Assembly (NCBI GenBank): GCA_017554105.1
Contig: JAFZIY010000023.1
Coordinates: 1 to 64,000, forward strand
From: Prevotella sp.
GTDB lineage: Bacteria; Bacteroidota; Bacteroidia; Bacteroidales; Bacteroidaceae
Direction: 5' to 3'
Length of the DNA stretch: 64,000 nucleotides
The notes below the pieces were generated by a model. That model was not told the DNA's origin and did not search any database. It saw nothing but the letters and a program-made list of their open reading frames with translations. Both the position numbers and the translations under genes were made by a program. This document shows, piece after piece, positions 1 to 64,000 of the stretch. The number at the start of each line of letters is the position of its first letter. Position 1 is the stretch's first letter.

Positions 1-62
1 GCTCATGCGGTTTTTATGAAAAATTACAACAAAATGGGTTATAGATTGTAAGTATATATATA

Positions 63-100
63 CTATATTAATATATTATTATAATAATATATTAATATAG
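63..100. repeat. perfect 38-bp AT-rich palindrome
   Basis: The sequence from 63 to 100 equals its own reverse complement over all 38 bases. Apart from the outer C and G it is only A and T. It could extrude as a cruciform, or act as a factor-independent terminator for an upstream gene outside the window. It lies about 30 bases before a tandem repeat of the unit AATGTTAC (131-161). Confidence 0.75.
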
Positions 101-130
101 ACATAGAACTCCACAATATTGCAAGTCCTT

Positions 131-161
131 AATGTTACAATGTTACATGTTACAATGTTAC
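131..161. repeat. four tandem copies of (A)ATGTTAC
   Basis: Four head-to-tail copies of ATGTTAC, three of them with an extra leading A, run from 131 to 161. The core GTTAC also occurs in the arms of the dispersed element at 54404-54833. The flanking sequence is not shared, so a common origin is not shown. Confidence 0.6.
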
Positions 162-170
162 AGATCGAAT

Positions 171-236
171 GTGAAAACATATCCTTTACGGTGCGTAAAC
201 ATCACGTTTTCAGGGCATAAACATGTCCTTTACAAT
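171..236. repeat. 22-bp periodic array 1 (three units)
   Basis: Three degenerate units place CC-TTT-like cores at 183, 205 and 227, an exact 22-base spacing. The units read roughly AAACATATCCTTTAC, AAACATCACGTTTTC and AAACATGTCCTTTAC. They match the arrays near 16500, 36600 and 48500. No function is known to me. Confidence 0.55.
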
Positions 237-293
237 TTTTAACGGTTGAGCGACGGTTTCTTAACAGATTTTCACGGGCTACGGGGGGCGAAA

Positions 294-325
294 TTTGGTG
301 GCATGATATTTGTTATGTAAATTTG
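294..325 (+). promoter_or_regulatory. promoter P1 upstream of yidC
   Basis: TTTG at 294-297, a 20-base spacer and TAAATTTG at 318-325 match the Bacteroidota sigma-ABfr consensus (TTTG ... TAnnTTTG). The transcript would begin near 330. It would carry CTCC/GGAG segments (about 335-362) able to form alternative short hairpins before the second promoter. Confidence 0.6.
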
Positions 326-402
326 CAAAAGCAAACTCCTCACATGGGAGAAGGCCGCGGAGGTGCTACATTTCACAATTAGAACCAAAATAAGATTGAT
401 TA

Positions 403-434
403 TTTGGTCATGTCGGAGAAAATATGTACTTTTG
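403..434 (+). promoter_or_regulatory. promoter P2 upstream of yidC
   Basis: TTTG at 403-406, a 20-base spacer and TACTTTTG at 427-434 match the Bacteroidota promoter consensus. Transcription from about 438 would give yidC a leader of about 75 bases. Confidence 0.65.
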
Positions 435-513
435 CACTTTGTATGGCAAAATTCAACATAGTTGAATGAAAACAACGTGAAACAATAGAAAAAAGAAAAA
501 ACAATATAAAGAA

Positions 514-2409
514 ATGGACAAGAAGACAATCACAGGATTTGTGTTAATAGCGCTTGTATTCATCGGATTCAGTTGGTGGAACCGCCCCTCGGCGGAGCAG
601 ATTCGCCAGCAGCAGATACAAGACTCTATAGCACAGGTGAACAAGGAGAAGGCAGAGAAGGAACTGGCTGACAAGGCTAAGTCGGAGAAGGAGAAGGAGG
701 CAGAAAAGGCCAAGGAGGCACTCAAGGACACCACGGCAATCTTCCACTCGGCGATGAGCGGTACCGACGCTCCCATCGTGCTGAAGAACCAGAAGGTGGA
801 ACTCACCCTGGGCACTAAGGGCGGAACGGTGAACAAGGTGGTGATAAAGAACTATGAGGACCGTGCCGACAACAAAGACCTCACGCTCTTCGAAGGCAAC
901 GACCAGCAGTTGAAGTTCATGCTTGCAGGAAAGGATATGAACATCAACACCGCCGACATGTTCTTCACTCCCTCAGAGCAGACCGACACCACGGTGACAC
1001 TGACAGCAACGGCTGCCAACGGCAAGACACTCGAACTGAAATATCTGCTGGGGCAAGACTACATGCTGCACATGTCGCTCACGGCAAAGGGAATGGAGTC
1101 GCTGTTCCCTCCGACGATGAACTCTCTTGACATTCAGTGGGACGAGCGCTGTAAGCAGCAGGAGCGCGGATTCACCTTCGAGAACCGCTACTCCACCCTG
1201 ACATACAAGGAAAAGGGCGGCAGCACCGACTACCTGAACGAGACAAAAGAATATGCCGATGAGAAGGTTGAGGAGGCTCTCGACTGGGTGGCTTTCAAGA
1301 ACCAGTTCTTCTCGGCTGTGATGATATCAAAGGACGGCTTTGCCAACAACTCGCTGATGACATCGCTGCCACAGGAAAAAGGTTCAAACTACCTGAAGCA
1401 GTACGGCGCGAAGGTGAAGACTGCCTTCGACCCCAAAGGCGACAAACCCACACAACTGGAGTTCTACTTCGGTCCCAACGACTTCCGTCTATTGCAGGAC
1501 GTGGAGAAGCAAAGCACCTTTGGCAAGGATCTCGATCTGGAGCGACTGGTATATCTTGGATGGCCTCTCTTCCGCGTCATCAACAGATGGTTCACCATAT
1601 ATGTGTTCGACTGGCTCACCAAACTGGGTCTGCCAATGGGTATCGTGCTCATTCTCATCACGCTGCTGCTGAAGGTTATCACCTTCCCGATGGTGAAGAA
1701 GAGTTATATGTCGTCTGCCAAGATGCGCGTGCTGAAACCGAAACTCGAAGAGGCCACAAAGCAGTATGACAAGCCAGAGGACCAGATGCAGAAGCAACAG
1801 GCAATGATGCAGATGTACTCCAAGTACGGTGTGTCGCCGCTCAGCGGATGTCTGCCGATGCTCATACAGATGCCTATCTGGATTGCGATGTTCAACTTCG
1901 TGCCTAACGCCATTCAACTTCGCCGCGAGAGTTTCTTATGGATTAAAGACCTCTCAACCTACGACCCCATCATAGAATGGGGAAAGAACATCTGGCTCAT
2001 AGGCGATCACCTGTCGCTGACCTGTATCCTCTTCTGCATCGCCAACGTGCTCTATTCATGGATGACCATGCGTCAGCAGCGCGACCAGATGGTGGGACAG
2101 CAGGCCGAGCAGATGAAGATGATGCAATGGATGATGTATCTCATGCCCGTGATGTTCTTCTTCATGTTCAACGACTACTCATCAGGTCTTAACTTCTACT
2201 ACTTCATCTCACTCTTCTTCAGTGCTGCCATCATGTGGACACTGCGCAAGACCACCAACGACGAGAAACTGCTCGCCATACTGGAGGCACGCTACAAGGA
2301 AAACAAGAACAACCCCAAGAAGCAGAACGGTTTCGCCGCACGACTGGAGAAGATGCAGAAGCAGGCAGAGGAAATGAAGCGCATGCGCGAACAACAGCAA
2401 AAGAAATAA
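514..2409 (+). CDS. yidC: membrane protein insertase YidC
   Basis: YidC/Oxa1/Alb3 inserts and folds inner-membrane proteins, with or without SecYEG. The 631-residue product has the layout of a Gram-negative YidC: one N-terminal membrane segment (about residues 5-22), a lysine/glutamate-rich linker, a large periplasmic beta domain (about 85-345), and then the conserved membrane core (about 360-600) with the segment MSSAKMRVLKPKLEE and five hydrophobic helices. The C-terminus is basic and rich in Q, M and K, as expected for a ribosome-facing tail. The start ATG follows two Bacteroidota promoters. The S9 peptidase gene begins only 14 bases after the stop, so the two are probably co-transcribed. 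Confidence 0.96.
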   Translation: MDKKTITGFVLIALVFIGFSWWNRPSAEQIRQQQIQDSIAQVNKEKAEKELADKAKSEKEKEAEKAKEALKDTTAIFHSAMSGTDAPIVLKNQKVELTLGTKGGTVNKVVIKNYEDRADNKDLTLFEGNDQQLKFMLAGKDMNINTADMFFTPSEQTDTTVTLTATAANGKTLELKYLLGQDYMLHMSLTAKGMESLFPPTMNSLDIQWDERCKQQERGFTFENRYSTLTYKEKGGSTDYLNETKEYADEKVEEALDWVAFKNQFFSAVMISKDGFANNSLMTSLPQEKGSNYLKQYGAKVKTAFDPKGDKPTQLEFYFGPNDFRLLQDVEKQSTFGKDLDLERLVYLGWPLFRVINRWFTIYVFDWLTKLGLPMGIVLILITLLLKVITFPMVKKSYMSSAKMRVLKPKLEEATKQYDKPEDQMQKQQAMMQMYSKYGVSPLSGCLPMLIQMPIWIAMFNFVPNAIQLRRESFLWIKDLSTYDPIIEWGKNIWLIGDHLSLTCILFCIANVLYSWMTMRQQRDQMVGQQAEQMKMMQWMMYLMPVMFFFMFNDYSSGLNFYYFISLFFSAAIMWTLRKTTNDEKLLAILEARYKENKNNPKKQNGFAARLEKMQKQAEEMKRMREQQQKK

Positions 2410-2423
2410 ACACCATTTCATAT

Positions 2424-4637
2424 ATGAAGAAAACTCTGATAATGGGTGCAGCACTGCTCGTCATGAGCGGAGCAACGCTAAAAGCACAGGAAGAGATGGC
2501 AAGACCTATTCTGAAGAACAACATAAAGTTGGCGAGCGACCTGATGACTCCAGAGGCCCTGTGGGCAATGGGACGCATCGGTGGCTATGCTGCCTCGCCC
2601 GACGGCAAGCAGATAGTCTATAACGTGGCCTACTACAGCGTGAAGGAGAACAAGAGCCACCACGTGCTGTATATCATTAACGCCGACGGCACAGGACAGA
2701 AACTGCTCACCACATCGGCTAAAAGTGAGACCGATGCTGCATGGATAGAGGACGGAAAGAGAATAGCATTCATCACAGGGGGGCAGATATGGAGCATGTT
2801 GCCCGACGGTACTGACCGCCGACAGATGACCAACGACGAGACCGGTATCGACGCATTCAAGTTCTCACCCGACGGCAAGCATGTGGTGTTAGTAAAGCAG
2901 ATACCGTTCCATGAGAGCATCAAGGAGAATCCCGATGACCTGCCAAAGGCTACAGGCCGACTGGTGACCGACCTTAACTACCGCCACTGGGACGAGTATG
3001 TTGAAACCATCCCACACCCCTTTGTGGCCGACGTGACTGACGGGAAAATCAGCGAGGGCATAGACATCATGAAGGACGAACCATACGAGTGCCCCGTGAA
3101 GCCCTTCGGAGGCATAGAACAGATTGACTGGAGTCCTGACTCCAAGAGCATAGCATACACAAGCAGGAAGAAGGCAGGCGTGGAATACATGATTTCCACC
3201 GACACCGACATCTACCTGTATAATATAGGTACTAAGACCACCACCAACCTCTGCAAGCCAGAGGGCTATGTGGAGCCAAGCATCGACCCCACGAAGACAA
3301 TGAAGACGCAGAGCGTCAATGCTCCGGAGAACCTGAAGAACAACCCAGGATACGACCAGAACCCGCAATTCTCGCCCGACGGTAAGCAGATTGCATGGCT
3401 CTCAATGGCTCGCAACGGATATGAGAGCGACCGACAGAGGCTGTGCTGCTATAATATTGAGAAGGGTGAGAAGAGTTATCTCACCGAGGACTTCGACTCG
3501 AATGTGGATGAGTTCTGCTGGGCTGCCAATTCCAAGACCCTCTATTTCATAGGAGTATGGCACGGTACGGAAAACCTGTACTCCACTAATCTGAAGGGAA
3601 TAGTATCATTGCACACGAATTTCCAAGCCGATTTCGGTTCCATTCAAATGCTTGGCAACACCAACCAGATTCTGGCTGAGCGACATAGTTATACCGAACC
3701 TGCCGACCTTTATGTTATAACTCCTGGAATGAAAAGCAATCCAAAGAGCGTTGTGGATGAGGTTCCCGCAGGGATTGCGAAGAGCATGGGTATAAAACAA
3801 CTCACTTCTGAAAACAAGCACATCTTGGACCAGTTGGGCAAGCCATCAGTCAGAAAGCGCTGGGTGAAGACCACCGACGGCAAGCAGATGCTCTACTGGG
3901 TTATTCTGCCTCCTAACTTTGACGAGAACAAGAAATACCCCACCCTGCTGTTCTGCGAGGGTGGACCACAAAGTCCTGTAAGCCAGTTCTGGAGTTACCG
4001 CTGGAACTTCATGATAATGGCGTCTCACGGGTATGTCATAGTGGCACCTAACCGCCACGGACTGCCAGGATTCGGTAGCGAGTGGTGCGAGGAGATTTCA
4101 GGCGACTGGACTGGACAGTGCATGGATGACTATCTCACTGCCATCGACGATGCCGCCGACAACCTGCCATACGTTGACAAGGACCGACTGGGTGCGGTAG
4201 GTGCATCGTTCGGAGGATTCTCGGTATACTATCTTGCAGGCCACCACGATAAGCGATTCAAGTGCTTCATAGCACACGACGGAGCCTTCAACCTCGAGTC
4301 GATGTACACCGACACCGAGGAGGTGTGGTTCTCCAACTGGGAGTACGACGATGCCTTCTGGAACAAGGACCAGACTGCTGACGCAAAGAAGACATACGAC
4401 AACTCGCCGCATAGGTTCGTTGACAAATGGGATACTCCAATACTGTGCATACACGGTGAAAAGGACTACCGCATCAACTACAACCAGGGAATGGGTGCCT
4501 TCAATGCCGCACGTCTGCGCGGAATACCAGCCGAACTGCTCATCTTCCCCGATGAGAACCACTGGGTGCTGAAACCTCAGAACGGTATTTTATGGCAGCG
4601 TACATTCTTCAACTGGCTCGACCGCTGGTTGAAATAA
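2424..4637 (+). CDS. S9 family prolyl oligopeptidase / dipeptidyl-peptidase-like enzyme
   Basis: A 737-residue secreted serine peptidase. The start was set at 2424 because it gives a clean signal peptide (MKKTLIMGAALLVMSGATLKA) and the upstream in-frame codons overlap yidC. Residues about 50-470 form a WD40-like/beta-propeller domain with repeated SPDGK motifs. Residues about 490-737 form the alpha/beta hydrolase domain. The triad is visible as Ser595 (GASFGG), Asp681 (HGEKDYR) and His713 (DENHW). Family members of this shape trim dipeptides or oligopeptides in the periplasm or at the surface. Exact specificity (DPP IV-like, DPP5-like or acylaminoacyl peptidase) cannot be read from sequence alone. 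The MFS carrier follows 42 bases downstream, which suggests a shared role in peptide use. Confidence 0.9.
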   Translation: MKKTLIMGAALLVMSGATLKAQEEMARPILKNNIKLASDLMTPEALWAMGRIGGYAASPDGKQIVYNVAYYSVKENKSHHVLYIINADGTGQKLLTTSAKSETDAAWIEDGKRIAFITGGQIWSMLPDGTDRRQMTNDETGIDAFKFSPDGKHVVLVKQIPFHESIKENPDDLPKATGRLVTDLNYRHWDEYVETIPHPFVADVTDGKISEGIDIMKDEPYECPVKPFGGIEQIDWSPDSKSIAYTSRKKAGVEYMISTDTDIYLYNIGTKTTTNLCKPEGYVEPSIDPTKTMKTQSVNAPENLKNNPGYDQNPQFSPDGKQIAWLSMARNGYESDRQRLCCYNIEKGEKSYLTEDFDSNVDEFCWAANSKTLYFIGVWHGTENLYSTNLKGIVSLHTNFQADFGSIQMLGNTNQILAERHSYTEPADLYVITPGMKSNPKSVVDEVPAGIAKSMGIKQLTSENKHILDQLGKPSVRKRWVKTTDGKQMLYWVILPPNFDENKKYPTLLFCEGGPQSPVSQFWSYRWNFMIMASHGYVIVAPNRHGLPGFGSEWCEEISGDWTGQCMDDYLTAIDDAADNLPYVDKDRLGAVGASFGGFSVYYLAGHHDKRFKCFIAHDGAFNLESMYTDTEEVWFSNWEYDDAFWNKDQTADAKKTYDNSPHRFVDKWDTPILCIHGEKDYRINYNQGMGAFNAARLRGIPAELLIFPDENHWVLKPQNGILWQRTFFNWLDRWLK

Positions 4638-4679
4638 AGTATATCGAAACAACGGATTAACAATAAATCGAAAATAAAA

Positions 4680-6335
4680 ATGACACAAGTAATTCAAAAG
4701 ACCCTAAGAGACTCGGCAGCCATGCGATGGACGGCCCTCTTGCTCCTGGCACTCGCCATGTTCTGCAGTTACATCTTCATGGACATCCTCTCACCCATCA
4801 AGGACCTGATGCTTTCAGAGCGCGGATGGGATTCCACAGCATTCGGCACGATGCAGGGAGCAGAGACATTCCTCAATGTCTTCGTGTTCTTCCTTATCTT
4901 TGCTGGTATCATTCTCGACAAGATGGGCGTGCGATTCACGGCTGTCCTTTCTGGTGCTGTAATGCTCATCGGTGCCATTATCAAGTGGTATGCGGTGACC
5001 GACAGTTTTGCCGGAAGTGGTCTGGAAACATGGTTCACCAATAACCTGAACTACATCCCAGGCTTTGAGGAACTGGGCGTATCACCCTTCTATCAGGGAA
5101 TGCCTGCCTCGGCCAAGTTTGCTGCCGTGGGCTTCATGATCTTCGGATGTGGCGTGGAGATGGCTGGTATCACCGTCAGCCGTGGTATCGTGAAATGGTT
5201 CAAGGGTCGCGAGATGGCTCTCGCCATGGGTTCAGAGATGGCTCTCGCCCGTCTTGGTGTTGCCACTTGTATGATATTCTCACCGTTCTTCGCAAAGTTA
5301 GGCGGTGTTATTAGCGTTTCCCGTTCCGTTGCCTTCGGTGTGGTATTGCTCTGCATCGCCCTCATCATGTTCATCGTTTACTTCTTCATGGATAAGAAAC
5401 TCGATGCACAGACCGGTGAGGCTGAGGAGAAAGACGACCCGTTCAAGATAAGCGACCTCGGACAGATACTTACTTCCAGCGGATTCTGGCTTGTGGCATT
5501 GCTATGCGTGCTTTACTACTCCGCTATCTTCCCATTCCAGAAATATGCGGTAAACATGCTACAATGCAACCTCACGTTCGAAAAGGTTGACCCCAACTCG
5601 TTCTGGGCAGGCACGTCAGTGACAATGGTTCAGTACGTTATCATGCTTGTTGTAGCCATCGCTGCCTTCTCTTTCAACTTCTTGAAGAACAAGGCGAAGA
5701 AATACACTATGCTCTGCATCGCCATCGTGGCACTTATCGTATTCTGCTACATGGGCTACAGACGTATGTCTGCAGAGACAATATTTGCGGTGTTCCCATT
5801 GCTGGCTGTAGGTATCACACCCATTCTTGGCAGTTATATCGACCATAAGGGAAAGGCAGCATCGATGCTCGTGCTCGGTTCATTGCTGCTCATCGCGTGC
5901 CACCTCACATTCGCCTTCATCCTGCCTCAATTCAAGGGCAACGCCATCTGGGGCGTCTTCGTGGCCTACATAACCATCCTTGTGCTTGGTGCATCGTTCT
6001 CATTGGTTCCTGCATCATTATGGCCAAGCGTTCCGAAACTCGTCGATGCCAAGGTAATCGGTTCAGCCTATGCACTCATCTTCTGGATTCAGAACATCGG
6101 ACTATGGCTCTTCCCATTGCTTATCGGCAAAGTTCTCGATAAAACAAATCCGGAGATTGTCAACGGACTGGCTAACAAGACCATCACGGCTGAGCAGGCT
6201 GCCGTAAGTTACGACTATACCGCACCGCTCGTGATGCTGGCTTGTCTGGGTGTCGCCGCCCTCATTCTCGGTCTCATCCTGAAGGTTGTTGACCGCAAGA
6301 AAGGCCTTGGACTTGAGGAGCCGAACATCAAATAA
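4680..6335 (+). CDS. MFS transporter, possibly peptide-linked
   Basis: A 551-residue major facilitator superfamily protein. About twelve hydrophobic segments run from residue 18 to 540, with the loop GIILDKMGVRF after TM2 standing for MFS motif A (G-x3-D-x-x-G-x-R). A second basic loop (RGIVKWFKGREMALAMG) lies after TM4. The layout resembles the branch of MFS proteins near eukaryotic MFSD1, but the substrate is not provable here. It sits directly behind a dipeptidyl-peptidase-like gene and is closed by a strong hairpin at 6366-6400. Uptake of the di- or oligopeptides released by that enzyme is therefore a reasonable inference. Confidence 0.85.
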   Translation: MTQVIQKTLRDSAAMRWTALLLLALAMFCSYIFMDILSPIKDLMLSERGWDSTAFGTMQGAETFLNVFVFFLIFAGIILDKMGVRFTAVLSGAVMLIGAIIKWYAVTDSFAGSGLETWFTNNLNYIPGFEELGVSPFYQGMPASAKFAAVGFMIFGCGVEMAGITVSRGIVKWFKGREMALAMGSEMALARLGVATCMIFSPFFAKLGGVISVSRSVAFGVVLLCIALIMFIVYFFMDKKLDAQTGEAEEKDDPFKISDLGQILTSSGFWLVALLCVLYYSAIFPFQKYAVNMLQCNLTFEKVDPNSFWAGTSVTMVQYVIMLVVAIAAFSFNFLKNKAKKYTMLCIAIVALIVFCYMGYRRMSAETIFAVFPLLAVGITPILGSYIDHKGKAASMLVLGSLLLIACHLTFAFILPQFKGNAIWGVFVAYITILVLGASFSLVPASLWPSVPKLVDAKVIGSAYALIFWIQNIGLWLFPLLIGKVLDKTNPEIVNGLANKTITAEQAAVSYDYTAPLVMLACLGVAALILGLILKVVDRKKGLGLEEPNIK

Positions 6336-6365
6336 GCATCTATCGTTTTTTGAGTCAATATAATG

Positions 6366-6405
6366 ATGAGGATACGCAAATGTGAAATGCGTATCCTCAT
6401 TATTT
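6366..6405 (+). terminator. terminator after the MFS gene
   Basis: A perfect 13-bp stem (6366-6378 with 6388-6400, arms ATGAGGATACGCA/TGCGTATCCTCAT) with a 9-base loop is followed by TATTTG. It probably ends the yidC-S9-MFS transcript. Confidence 0.7.
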
Positions 6406-6456
6406 GTATATGAATGTTTGATAATATGACTAACAAATAAAAAACTCTGTTTTTTC

Positions 6457-6487
6457 TTGCAATATTAAATTTTATCGCATAAATTTG
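6457..6487 (+). promoter_or_regulatory. promoter of the YitT-family gene
   Basis: TTG at 6457-6459, a 20-base spacer and TAAATTTG at 6480-6487. The TTG inside the -7 box is in frame with the gene and can be mistaken for a start codon. Translation should instead begin at ATG 6512, about 20 bases after the expected transcription start. Confidence 0.6.
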
Positions 6488-6511
6488 CACCCCGAAAAAA
6501 ACACACTCAAT

Positions 6512-7423
6512 ATGGTAAATTCAGTTAATAGAAAAGGCGTGTGGAAAGAATTGCACGACTACTTAATGATTGCAATCGGTTTGTTTTTGTGTACAGTAGG
6601 CTGGACTGTGTTCATGTTGCCAAACCACATAACAACAGGTGGCACGGCAGGTCTTGCATCTCTGGTATTCTGGGGCACAGGCATTCCGGTGGAATATACA
6701 TACATTGTAATCAACGGAATCCTGTTGCTTATCGCGCTTAAAGTACTGGGGGCCAAGTTTTGCGTCAAGACTATGTATGCTATTGTCATAATAACCATTT
6801 TCATGCATATAGGCCAGAGACTGACTAGCGACATACAGATGCTCCACGACCAATTGTTTCTTGCGGCAGTTCTTGGCGGATGTTTCTGGGGTGCCGGCAT
6901 AGGCATCGCGCTAAATGCAAACGGAAGCACAGGAGGTACAGATATCGTGGCTGCAATGATAAATAAGTATCGCGACATCTCCGTCGGTCACGCTCTGCTA
7001 ATCACAGACTTGTTAATCATAACTTCGGGATATCTGGTTTTCCGTAGTTGGGAACAGGTAATCTATGGTTACGTCGTGCTGTATATCTCCACCTTCATGA
7101 TAGACCAAGTGGTGAACCTCTCGCGGCGCTCAGTTCAGTTCTTCATCATATCAAAGAAACATGAAGAGATTGGCCACCAGATAAACGAAGTTGCGCAACG
7201 TGGCTGTACCGTAATCAATGGTAGTGGTTTCTATTCAGGAGAGGAAGTGAAAATGCTTTTCGTATTGGCCAAAAGGAGTGAGTCGGGACGCATTTTCTCA
7301 CTCATCAACGAGATTGACCCTAATGCATTCGTATCGCAAAGTGCCGTAATAGGAGTTTACGGATTAGGATTTGATAAGATAAAACAAAAGGGCAAACATC
7401 TGTCACATTCTTCATCAAACTAA
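6512..7423 (+). CDS. YitT family membrane protein (DUF161/DUF2179)
   Basis: A 303-residue protein with five to six hydrophobic segments in the N-terminal two thirds (motifs MLPNHITTGGTAGLA and ALNANGSTGGTDIVA). A soluble C-terminal DUF2179 domain (about residues 205-295, REVAQRGCTVINGSGFYSG-like region) completes the usual YitT layout. Family function is not established, though some members have been linked to transport. ATG 6512 is preferred to the upstream TTG, which belongs to the promoter. The gene stands alone and converges with the next gene across a 27-base gap. Confidence 0.85.
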   Translation: MVNSVNRKGVWKELHDYLMIAIGLFLCTVGWTVFMLPNHITTGGTAGLASLVFWGTGIPVEYTYIVINGILLLIALKVLGAKFCVKTMYAIVIITIFMHIGQRLTSDIQMLHDQLFLAAVLGGCFWGAGIGIALNANGSTGGTDIVAAMINKYRDISVGHALLITDLLIITSGYLVFRSWEQVIYGYVVLYISTFMIDQVVNLSRRSVQFFIISKKHEEIGHQINEVAQRGCTVINGSGFYSGEEVKMLFVLAKRSESGRIFSLINEIDPNAFVSQSAVIGVYGLGFDKIKQKGKHLSHSSSN

Positions 7424-7450
7424 GCAATAGCATGCATCATCGGATGGACC

Positions 7451-7927
7451 TCATTTAGCATCCCACTCCTTCAGAATCTTCTTTGCCTTTTTATAGTGCT
7501 TACGGTCACGTCGGGCCCGACGGTCAATGAGATTGGCAAAGTCGAATGTAAGACCTTTGAAGGTGGGTTGTGAAAGCATACGCTCATGATTCTTCTTCAT
7601 TGCATTCTTCAGTTCCGGATTGATTCCGGTAACGACAACATCAGGAAGAAGAAGGTTCTTGGGGACCAGGTACATCGTGTCCCTCATCTCTTCAACGGTA
7701 ATCTTGTCAGAAAGATATTTCATGTGACGGAAAGAGATGGAGTCGAAATGCTCCTCAATATATGCAACACCATAACGATTGGTAGTAACCGAAGGGAAAG
7801 AGTCCACCTTCACCGTAACGCCCTCGACAGGTATATGCGTCTCAAGGTCAACTACAACGATTTTCCTTTGTGCATATGAGGACAGAGACAATATTATGAA
7901 GGTTGCTATTAAAACTACTCTTTGCAT
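7451..7927 (-). CDS. small secreted protein with carboxypeptidase-regulatory-like (CarboxypepD_reg) domain
   Basis: A 158-residue protein. The start at 7927 gives the signal peptide MQRVVLIATFIILSLSSYAQ; the longer reading frame has an unlikely N-terminus. After cleavage comes a beta-sandwich segment (KIVVVDLETHIPVEGVTVKVDS ... TNRYGVAYI, about residues 20-65), typical of the CarboxypepD_reg/peptidase-associated fold found at the start of TonB-dependent receptors. The C-terminal third is basic (NLIDRRARRDRKHYKKAKKILKEWD). No partner gene is adjacent on the same strand, so its role is unknown. Periplasmic or outer-membrane association is inferred from the signal peptide and fold. Confidence 0.7.
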   Translation of the reverse strand: MQRVVLIATFIILSLSSYAQRKIVVVDLETHIPVEGVTVKVDSFPSVTTNRYGVAYIEEHFDSISFRHMKYLSDKITVEEMRDTMYLVPKNLLLPDVVVTGINPELKNAMKKNHERMLSQPTFKGLTFDFANLIDRRARRDRKHYKKAKKILKEWDAK

Positions 7928-8055
7928 TATGAGCACATATATTAAATGTATTGCAAAGTTAGTCTTATAGTCAGTTGCCACCAAATCATTTAATCTGAAT
8001 TAACAAAGAACAAGTTTTGTTGAGTTAAGGAAATAAAAGAAAACACTATAAAATA

Positions 8056-8087
8056 TATAGGGTATGAAAACGTGTTCATACCCTATA
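8056..8087 (-). terminator. terminator after the POT transporter gene
   Basis: A perfect 13-bp inverted repeat (8056-8068 with 8075-8087, arm TATAGGGTATGAA) with a 6-base loop lies 24 bases past the POT stop codon, with A/T-rich sequence beyond. It probably ends the minus-strand transcript that starts upstream of 11795. Confidence 0.6.
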
Positions 8088-8110
8088 CTATATCTTAGAA
8101 AGAGAACCGA

Positions 8111-9670
8111 CTATTTAGTCACCCTCTCAAGCCACTTGACCATTCCGAACATCACACCCATCGATATGACGCAAACGATAAGGAATACTGCCCAGCAAAT
8201 CCAGATAGGCCACTTGTTATACATAAGAGGACCAATCCAGAGAAGCAGGTTTCCTACTGCTGTGGCGCCTAACCATAAGCCCTGACAAAGACCTTGCAGA
8301 TGCTTGGGCGCAACCTTCGACACGAACGACAATCCGAGTGGAGAAATGAACAACTCGGCAACCGTCATAAAGAAATAATAAACGATGAGAACCCAGGGAG
8401 CAGCCTTCATGCCATCCTTGACACCCTCGCTCAGTATGCGGAAGTCCTCTGCTGAAGGATAACCCTTCATACCAGAATAGATGGAAATGAACAAATAGGC
8501 TATACCTGCGATACCCATACCATAGGCAATCTTCTTCGGGGTTGATATCTCCTTGCCCTTACGTGTAAGCGTTCCGAATAGCCACATGATTATCGGCGTA
8601 AGCACAATCACGAAGAACGGATTAACCGCCTGCCAAATCTCTGGTGCCAAAGTGTCGGTATGAACGAAGTCACGAGCAAAGAGTGACATCGAGGTACCAT
8701 TCTGATGGAATGAGAACCAGAAGAACACAGCAATGCCCAACACGGCAAAGAGGGCGAACATACGCTGCTTAATCTCCTTCGCCATAGCCACCTTCTCTTC
8801 TTCTGTATAGTCAACCGAAGCAACAGCCTTCTTCTTTCCTGGTGTCGGGAACATCTTCTTGGAGGCAACGAAGATAAGGAGTGATATAAGCATCGCTACG
8901 ACCGAAGCGATGAATGAATAGTGGATACCTGTGTTGAACACATCCAGATATTGTGTGCAGAATGCGCTTAAGTCTGATGTCGCTCCGCCTACCTTCACTA
9001 CAAGTTCATTCAGGTTTGCCATCGCATCTGCCGACATGGCAGCACCTTCATTAAGATACTGATGACACAAAGCGGGAAGACCTGCATCATAAGTAAGGTT
9101 GTTCACACCCAACCACCACTGGCGCAGATATGGAGCAATGAAAGGAGCAAGCAAGCCTCCGATATTAATGAAGACATAGAAAATCTGGAAACCGGAGTCA
9201 CGCTGACCTTTTGCGATGCGCAAAGCCTCCTCACCCTTCTTTGCTGCCTCTGCCTCGAAGTTGTCGTACATCTGACCTACTATAGCCTGAAGGTTTCCCT
9301 TGAACAGACCATTACCAAATGCGATGAGGAAGAGTGCCACGCAAGTGAGCGGCAACAGCCACGAGATGTTTCCAGAAGTGGCCAGAATGGGGATGGCAAG
9401 AATGACATAGCCCAATGCCATTATAATCAGACCTGTCATTATAGTACCTTTATAGTTCTGTGTGCGGTCGGCTATGATACCACCAACCAGACTCAGAATA
9501 TAAATACCCGCATAGAAGAATGAATAGATAAGACCTCCGCTTTCATCAGAAAGACCGAATTTAGAGCAAAGGAAGAGTACGAGAACGGCATTCATTATGT
9601 AGTAGCCGAAACGCTCTCCCATGTTACTTAATGCTGCCTGTAGCAGCCCTTTAGGATGGTTTTTGAACAT
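8111..9670 (-). CDS. POT/PTR2 family peptide MFS transporter
   Basis: A 519-residue proton-dependent oligopeptide transporter with the family's N-terminal signature NMGERFGYYIMNAVL and about 14 hydrophobic segments. It includes a long soluble insert near residues 150-250. POT proteins import di- and tripeptides with protons across the inner membrane. The classical E-x-x-E-R motif on TM1 reads N-x-x-E-R here (residues 16-20), so one of the two glutamates tied to proton coupling is absent. The gene starts 19 bases after the beta-barrel protein gene and shares its transcript, closing a three-gene minus-strand unit. Confidence 0.88.
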   Translation of the reverse strand: MFKNHPKGLLQAALSNMGERFGYYIMNAVLVLFLCSKFGLSDESGGLIYSFFYAGIYILSLVGGIIADRTQNYKGTIMTGLIIMALGYVILAIPILATSGNISWLLPLTCVALFLIAFGNGLFKGNLQAIVGQMYDNFEAEAAKKGEEALRIAKGQRDSGFQIFYVFINIGGLLAPFIAPYLRQWWLGVNNLTYDAGLPALCHQYLNEGAAMSADAMANLNELVVKVGGATSDLSAFCTQYLDVFNTGIHYSFIASVVAMLISLLIFVASKKMFPTPGKKKAVASVDYTEEEKVAMAKEIKQRMFALFAVLGIAVFFWFSFHQNGTSMSLFARDFVHTDTLAPEIWQAVNPFFVIVLTPIIMWLFGTLTRKGKEISTPKKIAYGMGIAGIAYLFISIYSGMKGYPSAEDFRILSEGVKDGMKAAPWVLIVYYFFMTVAELFISPLGLSFVSKVAPKHLQGLCQGLWLGATAVGNLLLWIGPLMYNKWPIWICWAVFLIVCVISMGVMFGMVKWLERVTK

Positions 9671-9689
9671 AGTACTATTATTTTGTTTA

Positions 9690-10436
9690 TTAGTTACGCT
9701 TGGTTTTTATTATATCAAAGAGATATGTGAACTTCAATACTATATTGCCGAAGTTACTTCTTCCAAAGTAATCGCGCTTTGAGTCGCCGTAGATATTACC
9801 AAGACCATAGTAATAGCGTGCCTCAAGCATCATACGACCATACTTGGAACTGCTGTATTCCATACCTATGCCTGCAGCAATACCATAGTCGAACTTGTTC
9901 TGAACAGCCATTGTGTCCTGGGCAACGGTGTTGTTAACCCTGCTTTCAACATTACGCTGCTCGACATTGAAATTCGTCTTCGTGCTCTCGCTTATGCAAT
10001 AGCCAATTTGTGGTCCGGCCTGAAAGAAGAACTGAAGACCGTTCACTTCCCTTCCCCATCCCAGATGGGCAAAAACGGGAATCTGAATATAGTTGATGGT
10101 ACGCTCATACTCTTCCCTCAGTCCCGTGACGGAATTGATTACAGGAGCATCATAAGAGTCGAGAATGTTCTCTTTCCAGCCGATGCTAGCATAGTTAACC
10201 TCTGCCTGAATGGCACAAATAGACTTGAAGTACTTCTCGCAGACATATTTAAAAGTCAATCCTCCGGTAACACCACCATGCATAGACTGTCCCACCTTCG
10301 GCTGGAACGACACATTGCTAAACACATATCCTGCATTAACACCCAGACTGAGGTCATTGCGATGTTCACCCACCTGAGCACGCATGGCCATACTTAACGT
10401 AAGGCATAGAGTGATGAAAAGGATTCTCTTTGGCAT
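9690..10436 (-). CDS. outer membrane beta-barrel protein (PorT-like porin family)
   Basis: A 248-residue protein with signal peptide MPKRILFITLCLTLSMAMRAQ, followed by alternating amphipathic strands (LSLGVNAGYVFSNVSF, FYYGLGNIYG and so on) and an aromatic-ended final strand (VLKFTYLFDI). This layout fits the outer-membrane beta-barrel family often named PorT/OMP_b-brl_2 in Bacteroidota. ATG 10436 lies six bases after the LysM gene stop, so the two are translationally close; a TTG one codon upstream is less likely. The role is unknown. Pairing with a LysM protein suggests work at the outer membrane/peptidoglycan interface. Confidence 0.75.
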   Translation of the reverse strand: MPKRILFITLCLTLSMAMRAQVGEHRNDLSLGVNAGYVFSNVSFQPKVGQSMHGGVTGGLTFKYVCEKYFKSICAIQAEVNYASIGWKENILDSYDAPVINSVTGLREEYERTINYIQIPVFAHLGWGREVNGLQFFFQAGPQIGYCISESTKTNFNVEQRNVESRVNNTVAQDTMAVQNKFDYGIAAGIGMEYSSSKYGRMMLEARYYYGLGNIYGDSKRDYFGRSNFGNIVLKFTYLFDIIKTKRN

Positions 10437-10442
10437 CAAGAA

Positions 10443-11795
10443 TTAGAAATTTATTGTTGAGATGGAATGATCCTTATTGTAATGCACAAAAAGGAAACTG
10501 GTATTCTGATAGCCTCCGCGGTCCATTTTCTTAAAGTGGAGTCGTGTTTGCAATGCTGTCTTGTCAGCCTCGGCTCCTACGAACTTGGTACCTTCCTTAT
10601 GAAGTCCTCTAAGGAAATAGGTGCCATGATCGTAACCTGTAATTGCAAAGCGTGGCAGATAGTCTTGCATTTCGGTACGGAACCATTGTCTATATGACCT
10701 CTCCAGGGATGAAGTTTCCTGAGACAATGAGTTGTAATAGAAATGTGACGGGATGTATGTGTCGAACATGCAATACTTCTCGACATTGTATTTCGCATAC
10801 ATTAGCCATTCTGTGTATCCGAATAACGACAACTGCAACTGCGGATTAACGGCACGCAAAGAATCGAGTCGGGAAATAACACGATTCAATGAGGGCGACT
10901 TCTCTGAGTTCAGTATCACGACATTCTGCTTGTTAGCAAGGAACGAACGCGAGAAGTTCTGCCATTCAGAATTGACGTTGGTAATGCTATATGCAATGTT
11001 ACGGGCCTCAAGTTCCTTTCGCAACTGAGTGGTGAAATTGCCCTTCGTGCTTTTTGCATCGTTACAATCAATGAAGACAGGATGAGCGTCACCAAAGCGC
11101 TTTACGAACTGCTCCACCACCTCCGTGTTAAAGAATGACGGATTCTGATAAACCTGGAACACGTTGGGATTATTAAATACCGCATCGCTCTCAATAGAGA
11201 AAGGTATTACTATCTTTATTCCATAGTTGGTGGCGAAGTCAGCCAAGGCTTTTACTTGCTTGGTATATAACGGTCCGATGATAATATCACACTTGTCTGC
11301 ACCCTTGTCAAGCAATGTCATGCGTATGTCGGCATTGATATCAACATTCCAGGCATACACATCAACAGATATTCCTTCGCGTTTAACCTGGTTGCACGCC
11401 AGCAACAAACCACGATAATACTCCACCATGCGCTTGCCGTCGCCATCGACATTATGTAACGGAAGCATCACGCCAACGCGAATAGAGCGCTTACGAATGT
11501 CTGTCTTCTCATCACCTCTGGCCACAACCTTATCGGCAGCGGCTATCGCCTCGGCCTCTGAAGCATAAGGTATAAAGATGAAGTCACCCTTCTTGAGCTT
11601 ATAACCAGGCTGTTTCATATCAGGATTGGCTGCCCGCAACTGCTCCTCGGTAATGCCGTATTCACGCGAGATACCATAAATGGTCTCACCTTTCTCCACC
11701 TTATGCATTTCCCTCCATTTGGTCATCTGGGCATTAGCAGCAGAACAAACAAAGATGAATGCCAATAGCAACGAATATCTAAAAAAATGTCTCAT
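10443..11795 (-). CDS. LysM domain fused to a type 1 periplasmic-binding fold
   Basis: A 450-residue secreted protein. A signal peptide (about 1-22, ending AANAQ) is followed by one LysM domain (about 30-76, HKVEKGETIYGISREYGIT ... YKLKKGDFIFIP), which in this family binds N-acetylglucosamine polymers such as peptidoglycan. Residues about 105-440 form a two-lobed type 1 periplasmic-binding protein (LivJ/ABC-sugar receptor) fold with RVGVMLPLHN at its start and DIIIGPLYTKQVKAL in lobe one. No ABC transporter is nearby. The gene leads a minus-strand operon with a beta-barrel protein and a peptide carrier, and it is divergent from a T9SS-substrate gene. The ligand is unknown. Confidence 0.82.
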   Translation of the reverse strand: MRHFFRYSLLLAFIFVCSAANAQMTKWREMHKVEKGETIYGISREYGITEEQLRAANPDMKQPGYKLKKGDFIFIPYASEAEAIAAADKVVARGDEKTDIRKRSIRVGVMLPLHNVDGDGKRMVEYYRGLLLACNQVKREGISVDVYAWNVDINADIRMTLLDKGADKCDIIIGPLYTKQVKALADFATNYGIKIVIPFSIESDAVFNNPNVFQVYQNPSFFNTEVVEQFVKRFGDAHPVFIDCNDAKSTKGNFTTQLRKELEARNIAYSITNVNSEWQNFSRSFLANKQNVVILNSEKSPSLNRVISRLDSLRAVNPQLQLSLFGYTEWLMYAKYNVEKYCMFDTYIPSHFYYNSLSQETSSLERSYRQWFRTEMQDYLPRFAITGYDHGTYFLRGLHKEGTKFVGAEADKTALQTRLHFKKMDRGGYQNTSFLFVHYNKDHSISTINF

Positions 11796-11832
11796 AATCT
11801 GTTTAATCTTATTTACGTCCCTAAATTTTTTG

Positions 11833-11882
11833 CAAAAATAAGCAATAAAGTTGACTTAACCGCTGTTTTTTTTGTAATTTTG
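11833..11882. promoter_or_regulatory. divergent promoters for LysM and T9SS-tail genes
   Basis: On the + strand, TTG at 11851 and TAATTTTG at 11875-11882 (21-base gap) form a Bacteroidota promoter starting transcription near 11886. On the - strand, TATTTTTG (11840 to 11833) is a -7 box serving the LysM gene. The two promoters occupy the same 50 bases, so binding at one may affect the other. Confidence 0.6.
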
Positions 11883-11903
11883 CATCAATTAAAAGAAAAG
11901 GAA

Positions 11904-12599
11904 ATGAAAAATTGTCGATTTATAGCCATTTTAGGTATTCTATTGTCGTTTAACTGTTCTGCTTTCTCGCAAGATATCCCGTCAATAGACCCGGTTGCAG
12001 AATATGAAAGTGGCGAAGTAACGGAAGACATCGAAGTCTCTGGCGATGCACCTTTGGTGGCTCATTTCCGAGCCAATCCTCAGAATCAGGGCGCTTATAC
12101 TTCCCATTATGAATGGCGTTTCACTCGCGAAGGCGAGAAAGAGCCTTATATTATAAGATATGAGGAAGACACCGACTACACCTTTACCGAAGCAGGAACT
12201 CATTTGGTGGAGTGTTATGCCATATTTACTAATGGAAATGCCAGGGAAGAATATACCGAGGAATACTGGGCATCGAGAAAACCATTCAAGATAACAATAA
12301 GCGAAAGTTCACTTGTAATGCCTAACGCATTCTCGCCAAACGGGGACAAGAATAATGACACATATAAGGTAAAGAGCTACAAGAGTATCGTAGAGTTTCA
12401 TGCTGCTATCTACAACCGCTGGGGGCAGAAGATTTACGAATGGGACAACCCTGACGGTGAATGGGATGGTACCTTTAATGGCCGTGATGTCAAGGAGGGT
12501 GTTTACTTTGTTGTAGTAAAGGCAAAGGGCTCTGATGGAAGGATATACAACATACGTCGCGATGTCAATCTTCTTCGTCATAAAGGCAACCGAAATTAA
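11904..12599 (+). CDS. secreted protein with T9SS type B (gliding-motility-associated, CHU_C) C-terminal domain
   Basis: A 231-residue protein. ATG 11904 gives the signal peptide [22 protein letters not shown]; the longer frame runs back over the opposite gene's start and is rejected. Residues about 40-125 form a PKD-like beta domain ([25 protein letters not shown] pattern, split by the acidic stretch [14 protein letters not shown]). Residues about 145-231 are the type B sorting tail: [27 protein letters not shown] and WDGTFNG. This tail marks cargo for export through the type IX secretion system to the cell surface. At 231 residues the product is almost only tail and one beta domain. The ligand is unknown. 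Confidence 0.85.
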
Positions 12600-12658
12600 A
12601 AGGTAAACTCCATTGGTTTAATCTCCTTTCATAACACACTACCACTCCATTAGTTTTT

Positions 12659-15499
12659 ATGAATAACGAATCAGAAAAAATATGCGTTTGGGGAGCCCGC
12701 GTACATAATCTGAAGAACATCAATGTGGAAATTCCACGTGACAGCCTCACCGTGATTACAGGACTTAGCGGTTCTGGCAAGTCATCATTGGCCTTCGACA
12801 CTATATTTGCCGAGGGACAACGGAGATACATTGAGACGTTCTCTGCATACGCACGCAACTTCCTGGGAGGAATGGAGCGGCCTGACGTTGACAAGATAAC
12901 AGGACTAAGCCCGGTAATCAGCATAGAGCAGAAAACAACCAATAAGAACCCCCGTTCAACAGTTGGCACCACTACCGAGATATATGACTTCCTTCGCTTG
13001 CTATTCGCCCGCGCCGGAACTGCATATAGCTATATGACCGGCGAGAAGATGGTGAGATATACGGAAGAGCGTGTGCTCGACATGATAAACACCGACTATT
13101 CCGGTCACCGAATCTATATACTTGCACCATTGGTCAAAAATCGTAAGGGTCACTATCGCGAGCTTTTCGAGTCAATGCGTAAAAAGGGATATTTGTATAT
13201 GCGCATTGACGGAGAGATTGTTGAGATTTCTCGTGGAATGAAGGTTGACCGTTACAAGAATCACAACATAGAAGTTGTCATTGACAAAATGGCAGTCAAG
13301 GAGTCTCAGAAGGACACTACCGATGAACGCTTGAAGAAAAGCGTTGCGGCTGCCATGAAGCAGGGAGACGGGTTGATTATGATAATGGACCTTGAAAGTA
13401 ACGAGGCCAAGTATTTCAGCCGACGCCTTATGTGCCCCACATCAGGCATCAGCTATGGAGACCCAGCTCCAAACAAGTTCTCGTTCAACTCTCCTGAAGG
13501 TGCCTGCCCAACATGCAAGGGATTAGGTGTCATTAATCAAATAGACATCAAGAAAGTCATACCTGACGAGCATCTTTCAATCTATGAAGGTGCCATCGCT
13601 CCACTCGGAAAATATAAAAACCAAATGATTTTCTGGCAGATTGAGTCAATACTGAAGAATTATGACTGCAATCTAAAGTCGCCTGTGGCTGACATCCCAC
13701 AAGACGCTATGAACGAAGTTCTATACGGCACATTGGAACGCGTGAAGATAGACAAAGAACTGGTTCATACATCTAGCGACTATTTTGTCGAATACAATGG
13801 CGTCATAAAGTACTTGCGCAATGTTATTGACAACGATGATAGTGCCAGCGGACAGAAGTGGGCTGATCAGTTCCTGGCTACATGTGAATGTCCCGAATGT
13901 CATGGGCAACGCCTGAATCGTGAAAGCCTATCGTACAAGATATGGGACAAGAATATCAGTGAGGTGGCAAAAATGGATATCGGAGAGCTAAAGGAATGGC
14001 TCAACGAGGCTCAACAACATCTTGACAGCCAACAGAAAGTTATAGCCGAAGAGATAATCAAGGAGATACAAACTAGACTGAGTTTCATGCTTGAAGTAGG
14101 CCTTGACTATCTTTCCCTTGATCGTCAGTCGGCCTCTTTGTCTGGCGGCGAGAGTCAGCGCATACGCTTGGCAACACAAATAGGCTCGCAACTGGTGAAC
14201 GTTTTGTATATATTGGATGAACCAAGCATAGGACTTCACCAGCGCGACAACGAACGTCTGATCGGTTCACTCAAGGAACTACGTGACCTGAACAATACCG
14301 TCATAGTCGTAGAACATGACCGTGACATGATGCTTGCCGCCGACTATATCATTGATATCGGACCCAAAGCAGGAAGAAAAGGCGGAGAGGTCGTGTTTCA
14401 GGGTACACCCAAACGCATGTTGAGCGAACAATCCACTCTTACCTCCCAATATCTCATGGGAGAAAGAGAAATCGAGGTGCCCGAGAAACGACGTGAGGGA
14501 AACGGAAAGATGCTTAGGATTGTTGGTGCAAAGGGTAATAATCTGAAAGACGTATGCGTAGAGTTTCCATTAGGAAAACTGATAGTTGTTACTGGTGTGT
14601 CTGGCTCAGGCAAGTCGACCCTTATCAACGAGACATTACAACCAATACTTAGCAAGCATCTGTATCGTTCGCTGAAAATGCCTCTCCCTTATGAAAGCAT
14701 TGAAGGACTTGAGTATATCGACAAAGTGGTAAGTGTTGACCAGACCCCACTTGGGCGAACTCCGCGAAGCAATCCTGCCACATATACGGGTGTCTTCTCA
14801 GACATACGCTCCTTGTTTGTCCATCTGCCCGAGGCTCAGATACGCGGTTATAAGCCAGGACGTTTCTCATTCAATGTGAAGGGAGGACGATGCGAGGCTT
14901 GTGGCGGAAATGGCTATAAGAGTATAGAGATGAACTTCTTGCCTGACGTTATGGTGCCTTGCGAAGTGTGTCACGGAAAGCGATACAACCGAGAGACACT
15001 TGAGGTGAGATACAAGGGAAAATCGATAGCTGACGTCCTGGACATGACTATCAATCAGGCAGTGGAGTTCTTCGAGAACGTTCCAGACATTCTTCGCAAG
15101 ATAAAGACTATACAGGATGTCGGACTTGGATACATAAAACTGGGACAGCCATCAACAACGCTAAGTGGCGGAGAGAGCCAGCGCGTGAAGCTTGCAACAG
15201 AACTGAGCAAGAAGGACACTGGAAGGACTTTGTATATTCTCGATGAGCCGACTACAGGACTACACTTTGAGGACATCAGAATACTGATGGATGTTCTGCA
15301 GAAGCTCGTCAACAAGGGAAATACTATAATAATTATAGAACACAACCTTGACGTAATTAAGCTTGCTGACCATATTATTGATATGGGACCTGAAGGAGGA
15401 AGGCTGGGCGGACAAGTGGTTGTTGTCGGGACTCCCGAGGAAGTCGCCAATAGTGGCAAAGGGTTTACTTCCCAGTTCCTTGCGAAGACATTCCAATGA
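12659..15499 (+). CDS. uvrA: excinuclease ABC subunit UvrA
   Basis: UvrA detects helix-distorting DNA lesions and loads UvrB in nucleotide excision repair. The 946-residue protein is full length. The first Walker A is GLSGSGKS (35-42). A zinc-binding module follows (CPTSG ... CPTCKGLG), with [10 protein letters not shown] further on. The signature [18 protein letters not shown] and Walker [12 protein letters not shown] complete the first ATPase. The second half repeats the pattern with GVSGSGKST, the zinc finger CEACGGNGY ... [22 protein letters not shown] and [13 protein letters not shown]. fmt follows after 25 bases. Confidence 0.98.
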
Positions 15500-15524
15500 A
15501 CTTATAAACTCATAAACTAAAGAA

Positions 15525-16472
15525 ATGAAAAAAGAAGACTTAAGAATAATATTCATGGGTACTCCAGAGTTTGCCGTAGGTACATTGCAAGCACTGGTCG
15601 AGGGAGGATATAATGTTGTGTGCGCAGTAACACAACCTGACAAACCTGTTGGAAGGCATCAGGACACGCTACAACCTTCACAAGTGAAGGTCTACGCTGA
15701 GGAGCATGGGATTCCTGTCTTGCAACCGATAAAGATGAAAGACGAAGAATTCGTGAAGCAGTTGGAGTCCTACCAAGCAGATCTTCAGGTTGTTGTCGCA
15801 TTTAGGATGTTGCCTGAAGTAGTATGGGCAATGCCACGATTCGGTACGTTTAATGTTCACGCTGCCCTATTGCCTCAATACAGAGGGGCGGCTCCCATAA
15901 ACTGGGCAATAATCAACGGAGAGACACGAACAGGAGTGACAACATTCTTTCTTGACCATGATATTGATACCGGTCGCATAATCCTTCAGCACGAGATGGC
16001 TATTGGCGAAGAGGACAACGTGGAGATAGTGTATGATGGACTCATGAAGTTGGGGGCGGCGGCGGCCATTGAGACAATAGATAGAATAATAGAGAGAGAC
16101 GGTGAAGTGGAAAGTATCCCACAGGAACAACTTCTGACAAATGGAGAACAACTTCATGGCGCACCAAAGTTATTCAAGGAGAACTGCCAGATTAACTGGA
16201 ATGAAAGCAGTAAGAAGGTGCACGACTTCATACGCGGACTTTCACCCATTCCAGGAGCATGGACTAATTTCGGCGATGATGGTCAGACTATCAAGATATA
16301 TGACTCACGCACAACAGGACTGACGACCGACCTACCAGCAGGCTCATTCTTTAAGCATGATGGTCGATTAATGGTATCTGCTGGAGGTGAGATGCTTGAA
16401 CTGAAGTCTGTTCAACTGAGTGGTAAGAAACGAATGAGCGCCAAAGATTTCCTAAACGGCAGGAAACTTTAG
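15525..16472 (+). CDS. fmt: methionyl-tRNA formyltransferase
   Basis: Fmt transfers a formyl group from 10-formyl-tetrahydrofolate to initiator Met-tRNA. The 315-residue protein has the N-terminal formyltransferase fold (IIFMGTPEFAVGTLQAL), the catalytic segment FNVHAALLPQYRGAAPINWAI with the essential Asn and His, and DHDIDTGRI carrying the catalytic Asp. The C-terminal OB-like tRNA-binding domain (about 205-310, FIRGLSPIPGAWT) is also present. It follows uvrA by 25 bases and probably shares its transcript. The 22-bp repeat array begins about 20 bases after its stop and ends in a strong hairpin. Confidence 0.97.
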   Translation: MKKEDLRIIFMGTPEFAVGTLQALVEGGYNVVCAVTQPDKPVGRHQDTLQPSQVKVYAEEHGIPVLQPIKMKDEEFVKQLESYQADLQVVVAFRMLPEVVWAMPRFGTFNVHAALLPQYRGAAPINWAIINGETRTGVTTFFLDHDIDTGRIILQHEMAIGEEDNVEIVYDGLMKLGAAAAIETIDRIIERDGEVESIPQEQLLTNGEQLHGAPKLFKENCQINWNESSKKVHDFIRGLSPIPGAWTNFGDDGQTIKIYDSRTTGLTTDLPAGSFFKHDGRLMVSAGGEMLELKSVQLSGKKRMSAKDFLNGRKL

Positions 16473-16492
16473 TCACATACTATCATGTACAA

Positions 16493-16580
16493 TTGTCAAA
16501 GATGGTCTTTTACCTTGTAAAAAGGCATCTCTAACAACGCTAAAGATGCCCTTTGAGCACGTCAAAGGGCATCTTTTACT
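16493..16580. repeat. 22-bp periodic array 2 (four units)
   Basis: Four units place CTTT-like cores at about 16506, 16528, 16550 and 16572, an exact 22-base period. Units alternate between AAAGATGCCCTTTGA-like and AAAGGGCATCTTT-like forms. The array fills the gap between the convergent fmt and Crp/Fnr genes. Confidence 0.65.
16542..16577. terminator. bidirectional terminator built from two repeat units
   Basis: A perfect 15-bp stem (16542-16556 with 16562-16576, arm AAAGATGCCCTTTGA) with the loop GCACG is followed by T-rich sequence on + and preceded by A residues, so it can end transcripts from both sides. It is made from two neighbouring 22-bp array units in opposite orientation. Confidence 0.75.
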
Positions 16581-16608
16581 ATGAGATACATGATGTTTGA
16601 TAACTACG

Positions 16609-17205
16609 TCAATCAAGCAACGTACTGGAACGTACACGGCTTAAGGTCTCTGGAGTCATCTGTAAATAGCTTGCTATATACACGAGGGGAGCACGAAGGG
16701 TAACTTGCTGCTGTAGTTTGCACATCTTGCGATAACGGTCTTGAGCAGACTCAAACCTTACAAGGTCAGCATGCACCTGTGAGAGAATCAGACTTTCCTC
16801 GAGTATCTTTCTATACAGAATCTGGATGTTGACATTATGCAGAGCAACCTCTTCAAGCTTGACCTTGGGAAGTGCGTAGATAATGGTAGGCTCAAGAGCC
16901 TCAATCTGAAGTTTCGTAGGCTCTTCCCGGAAAAGACTCTCAATACACATTATGATATTTCCCTCAACGGCCATATGCTCCGTAACTCCTTTGCCGTTCT
17001 TGTAATAGAACTGCCTGACAAGACCTTTCTCTACATAGTAGATACACTTGCATATCTCTCCCTCCTTCAAAATCATCTCGCCCTTGGCAAACCTCATTGG
17101 CACAAGCACACTCTGAAGAATATCAAGTTCCTCATGAGTCATCGTACTATACTTGCGTGCTAGTTCCCTGGCTATGTCTCTTACGGTGTTTGACAAATCT
17201 TTCAT
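16609..17205 (-). CDS. Crp/Fnr family transcriptional regulator
   Basis: A 198-residue regulator. Start 17205 (MKDLSNTVRDIARELARKY) was preferred because the longer frame overlaps the lepA 3' end with unlikely sequence. Residues about 35-135 form a cyclic-nucleotide-binding-like beta roll (MRFAKGEMILKEGEICKCIYYVEKGLVRQFYY). The C-terminal helix-turn-helix is short and ends in YIASYLQMTPETLSRVRSS, the typical Crp/Fnr recognition helix. No Cys cluster for an Fe-S centre and no clear cAMP-binding arginine pattern can be seen, so the effector is unknown. It lies 52 bases downstream of lepA on the same strand. Confidence 0.85.
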   Translation of the reverse strand: MKDLSNTVRDIARELARKYSTMTHEELDILQSVLVPMRFAKGEMILKEGEICKCIYYVEKGLVRQFYYKNGKGVTEHMAVEGNIIMCIESLFREEPTKLQIEALEPTIIYALPKVKLEEVALHNVNIQILYRKILEESLILSQVHADLVRFESAQDRYRKMCKLQQQVTLRAPLVYIASYLQMTPETLSRVRSSTLLD

Positions 17206-17257
17206 CTCGTGTCGTCCTCCCTTTATTAGATTTTTAGTTGTTATTTTGTATGTGTTT

Positions 17258-19039
17258 TTAGTCAAGTTTAAGAACGGCAAGGAATGCCTTCTGAGGCACT
17301 TCCACATTGCCAATCTGCTTCATGCGCTTCTTGCCTTTTTTCTGCTTCTCAAGCAATTTACGCTTTCTGCTGACATCACCTCCATAGCATTTCGCAGTTA
17401 CATCCTTACGGACTTGCTTTACCGTTTCCCTTGCTATTATCTTAGCACCTATGGCTGCCTGGATTGCAATGTCAAACTGCTGTCTTGGAATCAGCTCTTT
17501 AAGTTTCTCACACATGCGTCTTCCAAAACCTACCGCATTATCTTGATGTGTCAATGTTGACAACGCATCAACTGGTTCTCCATTGAGAAGTATGTCGAGT
17601 TTCACAAGCTTCGATGGCCTGAATGAGTCGATGTGATAATCGAACGATGCATATCCCTTGGAAATACTCTTCAACTTGTCATAGAAGTCGATAACTATCT
17701 CACCTAGAGGAAGCATGAAGTGAAGCTCAACACGATTACCACTGACATATTCTTGGTTAATCAGTTCTCCCCTCTTGTCAAGGCAGAGTTTCATTATAGG
17801 ACCGATATAGTTGCTATCGGTGATTATAGATGCTCGTATGTATGGTTCCTCAATATGTTCTATCATCGTAGGATCAGGCAATCCGCTCGGGTTGTGTACT
17901 TCGGACGACTCGCCTTGCTTGGTATATACCATGTACGACACGTTGGGAACCGTAGTTATTACATCCATATTGAACTCCCTATCGAGTCGTTCCTGTATTA
18001 TCTCCATGTGCAGAAGGCCTAAGAAACCACATCTGAATCCAAAGCCAAGTGCAACTGACGACTCAGGGAAGAACGACAATGAAGCGTCATTTAACTGAAG
18101 TTTCTCCAACGATGCACGCAGGTTCTCGTATTCTGTCGGGTCGATGGGATATACACCGGCAAAAACCATTGGCTTCACCTCTTGGAATCCCTCAATTGCC
18201 TTGTCGCAAGGATTTGCTATGTGGGTTATGGTGTCACCGACCTTAACTTCCTTTGCGTCCTTTATTCCGCTTATAATATACCCTACCTCACCCGTTTTCA
18301 GTTCGCGTCGCGATATCATATCCATCTTCAGAACGCCAACCTCATCAGCATCATACTCCATTCCTGTGTTGAAGAACTTAACTTTGTCACCCTTCTTTAT
18401 CGAGCCATTAACAATCTTGAAGTATGCTATGATGCCTCGGAAAGAATTAAACACAGAGTCGAAAATCAACGCCTGAAGAGGAGCATCGGGATCTCCTTCG
18501 GGATGAGGAATACGCTCAACGACGGCACGAAGTATGTCATCTATACCTTCACCGGTTTTTCCACTCGCACGTATTATCTCATTTCTATCGCATCCTATCA
18601 GGTCTACTATTTCGTCTTCAACCTCATCAGGCATTGCGCTAGGCATGTCTATCTTGTTGATTACGGGTATAATCTCAAGATTATGGTCAATAGCCATATA
18701 GAGGTTACTTATAGTCTGGGCCTGAACGCCCTGAGTGGCGTCAACCACAAGCAATGCTCCCTCACATGCAGCTATGCTTCTGCTAACCTCGTATGAGAAG
18801 TCCACATGTCCCGGAGTGTCTATAAGGTTCAGTATATAATTCTGACCATCCAGTTCGTATTCCATCTGAATGGCATGGCTCTTAATAGTGATACCTCTCT
18901 CCTTTTCCAGGTCCATGTCATCAAGCATCTGACCTTCAGTAATCTGAATGGTATTGGTACGTTCCAAAAGCCTGTCGGCAATGGTACTCTTACCATGGTC
19001 AATGTGTGCTATTATGCAGAAATTACGTATATGTTGCAT
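17258..19039 (-). CDS. lepA: elongation factor 4 (LepA)
   Basis: LepA is a ribosome-binding GTPase related to EF-G. The 593-residue protein starts at [19 protein letters not shown]; five extra upstream residues are possible but atypical. GTPase motifs are G1 [10 protein letters not shown]2/G3 ERGITIK and DTPGHVDF, and G4 NKIDMPSA. The EF-G-like domains follow, and the LepA-specific C-terminal domain (residues about 490-593) ends with [34 protein letters not shown] -7 box lies upstream on the minus strand (19070-19063). Confidence 0.97.
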
Positions 19040-19133
19040 TAGAATTCTCGCCAAATTATTCGCAAAGATACAAAAAAATGATTTTTTTCTGCTAATATTT
19101 TCATTATTTTTAAAGATTTATTTGGAAAAACGT

Positions 19134-19141
19134 TATTTTTG
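19134..19141 (+). promoter_or_regulatory. -7 box of small lipoprotein gene, very short leader
   Basis: TATTTTTG ends only eight bases before the ATG at 19150. The mRNA should therefore begin within about five bases of the start codon. No well-spaced TTTG is present upstream, so the promoter call rests on the -7 box alone. Confidence 0.4.
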
Positions 19142-19149
19142 TACCCATT

Positions 19150-19536
19150 ATGAAGAAGATACTATTATTTGCATTTGTCATTACGCTCTTCTCTTGTCAT
19201 GAAAACCTTGAGGAAAGAGCAGCACGTGAGGTAAAAGAATATACTGAAAAGAAATGTCCTGTCGCTATCGACCAATATACGATTATCGACAGCATTACTT
19301 TCGACAAGTCTACCAAAACCGTCCACTCATACTATTCTCTGAGGGGTGATGCAGACAGTACCGGCATTTTAAACGATGACAATGTTCGTCCGGCCCTTAT
19401 AGACGAACTCAAGCGCAACACCAATAATAGAATGTATAAGGAAGCAGGTTTCCGCTTTGCCTACACCTATACGTCTGCAAGCCGTAAGGGACTGGTACTC
19501 TATGAGACTCTGCTTACGACTAAGGATTATCAATAG
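19150..19536 (+). CDS. small predicted lipoprotein, unknown function
   Basis: A 128-residue protein with a lipoprotein signal (MKKILLFAFVITLFSC, lipobox cysteine at 16). The mature part starts HENLEERAAREVKEYTEKKCP and contains a second Cys near residue 36. The remainder is an alpha/beta domain (TIIDSITFDKSTKTVHSYYSL ... GFRFAYTYTSASRKGLVLYETLLTTKDY). I do not recognise a named family. It is divergent from lepA and is followed by a bidirectional terminator. The very short predicted leader is notable. Confidence 0.75.
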   Translation: MKKILLFAFVITLFSCHENLEERAAREVKEYTEKKCPVAIDQYTIIDSITFDKSTKTVHSYYSLRGDADSTGILNDDNVRPALIDELKRNTNNRMYKEAGFRFAYTYTSASRKGLVLYETLLTTKDYQ

Positions 19537-19556
19537 TTGAGTAAGGTAAGACAATA

Positions 19557-19584
19557 AAGAAAGCCGCTAGCAAGCGGCTTTCTT
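19557..19584. terminator. bidirectional terminator between lipoprotein gene and yebC
   Basis: A perfect 12-bp stem (AAGAAAGCCGCT, 19557-19568, with 19573-19584) closes on the loop AGCA and is flanked by A and T residues on both sides. It separates the convergent genes. Confidence 0.8.
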
Positions 19585-19586
19585 CA

Positions 19587-20312
19587 TTATTCTGGTTTCA
19601 TATTGGTGTACACGGTTTGTACATCATCGAAGTCTTCTAGTTTCTCAACCATCTTGTCTATTGTTTCACGCTGTTCTGGTGTCACATCCTTGAGGTCGTT
19701 AGGTATGTAAGTGAATTCTGCACCTGTTACCTCAAAACCGTTTTCTTCAAGATGTTTCTGTATCTCACTGAAACTCTTTGGGTCGCCATAGATGGTAATA
19801 CTGTTCTCCTCTTCGTCCTCGTCAAACTCATCCTCAACACCATAGTCAATAAGATCGAGAATCAATTCGTCCATGTCAAGCCCGTCCTTCTTCTTGAACG
19901 TGAATACACTCTTATGGTCGAAAAGGAAACTTAACGAGCCTGTAGTACCAAGGTTGCCGTTAAACTTGTTGAAAACCGAACGAACATCACCTACGGTACG
20001 TGTGGTATTGTCTGTAAGTGTGTCTACAAACACAGCAACTCCATGAGGACCATATCCCTCATAGGTAACTTCCTTGTACTCACTCTGATCCTTACCCATA
20101 GCGTTCTTTATGGCACGCTCAATATTGTCTTTGGGCATGTTCTCGCGCTTCGCATTGGCGATGATGGCACGTAATGCGGGATTGTTCTCTGGCTCGGGAC
20201 CTCCAGCCTTCACAGCAATAGCTATCTGTTTGCCAATCTTGGTAAACGTTTTGGCCATGTGACCCCATCTCTTTAACTTCGTAGCTTTACGATATTCAAA
20301 TGCTCTTCCCAT
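19587..20312 (-). CDS. yebC: YebC/PmpR family transcription/translation factor
   Basis: A 241-residue member of the YebC family. The family signature near the N-terminus (AGGPEPENNPALRAIIANAKRENMPKDNIERAI, about 36-68) and YEGYGPHGVAVFVDTLTDN (about 82-100) are intact. An acidic stretch (DEFDEDEEEN) lies in domain 3. Members have been described as DNA-binding regulators and, for some, as factors acting on ribosomes at proline runs; which applies here is not visible. It lies 34 bases downstream of pheT, on the same strand. Confidence 0.93.
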   Translation of the reverse strand: MGRAFEYRKATKLKRWGHMAKTFTKIGKQIAIAVKAGGPEPENNPALRAIIANAKRENMPKDNIERAIKNAMGKDQSEYKEVTYEGYGPHGVAVFVDTLTDNTTRTVGDVRSVFNKFNGNLGTTGSLSFLFDHKSVFTFKKKDGLDMDELILDLIDYGVEDEFDEDEEENSITIYGDPKSFSEIQKHLEENGFEVTGAEFTYIPNDLKDVTPEQRETIDKMVEKLEDFDDVQTVYTNMKPE

Positions 20313-20346
20313 ATTCTATTATCATTTAATAAGTTCTAATTCTTTA

Positions 20347-22809
20347 TTATCGCAATTCTGCTCCCAGTTCTTTCTTTAAGTTATTGATAATCTTGTTCAT
20401 AATGGCGTCTATCTGCTTGTCGTTAAGTGTTTTCTGCTCATCTTGCAGAATAAAGTTAACGGCATAACTCTTTTTGCCTTCAGGAAGGTTTTTACCTTCA
20501 TATACGTCGAACAATTCAACCTTTTTCAGGAGTTTCTTCTCTGACTGATATGCAATCTGTTCAACTTGGGCAAACTCGACCTTCTTATCAATTAGGAGTG
20601 CAAGGTCACGACTTACAGATGGATACTTGCTAATCTCCGAGTATTCAACCTTTTGTTTCTTAATGGCTTTCATCAGCAAAGACCAATTGATCTCCGCATA
20701 GAAAACTTCTTGGTCAATACCAGCGGCTTTCAGTATCTTCTTGCTAAGCAATCCCATTTCTGCAAGCTTCTTTCCGCCACGATTCTCTATCAAGGTTGCC
20801 TTAACAAAGATATCGTTCTGACTTTCCTTGAACACGAGTAAGCCAAATGGAACGCCTATTCTTGAGAAAATATTCATTACATACGCTTTCAGCTCAAAGA
20901 AAGTCGACTGTTCGTCAGCATGTGCCCATGAGCCACTTACGCGTTTACCTGTAACCCACAAGGCAATCATGTTTTCCTCCTTATATGCTGCCATAGGGTT
21001 GTCGGCATTCTGCTTTTCTGGTGCAAAGGTATATACATTGCCTCTTTCAAAGAACTTAAGGTTAGGATTGCGTCGGTTAATGTTATGAGCAACACTCTCA
21101 AGACCTCCGAAAAGGAGAGTCTGACGCATCACATTAAGGTCTGAACTGAGTGGATTGAAAATCCTCACGAGGTTCTTTTCCGGATAACCCTGAAGTCCAT
21201 CGTAATATGCACCTTTAGTAAGGGAGTTGTTAAGTATCTCATTAAAACCACAACCCACAAGTTGTTCTCCGACAATATTAGCAAGGTTATGCTTCTTGTC
21301 TTCGTCACCCTTGATGACAAGTGATGATTTTAACTGTGATGGAATCTCTACATTATTATATCCGTAGATACGAAGGATGTCTTCAACTACATCACATGGA
21401 CGCTGGACATCGACACGATATGCGGGCACCTCAAGTACCATCCCTTCGGAGTCCTCACTAAGGATTTTCATCTCAAGAGAAGTAACAATGCTCTTTATCG
21501 TCTCTATCGGTAACTCCTTTCCTATCAATTGGTTTACATAGGAATAGTTCAAGCCAACCTTGAAATTCTCGATTTTCTCGGGATAGACATCCTTAATCTT
21601 CATGGAGACCTTTCCGCCTGCAAGTTCCTTACACAACAAAGCAGCTTGTTTCAAAGCATATATTGTGCCATTGGGATCTATGCCTCGCTCGAATCGGAAT
21701 GAAGAATCAGTACTCAAGCCATGACGTCTGGCACTCTTTCTAATCCATGTTGGATGGAAATATGCACTTTCAAGAACCACGTTTCGTGTGCTATCATATG
21801 TTCCAGACCCCTTGCCGCCGAACACACCTGCAATACACATTGGTTCCTCAGCATTACATATAGCCAGGTCTCGCTCGGACAATTTGTGTTCTTCGCCATC
21901 AAGAGTAATGAATGGCGTTCCTTCCGGCATAGTCTTAACAACAATCTTGTGTCCTTTTACCATGTCTGCATCAAAGCAATGCAAGGGCTGACCATAAGCC
22001 ATCATAACATAGTTGGTTATATCTACTATATTATTAATAGGTCTCAAACCAATTGTCGTCAGTTTATTTTTCAGCCAATCAGGACTTTCTTTTACCTCGC
22101 AATCTGTAATACTAACACATGCATACCTTTTACATGCATCAGTATTCTCTATTACAACATCAATAGGCAAATCCTCATTGTCTACTGCAAACGACTCGTC
22201 TGACGGACGATGGAGAGATGTCTCGTAGCCATTCTGTTTCAACCATGCATACAAGTCACGTGCCACTCCCCAATGGGAAAGTGCATCTGCACGATTGGCA
22301 GTAATGTCAACTTCTATGAGCCAGTCACTCTCCAGGTTATAATATTCAGCAGCAGGCATACCCACCTGGGCGTCTTCAGGAAGTACGATTATTCCATCGT
22401 GACTCTTCCCCACTCCTATTTCGTCCTCGGCACATATCATACCGTTCGACTCTACACCGCGTAATTTTGATTTCTTTATTACGAACTCTTTGTCACCATA
22501 ATAAAGAACGCAGCCAAGATCGGCAACTATAACTTTCTGACCAGCAGCCACGTTGGGGGCACCACATACAATCTGCTGTGCCTCTCCCTTGCCAAGGTCT
22601 ACTGTGGTAACGTGAAGATGGTCTGAATTAGGGTGCATTTCACATGTAAGCACCTTGCCGACATAAAGTCCTTTTAGTCCTCCGCGGATGCTCTGCACTT
22701 CCTCAAGGGCATCAACCTCCAAGCCTTCGCTTGTCAGCGCGTCGCACACTTCCTGGGGAGTAAGATTGAAGTCAACATACTCCTTCAACCATTTATAAGA
22801 TATATTCAT
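20347..22809 (-). CDS. pheT: phenylalanine--tRNA ligase beta subunit
   Basis: PheT pairs with PheS to charge tRNA-Phe. The 820-residue protein has the full bacterial layout: an N-terminal EMAP-like tRNA-binding domain (YVGKVLTCEMHPNSDHLHVTTVDLG, about 48-72), the B3/B4 domain with its editing site (about 210-390), B5 (about 405-475), the synthetase-like core, and the C-terminal FDX-ACB anticodon-binding domain (about 725-820, YPSVSRDLALLID). pheS is not adjacent. A TAACTTTG -7 box sits upstream (22855-22848 on -). Confidence 0.97.
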   Translation of the reverse strand: MNISYKWLKEYVDFNLTPQEVCDALTSEGLEVDALEEVQSIRGGLKGLYVGKVLTCEMHPNSDHLHVTTVDLGKGEAQQIVCGAPNVAAGQKVIVADLGCVLYYGDKEFVIKKSKLRGVESNGMICAEDEIGVGKSHDGIIVLPEDAQVGMPAAEYYNLESDWLIEVDITANRADALSHWGVARDLYAWLKQNGYETSLHRPSDESFAVDNEDLPIDVVIENTDACKRYACVSITDCEVKESPDWLKNKLTTIGLRPINNIVDITNYVMMAYGQPLHCFDADMVKGHKIVVKTMPEGTPFITLDGEEHKLSERDLAICNAEEPMCIAGVFGGKGSGTYDSTRNVVLESAYFHPTWIRKSARRHGLSTDSSFRFERGIDPNGTIYALKQAALLCKELAGGKVSMKIKDVYPEKIENFKVGLNYSYVNQLIGKELPIETIKSIVTSLEMKILSEDSEGMVLEVPAYRVDVQRPCDVVEDILRIYGYNNVEIPSQLKSSLVIKGDEDKKHNLANIVGEQLVGCGFNEILNNSLTKGAYYDGLQGYPEKNLVRIFNPLSSDLNVMRQTLLFGGLESVAHNINRRNPNLKFFERGNVYTFAPEKQNADNPMAAYKEENMIALWVTGKRVSGSWAHADEQSTFFELKAYVMNIFSRIGVPFGLLVFKESQNDIFVKATLIENRGGKKLAEMGLLSKKILKAAGIDQEVFYAEINWSLLMKAIKKQKVEYSEISKYPSVSRDLALLIDKKVEFAQVEQIAYQSEKKLLKKVELFDVYEGKNLPEGKKSYAVNFILQDEQKTLNDKQIDAIMNKIINNLKKELGAELR

Positions 22810-22915
22810 TTCAATCTGAAAATTAGTGTCTCTTTTAAAAGCGGTTGCAAAGTTAACAATAAATTTTTAAAACAAGAAGAATAATATCAAAAAAGGTATG
22901 TGAATAAAACCCACA

Positions 22916-23539
22916 TTATTCATCTTTGAAAATTTCGGTCAAACGAGCTGCACCCTTGGAAGTACAGAAACCGCGCATCAATACTATCCAGAAATTGCGG
23001 AACAATTCTTTTGTGTCATACTTCATATACATTTTATTGGTTATAAAGTAATTGGTTGACGCCTCGGCAATCTTTACCACAATCTCGTAATTTAGTCCTT
23101 TCAAGAAATATCCATGCTCTATTCCTCGCTTTATAAATTCTAATGATTTTTTCGTATCCTCCTCATGTAAGCTACGCAAATAACTAACGACATTGGAATA
23201 CTTCTGGAGTTCCAAAAAGAAATATGGACTTATATTCTCAAGGTCTTCCATCTTTATTCTAAAGAACTCAATAACAACATCCATTTCATTATCTGCCTGA
23301 TTCAAAAATTCGGCCATATGTGACCTTATACGAAGATTGTCCTCACGCATACATTCAAGCAGAAGCTTTTCTTTGTTGTCATATAATTCATAAAGGGTGC
23401 GTTTGGAAATCTGCATGGCATTAGCGATATCATCCATCTTGACAGACTTGATACCATTTTTCTTGAACATCTCAATGGCAACACTCAATATTCTTAAGCG
23501 TAACTCTTTCTTATAGTTGGATATGTTATTCATTTGCAT
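22916..23539 (-). CDS. TetR/AcrR family transcriptional regulator
   Basis: A 207-residue regulator. The N-terminal helix-turn-helix (about 14-60: RILSVAIEMFKKNGIKSVKM, then DDIANAMQISKRTLYELYDN) is a clear TetR DNA-binding domain. The alpha-helical C-terminal ligand domain is not recognisable. It may start at 23539 or two codons later (23533). Its promoter -7 box TAACTTTG (23621-23614 on -) faces the malic enzyme gene, 194 bases away on the other strand. Control of that gene or of itself is possible but unproven. Confidence 0.88.
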   Translation of the reverse strand: MQMNNISNYKKELRLRILSVAIEMFKKNGIKSVKMDDIANAMQISKRTLYELYDNKEKLLLECMREDNLRIRSHMAEFLNQADNEMDVVIEFFRIKMEDLENISPYFFLELQKYSNVVSYLRSLHEEDTKKSLEFIKRGIEHGYFLKGLNYEIVVKIAEASTNYFITNKMYMKYDTKELFRNFWIVLMRGFCTSKGAARLTEIFKDE

Positions 23540-23664
23540 ACACCAATTGTATATATATTCACTAAATTTTAGTCAATAGGCTTCAGAAACATATAGATGT
23601 GTTTTTTCAATGGCAAAGTTAATAAAAAGATTCGAAAAATATATTTTGTTTTTTAGTTTTTTCG

Positions 23665-23672
23665 TAACTTTG
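23665..23672 (+). promoter_or_regulatory. -7 box of the malic enzyme gene
   Basis: TAACTTTG lies within the 20-mer TTTTTTCGTAACTTTGCCGC (23659-23678), which is repeated exactly upstream of secA. The nearest TTTG is only 16 bases upstream, so the -33 element is weak. Confidence 0.55.
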
Positions 23673-23733
23673 CCGCAATTTTAAGTAATTAGTAATCGTA
23701 TAATTATAATCAGATAGAACAAACAAGTTTTTT

Positions 23734-26031
23734 ATGGTGAAAATATCTAAGGAAGCGGCTCTGGCTTACCATGAGAGTGGAAGACCAGGCAAGATTGAGG
23801 TAAAGCCGACTAAGGCTTATCGTACACAGACAGACTTAAGCCTCGCCTATTCTCCTGGCGTGGCTTTCCCATGCCTGGAAATTCAGGATAATCCCGACGA
23901 TGCTTATAAATATACAGACAAAGGTAATCTTGTGGCTGTTATAAGCAATGGTACTGCTGTTCTCGGACTTGGTGATATAGGAGCAATGAGTGGAAAGCCC
24001 GTAATGGAAGGTAAGGGACTTCTTTTCAAGATATATGGAGGAATTGACGTCTTCGACATTGAGGTTGACGAAAAAGACCCAGAGAAGTTTTGCGAGGCTG
24101 TCGAGAAAATTGCTCCCACATTTGGAGGAATTAACCTTGAGGACATAAAAGCCCCCGAGTGCTTCTATATTGAGGAAAGGCTCAAAAGAACACTTGACAT
24201 TCCCGTGATGCACGACGACCAACATGGAACGGCTATCATCTCGGCTGCAGGCCTTAAAAATGCGCTGGAAGTAAATGGCAAGAGTATCAAAGATGTAAAA
24301 ATCGTAGTGAATGGTGCTGGTGCTGCGGCAATCAGTTGTACCAAGCTCTATATTGCCCTTGGTGCTCGCAAGGAAAACATCCTGATGCTTGACTCTAAGG
24401 GAGTGATAACAAGTGATCGCGAGAACCTCAACGAGCAAAAGAGATTCTTCGCTACAGAGCGACGTGATGCTCACACACTGGCAGAAGCAATAAACGGGGC
24501 TGATGTTTTCGTTGGACTGTCAAAAGGAAACGTCCTCACGAAGGAGATGGTGAAAACAATGGCAAAAGACCCTGTCATTTTTGCACTCGCCAACCCTGTT
24601 CCAGAAATATCCTACGAGGATGCCATGGAGGCTCGCCCTGATACGTTAATGGCAACGGGAAGAACCGACTATCCTAACCAAATAAACAATGTTATCGGAT
24701 TTCCATACATCTTCAGAGGTGCTCTCGACGTTCATGCTACAGCAATAAACGAGGAAATGAAAATGGCTGCTGTGAATGCCATAGCCGACCTGGCCAAGCT
24801 ACCAGTACCAGATGTTGTGAATGACGTCTATAAGGTGAACAACCTTAAGTTCGGGCGTGATTACTTTATCCCCAAGCCCGTCGATCCACGACTTATTTCT
24901 GAAGTGTCCGCTGCCGTGGCGAGAGCAGCCATCGAAAGCGGAGTGGCAAGAAAGAAAATTGAGAACTGGGATGAATATAAGAACTCGCTCAGCGTATTAC
25001 TTGGACAAGAGACTAAACTTACCCAGAAACTCTATGCGACCGCAAGTGCACACCCACAAAGGGTAGTTTTTGCGGAAGGAATACATCCTACTATGCTTCG
25101 TGCCGCTGTTCAGGCCAAAGCAGAAGGTATCTGTCAGCCAATATTGCTTGGTAATGACGAAAGAATAGCGAAACTGGCAAAAGAGCTCGACCTTTCACTC
25201 GAAGGAATTGAAGTGGTGAACCTCAGACATGACAACGAGGCCGAAAGACGTGAGCGTTTCGCACGTATACTTACTCAAAAGCGCCAACGTGACGGATACA
25301 CATTCGAGGAAGCAAACGACAAGATGTTTGAGCGCAACTATTTCGGAATGATGATGGTAGAGACGGGTGAAGCGGACGCTTTTATTACAGGACTTTACAC
25401 CAAATACTCCAACACCATAAAAGTAGCAAAGGAAGTTATCGGCATTCGTTCTGAATATAAACATTTCGGAACAATGCACATCATCAATTCTCCAAAGGGA
25501 ACTCTATTCCTGGCAGACACTCTCATCAACAACAATCCAAACACCGAGGAGCTTGTGGATTTAGCAAAACTAAGCTCCACCGCCGTGAGATTCTTCAATG
25601 AGAAACCTGTCATTGCTATGGTAAGCCACTCTAACTTCGGAAGTGATACGTCTGAAGGCTCAAGGAAGGTAAGGAAAGCGGTAGCGGAACTACAGGAAAA
25701 GAACCCCGAAATGATAGTTGACGGAGAGATACAGATAGGATTTGCCCTGAATCGCGAACAAAGAGACAGCCTCTATCCATTCTCACGATTAAAGGACAAA
25801 GATGTTAACACGCTTGTATTCCCTAACCTTACAAGCGCTCGTTCCTCGTATAAGATGTTGCAAGCATTAGCGCCAGATGTTGAAATCATTGGCCCAATAC
25901 AGATGGGACTAAACAAACCTATCCACTTTACCGACTTCGGTAGTTCAGTGCGTGACGTAGTTAATATTACTGCCGTAGCTGTTATCGATGCATATGTTGA
26001 AAAAATCAAGAAAAGAATAAACAAAGTATAG
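23734..26031 (+). CDS. maeB: NADP-dependent malic enzyme with C-terminal phosphotransacetylase-like domain
   Basis: This 765-residue protein converts malate to pyruvate and CO2 with reduction of NADP. The N-terminal malic domain (about 10-155) has [16 protein letters not shown] and [17 protein letters not shown]. The NAD(P)-binding domain (about 165-400) has [18 protein letters not shown]. Residues about 425-765 are a phosphate acetyl/butyryltransferase-like domain ([42 protein letters not shown]), known in MaeB-type enzymes as a regulatory module. The single-gene transcript ends at a strong hairpin at 26064-26094. Confidence 0.95.
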
Positions 26032-26063
26032 TACAAGAATCATAACATACGGCAAACCACAAG

Positions 26064-26100
26064 ATAGTTCCACGTTGGTCTAATGTGGAACTATTTATTT
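26064..26100 (+). terminator. terminator of the malic enzyme gene
   Basis: A perfect 10-bp stem (ATAGTTCCAC, 26064-26073, with GTGGAACTAT, 26085-26094) is followed by TTATTTT. It lies 33 bases past the stop codon. Confidence 0.75.
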
Positions 26101-26170
26101 TCCCCTTAGGAGAAGAGTGTATGTCTTCGTCTTAGCCTCGTAAAAGAATGAATGAGTTTGAAGACCGATG

Positions 26171-26335
26171 GCGTTCCAGTTCCAGTTGTTCCAGTTGAAA
26201 AATGAGGAACAACACACCTTCCAAATATTATATAATTAATTGATATATAAGTATTTATATATACAATGAGGGGTGTTTGTACATCAAAAAAAACTGGAAC
26301 AACTGGAACAACTGGAACAACTGGAACTGGAACGC
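26171..26335. repeat. 27-bp inverted repeat with tandem TTCCAG units (copy A)
   Basis: Positions 26171-26197 and 26309-26335 are perfect reverse complements over 27 bases. The right arm carries two further units toward the core (from 26293). The arms flank about 110 bases, including an AT-rich core with the near-palindrome TATATAAGTATTTATATA. Confidence 0.85.
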
Positions 26336-26374
26336 TTAGGGGTATTTGTTTCATATCTAAAAAGCAGTATATCA

Positions 26375-26539
26375 ATGAAATACAACATTCACAAAAATCC
26401 TGCACTAGTATTCCATATAGACAAAAAGCACATAAAACTGCATATTTCTCCTCTAAAAGCATCAAATAACGTGCGTGATATGCTTGTTTCGATACTTTTA
26501 CCTGTACTTAAAGCATTCAAAAGTGTTTCGGAATTTTAA
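26375..26539 (+). CDS. possible 54-residue small protein inside repeat copy A
   Basis: The frame begins at ATG 26375, just after the tandem arm, and is preceded by AAAAAGCAGTATATCA, which is conserved in copy B. It encodes MKYNIHKNP ... HISPLKASNNVRDMLVSILL ... KSVSEF. Copy B encodes a clearly related peptide but has a one-base insertion that stops it at 31 residues. Differences between the copies include many amino-acid changes, so there is no sign of selection on protein. The frame could be a relic or simply part of a non-coding element. I recognise no family. Confidence 0.3.
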   Translation: MKYNIHKNPALVFHIDKKHIKLHISPLKASNNVRDMLVSILLPVLKAFKSVSEF

Positions 26540-26667
26540 TACTCTAACCCCTTTTTGAAACAACTTTGTGCTAAAATGGACTGTCCCATAGCAGAAAGTG
26601 AGGGTAAGAGGGCACTAAAATCAACTAAAAAAGGCAGAAAACCTATCCTGGTTTTCTACCTATTCAG

Positions 26668-26755
26668 CGGAAGGTGAGGGATTCAAACCCCCGATACCCG
26701 AAAGGGGTATACCGGATTTCGAGTCCAGCGCGATCGATCACTCTGCCAACCTTCC
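26668..26755 (-). tRNA. tRNA-Ser (anticodon CGA)
   Basis: The minus strand reads as a type II tRNA of 88 bases: acceptor stem GGAAGGT paired with ACCTTCC, discriminator G, anticodon stem-loop with loop CTCGAAA (anticodon CGA, decoding UCG), a long variable arm closing on TTTC (ATACCCC/GGGTAT) and the T loop TTTGAAT. CCA is not encoded. A textbook promoter lies 78 bases upstream, followed by a leader with two hairpins. Confidence 0.95.
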
Positions 26756-26758
26756 AAT

Positions 26759-26824
26759 TAAAAAAACGCAAACGAAAAATTCGTTTTGCCGAACAAGAGG
26801 AAGGTACAGCAACTGAACCTTCCT
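26759..26824 (-). promoter_or_regulatory. structured leader of tRNA-Ser with acceptor-stem mimic
   Basis: Between the promoter and the tRNA, the minus strand holds two hairpins. The first (26824-26798) has the arms AGGAAGGT and ACCTTCCT, which contain the exact GGAAGGT and ACCTTCC of the tRNA's acceptor stem. The second (26786-26770, AAACGAA/TTCGTTT) is followed by GCG and a T run that ends three bases before the tRNA. The second could be a terminator or a processing signal; the first could compete with acceptor-stem folding. Confidence 0.5.
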
Positions 26825-26836
26825 TAAATATGGATG

Positions 26837-26867
26837 CAAAGGTAATGCTAAAAAACGACAACTCAAA
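26837..26867 (-). promoter_or_regulatory. promoter of tRNA-Ser(CGA)
   Basis: On the minus strand, TTTG (26867-26864), a 19-base spacer and TACCTTTG (26844-26837) match the Bacteroidota consensus. Transcription would start near 26833. Confidence 0.65.
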
Positions 26868-26883
26868 ACAATTCGTCTATTTT

Positions 26884-27468
26884 TTATTCAAAAGACAATT
26901 TTGAGAGTCGCGAACGTAGCTGCTCTGCTAATGATTTGCGTATGGACAGAGATAGCATACATGTATTGTCATAGGATTGTGACAATATGCGAGGTTGCAT
27001 TTCCTTGACTACGCGCATCACTTGATTCATCATTACGTATGGGAACTGGAAATCGATGCGTTCCTCAACAAGTTTCTCTGTTATTTCAGAATTGGCTATC
27101 GCATCTGCAGCGGCCTCACGATATGCAACGATAAGACCTCCTGTACCGAGATTTACTCCTCCATAGTACCTCACCACAACGATAAGAGTCTCTGATAACT
27201 GATTGCTATTTATCTGTCCAAGTATAGGTTTACCTGCGGTACTACTGGGTTCTCCATCGTCATTGGCACGAAAAATGCTTCCGTCAGCTCCAATTACATA
27301 CGCATAGCATACGTGTCTGGCATCAAAATACTTTTTTCGATAGTTTGAAACAATATCCTTTACCTCATCAACGCTCTCAACGTGATGAGTGAAGGCGAGG
27401 AACTTACTACGTTTATCGGTAAAGTAGCCCTCGCCTCCTTTACTTATTGTCTTAAAACTATCTTCCAT
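26884..27468 (-). CDS. yigZ: YigZ/IMPACT family protein
   Basis: A 194-residue protein of the IMPACT/YigZ family, of uncertain cellular role. The N-terminal UPF0029 domain (about 15-125) shows the family run FDARHVCYAYVIG ... RANDDGEPSSTAGKPIL ... VVVRYYGGVNLGTGGL. The C-terminal DUF1949 domain (about 138-194) is more divergent. It lies 31 bases downstream of the DUF1015 gene on the same strand, so it is probably its operon partner. Confidence 0.92.
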   Translation of the reverse strand: MEDSFKTISKGGEGYFTDKRSKFLAFTHHVESVDEVKDIVSNYRKKYFDARHVCYAYVIGADGSIFRANDDGEPSSTAGKPILGQINSNQLSETLIVVVRYYGGVNLGTGGLIVAYREAAADAIANSEITEKLVEERIDFQFPYVMMNQVMRVVKEMQPRILSQSYDNTCMLSLSIRKSLAEQLRSRLSKLSFE

Positions 27469-27499
27469 TGAGATGGTTAATAAAACTACATTAATATAG

Positions 27500-28747
27500 T
27501 CAATCCAACTTGTGGATTACCAATCCCGAACGGAGTTTCGGCTCAAACCAGGTTGCCTTGGGAGGCATTATCTTACCACTATCAGCAATGTTCATTATCT
27601 GGTTCATACTCACAGGATAGAGTGCCAAGGCTGCGCGCATCTCGCCACTATCCACTCGTCGTTTAAGTTCTCCCAGTCCACGAAGTCCACCAACGAAGTC
27701 AATTCTGTCACTTGAGCGAAGGTCCTTGATACTCAGTATATCATCGAGGATTAGACGACTTGAGATATCCACATCAAGCACTCCTATTGGGTCACTATTG
27801 TCATAGGTACCCTCCTTTGCAGAAAGAGACCACCAGAAGCCATCGAGATAAAGCGAGAACTCATGAAGCCGGGCTGGCTTGTAGTTTTCCGTTCCTTTCT
27901 TCTCAACATAGAAGTTTTTGCGCAATTCATCGATAAATTGTTCTGATGTTAATCCGTTAAGGTCTTTTACAACACGATTATAGTCGAGTATGGTAAGTTG
28001 TGACGCTTGGAAACAAACCGCCATAAAATAGTCATACTCCTCCGTTCCCTTATGATTTGGATTCTGTTTTTGTTTCTCAGCACCGACAAGTGCAGCTGCA
28101 GCTGAGCGGTGATGACCGTCGGCAATGTAGAGTGACGGCATCTTTGCGAACTGCTCTGTTATTGTATTAATGTCATTTTCGTCCGAGACAATCCAGAACT
28201 GATGACGGAACCCGTCGATAGGAGCAATGAAGTCATACTCTGGTTCCGTGGCGGCATATTTCTTTAACAAGGCGTCGAGTACAGCATTGTCAGGATAAGC
28301 GAAGAACACTGGCTCGATGTTGGCATTATTCACACGCACATGCTTCATGCGGTCTTCCTCCTTGTCGCGTCGAGTCAACTCGTGTTTCTTTATCACTCCC
28401 TTCGCATAGTCGTCGCAATGGGCGCACACAACAAGTCCATATTGTGTCTTGCCGTTCATCTGCTGGGCGTAGATGTAGTATTGCTCCTTGTCGTCCTGAA
28501 CGAGCCAGCCCTTGTCTTGGAACTTCTTAAAGTTCTCAGCAGCCTTCTCATATACACGCGGGTCGTACTCGCTGGTGCCTTCGGGGAAGTCGATTTCTGG
28601 TTTAATGATGTGATAAAGGCTCTTCTCGTTGTCTCCCGCCTCGGCACGTGCCTCTTCTGAGTTAAGCACGTCATACGGGCGACTCTCCACCTGCTCCACC
28701 AAATCTTTTGGCGGACGGATTCCCTTGAATGGTTTTATTATTGCCAT
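27500..28747 (-). CDS. DUF1015 domain-containing protein
   Basis: A 415-residue cytosolic protein that is DUF1015 over nearly its whole length. Characteristic parts are IIKPFKGIRPPKDLVEQV ... RPYDVL near the N-terminus and SLYIADGHHRSAAAALV (about 210-228). The latter places the motif D-G-H-H-R in the middle, where the family has a phosphatase/nuclease-like signature of unknown use. No enzyme activity is established for the bacterial family that I can cite with confidence. It has its own promoter (TTTG-N20-TAATTTTG on -, 28820-28789) and precedes yigZ. Confidence 0.9.
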   Translation of the reverse strand: MAIIKPFKGIRPPKDLVEQVESRPYDVLNSEEARAEAGDNEKSLYHIIKPEIDFPEGTSEYDPRVYEKAAENFKKFQDKGWLVQDDKEQYYIYAQQMNGKTQYGLVVCAHCDDYAKGVIKKHELTRRDKEEDRMKHVRVNNANIEPVFFAYPDNAVLDALLKKYAATEPEYDFIAPIDGFRHQFWIVSDENDINTITEQFAKMPSLYIADGHHRSAAAALVGAEKQKQNPNHKGTEEYDYFMAVCFQASQLTILDYNRVVKDLNGLTSEQFIDELRKNFYVEKKGTENYKPARLHEFSLYLDGFWWSLSAKEGTYDNSDPIGVLDVDISSRLILDDILSIKDLRSSDRIDFVGGLRGLGELKRRVDSGEMRAALALYPVSMNQIMNIADSGKIMPPKATWFEPKLRSGLVIHKLD

Positions 28748-28788
28748 GATATTGTGAGTTTAATATTCTGTTGGGGTTATATTTCATG

Positions 28789-28820
28789 CAAAATTACACA
28801 AAAACTTCCGAATATTCAAA
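28789..28820 (-). promoter_or_regulatory. promoter of the DUF1015-yigZ unit
   Basis: On the minus strand, TTTG (28820-28817), a 20-base spacer and TAATTTTG (28796-28789) match the Bacteroidota consensus. The region is divergent from the cellulase promoter. Confidence 0.6.
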
Positions 28821-28847
28821 AAACTTTGAAAACATTTTGACTTACTA

Positions 28848-28879
28848 TTTGCGCACACAATAAAAAAGTATTATTTTTG
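28848..28879 (+). promoter_or_regulatory. promoter of the GH5 cellulase gene
   Basis: TTTG 28848-28851, a 20-base spacer and TATTTTTG 28872-28879. Transcription should begin near 28883, on top of an in-frame GTG at 28884. This rules that codon out as a start and supports ATG 28905. Confidence 0.7.
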
Positions 28880-28904
28880 CAACGTGAAAATAAACTATGC
28901 ACTT

Positions 28905-30668
28905 ATGAAACAATTATTATTATTTACTTCCATCCTCATGGGATTGTTCTGCAACGAGGCACGCGCCGACGGCTTCGAGACTGCCACACAGGCTGTACAG
29001 AACATGGGTGTGGGATGGAACCTAGGCAACACACTTGATGCCAACAACCAGAGTGTCACAAACATTTCATCAGCATCTTATTGGGGACAACAAGGATTGG
29101 ATTCTGAGACCTGCTGGGGACAGCCAACCACTACGGCAGCGCTGATAACAATGATGAAGAACGCAGGGTTCGGAGCCATAAGAGTGCCTGTAACATGGTA
29201 TAACCACATGGACTCCAATGGTAACGTTAATGCCGCATGGATGGCAAGGGTGAAGGAGGTCGTGGATTATGTAATAGATGCCGGACTCTACTGCATCATC
29301 AATGTACATCACGACACTGGTGCCGACTCCAACACTTCCAAACATTGGATTCACGCCAGCACCACATCTTATAATAACAACAAGACAAGATACGAGAATC
29401 TGTGGAGGCAGATAGCTAATGAGTTCAAGAGCTACGGGGATAAACTGTTGTTTGAGGGTTACAATGAGATGCTCGATGAGTATAACTCTTGGTGCTGGCC
29501 ATCCAGAAGCTACAACAACGCAGAGAACGGTTACACCGAATCAATTGCAACAGCCTCATACAATGCCATAAACAACTACGCACAAAGCTTTGTAAATGCC
29601 GTAAGGGGAACTGGTGGAAACAACGTAAACCGCAACCTTATCGTAAACACATACGCGGCATCTAGCGGCGGACGTTGGAACACACACTGTAACGACCCGT
29701 TGACAAAACTGAACAAGCCTTCAGGAGAGAACAACCATATCATATTCGAAGTACATACCTACCCCAACATATCAAATCTTAATAGTGCTAAGACAGATGT
29801 GGCTAACATGTTCACCGACATAAACAGTTACCTCAAGACGAAAGCACCTGTGATAATAGGAGAATGGGGAACAAGCAACGTTGACAACGGAAGTGACTAC
29901 GCTAACAACAGGACTAACATGATTAATTTTCTTGACTACTTCGTCAAGAAGGCAAAAGATAATAACATCGCGACTTTCTACTGGATGGGACTCACCGATG
30001 GAGTCAACAGATCGCTGCCGGCATTCAATCAGGCAGACCTGGCACAGACAATCGTCAATGCCTATCACGGCAGTATCTCAGGCTATCAATTTCCCACTCC
30101 AGATGATTTCCAAACAATATATACGGTGAATTATACCCAAGAATGGTCGGAGGCCTTTCTCTATGGTGATTGGAATCGTACGGCACAAAGTTTAAGTAAC
30201 TATAAAGGCATCCTCGTGGAAATGGAGGATGACAGTTATGCCGGCAAACTTCAGATTAAAGTATATGGCGTTAAGAATGGTACGAACCCTGACGGAAGCG
30301 ATAAGTTCAAAGAGCAATATGCTCAATTTGCTTCTGGTTCAAGTAGCACGATGGTAACATTCGACGCTAGCATTTTAGGTTCGACATTTTGGGGAGTTAC
30401 CTTACAGACCCTTTCTGGAGCAATGACTGCAAAAGTGAAGAAAGTAACTCTTATCAAGGCTGACAATTCCGAGATATCTCTGAGTGTCACGTCGGCCTGG
30501 GGATGTACTGTCACTTCCGAGTCTACCCCTATCAATACATCCATTCAAAATCTCCAGCCTGATATGTCCAAGACCGATGATGCTATCTACAACCTCAATG
30601 GTCAGCGCGTCAACACACCACAAAAGGGTATCTATATCAGGAATGGTAAGAAGTTTATCATGAAATGA
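28905..30668 (+). CDS. GH5 family cellulase/endoglucanase with C-terminal accessory module
   Basis: A 587-residue secreted glycoside hydrolase. A signal peptide (about 1-22) is followed by a GH5 (beta/alpha)8 barrel with the hallmark GVGWNLGNTLDA, the acid/base Glu188 in EGYNEML and the nucleophile Glu320 in IIGEWGTSN. GH5 members with these motifs mostly cleave beta-1,4-glucans. A second domain (about 400-535), beta-rich and possibly carbohydrate-binding, follows. The end (IYNLNGQRVNTPQKGIYI ... KKFIMK) looks like the short T9SS-type or surface-sorting tail common in Prevotella. It is a single-gene unit with its own promoter and terminator. Substrate beyond beta-glucan is uncertain. Confidence 0.92.
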   Translation: MKQLLLFTSILMGLFCNEARADGFETATQAVQNMGVGWNLGNTLDANNQSVTNISSASYWGQQGLDSETCWGQPTTTAALITMMKNAGFGAIRVPVTWYNHMDSNGNVNAAWMARVKEVVDYVIDAGLYCIINVHHDTGADSNTSKHWIHASTTSYNNNKTRYENLWRQIANEFKSYGDKLLFEGYNEMLDEYNSWCWPSRSYNNAENGYTESIATASYNAINNYAQSFVNAVRGTGGNNVNRNLIVNTYAASSGGRWNTHCNDPLTKLNKPSGENNHIIFEVHTYPNISNLNSAKTDVANMFTDINSYLKTKAPVIIGEWGTSNVDNGSDYANNRTNMINFLDYFVKKAKDNNIATFYWMGLTDGVNRSLPAFNQADLAQTIVNAYHGSISGYQFPTPDDFQTIYTVNYTQEWSEAFLYGDWNRTAQSLSNYKGILVEMEDDSYAGKLQIKVYGVKNGTNPDGSDKFKEQYAQFASGSSSTMVTFDASILGSTFWGVTLQTLSGAMTAKVKKVTLIKADNSEISLSVTSAWGCTVTSESTPINTSIQNLQPDMSKTDDAIYNLNGQRVNTPQKGIYIRNGKKFIMK

Positions 30669-30698
30669 CTTCTACCAATCATTGAATACCAAAATAAT

Positions 30699-30729
30699 TG
30701 CCCCCGACCACTTGAAGTAGTCGGGGGCA
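30699..30729. terminator. bidirectional terminator between cellulase and serA
   Basis: A 13-bp stem (TGCCCCCGACCAC with GTAGTCGGGGGCA, one G-T type mismatch) with a short loop is flanked by AATAAT on one side and TATTGTTTT on the other. It separates the convergent genes. Confidence 0.8.
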
Positions 30730-30754
30730 TATTGTTTTAGAAGTATTGTAAATT

Positions 30755-31672
30755 CTACTTGTTCACCTGGAACTTCGTGTCGCCGTCCTTGAAGAAAGCA
30801 TTTATCTGCTTTGCGGCAGCAATACCAGCGTTGATGTTTGCCTCAGCCGTCTGAGCACCCATCTTCTTAGGAGTGCTGAAATAACGACCTTCAAACTTGG
30901 CAAAATCATCATTAGCATCAGGCATAATGTCTGTTACGAACTTCAGGTCCTCGCGCTCAGCCATCAGCTTAATCAACTCTGGCTCATTGATGACCTCCTT
31001 GCGGGCGGTATTAACAAGTATGCCCCCCTTCTTCATCTTGCCTACAAGAGCATAGTTGATGCTCTCTTTGGTCTCTGGTGTAGCTGGGATATGGAGCGAA
31101 ACAACGTCGCATGTCTCGAAGAGAGCATCCTGATTGGCAACGGCATGAACACCTGCTGCCTCGATAACTTCTGCAGGACAGTATGCGTCAAAGGCATATA
31201 CATCCATTCCGAAGCCCTTAGCAATGCGAGCCACGTTACGACCAACATTACCAAATGCAAGAATACCAAGTTTCTTACCTAACAGCTCTGAACCGCTCTT
31301 TCCATTGTAGAAGCCACGAACGGCCATAACGAGCAGACCGAACACGAGTTCTGCTACTGCATTGGCATTCTGACCAGGAGTATTCTCTGCGACCACATTG
31401 TGAGCGGTAGCGGCAGCAAGGTCGATGTTGTCATAACCAGCACCGGCACGAACCACAATCTTCAACTGCTTAGCGGCATCGAGAACCTCAGCGTCAACCT
31501 TATCCGAACGGATAATCAGCGCATCAGCATCCTTCACTGCATCCAGGAGCTGAGCCTTCTCTGTATATTTCTCAAGCAACACAAGCTCATTGCCGGCTGC
31601 TTCCACTTCCTTGCGTATGCCCTCCACAGCTGCACTTGCAAAGGGCTTTTCTGTTGCAACTAATACTTTCAT
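30755..31672 (-). CDS. serA: D-3-phosphoglycerate dehydrogenase (lysine type)
   Basis: SerA oxidises 3-phosphoglycerate with NAD, the first step of serine synthesis. The 305-residue protein starts at MKVLVATEKPF and lacks the C-terminal ACT domain of the E. coli enzyme, so serine feedback through ACT is absent. The Rossmann motif is GILAFGNVGRNVARIAKGFG. Arg224 (NTARKEVINE) is in place, but the usual catalytic His (PHIG in E. coli) is replaced by TPKKMGAQT (Lys269/270). A lysine-dependent type III class is known from Entamoeba histolytica, whose enzyme resembles that of Bacteroidota. serC lies immediately upstream, 17 bases away. Confidence 0.93.
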   Translation of the reverse strand: MKVLVATEKPFASAAVEGIRKEVEAAGNELVLLEKYTEKAQLLDAVKDADALIIRSDKVDAEVLDAAKQLKIVVRAGAGYDNIDLAAATAHNVVAENTPGQNANAVAELVFGLLVMAVRGFYNGKSGSELLGKKLGILAFGNVGRNVARIAKGFGMDVYAFDAYCPAEVIEAAGVHAVANQDALFETCDVVSLHIPATPETKESINYALVGKMKKGGILVNTARKEVINEPELIKLMAEREDLKFVTDIMPDANDDFAKFEGRYFSTPKKMGAQTAEANINAGIAAAKQINAFFKDGDTKFQVNK

Positions 31673-31689
31673 AATTGAATTATGCATTA

Positions 31690-32757
31690 TTAATGATTAG
31701 CCTCGAATTCCTTCATGCAAGCTACAAGAGCATTAACTCCCTCGATGGTCTGGGCATTGTAGCAAGAAGCACGGAAACCACCAACCGAACGGTGACCCTT
31801 CACACCAACCATTCCCTTTGATACTGCGAAATCCAAGAAGTCCTTCTCGAGTTCCTTGTATTCAGGAGCCATTACGAAGCAAAGGTTCATCAACGAACGG
31901 TCTTCAGCATTGGCAGTACCCTGGAACATCTTGTTGCGGTCGATTTCACCATATACAATCTCTGCACGCTGCTTTGCAATCTTGTCCATTGCCTCTACTC
32001 CACCCTGCTTCTTAATCCAGCGAAGGTTCTCCAAAGCGCAATAGATAGGCACAACTGGAGGAGTGTTGAACATGGAACCCTTGTCCACATGTGTGCGATA
32101 GTCGAGCATTGTAGGAATCTCACGAGGAGCCTTGCCCAACTTCTCGTCCTTCAGGATGATGATGGTCACACCAGCCATAGACAGGTTCTTCTGAGCACCA
32201 GCATAGATAGCATCATACTTGCTGACATCAACAGGACGGCTCATGAAGTCTGAAGACATGTCGGCAATCATAGGCACGGCAACATCAAGGTCCTTGCGGA
32301 TTTCTGTTCCGTAAATGGTATTATTGGTTGTAATATGCAAATAGTCTGCATCTGCAGGAACTGACCAATCTTTGGGGATGAAAGTATAATTGGCATCAGC
32401 TGAAGAAGCCACTTCAACAACTTCACCAAAGAGTTTTGCCTCTTTCATGGCCTTCTTTGCCCACACGCCGGTGTTCAGATAAGCGGCCTTCTTGATCAGG
32501 AAGTTGTAAGGAATCATACAAAACTCAAGTGATGCACCACCACCAAGGAAAATCACCGAATAACCTTCTGGTACATCGAGCAATTCTTTAACTAAGGCAA
32601 CGGCCTCATCAACAACTGGCTGGAAATCTTTCGCACGATGGCTAATTTCGGCAAGTGACAAACCACTGCCATTGAAGTCTAAAATCTGCTTAGCAGTATT
32701 TTCAATAACCTCGCGTGGAAGCATTGAAGGACCTGCATTAAAATTGTACTTCTTCAT
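31690..32757 (-). CDS. serC: 3-phosphoserine/phosphohydroxythreonine aminotransferase
   Basis: SerC makes phosphoserine from 3-phosphohydroxypyruvate and glutamate with PLP. The 355-residue protein opens with the family start [17 protein letters not shown]. The PLP lysine lies in [18 protein letters not shown] (about residue 192), and a phosphate-binding HR motif occurs near the end ([19 protein letters not shown]). It heads a two-gene serC-serA operon whose promoter is at 32829-32799. Confidence 0.97.
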
Positions 32758-32798
32758 TTGTATTTTTTAATTATATGTTAAGTTAATATTTAACGGCG

Positions 32799-32829
32799 CA
32801 AAGTTACACAAATTAAGTGAAACGACAAA
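32799..32829 (-). promoter_or_regulatory. promoter of serC-serA
   Basis: On the minus strand, TTTG (32829-32826), a 19-base spacer and TAACTTTG (32806-32799) match the Bacteroidota consensus. The serC ATG follows after about 40 bases. Confidence 0.65.
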
Positions 32830-32870
32830 ATATTTAATCACTATTTACAAATAATATAGGCTTTAGGTGT

Positions 32871-34190
32871 CTATTTGACAACTTCAATTAGCGTTTTCAC
32901 ACCTTTCACTTTTTCACCTTTTACTTTTTCCAGCACCTCACGGAGTCGTTTTCTGGAAATCGCAACGTAGCTGTAACGCTCTTTGACATCAATCCTGCCT
33001 ATCTCATTTTTCTCAAGACCTCCCTTCTTGCAAAGGAATCCAACAATATCAACCTTCGATATCTTGTCTTTCTTTCCCTTGCCTATATACAATGTGACCA
33101 TCTTAGGAGGAGCAGGAGACGGAAGTTTCTCCGGAATAACAAATTCGGAGACTTCACCTTCAACATATTCCGGAGGATATTCGTCAGGACCCAATATGAA
33201 ATATGTCGTTCCCATAGCATCCCAACGTGCGGTACGCCCTACCCTATGTATGTATGCATCTTCTCCCAGTGGCAAATGGTAATGAACAATATTCTCAACT
33301 TGCGGGATATCCAGACCTCTGGAGGCAAGGTCGGTTGCTATTAGGACATTTGTAGAACCATTACTGAATTGGTATAGTGCCGCCTCTCGTTGCGCCTGTT
33401 CAAGTCCACCATGAAAGGCACTCGTAGAGAATCCCATCGTTTTTAGATACTCCTCTGTTCGTTCCACGCTTTCCCGGAAATTAAGGAATACAATGGTGCT
33501 TTGGTCTCCGAAGCTTCGCAATAGCCTTTGCAATGTGTCGAGTTTGTCTTTCACGGCACTCTTAACGATGTTTATCTCTACTCGCTCAGGCACTTGTTCG
33601 TCCTCAATAAGGAAATCGACACGTGACACCCTGCCCATGTTGACAAAAGATGGAATCTCCTCTGTCTCGGTAGCTGACAGCAAGACACGTCTCTTAGCAT
33701 TGTATAGCCTGTTCATCGCCTTGCTCATCTCGTCATGGAAGCCCATTTCAAGACACTTGTCAAACTCGTCGATTACAATCCAGCATACATCCTCTACAGC
33801 AATGTTGCCCTTGTCGATGTGGTCGTTAAGCCTACCTGGCGTTGCAAACACTATGTGAGGACGGATTTTCATCAACTGGCGATGCTCATCCATAGTGGGA
33901 CGACCACCATAGAGAGCCATAGAACGGAGTCCCGATCCCATACTTGCAAGCACTTGTTGTGACTGTAAAGCCAACTCCCTGCCAGGAACTATCACAACGG
34001 CCTGAAGAGAATCTTGCCCAGCATCTATCCTTTCTGTCAAAGGGAGCAGATAGGCTAGTGTCTTACCACTGCCCGTAGGCGACAACACAAGCACGTCATT
34101 CGAAGAATGTAGTATGGCATCTGATGTCTCTTTCTGCATCAGATTCAGTTCTTCGATTCCAAGTTTATCTAATACCTTATTTATTTTCAT
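32871..34190 (-). CDS. DEAD-box-type RNA helicase with DbpA-like C-terminal domain
   Basis: A 439-residue RNA helicase. Motif I is SPTGSGKT (37-44), Ia PGRELALQ, Ib TPGRL, II DEFD (141-144) in place of DEAD, III SAT (172-174), V DLASRGLDIPQV and VI HRVGRTAR. The last 75 residues (MVTLYIGKGKKDKISKVDIVGF and onward) form a DbpA-type RNA-binding domain, which in E. coli targets 23S rRNA helix 92. A role in large-subunit assembly is therefore inferred. The final segment EKVKGEKVKGVKTLIEVV is strongly basic. The gene is divergent from the folK-like operon. Confidence 0.9.
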   Translation of the reverse strand: MKINKVLDKLGIEELNLMQKETSDAILHSSNDVLVLSPTGSGKTLAYLLPLTERIDAGQDSLQAVVIVPGRELALQSQQVLASMGSGLRSMALYGGRPTMDEHRQLMKIRPHIVFATPGRLNDHIDKGNIAVEDVCWIVIDEFDKCLEMGFHDEMSKAMNRLYNAKRRVLLSATETEEIPSFVNMGRVSRVDFLIEDEQVPERVEINIVKSAVKDKLDTLQRLLRSFGDQSTIVFLNFRESVERTEEYLKTMGFSTSAFHGGLEQAQREAALYQFSNGSTNVLIATDLASRGLDIPQVENIVHYHLPLGEDAYIHRVGRTARWDAMGTTYFILGPDEYPPEYVEGEVSEFVIPEKLPSPAPPKMVTLYIGKGKKDKISKVDIVGFLCKKGGLEKNEIGRIDVKERYSYVAISRKRLREVLEKVKGEKVKGVKTLIEVVK

Positions 34191-34300
34191 AGTTGCAAAA
34201 TTACAAAAATTAGTTTAATTCTTTGCCATTATCAGCAATCTTTCGTTTATTTTTCATATTTTTGCAGAGTGTTTTCATTTATTACTACAAAACAGAAGTA

Positions 34301-34699
34301 ATGGAAAAGAAGAAACTGTTGTTCGCCATAGGCACCAATTCTCCCTTGTCTGCTGACAGGGTGATATGCATGAAAGTTAACATCTTCGGGCTTTTTGGCG
34401 ACGATATCCGCTTCACCCATCTGATGAAGACAGACCCTATAGGTATAGTATCGCCACAATTCACGAATTGTGTTGGCATCGCATATACAACCATGCCTCT
34501 AAAAGATATCAAAAGAATATTCAAGGAGGTTGAAAAAGAATGTGGCGACACCATAGAGAAACGCAAAAACAACCTCATCGAGATGGACATCGACATTCTG
34601 GAATTTAATGGTAAACGCTACCATGAGAAAGACTGGAACAGACAATACATCATCGATATGGTAGAAGAGGCTGAAGTATTAAAAGACGAGATTCTATGA
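34301..34699 (+). CDS. FolK-like (HPPK family) protein, shortened
   Basis: A 132-residue protein. ATG 34301 was chosen because upstream codons encode a hydrophobic stretch unlike the family. It resembles 6-hydroxymethyl-7,8-dihydropterin pyrophosphokinase in folate synthesis: an N-terminal LLFAIGTNSPLSADRV (compare IAIGSNLG) and the metal-binding end MDIDILEFNGKRYHEKDW with the two aspartates. It is shorter than typical FolK (about 160), and the arginines that normally precede the DID motif are replaced (KRKNNLIEMDIDIL), so activity is uncertain. It overlaps the M64 gene by four bases (ATGA), which implies coupled translation. Confidence 0.7.
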   Translation: MEKKKLLFAIGTNSPLSADRVICMKVNIFGLFGDDIRFTHLMKTDPIGIVSPQFTNCVGIAYTTMPLKDIKRIFKEVEKECGDTIEKRKNNLIEMDIDILEFNGKRYHEKDWNRQYIIDMVEEAEVLKDEIL

Positions 34700-35967
34700 G
34701 AACATTAACCATATTGTTAATGTGCCTGATAGCCAACGCGGTATCTGCACAGGAGTTTGATAAGTATTTCGAAGACAAAACACTTCGGATAGACTACATT
34801 TTTTCAGGAGACACTTCCACACAAACCATAGCGCTCGACCAACTTAACCAACTTCCACGATGGTATGGCAAGAGGAACAACCTCGCAATAGTTCCCGTCG
34901 AGGGAAATGGTTCTATCATAGTCAGAGAGCATTCCAAAGAAACAATCATTTACAAGAATTCATTCTCCACTCTATTTCAGGAATGGCTGACCACCGAAGA
35001 GGCAAAAACGACCACTAAATCTTTCGAAAACGTATTCCTCGTACCTATGCCGAAAGACAGCGTTGACATAACGGTAGAACTGAGAAACAACCGTCGCGAG
35101 GTTGTGGCAAGTATGACTCATACGGTAAATCCGAACGATATACTGATAAGGCATGTGGGATATAGCGAGACTACTCCTTATCAGACAATGTTGCAAGCGG
35201 CAGACTCCACCCGTTGCATTAACATCGCCTTCGTGGCAGAAGGCTATACAAACGACGAGATGCCCATATTCATTGAGGACGTAAACAGGGCGATTGACGC
35301 CTTGTTTAGTCATGAACCGTTCAAAAGCAGAAAGGAGTCGTTCAATATAATAGCCGCGAAATCCGCTTCGGATGAAAGTGGAACGAGTGTGCCACGCAAA
35401 GGTATATGGAAGCATACGGCACTTGAATCGCATTTCGACACATTCTATAGCGCTCGCTATCTAACCACACTTCACCTGAAGAAACTTCATGACGTGCTGG
35501 CAGGACTGCCATACGAACATATCATAGTGCTCGTGAACACCGATGTTTATGGCGGAGGAGGCATTCTCAACTCATACAATCTCTCGGCTGCACACCACCC
35601 TAAGACATTGCCTGTTGTGGTGCATGAGTTCGGACATAGTTTCGCCGGACTTGCTGATGAATATGCATACGAGAATGAGCCGATTCCAATGTATCCTGCT
35701 GATGTTGAGCCGTGGGAGCCCAATATAACGACCATGAAAGACTTTCAAGGAAAATGGGAGGATTTGATAAGCAAGAAAACGCCTGTACCTACACCTGCTA
35801 AAGACAAGTATTCGGACACAATAGGAGTTTTCAAAGGAGCGGGATATAGTCTTAACGGAGTATATCGCCCAATGATGGACTGCCGGATGCGCACCAATGA
35901 GAATCCCACATTCTGTCCTGTTTGTCAACAGGCAATAAACAACCTGATAGACTTCTACGTGAAATGA
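34696..35967 (+). CDS. M64 family metallopeptidase (IgA peptidase M64-like), secreted
   Basis: A 423-residue protein with signal peptide MRTLTILLMCLIANAVSA. The N-terminal third (about 20-150) is a beta domain of the peptidase M64 N type. The catalytic domain has CINIAFVAEGYTNDEMP (about 175) and the zinc site HEFGHSFAGLADEY with His310, Glu311 and His314, plus Asp/Glu nearby. M64 was named for a Clostridium ramosum IgA protease; most Bacteroidota members have no shown IgA activity, so the substrate is open. It is translationally coupled to both neighbours (ATGA overlaps). Confidence 0.92.
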   Translation: MRTLTILLMCLIANAVSAQEFDKYFEDKTLRIDYIFSGDTSTQTIALDQLNQLPRWYGKRNNLAIVPVEGNGSIIVREHSKETIIYKNSFSTLFQEWLTTEEAKTTTKSFENVFLVPMPKDSVDITVELRNNRREVVASMTHTVNPNDILIRHVGYSETTPYQTMLQAADSTRCINIAFVAEGYTNDEMPIFIEDVNRAIDALFSHEPFKSRKESFNIIAAKSASDESGTSVPRKGIWKHTALESHFDTFYSARYLTTLHLKKLHDVLAGLPYEHIIVLVNTDVYGGGGILNSYNLSAAHHPKTLPVVVHEFGHSFAGLADEYAYENEPIPMYPADVEPWEPNITTMKDFQGKWEDLISKKTPVPTPAKDKYSDTIGVFKGAGYSLNGVYRPMMDCRMRTNENPTFCPVCQQAINNLIDFYVK

Positions 35968-36563
35968 AACGCAATATTCTCATAGCATTGCTTCTGATGA
36001 TGTTTGCAATAGGTGCAAACTGTCAACCTCGTCAACGGCAGAAGAGCGAGGCATCAGAACAACTGGGTATGGCCATTGACTATTTTTCGTCAGGCAAATA
36101 CCATGAGGCATTGCTGCTTTTCAGCCGACTCGACAAGCAATACAATCTGAATCCAAGATTCCATGCCTACATGGGCGTGTGCCAATATTACGAATGGAAC
36201 TACGAAGAGGCATGTAAACTGCTGAGCGAGGCAATACCCCAACTCGAAGGACTCGCGCCACATGAGCGAAGCATCTATTACTTCGCATGTGCGGAAAGCT
36301 ATTTCAATTTGTCAAAATATAACGAAGCAATTCCTTACTATGAGCAGCACATAAATGTGTGCTACGAGAACGAGAAAGGCGATGCTCTTTATCGTATCGC
36401 CTTCTGCTACATGTTCACTAACAACAAGCCATTGGCACTTGAGTATTTCACCTCTGCACTCTCATACTATGAGAAGCATCCAAACAACGCCAAAGCAAGA
36501 ATTGCGCAACTCAGGAACATGACAAAGGGCTTAGAGGAAGAACTGAAAGAAAACCAGGAATAG
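35964..36563 (+). CDS. secreted tetratricopeptide-repeat protein
   Basis: A 199-residue protein starting in the ATGA overlap with the M64 gene; it has the signal peptide MKRNILIALLLMMFAIGANC. Residues about 30-190 contain four to five TPR-like helix pairs (AIDYFSSGKYHEALLLFSRL, MGVCQYYEWNYEEACKLLSEA, SYFNLSKYNEAIPYYEQHI, YMFTNNKPLALEYFTSAL). TPR proteins act as scaffolds, so a partner role for the M64 peptidase is inferred from coupling only. A 22-bp repeat array begins eight bases after the stop codon. Confidence 0.85.
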   Translation: MKRNILIALLLMMFAIGANCQPRQRQKSEASEQLGMAIDYFSSGKYHEALLLFSRLDKQYNLNPRFHAYMGVCQYYEWNYEEACKLLSEAIPQLEGLAPHERSIYYFACAESYFNLSKYNEAIPYYEQHINVCYENEKGDALYRIAFCYMFTNNKPLALEYFTSALSYYEKHPNNAKARIAQLRNMTKGLEEELKENQE

Positions 36564-36570
36564 TCCATCA

Positions 36571-36712
36571 TTATCCAAAAGATATCCTTTTACCTTACCA
36601 AAGGTGGCTTTTGAGACTCTCAAAGATGACTTCTGACACCCTCAGAGGTGGCTTCTGACCTCATCAGATGTATACTTCTGGCCTCCTTAAAGATATACTT
36701 TTGCGTTTCCCT
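36571..36712. repeat. 22-bp periodic array 3 (six units)
   Basis: Six units of the form AAAGATATCCTTTTACC / AAAGGTGGCTTTTGAG / AAAGATGACTTCTGAC run with cores at 36586, 36607, 36629, 36651, 36674 and 36697 (spacing 21 to 23). They follow the TPR gene directly. Confidence 0.65.
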
Positions 36713-36730
36713 ACTAAACATACGGGCATA

Positions 36731-36818
36731 AAAAAAGCGACAGGCTTCACAGCTGATCGCTCCATATCTCCAATAGGTATTAGTTTTTTTAAGGTAAAAA
36801 GATTGTTTTCAGGATAAC
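36731..36818 (-). ncRNA. candidate small RNA, ~90 nt
   Basis: A promoter (see the next entry) and a hairpin followed by a run of T define a minus-strand unit with no sizeable reading frame. The 3' hairpin is AGCGATCAG ... CTGTCGCT (one bulged T) followed by seven T residues, near 36760-36731. A 16-codon frame (MERSAVKPVAFLCPYV) overlaps the hairpin after GGAGAT, so a tiny peptide cannot be excluded. No gene follows within 150 bases on this strand. I do not recognise an Rfam family. Confidence 0.5.
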
Positions 36819-36823
36819 GTGTG

Positions 36824-36855
36824 CAAAGTTACTCTATTTATTTTAACAATCCAAA
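36824..36855 (-). promoter_or_regulatory. promoter of the candidate small RNA
   Basis: On the minus strand, TTTG (about 36855-36852), a 20-base spacer and TAACTTTG (36831-36824) form a textbook Bacteroidota promoter inside a 446-base gap without genes on that strand. Confidence 0.65.
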
Positions 36856-37009
36856 TTATTTTCTTTCATTTTTTTAGCGAATCGTGCCGTGCGCCCACAC
36901 AAGCCCCAAAATTATCATAATTTAACAAATAATTCATGCAAACGATTGCTCAAATAGCATTTTTGACACATTGAAATAGCATAAAAGGGCAATAATACAC
37001 TTATCTTGA
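36832..37009. other. AT-rich gap remainder, no gene seen
   Basis: Beyond the small-RNA promoter the sequence is very AT-rich. I see no start-stop frame, tRNA or repeat that can be supported. It separates the TPR gene from the minus-strand P-loop gene, whose stop lies at 37010. Confidence 0.5.
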
Positions 37010-37546
37010 TTAAAACATAAGGCATCCTTCCAATATGGTTTTTATTGTCTCCTCGTAATTAGTATCTATCAAAGATACCTTTTCCCCACTTTGGACGAAA
37101 CCATTTATATAGTAATGATTGTCCTCTTTCAGAGAATCTGATGTAATATCTGTGTCGTACAGCCTTGTCTCTATATCAGAGTTATGATTCTTTATATAAC
37201 TAAAATGAGCATCAATAAACACATCTGTCATAGCAAGGCATATAAATTTGATTGACGATAAATACTGTTCGCAGAAATCTTGTTGCCAATCAAAAGGTAT
37301 GTAGCAACCTTCCACAATAAGATTCTGTTTATTCTCAATAGCAGTCTTAATTATCTCACGGACAATTGGCCAAAGATAATCGGTTAAGGCATCATCATCC
37401 TCAGGCGTTAGTTCGGTATTACCGCTACGTATTAACCCCATTTTCAGATGGTCGATAGAAAGATATGGGAACTTGTATCTTTCGAGCATTCTCTGCGCCA
37501 AAAGAGTCTTTCCTGTATGTGATGCTCCAGTTATAAGAACAATCAT
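37010..37546 (-). CDS. P-loop NTPase, kinase-like (unknown substrate)
   Basis: A 178-residue protein starting in an ATGA overlap with the acetyltransferase gene. It has Walker A GASHTGKT (7-14) at the very N-terminus and the LSIDHLKMGLI segment typical of small nucleotide/metabolite kinases (AAA_33/zeta-toxin/2-phosphoglycerate-kinase-like). NLIVEGCYIPFDW fits the Walker B strand region. The C-terminal half is acidic and AT-rich in codons. The substrate cannot be told. Translational coupling to a Vat-type enzyme suggests the pair moved together; resistance by kinase action is possible but unsupported. Confidence 0.7.
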   Translation of the reverse strand: MIVLITGASHTGKTLLAQRMLERYKFPYLSIDHLKMGLIRSGNTELTPEDDDALTDYLWPIVREIIKTAIENKQNLIVEGCYIPFDWQQDFCEQYLSSIKFICLAMTDVFIDAHFSYIKNHNSDIETRLYDTDITSDSLKEDNHYYINGFVQSGEKVSLIDTNYEETIKTILEGCLMF

Positions 37547-38208
37547 AGCCTCGCCTTTATTTCTTTTTTGACCTTTTCTAAATCGCGACAAGAGAGAATA
37601 GGCATCAAACTCTCTATCTCCTCAATACTCTTATCCCACCATTTTAGTTTTAAGAGGTAACCGATAAGTTCATCATCGAATCGTTTTCGAATAACTCTAC
37701 ACGGATTGCCTACTGCAATTGAATAAGGCGGGATGTCCTTAGCTACTACAGAGTTTGTTCCGATTATTGCTCCGTCACCAATATGGACACCTGGCATCAC
37801 GGTCACGTTCTGCCCTATCCACACGTCATTGCCAACGACAGTATCACCCTTTAACGGCAACTCATCTTTTACTGGAGCTATGGCACTCCCCCAGTCTCCC
37901 CCAATAACGTAGAAAGGATAAGTCGTTACACAATCCATCCTATGATTAGCCCCGTTCATCACAAACTCCACACCTTTGGCGATAGCACAGAACTTGCCAA
38001 TTATTAGTTTGTCTCCAATAAAGTCATAGAAATGGGTAACGTGTTTCTCAAACTGGCCTGCTCCATCCACGTCATCATAATAGGTATAGTCACCAATAAT
38101 AATATTGGGATTCTTTACCACATTCTTAATGAAGCATAGGCTTGGAATGTTAGGGTTTGGAAAAGCTTCGTTCGGATTAGGTCTATTACTTATTATCATA
38201 TTTAGCAT
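37543..38208 (-). CDS. Vat-type (CatB-related) xenobiotic O-acetyltransferase
   Basis: A 221-residue left-handed beta-helix acetyltransferase. The core matches streptogramin A acetyltransferases and type B chloramphenicol acetyltransferases: GDYTYYDD, IGDKLIIGKFCAIAKGVEFVMNGANHRMD (catalytic His89), TYPFYVIGGDWG, GNDVWIGQNVTVMPGVHIGDGAIIGTNSVVAKDIPPYSIAVGNP and VIRKRF. Hexapeptide turns are obvious. These enzymes use acetyl-CoA. Whether this one acts on virginiamycin-type drugs is inference, as housekeeping homologues exist. Start 38208 follows the comM stop by four bases; ATG 38199 is an alternative. It looks more AT-rich than its neighbours. Confidence 0.85.
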   Translation of the reverse strand: MLNMIISNRPNPNEAFPNPNIPSLCFIKNVVKNPNIIIGDYTYYDDVDGAGQFEKHVTHFYDFIGDKLIIGKFCAIAKGVEFVMNGANHRMDCVTTYPFYVIGGDWGSAIAPVKDELPLKGDTVVGNDVWIGQNVTVMPGVHIGDGAIIGTNSVVAKDIPPYSIAVGNPCRVIRKRFDDELIGYLLKLKWWDKSIEEIESLMPILSCRDLEKVKKEIKARL

Positions 38209-38212
38209 TGTT

Positions 38213-39757
38213 TTATATGCCCCTCTCTGCCCAGTCACCTCTATCCAGATTACGATATGATATTGCTTCTGCAAGATGGGTGGTTGTAATTGGCTCTGAA
38301 CCATCAAGATCGGCAATTGTTCTTGCCACTTTAAGTATCCTTGAGTATGCTCTGGCAGATAGGTGCATGCGCTCCATCGCTATACGAAGCATATTCATAC
38401 CCGCCTCATCTGGCTCTGCGTACTGATGAATCATACGCTCGGTCATCTGAGCATTACAATGAATGCCCTTGACGTTCTTATATCTTGCTTCCTGTATCTC
38501 ACGAGCCTTAATCACTCTCTGCCGTATATTCGCGCTTGGCTCTCCCTGCTTCGTTTGTGATATGTCTTTGAATGGAACAGGCGTAATCTCACAATGAATG
38601 TCAATTCTATCAAGCAACGGACCAGAAATCTTATTCAAGTATCTCTGTATCTGGCCAGGAGTGCATACGCAATGGTGCGTAGGGTCGCCATAATAGCCAC
38701 AGGGACAGGGGTTCATTGACGCCACGAACATAAACGAGCAGGGAAATTCGATTGTGTATTTTGCACGACTAATGGTAATCATCCTATCCTCAAGCGGCTG
38801 GCGCATTACCTCTAAAACACTTCGTGAAAACTCAGGCAATTCATCAAGAAACAAGACTCCATTATGGGCAAGTGAAATCTCACCCGGACGAGGGCTTGTT
38901 CCACCACCGACAAGCGCAACCTGAGAGATGCTGTGATGAGGACTCCTAAACGGACGCTGATAGATTAACGACGTACCATTACTCAACTTTCCGGCCACAG
39001 AATGTACTTGTGTTGTTTCAAGACTCTCGGATAATGTCAATGGAGGAAGTATCGACGGGAGTCTCTTTGCCATCATAGACTTACCCGAACCTGGAGGTCC
39101 GACCATAATCAGGTTATGTCCTCCAGCAGCCGCAACCTCGAGCGCACGCTTCACATTCTCTTGTCCACGCACATCAGCATAATCAAGGTCAACATGCGAC
39201 TGGTTCTCATAGAACTCTTTTCTAGTATCTATTATAATAGGTTCGTAATGCTCTCCGTTTAAGAATCTTATAACATCGGTCAATGAGTCCATAGCATACA
39301 CATCGAGATTGTTTACGACTGCAGCCTCACGACCATTCTCCTTAGGAACTATGAGCCCTTTGAACTTGTCTGCACGAGCCTTTATCGCCAATGGCAACAC
39401 ACCACGAACGGAACGCAACTGCCCATCAAGTCCCAACTCGCCAACCATCATATACTGCTCAAGCAAATCGGATTTCACATTACCGTTTGCACCTAATACA
39501 CCGATAGCCATAGCGAGGTCGTAACCACTACCCTCTTTCTTAATGTCGGCAGGTGACAAATTAACGGTAATGTCAGCAACTGGCATCTTGCCACCAATAT
39601 TGGTTATAGCAGCCTTAATACGGTCGTAGTTTTCTTTAACAGCCGTATCAGCAAGCCCCGACACATGGAACAGCACTCCCTTTGATATGTTGGTCTCAAC
39701 CGTAACAGTAACAACGGTCAGCCCCATCACCTCTGCAGAATATGTCTTAACAAGCAT
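38213..39757 (-). CDS. comM: ComM/YifB family Mg-chelatase-like AAA+ ATPase
   Basis: A 514-residue protein. The N-terminal Lon-protease-like fold (about 20-160, TVNLSPADIKKEGSGYDLAMAIG) is followed by the Mg-chelatase ATPase with Walker A MVGPPGSGKSMMAKRLP (about 220) and Walker B GVLFLDELPEFSR. A zinc-like loop CPCGYYGDPTHHCVC and a C-terminal Mg_chelatase_C domain complete it. ComM is a branch-migration helicase used in natural transformation in several bacteria. It is the first gene of a minus-strand unit with the acetyltransferase and the P-loop gene. Confidence 0.95.
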   Translation of the reverse strand: MLVKTYSAEVMGLTVVTVTVETNISKGVLFHVSGLADTAVKENYDRIKAAITNIGGKMPVADITVNLSPADIKKEGSGYDLAMAIGVLGANGNVKSDLLEQYMMVGELGLDGQLRSVRGVLPLAIKARADKFKGLIVPKENGREAAVVNNLDVYAMDSLTDVIRFLNGEHYEPIIIDTRKEFYENQSHVDLDYADVRGQENVKRALEVAAAGGHNLIMVGPPGSGKSMMAKRLPSILPPLTLSESLETTQVHSVAGKLSNGTSLIYQRPFRSPHHSISQVALVGGGTSPRPGEISLAHNGVLFLDELPEFSRSVLEVMRQPLEDRMITISRAKYTIEFPCSFMFVASMNPCPCGYYGDPTHHCVCTPGQIQRYLNKISGPLLDRIDIHCEITPVPFKDISQTKQGEPSANIRQRVIKAREIQEARYKNVKGIHCNAQMTERMIHQYAEPDEAGMNMLRIAMERMHLSARAYSRILKVARTIADLDGSEPITTTHLAEAISYRNLDRGDWAERGI

Positions 39758-39785
39758 TATTTAACAAAAAGGTTAGTTTGTAAAA

Positions 39786-39818
39786 ACAGGGACATGTAAA
39801 AAACATACACGTCCCTGT
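39786..39818. terminator. hairpin downstream of the Wza-like gene
   Basis: ACAGGGACATGT (39786-39797) pairs with ACACGTCCCTGT at 39807-39818, with one mismatch and an A-rich loop. It sits 23 bases past the Wza-like stop on the minus strand and close to the comM start. Confidence 0.55.
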
Positions 39819-39841
39819 AATATATTATTAGGTATAAGACC

Positions 39842-40621
39842 TTATTTCTTTACAAGAGTATAAATTAACGTGCCAAATGATATCACACTTGTAATGGTTG
39901 AAAGGAACCAAGTGTTGTTGTTGAGAGTCTGACGACTGATTCTAGACTTGTTCGGCTCTATATATATAATGTCATTCTGCTGAAGATAATAGTAGGGAGA
40001 ATTCAGTATCTCTGCAGAACTAATATCTAAACGGTGTGTGCTCTTCTGACCTGTTTTGTCCTCACGGATAAGCAAGATATTATCACGACGACCATACATT
40101 GTAAGGTCACCAGCAGAGGCGATTGCTTCCACAATACTCATCTTCTCTGTAGAAACAGGAACAATTCTTGAACCAGTCTCACCGATAATGGTTACATGAT
40201 AACTTGCAAGACGCACGGTAACAATAGGATTCTCATTTGCTGCCATATAAGGACGGACCTTTGAAAGAATAAGATTCTCACACTCACGAGTAGTAAGTCC
40301 TTCAACATGCAAAGAACCAACCATTGGGAAGTTGATGTTTCCATTGTTGTCAACAAGGTAACCATAAATTCTTCCTTGCTGGTTAGATGTAGAACCTTCG
40401 TTCAGATTAAGGTTGAAAGGCTTTGCGGCATCTTGGTCAGAAGTATTAACCCTAATGTTAATCAAGTCTTTTGGCATGATGCGTGCATCATACAACCAAC
40501 GTGAACGAGACAAATCTGCCGTGTCTGCACCTTGAAAGTAAACTATTTTCTTGGAACTTCCGCAACTACCGAAAAGAACCGTAATAGCCATGATGACTAT
40601 TGGGATTATTAACTTTTTCAT
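39842..40621 (-). CDS. Wza-like polysaccharide export lipoprotein (SLBB)
   Basis: A 259-residue protein. ATG 40621 gives a lipoprotein signal with Cys20 (AITVLFGSCGSS). The mature part has the polysaccharide biosynthesis/export domain (IMPKDLINIRVNTSDQDAAKPFN, YGYLVDNNGNINFPMVGSLHVEGLTTRE) and one SLBB domain (YHVTIIGETGSRIVPVSTEKMSIVEAI). A C-terminal membrane segment (TWFLSTITSVISFGTLIYTLV) is typical of the family. Wza-type proteins form the outer-membrane channel for capsule or exopolysaccharide. The usual partner tyrosine kinase/Wzc is not adjacent. Its promoter is TTTG-N20-TAAATTTG at 40686-40655. Confidence 0.92.
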   Translation of the reverse strand: MKKLIIPIVIMAITVLFGSCGSSKKIVYFQGADTADLSRSRWLYDARIMPKDLINIRVNTSDQDAAKPFNLNLNEGSTSNQQGRIYGYLVDNNGNINFPMVGSLHVEGLTTRECENLILSKVRPYMAANENPIVTVRLASYHVTIIGETGSRIVPVSTEKMSIVEAIASAGDLTMYGRRDNILLIREDKTGQKSTHRLDISSAEILNSPYYYLQQNDIIYIEPNKSRISRQTLNNNTWFLSTITSVISFGTLIYTLVKK

Positions 40622-40654
40622 TCTCTTAATTGTATTTAGATTATTATTTGGCTG

Positions 40655-40686
40655 CAAATTTAATCTTATTTTTTGATATATGCAAA
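40655..40686 (-). promoter_or_regulatory. promoter of the Wza-like gene
   Basis: On the minus strand, TTTG (40686-40683), a 20-base spacer and TAAATTTG (40662-40655) fit the Bacteroidota consensus exactly. The start codon follows after about 30 bases. Confidence 0.7.
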
Positions 40687-40729
40687 AAAAACATAAATAA
40701 TTTAGTATATATGCATTTCTCAACAAGAA

Positions 40730-40758
40730 AATGACCACGCTTAATTGGCGTGGTCATT
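40730..40758 (-). terminator. terminator after ppiD
   Basis: A perfect 11-bp stem (AATGACCACGC, 40730-40740, with 40748-40758) has a 7-base loop. It lies 33 bases past the ppiD stop, followed on the minus strand by a run of T. Confidence 0.75.
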
Positions 40759-40791
40759 ATTTGTGTATAGTTTAGAAAAACTCATCTAGAA

Positions 40792-42924
40792 TTAGAAGAA
40801 CAGATAACGATTGTCCTTCACGTCTGCCTTAACAAAGTACTCTTGAAGTGCTTGTTGTGCTGCCTGAGAAGCACGCTGACCAAGACGCTTGGTATAAGCA
40901 GCCTCGTCAAACTTGCCTGGACGAGGAGTCTTTTCCTTAACCTGGAAAAGATATACACCTGCATTACCCTTAACAGGAGCAGCAGAGAACTTACCCTTGG
41001 CAGTACCTGCCACAGCACCACTAAGAGCAGGCTCATTAGCACCAGTTGACTGAACGAATACAGGAGCAGCAAATGTCACCTGAGATACCTCACTTACCTG
41101 TGCGCCCTTAGACTTAGCGGCCTCAATAGACTTCACATCCTTTACATTTGCGATAATCTGCTCTGCCTTCTTGTCACGAAGAACAGCATTCTTCACGTAC
41201 TCTTTTACGGCTGCATCATCAAGAGAGCGAACACCCTCCTTATGAATTCCAGTCAGGGCAACTACAAGAAGGTTATCGTTATCACCACACTCATAAAGTT
41301 GTGACACTTCATTTGTCTTCGCGCCAAATATCCATTTCATTGCATCACGAGTATCACGCACATTTGCCACGTAGTGCTCTGCACTTGACAAATCCTTGCG
41401 CTCTTCAACCTTATAGCCATACTTTGCGGCATTCTTCTCCAAACCCTCAATTGACTGGCTCTCGCTTACATACTGACTGAACTTATTATAAGCGGCATTA
41501 TATGTGTCCTTAGAGAAATCTATGCTCTTTGAAATAACTGCTGCGGTGTACTTAGTAACCGTTGCACGTTTGTCGGCAACCTGAATAATCATGTTACCCT
41601 GTGAAAGCTGAAGGTTCTTCGTCTCATTTACAGCCATAGTGTTAATGGCTTTAATATATGAACGGAAGTCTGCATCAATACCGGAAGCATTCTGATATTG
41701 TCGAGTGGTAACCCACATCTTCTCACCAGTCTGACCATATTTCTTTGCAAGAGCCTCGAAGTCGCCACCGCCCTGTAATGCATTGTAAATACTATCTGCA
41801 CGTTTAGCGGCCACGTCATTATTCTGGTCAGCCACCTGGATTATACGTACCTGAACAGAATCAGGCAACTGTTCCTTAGCAATAAGGCGGATAATGTTGG
41901 TGGTATTGTCAGCTCCCTCAACAGGACCTAATGTCTGACCAACAGACATAGAGTCGAGTTTAGCAGCTATAGCCGTTGGGAAAGCATCCTTCATTACAGG
42001 AACACCATTGAAGGGAACAAGTGAAGAACTCTTACTTACAACATTTCCTGGATTATCAGAACTCTGCAACTCCTCAGCATACTTCTTCATCTGAGCGGTA
42101 AGAGCATTACGGTCAGCATCAGAAGCAGATACCTTTACGCTAACGTACTTAATATCGCGAGTTTCCTGATACTGTGTGAACATTGGCTTGAGCTCATCGT
42201 ACTTAGCCTTCAAGTCACCATCAGTAACGGTAACCTTGTTGTCGTTAATTGACGAATAGGGAATAGCAGCAAGCTCAATTGTGCTCTCCTCGTTCTCAGC
42301 AGCGAAAGCTGCCTTTGCTGAAACGTTGTTGGTAACCATCATACAACGAGCAAAAAGAGCCTGATACTTCTGCGCAAGAAGTTGTGTACGCATATTCTTC
42401 TCCGTGAAGCTCCAGAACTTGCTGATTGCCTCATATTGTTCTGCCAACTGAGGATTGTTAAGTGCGGACTTGTCGTTGAGGAACTTCTGAACCATTGTAT
42501 AATCAAAACGTCCTGTCTGCTGGTTTACAAACGGAGTCTGAAGAAGCATTGGGTTCGTACCTTCCTTCATGATATTCTGTAACTCCTCGTCGGTAACGGT
42601 AAGACCAAGTTCACCAGCTTCCTTTTCAATAATGCTGTTCTGAACCAATGTCTGCCATACCTGATCACGAAGAGCTGAGGTCTGCTCGTCGGTAAGGTTA
42701 TCCATACCACGGGCAATTTTTACATACTCTGTAAACTCATTAACCTTCTCATTGAAATCATTGATGTCAACCGACTTGCCAAGAACGGTACCCACCTCGT
42801 TTCTTCTGCCAAAGAGAGCGTCGACAATCTTGCTCCAGTCTTCAGCAATGAATGCGAAAAGACCCAAGCCAATCACTATTATCAGCACAGGTCCCCAGCT
42901 TCTGATTTTTCCAATTGCTGCCAT
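40792..42924 (-). CDS. ppiD: peptidylprolyl isomerase PpiD/SurA-like, membrane anchored
   Basis: A 710-residue periplasmic chaperone/prolyl isomerase. One N-terminal membrane helix (GPVLIIVIGLGLFAFIA, about 11-27) anchors it. A SurA_N-like region (about 45-190) follows, and a parvulin-type PPIC domain (about 345-450, VQVRIIQVADQNNDVAAKRADSIYNAL ... GGDFEALAKKYG) lies in the middle. The layout matches PpiD, which assists newly exported proteins at the Sec translocon. It is the last gene of the coaX-to-ppiD envelope cluster, though a -7 box (TAATTTTG, 43051-43044) may give it its own promoter. Confidence 0.92.
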   Translation of the reverse strand: MAAIGKIRSWGPVLIIVIGLGLFAFIAEDWSKIVDALFGRRNEVGTVLGKSVDINDFNEKVNEFTEYVKIARGMDNLTDEQTSALRDQVWQTLVQNSIIEKEAGELGLTVTDEELQNIMKEGTNPMLLQTPFVNQQTGRFDYTMVQKFLNDKSALNNPQLAEQYEAISKFWSFTEKNMRTQLLAQKYQALFARCMMVTNNVSAKAAFAAENEESTIELAAIPYSSINDNKVTVTDGDLKAKYDELKPMFTQYQETRDIKYVSVKVSASDADRNALTAQMKKYAEELQSSDNPGNVVSKSSSLVPFNGVPVMKDAFPTAIAAKLDSMSVGQTLGPVEGADNTTNIIRLIAKEQLPDSVQVRIIQVADQNNDVAAKRADSIYNALQGGGDFEALAKKYGQTGEKMWVTTRQYQNASGIDADFRSYIKAINTMAVNETKNLQLSQGNMIIQVADKRATVTKYTAAVISKSIDFSKDTYNAAYNKFSQYVSESQSIEGLEKNAAKYGYKVEERKDLSSAEHYVANVRDTRDAMKWIFGAKTNEVSQLYECGDNDNLLVVALTGIHKEGVRSLDDAAVKEYVKNAVLRDKKAEQIIANVKDVKSIEAAKSKGAQVSEVSQVTFAAPVFVQSTGANEPALSGAVAGTAKGKFSAAPVKGNAGVYLFQVKEKTPRPGKFDEAAYTKRLGQRASQAAQQALQEYFVKADVKDNRYLFF

Positions 42925-43096
42925 TTTGTTTTTAATTTTATTCTATTGTTTTTATTATTTACATCGTTTAGGAACGGGTGTTTATACAGCCTTTTTACAT
43001 ATTGGCATAACACACAAATTCCTGAAAAATAAGTTTCAAGGCGCAAAATTACAAAAAAGATGATAATTATCGGCAAATAATCTCGAAAAAGTTTTA

Positions 43097-44365
43097 TTAT
43101 TTCAACACTTTCAGTTTTACCAACTCTATTTTCGTCATCGTATTCTTCATTATTTTGAACTCAAAACCGCCAATAGTCACTATCTCGTTGAGCTTCGGAA
43201 AACTCTGATAATAATGCAGAATCATACCTCCCACAGTCATATAGTCTTCACTCTCAGGAAGGTTAATATTGAATTTCTCGTTTACCTTGTCTATCTCAAG
43301 ACGTGCGGAAAGCACATACTCATTATCACCCACCTGCTTGGCGATGTAAGTTGAGTTATCATGCTCATCCTCAATATCTCCGAAGATTTCCTCCACTATG
43401 TCCTCAAGACTTACTATTCCGCTTGTTCCGCCAAACTCGTCAATAACAACTCCGAGAGTCTTCTTTTCCTGCATGAACGTCTGCATCAGCTTTTGGGCCG
43501 GCATCGTCTCAGGCACATAAGGCATGTTTTGTATTCCCTCATGCCAATTGTTCGCATCCCTGAACATCTCGGAAGAATGGATATAACCAATAATATGGTC
43601 TATATCCTCACGATATACGATAATCTTGGACTTTCCACTCTCCACAAAAATGTTTTTCAACTCATTCACAGAGCAATCGTACTCTACAGCACAAATCTCG
43701 GTACGCGGCACCATGCAATCGCGAACCTTAGTGTCAGAAAACTCCAGAGCATTCTGGAATATCTTCACCTCATCGTCTATCTGCGAGTCGTCTTTTGCCT
43801 TTGCTATGCTCGACTGTACCAAATAGTCGAGGTCGACTTTTGAGAATTCCTCGTCCTCGTCATCCTTTTCCACCTTGATTCCCATGATTCTCATCAGCAG
43901 ATGCGACAACATTGTGGAGAATCGGGATATGGGCCACAATAATATATAAAAAATGTATGCGGGGAAAGCGAATATCGTAAGCAGTCTGTTAGCATTGCTC
44001 TTGAATATTGACTTTGGAAGAAACTCTCCTGTAAACAACACAATCAAGGTTGAAAGGACAGTGTCGGCAGGTACCGTTATGCCCGGGTCCAAGCCGGCAA
44101 AGATGGTCTTGTCGAAGAATGCTGCCATAAGAATACCATATACGACAAGTACTATATTGTTGCCAACAAGCATCGTACTGACAAAATGACTCGGATGCTT
44201 ATAGAACACCTCCAAAGGAAGTCGTGCCCAACCCAACTTCTCCTTATCCATCTCAACAGCCATACGATTACTCGATACGAAAGCTATCTCCATGCCCGAG
44301 AAGAACGCGGAGAGCAACATTGATATGAGTATCCCGATGATTAAAGGTAGGCCTATGTCTTGCAT
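43097..44365 (-). CDS. CNNM/CBS/CorC_HlyC membrane protein (hemolysin family, GldE-like)
   Basis: A 422-residue protein. A CNNM (DUF21) membrane domain with three to four helices occupies about residues 5-190 (LLSAFFSGMEIAFVSSNRMAVEMDK, STLIVLFTGEFLPKSIFKSNANR). A CBS pair follows (about 205-330, VRDCMVPRTEICAVEYDCSVNEL ... LGVVIDEFGGTSGIVSLEDIVEEIFG), then a CorC_HlyC C-terminal domain. Such proteins are linked to Mg or Co transport in some bacteria, and the Bacteroidota branch is named GldE after gliding genes. It begins four bases after the lptC stop. Confidence 0.9.
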   Translation of the reverse strand: MQDIGLPLIIGILISMLLSAFFSGMEIAFVSSNRMAVEMDKEKLGWARLPLEVFYKHPSHFVSTMLVGNNIVLVVYGILMAAFFDKTIFAGLDPGITVPADTVLSTLIVLFTGEFLPKSIFKSNANRLLTIFAFPAYIFYILLWPISRFSTMLSHLLMRIMGIKVEKDDEDEEFSKVDLDYLVQSSIAKAKDDSQIDDEVKIFQNALEFSDTKVRDCMVPRTEICAVEYDCSVNELKNIFVESGKSKIIVYREDIDHIIGYIHSSEMFRDANNWHEGIQNMPYVPETMPAQKLMQTFMQEKKTLGVVIDEFGGTSGIVSLEDIVEEIFGDIEDEHDNSTYIAKQVGDNEYVLSARLEIDKVNEKFNINLPESEDYMTVGGMILHYYQSFPKLNEIVTIGGFEFKIMKNTMTKIELVKLKVLK

Positions 44366-44369
44366 AATG

Positions 44370-45047
44370 TCAGTTGTTGTTTGCGGGGGATGGGGTTGTC
44401 GTTATCTTTGCCTTCGGATTAGTAGGCACCCTCAACTTAGCCTTGGCTGTATCCGGCGCGGACAATATGGTATCGCCCTTGGAACTGCCGATACCGTCTT
44501 CACCTCTGACAAACGAACCTCTAGTATTAGTTATTGTGTAATGCGTGAGTTGCTCATTGCTAAGGAAGTGAGAACCCTCAAGTTCTCTTGTCGGGGTGAC
44601 CAGTCGAGAAAACTTATTGCTATATAACTCATGATTATTCTGGTCCCAGAACAGTTCTTCGCTAGTGAACCGCATGCCGTCCTTTGTTCTCACGCTCACC
44701 CTTCCACGCAATTCCCAAAGCCTTTTCACATCATAGTAATAGGCCGTATCAGCCTGAAGATAAGCCTCAACATGGAAGTTCTTGTCGAACTCCTCAAGGA
44801 ACAGGCCATTTCTGAATATCCACCTAGAGGGATTCCTATTCTGGTTTATCTCCCACTCTTCAGTGACTATTCGGTATTTCATCACTCCAGAGTCACTTAT
44901 CAACGTGTTCACACCATAACTTATCATAACAGCAACAGAGTCACGGTCGTAGATGGCGGGGGCGGTATGTTCAACGGCTTCCTCACATGAAATGGCCATC
45001 ATGGGCAAAAGAAAGGGCAAAACATACATTTTGCAACAACCCTTCAT
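44370..45047 (-). CDS. lptC: LPS export protein LptC, lipoprotein form
   Basis: LptC is the bitopic periplasmic member of the Lpt bridge that moves LPS from the inner membrane to LptA. With start 45047 the protein is 225 residues and has a lipoprotein signal ending in AISCEE (Cys21). An upstream in-frame ATG at 45101 would add 18 residues, and I prefer the shorter form because it puts the signal at the N-terminus. The beta-jellyroll pattern follows (MKYRIVTEEWEINQNRNPSRWIFRNGLFLEEFD ... GMRFTSEELFWDQ). The tail is rich in T, P and N. It lies between an OM protein gene and the CBS protein gene. Confidence 0.85.
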   Translation of the reverse strand: MKGCCKMYVLPFLLPMMAISCEEAVEHTAPAIYDRDSVAVMISYGVNTLISDSGVMKYRIVTEEWEINQNRNPSRWIFRNGLFLEEFDKNFHVEAYLQADTAYYYDVKRLWELRGRVSVRTKDGMRFTSEELFWDQNNHELYSNKFSRLVTPTRELEGSHFLSNEQLTHYTITNTRGSFVRGEDGIGSSKGDTILSAPDTAKAKLRVPTNPKAKITTTPSPANNN

Positions 45048-45115
45048 AAGAGTCATTGCAAAACATTTTATCTTTAAAAAAGCACTTTCGTCGTTGCCCA
45101 TTTCAGGTTATTGTG

Positions 45116-46411
45116 TTATTCAACCTTCCACTTCATGAACCATCGTTCATTAAACGTCAGTCCTATATTGATTCTGAACGTATTCTCCGTGACAAAACTC
45201 TTTGAATCAGTACGAACCCATTGAGCGGAGACATTAAGAATCGACCTGTTGTTATAAGAGTTCATAATAGGAATTCCGAAACCTGCACTGACCGACAATT
45301 CCTTCGGACCGTCCTGCCCGTTTATTTTTAAATAAGGTGTAGCATAGGAAGCGCCGAAACGATAATGTATCCTACTCAGGAACTTCCTGCTATACGCACC
45401 GGGGCAATACTCGCCACCAAACGTAAACTTATGCCTGTCCTTAAAGTAATTGTCACTCAGGGCATAGGTAGCATGACCATTATTATCGCTATATACAGGG
45501 AATGAAGTGCTTGCCCATTTCTGCAAAGAATAGTCAGCACCTATCTTCAGTTTGTTCTTGTGATTAAACATCAAACCACCTCGTATTGTCTGAGGAAGCT
45601 TAAATGCCTTCTCGATAACGAACGTGGAACTGTCCCTGACGCCCGTCTGCGCGTTTTTGGACAATATCCTACACTCCGCGTCATCATTGATATTGTGTCC
45701 CAGGCCGTATGTGGCACCCAAGGTTAATGAGTTATACTTGCTGAAAGGAATAGTCACTTGCAATCCGAAGTCAACGCTATAGGTCCTGATATCGGCATTA
45801 TAATACTTCGCAAGACTATTGATATATGCATCAGTATATGTGTTGACTACCGAACGTGAGTATTTTCCCCACATGTAAGAACCATTAACACCAATCGATA
45901 CGTGCTTTATCGGCTCAACGCCAACGCCCAGGAATACCTGATGGATACCGCCTTCTCCTGAGTATGTGTTTATATATCCATTCGAGTGATCTCCGCTGAT
46001 AAAGCCCGAAGCAGTATAGTTATAGCCAACATTAGTGAAGGGAATGATACCGAAACTCAAGCCTACATGATTAAAGAGACGGAAACCTGCTACGGCATAC
46101 TCGAAGCTTGCGTTCTTTGCATTCTTCTTTACGCCATTCTCAGAGAAGTTGGTCAGTTGCAGGCTAATACCCGCATCAAATATGAAAGTCAGCGAATCCA
46201 TTGCCGAATAAGAGGCAGGATTGAGGAAATTCACCTGATTCGACTCTCTGAAAGCAATACCTAAACCATTCATTCCGCGGTTGAAACCACTTGTCTGGTC
46301 GGCCAACACACCAAAGCCATACTGGCTGTATGGAGAGTTGGTGCCACTTTGTGCCGCGGCGGTTAGCGTAGCGAGGACCATCATCATGATGGCAATAGTT
46401 ATCTTCTTCAT
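45116..46411 (-). CDS. predicted outer membrane beta-barrel protein
   Basis: A 431-residue protein with signal peptide MKKITIAIMMMVLATLTAAAQ. The mature N-terminus, GTNSPYSQYGFGVLADQTSG, is a conserved start in Bacteroidota OM proteins of unknown role. About 14 alternating aromatic strands follow (VGLSFGIIPFTNVGYNYTA, SIGVNGSYMWGKYS, SLTLGATYGLGHNI), ending in FRINIGLTFNERWFMKWKVE. The fold resembles FadL/OmpP1 barrels. It overlaps coaX by four bases and precedes lptC, so envelope assembly is a natural setting. No substrate is evident. Confidence 0.8.
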   Translation of the reverse strand: MKKITIAIMMMVLATLTAAAQSGTNSPYSQYGFGVLADQTSGFNRGMNGLGIAFRESNQVNFLNPASYSAMDSLTFIFDAGISLQLTNFSENGVKKNAKNASFEYAVAGFRLFNHVGLSFGIIPFTNVGYNYTASGFISGDHSNGYINTYSGEGGIHQVFLGVGVEPIKHVSIGVNGSYMWGKYSRSVVNTYTDAYINSLAKYYNADIRTYSVDFGLQVTIPFSKYNSLTLGATYGLGHNINDDAECRILSKNAQTGVRDSSTFVIEKAFKLPQTIRGGLMFNHKNKLKIGADYSLQKWASTSFPVYSDNNGHATYALSDNYFKDRHKFTFGGEYCPGAYSRKFLSRIHYRFGASYATPYLKINGQDGPKELSVSAGFGIPIMNSYNNRSILNVSAQWVRTDSKSFVTENTFRINIGLTFNERWFMKWKVE

Positions 46412-47220
46412 TTTCTTTTATTGTATTCAAGAATTGCGTTAAGACCTTCGGGCACCAGATATCGGTCTTCGACAAGAGTTATCTTGGCACCTTTTTCATT
46501 TGCAAGTGCAAAGGTGGGCATTTTTTCTGAGAAATGCAAATTTAGTTGGCCTCCCCCCGTTAAATAAACGTAAAGTTGAGAATATTTATGATTAAACGCA
46601 CTTATATACCCATCTATCTCATGCAAAATGCCATTAATGACACCACTTCTGATGGCTGTTTCGGTTGACACTCCGATTTCCGGCACGTCACCCTCGGCAC
46701 ATACAAGAGGTAATTTCGAAGTAAAGGCGTTCAGGGCCTTCAACCTCATCTCTATGCCCGGAGAGATGTTTCCTCCCTTATACTCCCCCTTCGAATTGAC
46801 AAAGTCGTATGTGATACACGTCCCCACGTCTATGACAAGGTTGTTTTTCCTTTTGTTCTTCATCCACGCCCCTATCGAGGCGGCAAGGCGGTCGGCACCA
46901 AGCGTAAGAGGGGTGGCATAGAGGTTCCTTATTGGAATTGGGGTAATGCCCGGCTGGAAATGCAGCATCGGCACGCCGAAGCCCTCAAGTGCGCTTTTGA
47001 AACGGTCGTCAAGAATCACCGTCGAGCAATAAATGCCGTCGGAGAAGTCGTATTTCCCGACAAAATCCGAAGCCTCCTTACAGTCTATGTCCTTCACACG
47101 GATATCTTCGACGACATTGTTCCTGCCTTCGAAACATACCATCTTAGTTGACGTGTTGCCGACATCGATAACGAGACTCAAACCACTTCCCACACCTGAA
47201 ATTGCTTTCCGAGTTGTCAC
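46408..47220 (-). CDS. coaX: type III pantothenate kinase
   Basis: CoaX phosphorylates pantothenate, the first step of coenzyme A synthesis. The 270-residue protein has the ASKHA-fold phosphate loop LVIDVGNTSTKMVCFEG (about 15-31), the family motif LGADRLAASIGAW, and NLVIDVGTCITYDFVNSKGEYKGGNISPG with the catalytic and ribose-contact residues. It leads the minus-strand cluster OMP-lptC-CBS-ppiD, an order seen in other Bacteroidales. A TAATTTTG -7 box lies upstream on the minus strand (47247-47240). Confidence 0.96.
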   Translation of the reverse strand: MTTRKAISGVGSGLSLVIDVGNTSTKMVCFEGRNNVVEDIRVKDIDCKEASDFVGKYDFSDGIYCSTVILDDRFKSALEGFGVPMLHFQPGITPIPIRNLYATPLTLGADRLAASIGAWMKNKRKNNLVIDVGTCITYDFVNSKGEYKGGNISPGIEMRLKALNAFTSKLPLVCAEGDVPEIGVSTETAIRSGVINGILHEIDGYISAFNHKYSQLYVYLTGGGQLNLHFSEKMPTFALANEKGAKITLVEDRYLVPEGLNAILEYNKRK

Positions 47221-47304
47221 TTATTTATCAATTCGGGTGCAAAATTATTGAAAATTTTCGAAATAAAAGCACGGTAAGTGGAAAATATAAAGTAATTTTG
47301 CATC

Positions 47305-48531
47305 GTGAAACATAGAAAAATCATCCTGAAGGTGTTTCTCCTGGCTGTTATGATGCTGAGTTCAACACTTTCATACAGTCAGGAAAGTGTGTTGAATCCC
47401 GACTCTTTGGAAATCAGCCTGCTCACTTGCTCACCCCATCAGCAAGTGTACAGCCTTTATGGGCATACGGCAATAAGGTTGCGCGACCAGCGTACCGGAC
47501 TCGACGTGGCCGTCAACTATGGAGTGTTCTCTTTCAAGAAGCCTCTTTTCATACCGCGTTTCGTCTTCGGTGTTGCCGAGTACGAGATAGGTATCATTCC
47601 TTTCAAGTATTTCATTTCCGAGTATGCGTACTATGGAAGCAGCATCACCCAGCAGGTACTCAACCTCACTCCCGAGGAGAAGATGATAATCTTCGATGCG
47701 ATAAGGGTGAACAACATGCCCGAGAACAAATACTACAGATACAACTATTTCTATGACAACTGCACCACAAGGGCACGCGACATCCTCGTGAATCACATCA
47801 AGGGAGGCGTGACCTACAAGCCTCGCGACGGCAAGAGTTACCGCGAGATAATACACGAGAAGAACGAAGGTCACCCCTGGGCACGCTTCGGCAACGACCT
47901 GTTGCTCGGAGTTGGGGCAGACATGCCTACGACACAGGAGCAGAGACAGTTCCTTCCTGACAACATGATGATTGACTTCGAGAATGCCATCAGGAACGAC
48001 AATAAGACACCTTTGACAGATACCACGATGGTGATTCTCAACGCAAGGGAGCAGATCATCGAGAAAGAGTTCCCCCTGACGCCAACACAATGCGGATGGG
48101 TGCTGCTCATCGTCACTATCGCCCTTACCATATATGAGATAATAAGGAAAAAGAACCTCAGGTTCTACGATGCATTCTTGATGATTGTAGCATCGGTGAT
48201 GGGTATCGTAATCTTCCTGATGTTGTTCTCCGAGCATCCCACGGTAAGGTTAAACCTTCAGATACTGCTTGTCAATCCCCTGCCCCTGTTCTTTATCAGA
48301 CGACTGCTTAAGAGGCAGAAGAACGGCACCCGCGACTGCCAATATATCCTATGGACTATCCTCATTATTCTCTTCTTTTTAGGAGGGTTTATACAGTCGT
48401 ATGCCGAGGGAATGTATCTTTTGGCATCATCTTTGCTGATAAGAAACATAAAAGGTATCATTTACCATTGCAAAAGATGTCCTTTCGGAAGCAGAAAAGC
48501 ATCCTTTGACAATGCGAAAGATGCCCTTTGA
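47305..48531 (+). CDS. DUF4105 (Lnb N-terminal periplasmic domain) membrane protein
   Basis: A 408-residue protein beginning with GTG at 47305, which is needed for the signal peptide KHRKIILKVFLLAVMMLSSTLSYSQ. Residues about 30-245 are DUF4105/Lnb-like (LEISLLTCSPHQQVYSLYGHTAIRLRD, NYFYDNCTTRARDIL), which resembles a papain-like fold with conserved Cys/His. Four hydrophobic segments follow (about 255-385). A TAATTTTG -7 box ends four bases before the GTG, so the message may be nearly leaderless. The last residues (CKRCPFGSRKASFDNAKDAL) are encoded by a 22-bp repeat array and are probably not part of the ancestral protein. Confidence 0.83.
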   Translation: MKHRKIILKVFLLAVMMLSSTLSYSQESVLNPDSLEISLLTCSPHQQVYSLYGHTAIRLRDQRTGLDVAVNYGVFSFKKPLFIPRFVFGVAEYEIGIIPFKYFISEYAYYGSSITQQVLNLTPEEKMIIFDAIRVNNMPENKYYRYNYFYDNCTTRARDILVNHIKGGVTYKPRDGKSYREIIHEKNEGHPWARFGNDLLLGVGADMPTTQEQRQFLPDNMMIDFENAIRNDNKTPLTDTTMVILNAREQIIEKEFPLTPTQCGWVLLIVTIALTIYEIIRKKNLRFYDAFLMIVASVMGIVIFLMLFSEHPTVRLNLQILLVNPLPLFFIRRLLKRQKNGTRDCQYILWTILIILFFLGGFIQSYAEGMYLLASSLLIRNIKGIIYHCKRCPFGSRKASFDNAKDAL

Positions 48532-48560
48532 CGAGGCGAAAGACGTCCTTTGAGAAATTA
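48447..48560. repeat. 22-bp periodic array 4 (five units), overlapping the 3' end of the DUF4105 gene
   Basis: Cores lie at 48459, 48481, 48503, 48525 and 48547, an exact 22-base period. Typical units read AAAGATGTCCTTTCGG, AAGCATCCTTTGAC and AAAGATGCCCTTTGAC. Because 22 is not a multiple of three, each unit is read in a different frame within the gene's last codons. Confidence 0.7.
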
Positions 48561-48576
48561 ACAAGAAAGAAGCGAT

Positions 48577-49995
48577 ATGCAGAACAATATATTCAAGTTG
48601 AACAGACGATACCTGACGGCAACCCTGCTTGCCCTCATCTCTACGGGTATTCAGGCTCAACAGGCCTCGAAGCCGAGGCTTGTCATAAGTATCGTTATCA
48701 ATCAACTGACAAGCGAATGCCTCGACGAGTATTCTGAATCGTTGGAAGACGGAGGACTGAGACAACTTCTCGCCTCAGGAAAAGTGTATTCTTCTGCAAC
48801 AATGCCCTTCCCTCCCACAGACGCGGCATCAGCCATCACAACGATATACACGGGCACCACGCCTTATTATAATGGTATCGCAAGCGCCTCATGGCTCGAC
48901 CGCAACTCACTGAAGGTGGTGTCCTGCGTTGACGACAGCAAGTATCGCGGTACAGGCTCCTATGAGGGTGGCTCGGCAGCCAACGTGATGGCGACGATGA
49001 TAGGCGACGAACTGAAGGCGAAGACATCAAGCCTGGGTATGGTCTACTCTATCGCCATCGACCGCGAGTCAGCCATTTTGTCAGCATCGCATTCTGCCAA
49101 TGGAGCGTATTGGGTGGACAACAAATCGGGCAGATGGAACACTTCAACCTATTATTTAGGAGGATTGCCTAACTGGCTGGATTCCTTTGAGAAACAATCA
49201 GCCTATGCCACTACGGCAGAGAACAATAGCAGGGTGACCAACGCTGCCATAAACTGCATCGCAAATGCCTCTCTTGGGAAAGACGACAATAGTGACATAT
49301 TGGCACTCACGTTCGAGGTAACGGACGATATCAACACATATAGGCAGCTCAACAACGACCTCGGCAAACTGCTGAAGTCGGCCCAGGAAGCCGTGGGCGA
49401 GAGCAACCTGCTCGTAGTAACGACAGGTACGGGTGTGGCTCCGCGCCAGAAAGCCGACTACGAGTTGCTCCGCATTCCTCACGGTACGTTCTACATCGAC
49501 CGCACCGCCAAACTCCTCGACCTCTATCTTAATGCCCTCTACGGTCAGGGGAAGTATGTTGACGGATGCGTAAACAACCATATCTACCTCAACTCGAAGA
49601 TTTCCGAGCAGAAAAAGATAGACATCGACGAACTGCTCAACCGTTCCCAGGTGTTCCTGCTCGAGACCTCGGGCGTTAGCAACGTCTATTCGAGTCGCCA
49701 GTTAATGACGGCAAGTTCCGACATGCTTGCCCCGATACGCAACTCATTCAACAGCAACACCTGCGGCGACCTTATAATAGAGACGTTGCCAGGATGGAAT
49801 CTGGTGAACGAGAACACAAGACAAGACTTAACGACACAACATGCTTCGGCAGTATTCCCCATCATTATCTGGGGTGCAGGCACAAGGGCAGAAAGCATCA
49901 GCGTGCCGGTATCAGCCGTAAGCATCGCTCCCACAATCTCAAAGGCCATTAGAATAAGGGCACCCAACGCCTGTACGGCTACTCCTTTGAGATAA
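48577..49995 (+). CDS. alkaline-phosphatase-superfamily protein lacking catalytic residues
   Basis: A 472-residue secreted protein. A signal peptide ends near AQQA. The fold resembles PafA/nucleotide pyrophosphatase (SKPRLVISIVINQLTSE, ASGKVYSSATMPFPPTDAAS, TTIYTGTTPYYNGIASASW). In active members the first strand ends in Asp (V-D-Q), the nucleophile is Thr in P-T-x-T-x-x-x-H, and later strands carry D-x-x-x-H and D-H pairs. Here these read INQ (Asn42), PTDAASAI (Ala83) and VVTTGTG, so metal ligands and nucleophile are missing. It is probably a binding or structural protein. It lies upstream of secA with its own 197-base gap. Confidence 0.8.
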   Translation: MQNNIFKLNRRYLTATLLALISTGIQAQQASKPRLVISIVINQLTSECLDEYSESLEDGGLRQLLASGKVYSSATMPFPPTDAASAITTIYTGTTPYYNGIASASWLDRNSLKVVSCVDDSKYRGTGSYEGGSAANVMATMIGDELKAKTSSLGMVYSIAIDRESAILSASHSANGAYWVDNKSGRWNTSTYYLGGLPNWLDSFEKQSAYATTAENNSRVTNAAINCIANASLGKDDNSDILALTFEVTDDINTYRQLNNDLGKLLKSAQEAVGESNLLVVTTGTGVAPRQKADYELLRIPHGTFYIDRTAKLLDLYLNALYGQGKYVDGCVNNHIYLNSKISEQKKIDIDELLNRSQVFLLETSGVSNVYSSRQLMTASSDMLAPIRNSFNSNTCGDLIIETLPGWNLVNENTRQDLTTQHASAVFPIIIWGAGTRAESISVPVSAVSIAPTISKAIRIRAPNACTATPLR

Positions 49996-50121
49996 TTTCT
50001 CCAGCCGCAATACACTTCTACCATTTTATTTTATGCGCAAGTGACGAATTGTTTTCGTAACTCGGCCCTGCCGAAGTTAACGGACACACGGCATTGAAAA
50101 GTAAAAAAACGCATTATTTCT

Positions 50122-50152
50122 TTTGCATTGCACTCATTTTTTCGTAACTTTG
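50122..50152 (+). promoter_or_regulatory. promoter of secA
   Basis: TTTG 50122-50125, a 19-base spacer and TAACTTTG 50145-50152. The 20-mer TTTTTTCGTAACTTTGCCGC at 50139-50158 is identical to the one at the malic enzyme promoter. Confidence 0.7.
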
Positions 50153-50192
50153 CCGCTCGATTTATATGTAATCAATAAAAACAAAATATAAT

Positions 50193-53100
50193 ATGAATTT
50201 CAACAAATTCTTGACTTCGTTGTTTGGCAACAAGTCAACGAGAGATATGAAACTTGTAAAACCGCTTGTAGAAAAGGTGAAGCAGGCATATCCGGAAATA
50301 GAGAAACTCGACAACGACGCTCTCCGTGCAAAGACCAAAGAGATACAGTCTTATGTTCAGGATTCAGCAAAAGACGTGAAAGCAAAGATTGCCGAACTCA
50401 AGGCAAAGATTGAGTCTACGCCTATCGACGAGCGCGGCGCAATCTTCGACCAGATAGACAAACTCGACAAAGACGTGCTTGAGATATACGAGAAAGCACT
50501 CAACGACGTGATGCCCGTGGCCTTCAGTATCGTGAAAGAGACCGCACGCCGCTTCGCACAGAACGAGGAGATTGTGGTGACAGCCACCGATTTCGACCGC
50601 GAACTGGCAGCAACGAAGGACTTCGTGCGCATAGAGGGCGACAAGGCGATATACCAGAACCACTGGATGGCAGGCGGTAACGACCTGAAGTGGGACATGA
50701 TACACTATGACGTGCAGCTCTTCGGAGGTATTGTTCTACATCAGGGTAAGATTGCCGAGATGGCAACCGGTGAGGGTAAGACGCTCGTAGCCACCTTGCC
50801 GGTGTTCCTCAACGCACTTACAGGCAACGGAGTGCATGTGGTTACCGTGAACGACTACCTTGCAAAACGTGACTCCGAGTGGATGGGACCGCTCTATATG
50901 TTCAACGGACTCTCCGTCGACTGTATCGACAAGCACAAGCCTAACTCTCCCGAAAGGCGCAAGGCATATCAGGCAGACATTACCTTCGGAACGAATAACG
51001 AGTTCGGTTTCGACTACCTTCGCGACAACATGGCCATCAGCCCGTCCGACCTTGTGCAGAGAAGTCATAACTATGCCATAGTCGACGAGGTCGACTCGGT
51101 GCTCATCGACGATGCACGTACGCCTCTCATCATCTCTGGTCCTGTACCAAACGGCGGCGACCAGATGTTCGAGGAATACCAGCCGCTCGTGGAGCGTCTC
51201 GTTGACGTCCAGCGCAAACTGGCCTCACAGTATCTTGCCGACGCCAAGCGCCTGATTACCGACGGTACGAAGATGGTGGAGAGCGGTGACAAGGAAGGTC
51301 AGAAGAAACTCGAGGAGGGATTCCTTGCCCTCTACCGCTCACATAAGGCTCTACCGAAGAGCAAGCCTCTCATCAAGTATCTCTCAGAGGAAGGCATCAA
51401 GTCGGGTATGCTGAAGACCGAGGAGTACTACATGGAGAACAACAACCGTCACATGCCAGAGGCCATTGAGCCGCTCTACTTCGTCGTTGACGAGAAACTG
51501 AACAGCGTCGACCTTACCGACAAGGGTACTGATTGGCTGGCAAAGCAGGTTAACGACCGCGAACTCTTCGTGCTTCCCGACATCACCACAGAGATGTCTG
51601 AACTCGAGGCTCAGAACATAAGCGACGAGGAGAAGGTGGCAAAGAAAGACGAACTGCTCAGCCACTACGGCGTGCAGAGCGAGCGCGTGCACACCCTGCA
51701 GCAGTTGCTCAAGGCCTATACTATGTTCAACAACAACGACGAATATGTCGTTATGGACGGTGAGGTGAAGATTGTGGACGAGCAGACAGGACGTATCATG
51801 GAAGGTCGTCAATGGAGCGACGGTTTGCATCAGGCCATCGAGGCAAAGGAGCACGTGAAAGTGAAGGAGGCAACACAAACATTCGCCACCATTACCCTGC
51901 AGAACTACTTCCGTATGTATCACAAACTGGCAGGCATGACCGGTACGGCAAGCACCGAGGCAGGCGAGTTCTGGGATATCTACAAACTCGACGTGGTTGA
52001 GATTCCGACTAACAAGCCCGTTATTCGTAACGACATGAACGACCGCGTGTATAAGACGGCACGCGAGAAGTACAATGCCGTAATCGACGAGATACAGGAA
52101 ATGAGAAACGCTGGTCGTCCTACGCTGGTGGGTACGACAAGCGTCGAGATATCAGAGTTGCTTAGTCGTATGCTCACTATGCGCAAGATACCTCACCAAG
52201 TGCTTAATGCGAAACTCCACCAGCGTGAGGCTGACATCGTGGCCAACGCAGGTCAGAGCATCAACGGACTGGGAGCCGTTACCATTGCCACCAACATGGC
52301 CGGTCGTGGTACCGATATCAAGCTTTCAAAGGAAGTGAAGGAAGCCGGCGGTCTCGCCATCATCGGTACCGAGAGACACGAGAGCCGTCGTGTGGACAGG
52401 CAGTTGCGTGGTCGTTCAGGACGACAGGGCGACCCAGGCTCTTCAGTATTCTATGTTTCTCTCGAGGACAAACTGATGCGTCTGTTCGCATCCGAGCGCA
52501 TAGCGAAGATTATGGACCGTCTGCACTTCGACGAGGGTGAGCGTCTTGAGCACTCAATGATTTCAAACAGCATCGAGCGCGCCCAGAAGAAGGTCGAGGA
52601 GAACCACTTCGGAGTACGTAAGCATCTGCTCGAGTACGACGACGTCATGAACACCCAGCGTACCATAGTCTATAAGAACCGCCGTCACGCACTCATCGGA
52701 GAGCGCATCGGTATGGACATCGCCAACCTAATCTGGAACCGCGTGGAGAGCATCATCACAACCAACGACTATCAGGGATGCAAGGAGCAGTTCATTAAGA
52801 TACTGGCTATGGAGTGTCCGTTCACCGAGGAGCAGTTCCGCGAGGGAGTGACCGACAAACTTCTTGAGGAGTCGTACCAGAAGGCCATTGACGCCTTCAA
52901 CCGCAAGACCGAGCGCATACAGACGGTGGCATGGCCCGTGATTAAGCAGGTGTACGAGAACCAGGGAACAATGTACGAGCGCATCGTAGTGCCTGTGACC
53001 GACGGCAAGAAGGTATATCAGATACCATGCGACCTCAAGGAGGCATACGACACTGAGGCAAAGAGCGTCGTGAAGCAGTTCGAGAAATCCATCATGCTCC

Positions 53101-53540
53101 ACGTCATCGACGACTGCTGGAAGGAGAACCTGCGCCAGCTCGATGAACTGCGACATAGCGTGCAGAACGCAAGTTACGAGCAGAAAGACCCGCTGGTGAT
53201 ATTCAAACTCGAAAGTGCCGAACTCTTCAAGGAAAACATGGTTGAGCAGAACAACAACCGAATACTGAGCATTCTCATGCGCGGACAGATACCAGAACTC
53301 CAGCAGGATGAGGTTCGTGAGGCAGCGCCCGAGCAACGCTCACAGAGGTATAACGAGCAGAAGGGCAACGAACTCGTTGACCCGAACCAACAGGCCGCCG
53401 CACAGCACGACACCCGCGAGAGTGCCGGACCACAGCGCCGCATGCCTATCACCCGTGAGAAACTCCCCGGACGCAACGACCCATGCCCATGTGGTAGCGG
53501 AAAGAAGTTCAAGCAATGTCACGGACGTGGACTGGTATAA
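50193..53540 (+). CDS. secA: preprotein translocase ATPase SecA
   Basis: SecA drives proteins through SecYEG. The 1115-residue protein has nucleotide-binding domain 1 with Walker [15 protein letters not shown] and [21 protein letters not shown] preprotein-crosslinking domain carries a large lineage-specific insertion (about residues 330-440, [20 protein letters not shown] region). NBD2 has [19 protein letters not shown] and the helical scaffold follows. A C-terminal zinc motif [20 protein letters not shown] (Cys-x-Cys-x8-Cys-His) for SecB/ribosome contact ends the protein. A length above 1100 is usual for Bacteroidota SecA. An ABC ATPase gene starts 13 bases downstream. Confidence 0.98.
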
Positions 53541-53553
53541 AACAGAATAAGCG

Positions 53554-54282
53554 ATGCAGATATCAATAAACAACCTCAAGAAGGTTTACGACAATAAGAC
53601 AGTACTCAACGTCGAGGCGTTCAAGATCGCCGACGGCGATCTTCTCGGACTGGTGGGAAACAACGGAGCGGGCAAGACAACCCTCTTCCGACTCATTGTA
53701 GACCTTATCAAGGCCGACGATGGTAACGTCACGCTGTCATATATCAACAAAGAGGGCGCATTTACCACCGTCAATCCAGCCGAGAGTGAGGACTGGAAAA
53801 GCCATACCGGCGCATATATCGACGAGGGCTTCCTCATCGACTTCCTCACACCCGAGGAGTATTTCCAGTTCGTGGCAAACGTAAGCGACATCAGTGCCGA
53901 TGACGTGAAGCAGCATCTGGACAAGTTCGAGGCATTCATGGGAGGAGAGATTCTCGGACAGAAGAAACTCATCAGGAACCTGTCAGCGGGCAACAAGCAC
54001 AAGGTAGGTATAATGGCGGCACTCATGGCCTCGCCGCAACTCGTGATTCTTGACGAGCCATTCAACTTCCTCGATCCGTCAAGTCAGAACATACTGAAGC
54101 ATCTGCTTACCGAATACAACAAGGAGACAGGTGCCACGATACTGCTCTCGAGCCACAACCTCGCCCACACCGTAGATATCTGCACACGCATAGCGTTGCT
54201 CGAGCATGGAGTGATTATCAACGACCTCGAGAACCACGAGGGCTCTGCCACTCCACTCCTCGAACAATATTTCGACAGATAG
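53554..54282 (+). CDS. ABC transporter ATP-binding protein
   Basis: A 242-residue ATPase with Walker A GNNGAGKTTL (about 35-44), Q-loop region, an unusual signature NLSAGNKHKVGIMAAL (LSAGN replaces LSGGQ), Walker B LVILDEPFNFLDPSSQN and the switch His in LSSHNL. The gene is closely spaced behind secA (13 bases) and is closed by a terminator with no permease gene behind it. Its membrane partner must be elsewhere, or it may act as a soluble ATPase. Homologues are usually paired with ABC-2 type exporters. Confidence 0.92.
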   Translation: MQISINNLKKVYDNKTVLNVEAFKIADGDLLGLVGNNGAGKTTLFRLIVDLIKADDGNVTLSYINKEGAFTTVNPAESEDWKSHTGAYIDEGFLIDFLTPEEYFQFVANVSDISADDVKQHLDKFEAFMGGEILGQKKLIRNLSAGNKHKVGIMAALMASPQLVILDEPFNFLDPSSQNILKHLLTEYNKETGATILLSSHNLAHTVDICTRIALLEHGVIINDLENHEGSATPLLEQYFDR

Positions 54283-54308
54283 GAAAGTTAAGGCATAAAA
54301 ATATAAAG

Positions 54309-54340
54309 GGCCGGCACCACTCAAGTGCCAGCCTTTTTTT
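54309..54340 (+). terminator. terminator after secA-ABC ATPase
   Basis: GGCCGGCAC (54309-54317) pairs with GTGCCAGCC (54325-54333), one mismatch, followed by seven T. Confidence 0.85.
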
Positions 54341-54443
54341 GTAATCGGCATTTTTAGTCTATCATTTTAAGGGTTTACCACCCAATTTCTGCAATGTGAC
54401 TGGCCATTTTAGCACAATGTTGTTTCAAAATGGGGTTAGAGTA

Positions 54444-54609
54444 TTAAAATTCCGAAACACTTTTGGGTGCTTTAAGTACAGATATAAGTATCGAAACAAG
54501 CATATCACGCTCGTTATTTGATGCTTTTTAGAGGAGAAATATGCTGTTTTTTGTGCTTTTTGCATGTCTTTGTAACGAGTGCATAACATTGGTGATTTAT
54601 GTATTTCAT
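54444..54609 (-). pseudogene. frameshifted homologue of the 54-residue frame in copy A
   Basis: The minus-strand frame starts at ATG 54609 (MKYINHQ ...) and stops at 54514 after 31 residues, because of an extra A in the run CTAAAAAGC. Removing it restores SNNERDMLVSIL ... KSVSEF to 54444, matching the end of the copy A frame. The differences look neutral, so this may be a decayed gene or a non-coding stretch. Confidence 0.3.
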
Positions 54610-54647
54610 TGATATACTGCTTTTTAGATGAAAAATAAATACATTAA

Positions 54648-54796
54648 GCGTCACAGTTACAGTTGTTACAGTTGTTTTTTGATATGCCACCACCCCTCAT
54701 TATACATATAAATACTTATATATCAATTAATTATATAATCTTTAGAAGGGGGTTGCGTTACGTGTTTTTTAACTGTAACAACTGTAACTGTAACGC
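54648..54796. repeat. 27-bp inverted repeat with tandem TTACAG units (copy B)
   Basis: The left arm is 54648-54674 (GCGTCACAG, then TTACAG units) and the right arm 54770-54796 (CTGTAAC units ending ACGC). 25 of 27 positions are complementary. The arms enclose about 95 bases with the AT-rich core. Confidence 0.8.
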
Positions 54797-55059
54797 CATA
54801 GTGTCTCAACACACATTCATTCCTCTACGAGGCCTACCAGTAGCATGTAGAGATGATAGGAATAAGTTCTGGAGAGGTCAGGAAGCACAAGTGAGGAGGA
54901 CAGAAATACCGAGTGAGGAGTTAACTTGTCAACTAAAAATATTTAATTATTTCCCGAATTCAAAAAAACTTCGTACCTTTACGACCGCAAAACGCGGAGT
55001 GCCGTTTTTTGCATATGAATAGTAATAATGACAAAGTTAATAAAACGAAAAAAACTGCA

Positions 55060-58000
55060 ATGGTAAAACGACTATCAATTCTATTAGCCCTATTTACACA
55101 ACTGGTGATGACTGCCTATGCCGCAGGCGACAACCCTTCGAATGTCCTTATCATCAATGAGATAATGGCTTCGAATGCTGGCGTAGTGATGAGTCCCGCA
55201 ACGAACTTCGACAGTTGGATTGAGATATACAACCCAGGTACTCAGCCTGTGAATCTTGCTGGGATGTACCTCAGCGTAGATGAGGGTAACCTGACGGCAT
55301 GGAAGATGCCCAGCAACGTAGGTACCGTTCCCGCCAAGGGTTTCCTTGTGGTATGGATGGGTTCGGACGACATCAAGACCAATCAGGCGCCATTCAAACT
55401 GGACTGTGACGGCGGCACCGTATGCCTGAGCGACCAGAACGGACAACTCATCACGAGTGTGGACTTCCCCGAAGCACTGAGTCGCACCTCATGGGCTCGT
55501 ACCACCGACGGCGGGAACAACTGGAACTGGACTGCCGATGCCACACCAGGCGCCACAAATACCACAGCGGTATTTGCCAGCACGAGGCTCGACGCTCCCG
55601 AAGTGAGTGTGGGCAGTCAGTTGATTAACGACCCCATAACATTTAGCGTAACCATCCCCGAGGGTACAACGCTGATGTACACCACCGACGGCAGCATGCC
55701 TACGGAAGTGACTGAGGTCATCCCCGAGGATGACGTGTCACCTTGGATAAACTGGGTGAAGAATGGCGATTGCGAGGGTGACGACACGAGTTGCCTGGTA
55801 TGCAAGAACGGAGATGGCACGAATACCACCAATATCATTGCGGGTGTTGGATACCAAGGCTCACGCGGCATTAGGATACAGTCAAAGGACAACCCTGACG
55901 AGGTGTGGGACACACAGTTCTTCGTATATACTCCTCAGCATATATGGAATGAGGGCGACAAGTACCATTTCAGCATGAGGGTGCGTGCTGACAGAGCTGA
56001 CGTGATTACGCCTCAGACACATCGCACGCCCGGCAGTTATATCCACTGGCAGATGTTAGACGGTAGCATCAACGTCACCACCGAATGGAAGGAGTTCAGT
56101 TACGATGGTGTTATCACCGCCGAACAGGCTGGCGACGGCGCGATGCAGACCATTGCCTTCCACTTGAACGAGAGTCCGCAGTCTAACGTATTCTATTTCG
56201 ACGACATCGTATGGGAGTCGTACAGAGACGACGGGTACTCAACAAGTGGTGCCAAGCAAAGTGTGGACGGACAGTTCACCGTGTCGCGAACCACCAACTA
56301 CGTGTTCCGCCTGTTCAAGGACGGCTACCTGCCCAGTGTGCCTGTGACACGCAGTTTCATCAAGACAAGCAATGAATATACCATACCCGTGATATCCGTA
56401 GTAGGCGACGAGCGTTACTTCACCGACTCGATGTGGGGTATCGACGTGAAGGGAGAGAACGGTATCACTGGTAATGGCAGCGATGACCCCGTGAACTGGA
56501 ACCAGCCGTGGGACCGTCCTGTGAACTTCAGTTATATCAGTCCGACGGAGGGCATGCTCTACAACCAGGACGTGAACATAAGCGTCTCGGGAGGATGGAC
56601 AAGAACAGCCAGCCCACGCTCGATGAAACTGAAGTCGAATAAGGTGTTCGACGGGCAGAACCGCTTCAACTACGTCTTCTTCCCACAGAAGCCATACATC
56701 CGCAGCAAGACACTGCTTGTACGCAACGGAGGCAACGACGTGTGGAACGGCTCACGCTTCATGGACCCCGCGCTGACCACTATCATACAGCGTTCGGGCA
56801 TCGACATCGACGTGCAGAGTTTCGTACAGGTGGCAGAATATATCAATGGACGATTCAAGGGAATATTGAACCTGCGCGAGCCAAGCAACGACAAGTTCGT
56901 ATACGCCAACTTCGGCTATGACGACGAGGTGATTGACATGTTCGAGAACTCAACGTTCACCAACGGCACGAGCGAGGCCTACCAGCAACTGCTAGCGCTG
57001 AGCGAGAACATCAACGACGAGGGCGTGTACGACCAAGTGAAGACGCTGCTCGATATTGATGAGTTCACCAATTATATGGCTGCCGAACTATATATCGGCA
57101 ACGACGACTGGCCTAACAACAACGTGAAGGCTTACCGCTATCAGGACGGCGGACGCTACCGCTTCGTATGCTTCGACCTCGACTATGCACTGAACGAGTG
57201 GGACCACACCCTTGCATCGGCGCTCAACGACTACAACAACGTGGACATGATGCGTCTGTTCAACAATCTGCTCAAGCACGACGAGTACCGCAAGAAGTTC
57301 ATCGACACCTTCTGCATCATGGGTGGAAGCGTGTTCGAGAAGGACCGCGCCACAGCCATCGTGAACGAACTGGCCGATGCCATGCGCCCGATGTCGCAAT
57401 ACGATGGTATGCTGCCCGACAACTCGGCGAATAAGATTAAGGAGAAATTGCAGGGTCGCGTGGACAAGATGACGAGTCAGTTGCAGAGCTTCGGACCGAT
57501 GGGTCTCGCTGGAGTGCAGAAACACAACGTGCAATTCGCGGCTGACGTGGAGGGTGCTACCATTACAATCAACGGAATAAAAGTGCCATACGCCTCGTTC
57601 AACGGCAAGTTGTTCTCGCCTATACATCTGGAGGCAAAGGCACCCGCAGGGTATACCTTCACAGGATGGCGCAAGTCGGCAGACTCTTTCGTACAGGTGT
57701 TCCCGATGAACACCACATGGAAATACTACGATGCCGGAGAGGCTGACTCCAACTGGAATGCGGCAGGCTTCAGCGACAGTTCATGGCAGTCGGGCCCCGC
57801 ACCTCTGGGCTATAAGATGAACGTGAGCACAACGGTAAGTTATGGCGATGACGCGCAACAGAAGCACCCCACGACATATTTCCGCAAGACGTTCACGGTG
57901 AGCAACACACCTACCTCGGCCGACCACTTCGTGCTTAACTATCAGGTTGACGACGGCTGCGTGGTATGGGTTAATGGTCAGGAAGCAGGTCGCGTGAACA

Positions 58001-59055
58001 TGCCTCAGGGCTCGATTGGCTACGGTACGTTCTCATCTACCTATGCCGGCGACGACCCACTCACGGGCTCTCTCGAAATTAATCCTACGTTGTTCAGGAA
58101 AGGTGTGAACGTGATTGCCGTTGAGGTGCACAACACCAGTTACACCTCGAGCGACCTCTTCTGGGCAGGTGAGTTGCAGACTACGGTTGGAGCAAGTTCC
58201 AATGACGACATTATTACCGACGAAGCCATCGACATTACCGACAATGCCGTAAACCTGACAGCGATGTTCACCCCGCTCTCGGAAGAGGAACGTGCCGACG
58301 AGGGACTCACTCCGGTGCGTATCAACGAGGTGAGTGCCGCCAACGATATCTACGTCAATGAGTTCTTCAAACGCAACGACTGGGTGGAATTGTACAACAC
58401 CACCGACCAGCCTATTGATGTGGAGGGTATGTATCTGACCGACAACCTGAAAAAGCCTACGAAATACATGATAAGCAAGTCGGGCACTCAGGCGAACACC
58501 ATAATCCCGGCACACGGATTCCTTATTATTTGGTGCGACAAACTGGATCCCGAGTCGCAACTGCACGCCTCGTTCAAACTGGGCGCCGAGGGAGGTGACG
58601 TGATGTTGACGGCTGCCGACGGAAGTTGGAACGACGTCATCACCTATACGGAGGCGAAGGCTGACGAGACCATAGGTCGCTATCCCGATGGAAGCAACAA
58701 GGTGTATGTCATGAACATACCGACCATCGAGAAGAGCAACATCATCTCGTCGTATGCTATTGACCTCACGGGCGACGACCCAACAGGAATCAACGACATC
58801 TCCGTCTCAAACAAGGCAGAGAAGGTGACGATGAGCTATGAGCACAACAGTCTGGTCATCCGCAGCAGTCAGTCGCTGCCAGCCGCTAACCTATATATAT
58901 ATAATGTAACAGGTCAGTTGCTGAATCAGCAGACTATCACACTGCCCAATGGATATTACGAGCAGACTTATGACACTCTGTCGCCAGGTTGCTACATTGC
59001 CCGCCTGTCTGACCGCCACGGTCACACCGCAATCTGCAAGTTCTTTAAGAAATAA
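55060..59055 (+). CDS. giant secreted CotH/lamin-tail-domain protein with T9SS type A tail
   Basis: A 1331-residue protein. Start 55060 places the signal peptide VKRLSILLALFTQLVMTAYA at the N-terminus; 55015 is an alternative. The order is: lamin tail domain 1 (about 30-160, VLIINEIMASNAGVV), a chitobiase/CHB_HEX-like strand (TLMYTTDGSMPTEV), a CBM4-like beta sandwich (about 225-400, WINWVKNGDCEG), a CotH kinase-like domain (about 470-830, AAELYIGNDDWPNNNVKAYRY ... FDLDYALNEWDH), a beta-galactosidase-type jelly roll (about 890-1040), lamin tail domain 2 (about 1095-1230, VRINEVSAANDIYV), and a type A sorting tail (ISVSNKAEKVTM to SLSPGCYIARL-like end). It is probably displayed on the surface. 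The role of its CotH kinase domain is unknown here. Confidence 0.88.
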   Translation: MVKRLSILLALFTQLVMTAYAAGDNPSNVLIINEIMASNAGVVMSPATNFDSWIEIYNPGTQPVNLAGMYLSVDEGNLTAWKMPSNVGTVPAKGFLVVWMGSDDIKTNQAPFKLDCDGGTVCLSDQNGQLITSVDFPEALSRTSWARTTDGGNNWNWTADATPGATNTTAVFASTRLDAPEVSVGSQLINDPITFSVTIPEGTTLMYTTDGSMPTEVTEVIPEDDVSPWINWVKNGDCEGDDTSCLVCKNGDGTNTTNIIAGVGYQGSRGIRIQSKDNPDEVWDTQFFVYTPQHIWNEGDKYHFSMRVRADRADVITPQTHRTPGSYIHWQMLDGSINVTTEWKEFSYDGVITAEQAGDGAMQTIAFHLNESPQSNVFYFDDIVWESYRDDGYSTSGAKQSVDGQFTVSRTTNYVFRLFKDGYLPSVPVTRSFIKTSNEYTIPVISVVGDERYFTDSMWGIDVKGENGITGNGSDDPVNWNQPWDRPVNFSYISPTEGMLYNQDVNISVSGGWTRTASPRSMKLKSNKVFDGQNRFNYVFFPQKPYIRSKTLLVRNGGNDVWNGSRFMDPALTTIIQRSGIDIDVQSFVQVAEYINGRFKGILNLREPSNDKFVYANFGYDDEVIDMFENSTFTNGTSEAYQQLLALSENINDEGVYDQVKTLLDIDEFTNYMAAELYIGNDDWPNNNVKAYRYQDGGRYRFVCFDLDYALNEWDHTLASALNDYNNVDMMRLFNNLLKHDEYRKKFIDTFCIMGGSVFEKDRATAIVNELADAMRPMSQYDGMLPDNSANKIKEKLQGRVDKMTSQLQSFGPMGLAGVQKHNVQFAADVEGATITINGIKVPYASFNGKLFSPIHLEAKAPAGYTFTGWRKSADSFVQVFPMNTTWKYYDAGEADSNWNAAGFSDSSWQSGPAPLGYKMNVSTTVSYGDDAQQKHPTTYFRKTFTVSNTPTSADHFVLNYQVDDGCVVWVNGQEAGRVNMPQGSIGYGTFSSTYAGDDPLTGSLEINPTLFRKGVNVIAVEVHNTSYTSSDLFWAGELQTTVGASSNDDIITDEAIDITDNAVNLTAMFTPLSEEERADEGLTPVRINEVSAANDIYVNEFFKRNDWVELYNTTDQPIDVEGMYLTDNLKKPTKYMISKSGTQANTIIPAHGFLIIWCDKLDPESQLHASFKLGAEGGDVMLTAADGSWNDVITYTEAKADETIGRYPDGSNKVYVMNIPTIEKSNIISSYAIDLTGDDPTGINDISVSNKAEKVTMSYEHNSLVIRSSQSLPAANLYIYNVTGQLLNQQTITLPNGYYEQTYDTLSPGCYIARLSDRHGHTAICKFFKK

Positions 59056-59079
59056 GGAATATGGAATAGAATAATAAAA

Positions 59080-59106
59080 GGAAGCGCAAACAACGCTTCC
59101 TTTTTT
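59080..59106 (+). terminator. terminator after the CotH gene
   Basis: GGAAGCG (59080-59086) pairs with CGCTTCC (59094-59100), followed by six T. It also lies 24 bases past the stop of the minus-strand oxidoreductase gene and can serve both directions, as A residues precede it. Confidence 0.8.
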
Positions 59107-59129
59107 CGTCTTCTTCCCTTCGGAAGATA

Positions 59130-60698
59130 TTAGGAGTAGGACTCCGCCAACATGTCAGCACACCTTTCACCATCAATTGCCGCCGACACTATACCACCAG
59201 CATAGCCTGCTCCCTCGCCACACGGATAGAGTCCACGCAGACGGACGTGCATCAGCGTCTCGCGGTCGCGCAAGATGCGTACAGGTGATGATGTGCGTGT
59301 CTCGACCGCTATAAGGCATGCATCGTTGGTAAGGAACCCACGGCTCTGCTGTCCGAACTTACGGAATCCATCGCGCAGACGGTTGCTGACGAACTCTGGC
59401 AGCCAGAAATGGAGAGGCGACGATACGAGGCCGGGCGCATAACTGCTTTCTGGCAGGTCGAACGAGACTTTCTTGTTCACGAAGTCGAGCATGCGTTGCG
59501 CAGGTGCAGTCTGCCTCATATTCCCCTGCTGCCAGCACAACTCCTCAAGGCGTTCCTGATAGCGCATCATGCATAAGGCGTCGTCACCATCGACATCTTC
59601 GGGATGTATCTCGACCACCATTCCGCTGTTGCTCCAACGGGTGCCTCTGTTAGCGGGCGACATGCCGTTGACTACTATCTGACGGGGACCTGTGGCGGCT
59701 GGAATGACGAAACCGCCTGGACACATACAGAAGCTGTACACTCCGCGCCCGTCAACCTGAGTCACAAAACTGTACTCGGCAGCAGGGAGGTATTCTCCCC
59801 TCCCCTTCAGATTGTGATATTGTATCTGGTCGATAAGATGCGAGGGATGTTCGAGACGTACTCCAACAGCAATGCCTTTCGCCTCGATATCAATGTTAGA
59901 TGATTGCAAATAGCGATAGACATCGCGAGCGGAATGGCCGGTGGCAAGGATTACCCCCCCCCTCAGTTCCCCTGAGCCCCCCTGCCCCCCGGAGGGGGAA
60001 GATACTATTACGCCTTTCACTTCGTCGCCCTCGATGATCAGGGAATCCATCTTCGTCTGGAAATGCACTTCGCCGCCACAGCTGATGATGGTGTTCCGCA
60101 TCGCCTCGATGACACGCGGTAGACGGTCGGTTCCGATATGCGGATGTGCGTCTATGAGAATATCCGTGGATGCACCATGCTGACAAAAGACATTGAGTAT
60201 CTTCTCGACGGAGCCGCGTTTCTTTGAACGTGTGAAGAGCTTACCATCTGAATATGCCCCTGCCCCGCCCTCACCGAAACAATAGTTGCTCTCAGGGTCA
60301 ACCTCATGTGTCTTAGTGATTCGCGCGAGGTCGAGTTTGCGGTCGCGCACATTCTTGCCTCTCTCGATGACTATAGGACGTATTCCGCGCTCTATGAGTC
60401 TTAGTGCAGCAAAGAGTCCACCGGGTCCCGCTCCTACCACTATCGCCTGTCTGCACCCTGATACGTCACGGTATTCAGTAGGTGTGTACTGCAGTTCCTC
60501 GGGTTGCTCGTCAATATACGCACGCACCTTCAGATTGACAAATATATTCCGCTGTCGCGCGTCGATGCTTCGCTTTATTATACGCACAGATGTAATGATA
60601 TCTATGCCTGTAGCCGTCTCCTTTGAGACCACTTCCTTTATAGCAGACAAGGAAGAGGCTTCACGAGGCGAGAGACGGAGTTGGAGTTCTTTAATCAT
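59130..60698 (-). CDS. FAD-dependent oxidoreductase (HI0933/YhiN-like dehydrogenase family)
   Basis: A 522-residue flavoprotein. The dinucleotide fold is VVGAGPGGLFAALRLIERG (about 87-106), followed by IVIERGKNVRDRKLD, the family run YCFGEGGAGAYSDGKLFTR and GVILATGHSARDVY. An N-terminal domain of about 80 residues precedes the FAD fold, as in 'uncharacterised FAD-dependent dehydrogenases'. Residues about 233-248 (SSPSGGQGGSGELRGG) interrupt the usual loop between EGDEVKGVI and VILATGHS. The DNA for this loop is a G/C-rich palindromic repeat (59949-60005). The substrate is unknown. The stop of the hydrolase gene lies six bases upstream of its start. Confidence 0.88.
   Translation of the reverse strand: MIKELQLRLSPREASSLSAIKEVVSKETATGIDIITSVRIIKRSIDARQRNIFVNLKVRAYIDEQPEELQYTPTEYRDVSGCRQAIVVGAGPGGLFAALRLIERGIRPIVIERGKNVRDRKLDLARITKTHEVDPESNYCFGEGGAGAYSDGKLFTRSKKRGSVEKILNVFCQHGASTDILIDAHPHIGTDRLPRVIEAMRNTIISCGGEVHFQTKMDSLIIEGDEVKGVIVSSPSGGQGGSGELRGGVILATGHSARDVYRYLQSSNIDIEAKGIAVGVRLEHPSHLIDQIQYHNLKGRGEYLPAAEYSFVTQVDGRGVYSFCMCPGGFVIPAATGPRQIVVNGMSPANRGTRWSNSGMVVEIHPEDVDGDDALCMMRYQERLEELCWQQGNMRQTAPAQRMLDFVNKKVSFDLPESSYAPGLVSSPLHFWLPEFVSNRLRDGFRKFGQQSRGFLTNDACLIAVETRTSSPVRILRDRETLMHVRLRGLYPCGEGAGYAGGIVSAAIDGERCADMLAESYS
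59949..60005. repeat. G/C-rich palindromic repeat inside a coding sequence
   Basis: The stretch holds two small hairpins: CTCAG ... CTGAG and CCCCCCGGAGGGGG. Runs of five to eight C interrupt them. It encodes an SPSGGQGGSGELRGG loop in frame, so the gene stays open. Its composition resembles the element in the nqrE-nqrF gap. Confidence 0.55.
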
Positions 60699-60704
60699 CA
60701 GTGT

Positions 60705-61847
60705 TTAAAGTTTAGAGTTGAAGAAGTCAAGGACTGTTGCCTGCACCTGCTTTCCACAATGATGGGGCATGTCAAGCAATTCGGTCTTCAAGTTTTGCGG
60801 CACGCCCTGACTGTCCCACACCTGATGCATGATACCGATGGCTTTCTCCACTCCAGGCAAGGGGAAGAGTTTATCTTGCTTCCCTGCTATCACGAGCATA
60901 GGCGCAGGACAAGCGAGTGATGCTATGTGGGGATAGTCAAGATATTGGCGCAGGGCTGGTATGCAATTAGCGAAGCCACCATTCTCCTTACGTCCGTAGT
61001 TCCACGTCATCTGAACATCAGTGGTGACCATCCAGCAAACGACGGCAGAGGCCTTGATACGGGGCGAGAGTGCCGCAAGCATCCACGAACGGTAACCGCC
61101 CATGGAGAATCCGAAACATCCTATTCGGTCACTATCTACATAAGGCAGAGTGGCAAGGAAATCGGTAAGGGCAATATCGTCGTAGGTCATGAATGCCGAG
61201 AGGTCACGACCGTACATCATCATGTTGCCTGCGATGAGGTCGTATTTCTGACGGTCCACACCCTCCTTTCTTCCGCGCTCACCCCAGAGAGGAGCATCGG
61301 CACAAACGACTACATAGCCCGCACGGGCAAACATATCGCCCACGAAGACACCGTCATAGAGTTCGTTTACCCACTTGCGGGCATCATCCTGAACTACGGA
61401 GTCCTCGAATATCGGCTCTATTATCTTCTCCTTGCCTATAAAGAGATGTGCTCCGTGGTCGTGAAGCAGATTAATGGCCGGCAGCCTTTTGCCCTTACGG
61501 TCGGGAACAAGCAAGTATGCGGGGACGCGATACCAAGTGCTCAGGTTTATCTCTATCTTGCGGGCGATGTAACCGTCGCGTTTCTCCTCGGCTATTACTT
61601 TGTAATCGAATGACGATGGTCGTGGTGGCGGCGCCATCATGCACTCAAGCACCTTGTCGCGAGCCTGTTCCTTCCATGCGTTGAAATCCTTAACGGGAGA
61701 ATTACCCCAAGCCAACGGATAGTCGAGAGATGCTATAAGACTGTCGGCATAGACGGGAAAGTCTTTATAGAACTCATACTTCTCGCGCTTCTCCTGAGCG
61801 AACAAAAGGACGGGGAATAAGGATAGTAATAGAATTGTTCTGCGCAT
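60705..61847 (-). CDS. secreted alpha/beta hydrolase (acetyl xylan esterase/DLH-like)
   Basis: A 380-residue protein with signal peptide MRRTILLLSLFPVLLFAQE. The hydrolase fold starts at about residue 90 (ARKIEINLSTWYRVPAYLLVPD). The nucleophile is Ser in GFSMGG (about 248), the acid Asp is likely in AGKQDKLFPL, and the His is in MPHHCGKQ. The family covers esterases such as acetyl xylan esterases and dienelactone hydrolases; which ester is cut is not visible. Its stop is six bases before the oxidoreductase start, so they share a transcript. Confidence 0.87.
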   Translation of the reverse strand: MRRTILLLSLFPVLLFAQEKREKYEFYKDFPVYADSLIASLDYPLAWGNSPVKDFNAWKEQARDKVLECMMAPPPRPSSFDYKVIAEEKRDGYIARKIEINLSTWYRVPAYLLVPDRKGKRLPAINLLHDHGAHLFIGKEKIIEPIFEDSVVQDDARKWVNELYDGVFVGDMFARAGYVVVCADAPLWGERGRKEGVDRQKYDLIAGNMMMYGRDLSAFMTYDDIALTDFLATLPYVDSDRIGCFGFSMGGYRSWMLAALSPRIKASAVVCWMVTTDVQMTWNYGRKENGGFANCIPALRQYLDYPHIASLACPAPMLVIAGKQDKLFPLPGVEKAIGIMHQVWDSQGVPQNLKTELLDMPHHCGKQVQATVLDFFNSKL

Positions 61848-61929
61848 GGAATGTCAAAATATGAAAAAGACCTTAAGGAGATTAAAGACACCAATGCCCT
61901 TAACGCCCTTAAGGCCTTTTGAAAACAAT
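61848..61929. other. short gap with CCTTAAGG-type repeats
   Basis: Between nqrF and the hydrolase gene lie ACCTTAAGGAGATTAAAGAC and CCCTTAACGCCCTTAAGGCC. The inverted CCTTAAGG words could pair. I see no gene here. Confidence 0.4.
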
Positions 61930-63198
61930 TTATCCGAAGTTGTCGAACATTATCGACTCTGGGTCAACGCCGAGAGAGTCGAGCATTCCCTGAACGGCCT
62001 TCGACATAGGACCAGGACCGCACATGTAGTACTCGATGTCCTCAGGTGCCTCATGGTCTTTCAGGTAAGTCTCATACATCACCTGATGAACGAAGCCAGC
62101 GGTGTACTTGACTCCTGCCTTGTCTGCCTCTGGGTCAGGACGGTCAAGAGCCAGATGGAAGTGGAAGTTAGGGAACTGCTTCTCCAACTCAAGGAAGTCC
62201 TCAACGAAGAATGCCTCGACGAGAGCACGTGCGCCATAGAAGAAATGCATCTCACGGTCGCGTGTGTTGAGAGTCTTCGTCATGTGCATAATCTGTGCAC
62301 GGAGAGGAGCCATTCCGGCACCACCACCGACCCATATCATCTCTTTCTTCGAGTCGAAGATGGGATGGAAGTCACCGTAAGGACCGCTCATGATTACCTT
62401 GTCGCCCGGTTTGCGCGAGAAGATGTAACTTGACGCGATTCCCGTAGGTACATCCTGGAAGCCCACCTCAGGTTTTGGCTTGAAAGGTGTGGTTGCGATA
62501 CGCACGGTAAGTGTGATGCGGTCACCCTCGGCAGGATAGTTAGCCATAGAGTATGCACGGATGGTGTCCTCTGGATTATGGGCCTTGAGAGAGAAGATGT
62601 TGAACCTCTCCCATGAAGGAAGATAATCGGGACCGATGTCTTCCTTGTCGAAGTCCTTGTCATAATCGATGCAATCGTATGCAGGAATCTTTATCTGTGC
62701 ATAAGAGCCAGGTATGAAGTCCATGTGCTCGCCTGGAGGCAATGCCACGATAAACTCCTTGATGAAGCTTGATACGTTCTTGTTGGAGATAACGGTACAC
62801 TCCCACTCCTTAACGCCGAGAACACTCTCGGGAACCTTTATCTTAAGGTCGCCCTTCACCTTGCATTGACAACCGAGACGCCAATGGTCCTTTATCTGCT
62901 TACGTGTGAAGTGAGGCTTCTCGGAATCGAGAATCTCGCCACCACCCTCAAGCACCTGTACCTTACACTGACCACATGATGCCTTACCACCGCAGGCAGA
63001 AGGCAGGAAAATGCCGTTCTCGTTGAGTGTTGCCATCAGGTTGTTGCCCTGGGCTACAGAGATGGTACGGTCACCGTTAATCTCAATGTTCACATCGCCC
63101 GAAGGAGAAAGATACTTCTTCGCAACGAGTAGGATAATCACAAGAAGAATGATTACCAGGAGAAATACTCCTATACTGTATGAAATGAATTGTATCAT
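61930..63198 (-). CDS. nqrF: Na+-translocating NADH:quinone reductase subunit F
   Basis: NqrF is the NADH-oxidising subunit of the sodium pump. The 422-residue protein has an N-terminal membrane helix (about 5-27), a 2Fe-2S ferredoxin domain with CGGKASCGQCKVQV (Cys70, Cys76, Cys79) and a fourth Cys in LGCQCKVK, an FAD domain with RAYSMANYPAEGD, and an NADH-binding domain with GGGAGMAPLRAQI and YYMCGPGPM. The end SIMFDNFG is family-typical. The ATG is preceded by a long inverted repeat that starts only five bases upstream, which may limit its translation. Confidence 0.97.
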   Translation of the reverse strand: MIQFISYSIGVFLLVIILLVIILLVAKKYLSPSGDVNIEINGDRTISVAQGNNLMATLNENGIFLPSACGGKASCGQCKVQVLEGGGEILDSEKPHFTRKQIKDHWRLGCQCKVKGDLKIKVPESVLGVKEWECTVISNKNVSSFIKEFIVALPPGEHMDFIPGSYAQIKIPAYDCIDYDKDFDKEDIGPDYLPSWERFNIFSLKAHNPEDTIRAYSMANYPAEGDRITLTVRIATTPFKPKPEVGFQDVPTGIASSYIFSRKPGDKVIMSGPYGDFHPIFDSKKEMIWVGGGAGMAPLRAQIMHMTKTLNTRDREMHFFYGARALVEAFFVEDFLELEKQFPNFHFHLALDRPDPEADKAGVKYTAGFVHQVMYETYLKDHEAPEDIEYYMCGPGPMSKAVQGMLDSLGVDPESIMFDNFG

Positions 63199-63203
63199 AT
63201 TCG

Positions 63204-63331
63204 AGCCCCCAAAGTTAGGGGGTTGGGGGTCTGAACAAGCGTTTACCAGACCATTTATTATGATTAATTATTATCCGGAGGAAGGGAGCACTGCGCCTGT
63301 TCAGACCCCCACCCCCCTGACTCAGGGGGCT
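63204..63331. mobile_element. 128-bp MITE-like element with 38-bp terminal inverted repeats
   Basis: Arms 63204-63241 and 63294-63331 are reverse complements over 38 bases with about five mismatches and flank 52 bases. Each arm also folds on itself (CCCCCAAAGTTAGGGGG and CCCCCTGACTCAGGGGG). It fills the nqrE-nqrF gap and abuts the nqrE stop codon. No transposase is encoded. In the mRNA it would form a very stable hairpin ending five bases before the nqrF ATG. Confidence 0.65.
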
Positions 63332-63957
63332 TATATATTAAGTCCAGAGAAACACATCATCGCCATAGCCATGAGGCCGACGGTAATAAACACTATGCCG
63401 AGACCCTGAAGGGGCTTGGGGATATCCGAGTACTGCATCTTCTCACGGATGGCTCCCATAGCCACGATAGCGAGGGTCCAACCGAGACCGGAACCGAAGC
63501 CATAAACCATAGCGTCCCAAATAGAGGTAATGGCCTGCGAGTTAGAGGGCTCCATGAGGATGCGCTGTTGCATGAAGAGCGAGGCACCCATGATGGCACA
63601 GTTAACGGCAATCAGAGGCAGGAAGATACCCAGAGCCGCATAGAGCGAGGGAGAGTATTTCTCTACCGTCATCTCAACCAACTGTACCATACCGGCAATC
63701 ACAGCGATAAAGAGGATGAACGACAGGTAACTGAGGTCGACACCATCAGCGAGGCAATCGGGACCCAGCACCTTGGTCTGCAACAGATAGTTGACGGGCA
63801 CGGTAACCGTGAGCACAAAGGTCACAGCCATACCGAGACCCAACGAGGTCTTCACCGTCTTCGACACGGCAAGGTAGGAACACATGCCGAGGAAGAAGGC
63901 GAAAATCATATTGTCCACAAAGATGGACCTGAATAGTAATGATATTACGTGTTCCAT
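63331..63957 (-). CDS. nqrE: Na+-translocating NADH:quinone reductase subunit E
   Basis: NqrE is one of two pseudo-symmetric membrane subunits (with NqrD) of the sodium pump. The 208-residue protein has six hydrophobic segments with the family pattern [18 protein letters not shown] at the N-terminus and [17 protein letters not shown] in the middle, where a conserved Cys lies in each half. Its start lies three bases after the nqrD stop, so the nqr genes form one minus-strand operon running into the window from beyond 64000. Confidence 0.97.
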
Positions 63958-63960
63958 ATC

Positions 63961-64000
63961 TTATTTCTCCTCCTTATAAAAATATGCACGATGTACCCAT
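63961..64000 (-). CDS. nqrD: nqrD, C-terminal end (partial)
   Basis: The minus strand reads WVHRAYFYKEEK and then the stop TAA at 63963-63961, three bases before nqrE. The position immediately upstream of nqrE, and a hydrophilic end like that of NqrD, support the call. Only 12 codons lie in the window. Confidence 0.6.
   Translation of the reverse strand, partial: WVHRAYFYKEEK

Follow-up and report, generated by a model that had tools for sequence, protein, structure and literature searches.

A dispersed element of Prevotella with matched short-repeat arms as a probable iteron-type origin with a cognate MCM-like initiator

We describe a dispersed element in DNA of Prevotella sp. (assembly GCA_017554105.1, contig JAFZIY010000023.1, positions 1–64,000, the whole 64,000-nt stretch being called the window below). 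As judged from sequence comparison, the element is probably an iteron-type replication origin with a cognate MCM-like initiator, comparable to the replicons of SaPI and SCCmec. In the mechanism we propose, a region rich in A and T, where unwinding would begin, would lie between two arms of short repeats. Where a copy is intact, the gene immediately downstream would supply an MCM-like AAA+ initiator that binds the repeats via the recognition helix of a C-terminal HTH domain; the bound protein would melt the AT core, or help to melt it, and the neighbouring DnaG-type primase would prime synthesis. Iterons and recognition helix would change together, leaving one repeat word per copy.

Results

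Two copies of one element in the window

Copy A occupies positions 26135–26600 of the forward strand and copy B positions 54383–54840 of the reverse strand. They are opposite orientations of one element, 81% identical over a 466-base query, and share a layout of two arms of short tandem units with an AT-rich core between them, followed by a tail of about 225 nt. The original prediction that flanks and core are nearly the same in both is accurate in part: identity is 92% over 146 nt of the far tail, 79% over the 117 nt adjacent to the arm and 89% over 75 nt of the core.

By the A/B alignment, copy A begins with GCCTCGTA, and similar sequence ends the upstream gene in intact copies; positions 26135–26150 (+), at the left edge of the A/B similarity, are a remnant of the last codons of a small GLVE-type upstream gene. 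There follow a left iteron arm of three (G)TTCCAG units (26171–26197, +), the AT-rich core, on its sequence a presumed unwinding element (26223–26267, +), a right iteron arm of five CTGGAA units (26292–26335, +), and a decayed 5′ fragment of an MCM-like gene (26375–26600, +), in which an in-frame stop was located by eye about 55 codons in. Copy B, all on the reverse strand, comprises a decayed 5′ fragment of the MCM-like gene (54383–54608), a tail-side iteron arm with two TTACAG units and one TCACAG (54648–54674), the AT-rich core (54700–54745), the other iteron arm with three TTACAG units (54770–54796), and, by the A/B alignment, a remnant of the end of the GLVE-type gene (54817–54840). A leader close to ATCTAAAAAGCAG..ATCAATG precedes many MCM-like start codons, for example at window positions 26350–26377 (by eye).

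The arms are complementary within each copy, as had been claimed, with 27/27 positions pairing between 26171–26197 and 26309–26335 in A, and 96% complementarity between the 26-nt segments 54648–54673 and 54771–54796 in B. It had also been claimed that every unit is swapped between the copies. All eight units of A do read TTCCAG (three in the left arm, five in the right); for B the wording was slightly too strong, as five of its six units read TTACAG and one TCACAG. When the left arms are aligned, the sole three differences between A and B fall on the same base of each of three units. The two extra units in the right arm of A are placed on its inner side, which suggests that the arrays grow.

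With regard to a MITE or other transposable element, for which terminal inverted repeats and target-site duplications would be expected, the arms are internal, and the tails of decayed copies end, by eye, at differing places; relatives were too distant for an empty-site comparison of element insertion. Some 70 nt separate the tail of copy A from the end of a tRNA-Ser(cga) gene at window positions 26667–26755 (−). A tRNA as insertion site was rejected on seven 20-kb stretches around the other own-genome copies outside contig C21, six of which have no tRNA; in the seventh a tRNA lies about 10 kb off. Elsewhere in the window we observed a second dispersed repeat with AAAGATGCCCTTTGA-like units (16520–16567 and 48495–48564) and, at 63197–63338, a 45-nt inverted repeat that is 82% complementary, with C and G runs and a 52-nt gap.

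Intact copies lie upstream of an MCM-like gene with a primase neighbour

The genome holds nine copies of the family. When it was searched with A, seven further sites matched in part, and each is another copy, with the words CTTACA, GTTACA, GTTTCA or GTCTCA. In two of these, C5 and C16, the element sits between an intact gene for a protein of about 142 aa and an intact gene for a 435-aa protein, after which comes a gene with a CHC2 zinc finger. The element lies mostly inside the gap of about 200–230 nt that follows the upstream stop codon, directly upstream of the 435-aa gene. By computation the ATPase part of the 435-aa product has a predicted MCM-like AAA+ fold, and Cch (5dgk) was a weak Foldseek match. 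Neither the 142-aa nor the 435-aa protein has a convincing match in Pfam, NCBIfam or PHROG, and in the window tRNA alone matches Rfam at gathering score, all in line with the earlier statement that no named family behaves in this way.

A search with the C16 protein gave matches in 74 of 150 genomes of the genus, distant long homologues included. A scan of GTDB contigs gave 221 relatives, 80 of which were kept, with titles that name Prevotella and other Bacteroidota, two being titled only 'Bacteroidetes bacterium'. A phage or plasmid identity was rejected, as tblastn with the C5 protein found no match among 50,697 records of phages and 72,556 of plasmids.

Residues K80, E162 and R233, which we take, by eye, to be those of Walker A, Walker B and the arginine finger, are invariant in 89/89 proteins. 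A Walker A lysine is usually followed by S or T, and Walker B usually has D before E; here residue 81 is G and residue 161 is P, each in 80/89 proteins, so the predicted ATPase may be atypical or inactive. On account of these motifs we slightly lowered our confidence in an origin, and slightly raised that in an operator, the main rival. The element would then be bound by the C-terminal HTH and control the protein's own promoter in the upstream gap, without being, at least mainly, an origin. Its place directly upstream of the MCM-like gene, mostly within that gap, is what an operator would show; the departures from the usual ATPase motifs suit a protein that solely binds DNA; and the correlation of word and helix described below fits equally well. 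Geminivirus Rep, which binds its own iterons, also represses its own promoter, according to an excerpt of PMC10548238. An origin nevertheless accounts better for the symmetry of the two arms about an AT-rich core and for an MCM-like fold whose gene neighbours that of a primase, and in A and B, which are gene-less, nothing intact is left for an operator to control. We therefore consider an operator unlikely as the main function, though the two functions could coexist.

Among the neighbours, the primase partner expected of an origin was recognised by sequence, with a CHC2 zinc finger and a weak Toprim_2 match in the member scanned, and its cluster is present in 58/63 loci. Altogether 17 protein clusters recur in at least four of the 63 loci, many of which have short flanks. 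Two candidate identities found no support: an ssDNA-binding fold for the GLVE-type upstream protein (pTM 0.44, no PDB match at E ≤0.001) and DUF3987 (PF13148) for the downstream gene, which had no match in the own genome. DNA cytosine methylase genes were observed near two intact modules, at 17145–18317 of locus L024 (by eye) and at 2363–3703 of L123 (Pfam match), and the modules may sit in islands with restriction genes.

Invertible promoters are common in Bacteroidales, and inverted repeats around some 100 nt beside a gene could recall such a promoter or a recombinase site. The core, however, keeps one orientation relative to the MCM-like gene in the copies read by eye (uncounted), the repeats are multi-unit, and no recombinase was recognised among the recurrent neighbours, ten cluster proteins having been scanned with Pfam, several without a usable match. 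An invertible site is thus hardly credible.

Each copy carries one word in both arms

The units of a copy follow a format of four variable bases, N1–N4, then CA, and nearly all units in both arms of a copy have the same word. For a count, we examined the 119 copies for which 300 nt or more upstream were available, taking the most repeated NNNCA word of each arm separately; nine entries had been dropped as duplicates, including both entries of one genome (G014, L100), and some near relatives were kept. A word occurring at least twice was found in both arms of 116/119 copies, with L099, L114 and L156 lacking one in one or both arms. Left and right words were identical in 114 of these 116; when the pairing was shuffled 2000 times, agreement averaged 26.8 copies and never exceeded 40. 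The units change as a set beyond chance, as had been predicted, and arms that differ within a copy, named in advance as evidence against this, are rare (2/116, G094 and L145).

Word variety amounts to 12 five-base words, or 23 six-base words when the majority N1 base is added (116 copies; N1 is mixed in some). The count of 12 comes from a separate finder that picks a word present in both arms, so that agreement between arms is built into it; the 114/116 count reads each arm alone.

Selection on pairing had been proposed as a driver of these changes, in which case the arms would form a hairpin RNA or DNA cruciform and the unit changes would be compensatory. Such a structure would explain the long complementary arms, perfect over 27 nt in A, and the 38/94 copies in which unit spacing, counted from the outside inward, is the same in both arms. 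Spacing differs between the arms in the other 56/94, however, and in-register complementarity reaches at least 20/22 in 48/116 copies, which indicates that the word is kept rather than in-register pairing. Pairing also predicts no link to a protein helix, and Rfam gave no family for the element at gathering score. The data disfavour pairing as the driver, and we regard a selected hairpin or cruciform as highly improbable.

The most AT-rich 44-mer of the core stretch has a median A+T of 0.89 and the locus 0.50 (n = 120), a comparison of a maximum with a mean. The arrangement of short repeats flanking an AT-rich region beside a putative initiator gene is that of an iteron replicon.

The word follows a presumed recognition helix

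Word and protein were compared in 89 non-redundant proteins of at least 400 aa whose arms each contain at least two units of one word. Eight duplicate and four near-identical entries were dropped, and copies with an unclear word (such as L099, L114, L145 and L156) are absent from this set. The partial correlation of word difference with sequence difference, given the rest of the protein, was 0.36 for residues 381–420 (n = 89), and −0.16 to 0.09 for windows ending at or before residue 360. Residues 372 onwards gave 0.26 when residues 1–355 were held constant, and residues 1–355 gave 0.17 given the C-terminus, so the ATPase part is not free of word signal.

The columns most informative on the whole word were 408, 411, 404 and 410. 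For single bases, 407 was the best of all columns for N1 and 408 for N4; for N3 column 404 was best, and 411 tied with an ATPase-part column, 62. Residues 404, 407, 408 and 411 share one helix face. N1 is G in 49/52 proteins with R407, C in 11/12 with Y407 and A in 11/13 with S or A at this position, and N407 goes with A in six cases and G in three. Likewise, N4 is C in 39/40 proteins with K408, A in 13/13 with Q408 and T in 24/27 with V408. One IMG/VR contig (L196, predicted viral) carries the module after genes that match SNF2-helicase and S24-peptidase; its helix QLYKW and its CTTCCA-type arms agree with this code.

On a tree built from residues 1–355, 19 of the 27 branches on which N1 changes also change residue 407, and 17 of the 22 on which N4 changes also change residue 408. 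Control columns of similar variability (86 for N1, 91 for N4) scored at most 0.44 for N1 and 0.36 for N4, their medians being 0.19 and 0.18. Hypergeometric values, which would assume independent branches, were set aside. For the neighbouring proteins, again given residues 1–355, the partial correlation with the word was 0.06 for the primase (best 30-column window 0.18, n = 81) and 0.03 for the upstream protein (best window 0.05, n = 84), compared with 0.54 and 0.51 for the helix on the same two sets. The word thus tracks the presumed recognition helix, with a far weaker link to the primase and the upstream gene. Of the explanations first offered for the change of units as a set, it is a cognate protein for each variant that these data support.

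Neutral concerted evolution, in which slippage and palindrome conversion homogenise units that have no function, would account for the two extra inner units of A, and for A and B differing at one base per unit though both carry dead gene stubs. It does not predict a word that follows residues 407 and 408 on the tree, and we think it very unlikely as a full explanation, though such homogenisation may still be the mutational route. Gene conversion, also among the first explanations, fares similarly: it, or repeat slippage, may replace units as a set, but alone it leaves the match between word and protein unexplained. Unequal exchange within arms and conversion between arms are the obvious candidate routes of whole-set change.

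Predicting words from the helix

A one-residue rule (407 for N1, 408 for N4) was fixed beforehand and then tried on 25 further copies, which are the 55 full-length proteins in new loci minus 26 already known, three that the finder scored as armless and one without upstream DNA. The rule gave N1 correctly in 15 copies, N4 in 19 and both in 12; the nearest neighbour by ATPase domain gave 20, 18 and 15 for the same copies, and guessing the commonest base gave 13, 4 and 3. As a general predictor the rule failed, with no gain over the relatedness baseline (12 vs 15 of 25). It was right in 10/10 test copies with K or Q at 408, and V408 is present in 12 of the 13 misses. Residue 405 seems to matter as well, since proteins with both V408 and L405 have A at N4 in 5/5 cases, a post hoc count in which three of the five are close relatives. 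Exceptions to the code are L117 and L147, in which V408 goes with A, and L237, in which it goes with C.

Using the nearest neighbour over eight helix columns, 15.2 words were right for the 25 test copies, a tie with the 14 from the ATPase part. In a leave-one-out comparison over 114 copies the helix gave 88.1 correct words vs 62 for the ATPase part. For 52 copies the nearest ATPase-domain neighbour has a differing word, and here the helix recovered 28.9 words. Two hundred random sets of eight ATPase columns recovered a mean of 5.2 and a maximum of 10.9 on these 52, a control that is handicapped because the copies were picked for misprediction by the ATPase domain. When nine-residue windows were taken along the whole protein for the same copies, the window starting at 403 gave 28.9, that at 397, which overlaps it, 17.4 and that at 373 11.2; a fairer yardstick for 28.9 is what other C-terminal windows recover (11.2 and 9.3).

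Gene-less copies and distant homologues

A tree built on the 300 nt that follow the MCM-like gene's start groups the tail of A with that of B (support 0.998), inside a group that also contains the tails of C15a, C15b, C4 and C15c (support 0.956). All six are decayed and, by eye, have common changes. This lineage therefore seems to have amplified a gene-less form, whose members nevertheless bear four different words. Co-resident copies were not seen to avoid shared words (7/58 same-word pairs, 7.4 expected), so that a need to keep such copies apart is not supported as the reason for word diversity.

Two protein searches of the own assembly each counted four matches; the one with the C16 protein lists two intact 435-aa genes (C5, C16), one fragment (C22) and the long homologue of C12. 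The C5 helix, QLYQW, fits its own CTTACA arms, and the C16 helix, QLRVW, its own GTTTCA arms. Neither for A (GTTCCA) nor for B (GTTACA) do the helices of C5, C16 and C12 include one that fits both bases; that of C12, with S407 and Q408, would fit B at N4 and not at N1. Judged by the assembly, A and B are thus present-day orphans. On the origin reading, which we consider probable, each would retain an origin whose arms are intact, together with what is left of the initiator gene, a broken 5′ stub.

The long homologues are about 30% identical, and Pfam confirmed one as a fused BT4734-like primase. In a code-independent scan of 21 of their loci, CA-type arms around an AT core were found in five, L197, L201, L203, L206 and L207; in the stretch read at the other 16/21 no such arms were present, and weaker hits at L211, L212 and L214 were taken as chance. 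In gene orientation, the arm-core-arm elements occupy positions 739–910 in L206, 3880–4054 in L207, 1143–1318 in L201, 2121–2288 in L203 and 2843–3007 in L197, which is 1.5–4.5 kb upstream of the gene, which leaves some doubt about assigning them to the long homologues. At N1, all four of these loci that have a table entry agree with residue 407. At N4, L201 agrees with residue 408, as does L206 on one precedent only, and L207 does not; the residue at 408 in L203 and L197 has no precedent in the table.

Discussion

The kind of system proposed here, an iteron origin with an initiator helicase, is already known. The SaPI replicon of staphylococcal phage satellites is alike in having an initiator helicase with C-terminal origin recognition and repeats beside its own gene, features that are predicted here. 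Ubeda and colleagues reportedly found two iteron sets around an AT-rich stretch in the SaPIbov1 origin. Unlike in SaPI, the gene follows the presumed origin, its product lacks a convincing Pfam match, the primase is CHC2/DnaG-like, no integrase was recognised, the hosts are Bacteroidota, and five-base words number 12, or 23 once the majority base at N1 is counted. An excerpt of PMC7581432 describes SaPI Rep and SCCmec Cch2 as helicases whose C-terminal domain recognises a short-repeat origin beside the gene; it also places the MCM-like helicase Cch or Cch2 in one operon with the primase CCPol-MP, and reports that the Cch-type C-terminal domain binds a putative origin, with AAGTG iterons needed for activity. 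The pairing of an MCM-like helicase gene with a primase gene recurs in our modules, whereas the primase type and the gene order differ and no ccr recombinase was recognised.

Within Bacteroidales, BT4734-like (AEP) primase-helicases offer a further comparison: the own-genome C12 homologue, a match in the search with the C16 protein, carries BT4734-like_N, and five of the 21 long-homologue loci have similar arms with an AT core; in C12, unlike in the modules described here, the primase domain is fused. A residue-to-iteron code is said to have been proposed by Arguello-Astorga and Ruiz-Medrano for the iteron-related domain of geminivirus Rep, which differs in being a rolling-circle HUH initiator of plant viruses with another fold. 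According to an excerpt of PMC10548238, begomovirus iterons vary from species to species and are bound by Rep, and satellites carry helper-like iterons. Vibrio cholerae PLE, a phage satellite with RepA, has iteron origins in which an iteron change escapes the phage nuclease Odn, as reported in an excerpt of PMC8263062 that gives the iterons as about 30 bp and, in that portion, mentions no MCM-like helicase. By analogy, escape from an origin-directed attack is a possible driver of word diversity here.

In the open-licence literature we found no description of the element family, nor of the protein family, its host range, the word variety or the readable link between helix and word. A more far-reaching reading, which we put forward tentatively and consider doubtful, is that of a Bacteroidales initiator-origin family with an evolvable, largely readable code (residues 404, 405, 407, 408 and 411 for N1–N4), in which gene-less origins would be satellites that switch helper by changing their iterons as a set.

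The family offers a natural experiment in which a predicted DNA-binding protein and its sites change together. At the level of sequence it comprises twelve five-base words (23 when the base before them is included), 89 partner proteins and about twenty switches along the tree for each base position, which makes the evolution of initiator specificity directly testable. The findings point to an unannotated class of replication module in Prevotella and its relatives, and if orphan origins such as A and B were used in trans, bacteria would have their own counterpart of the satellites with helper iterons.
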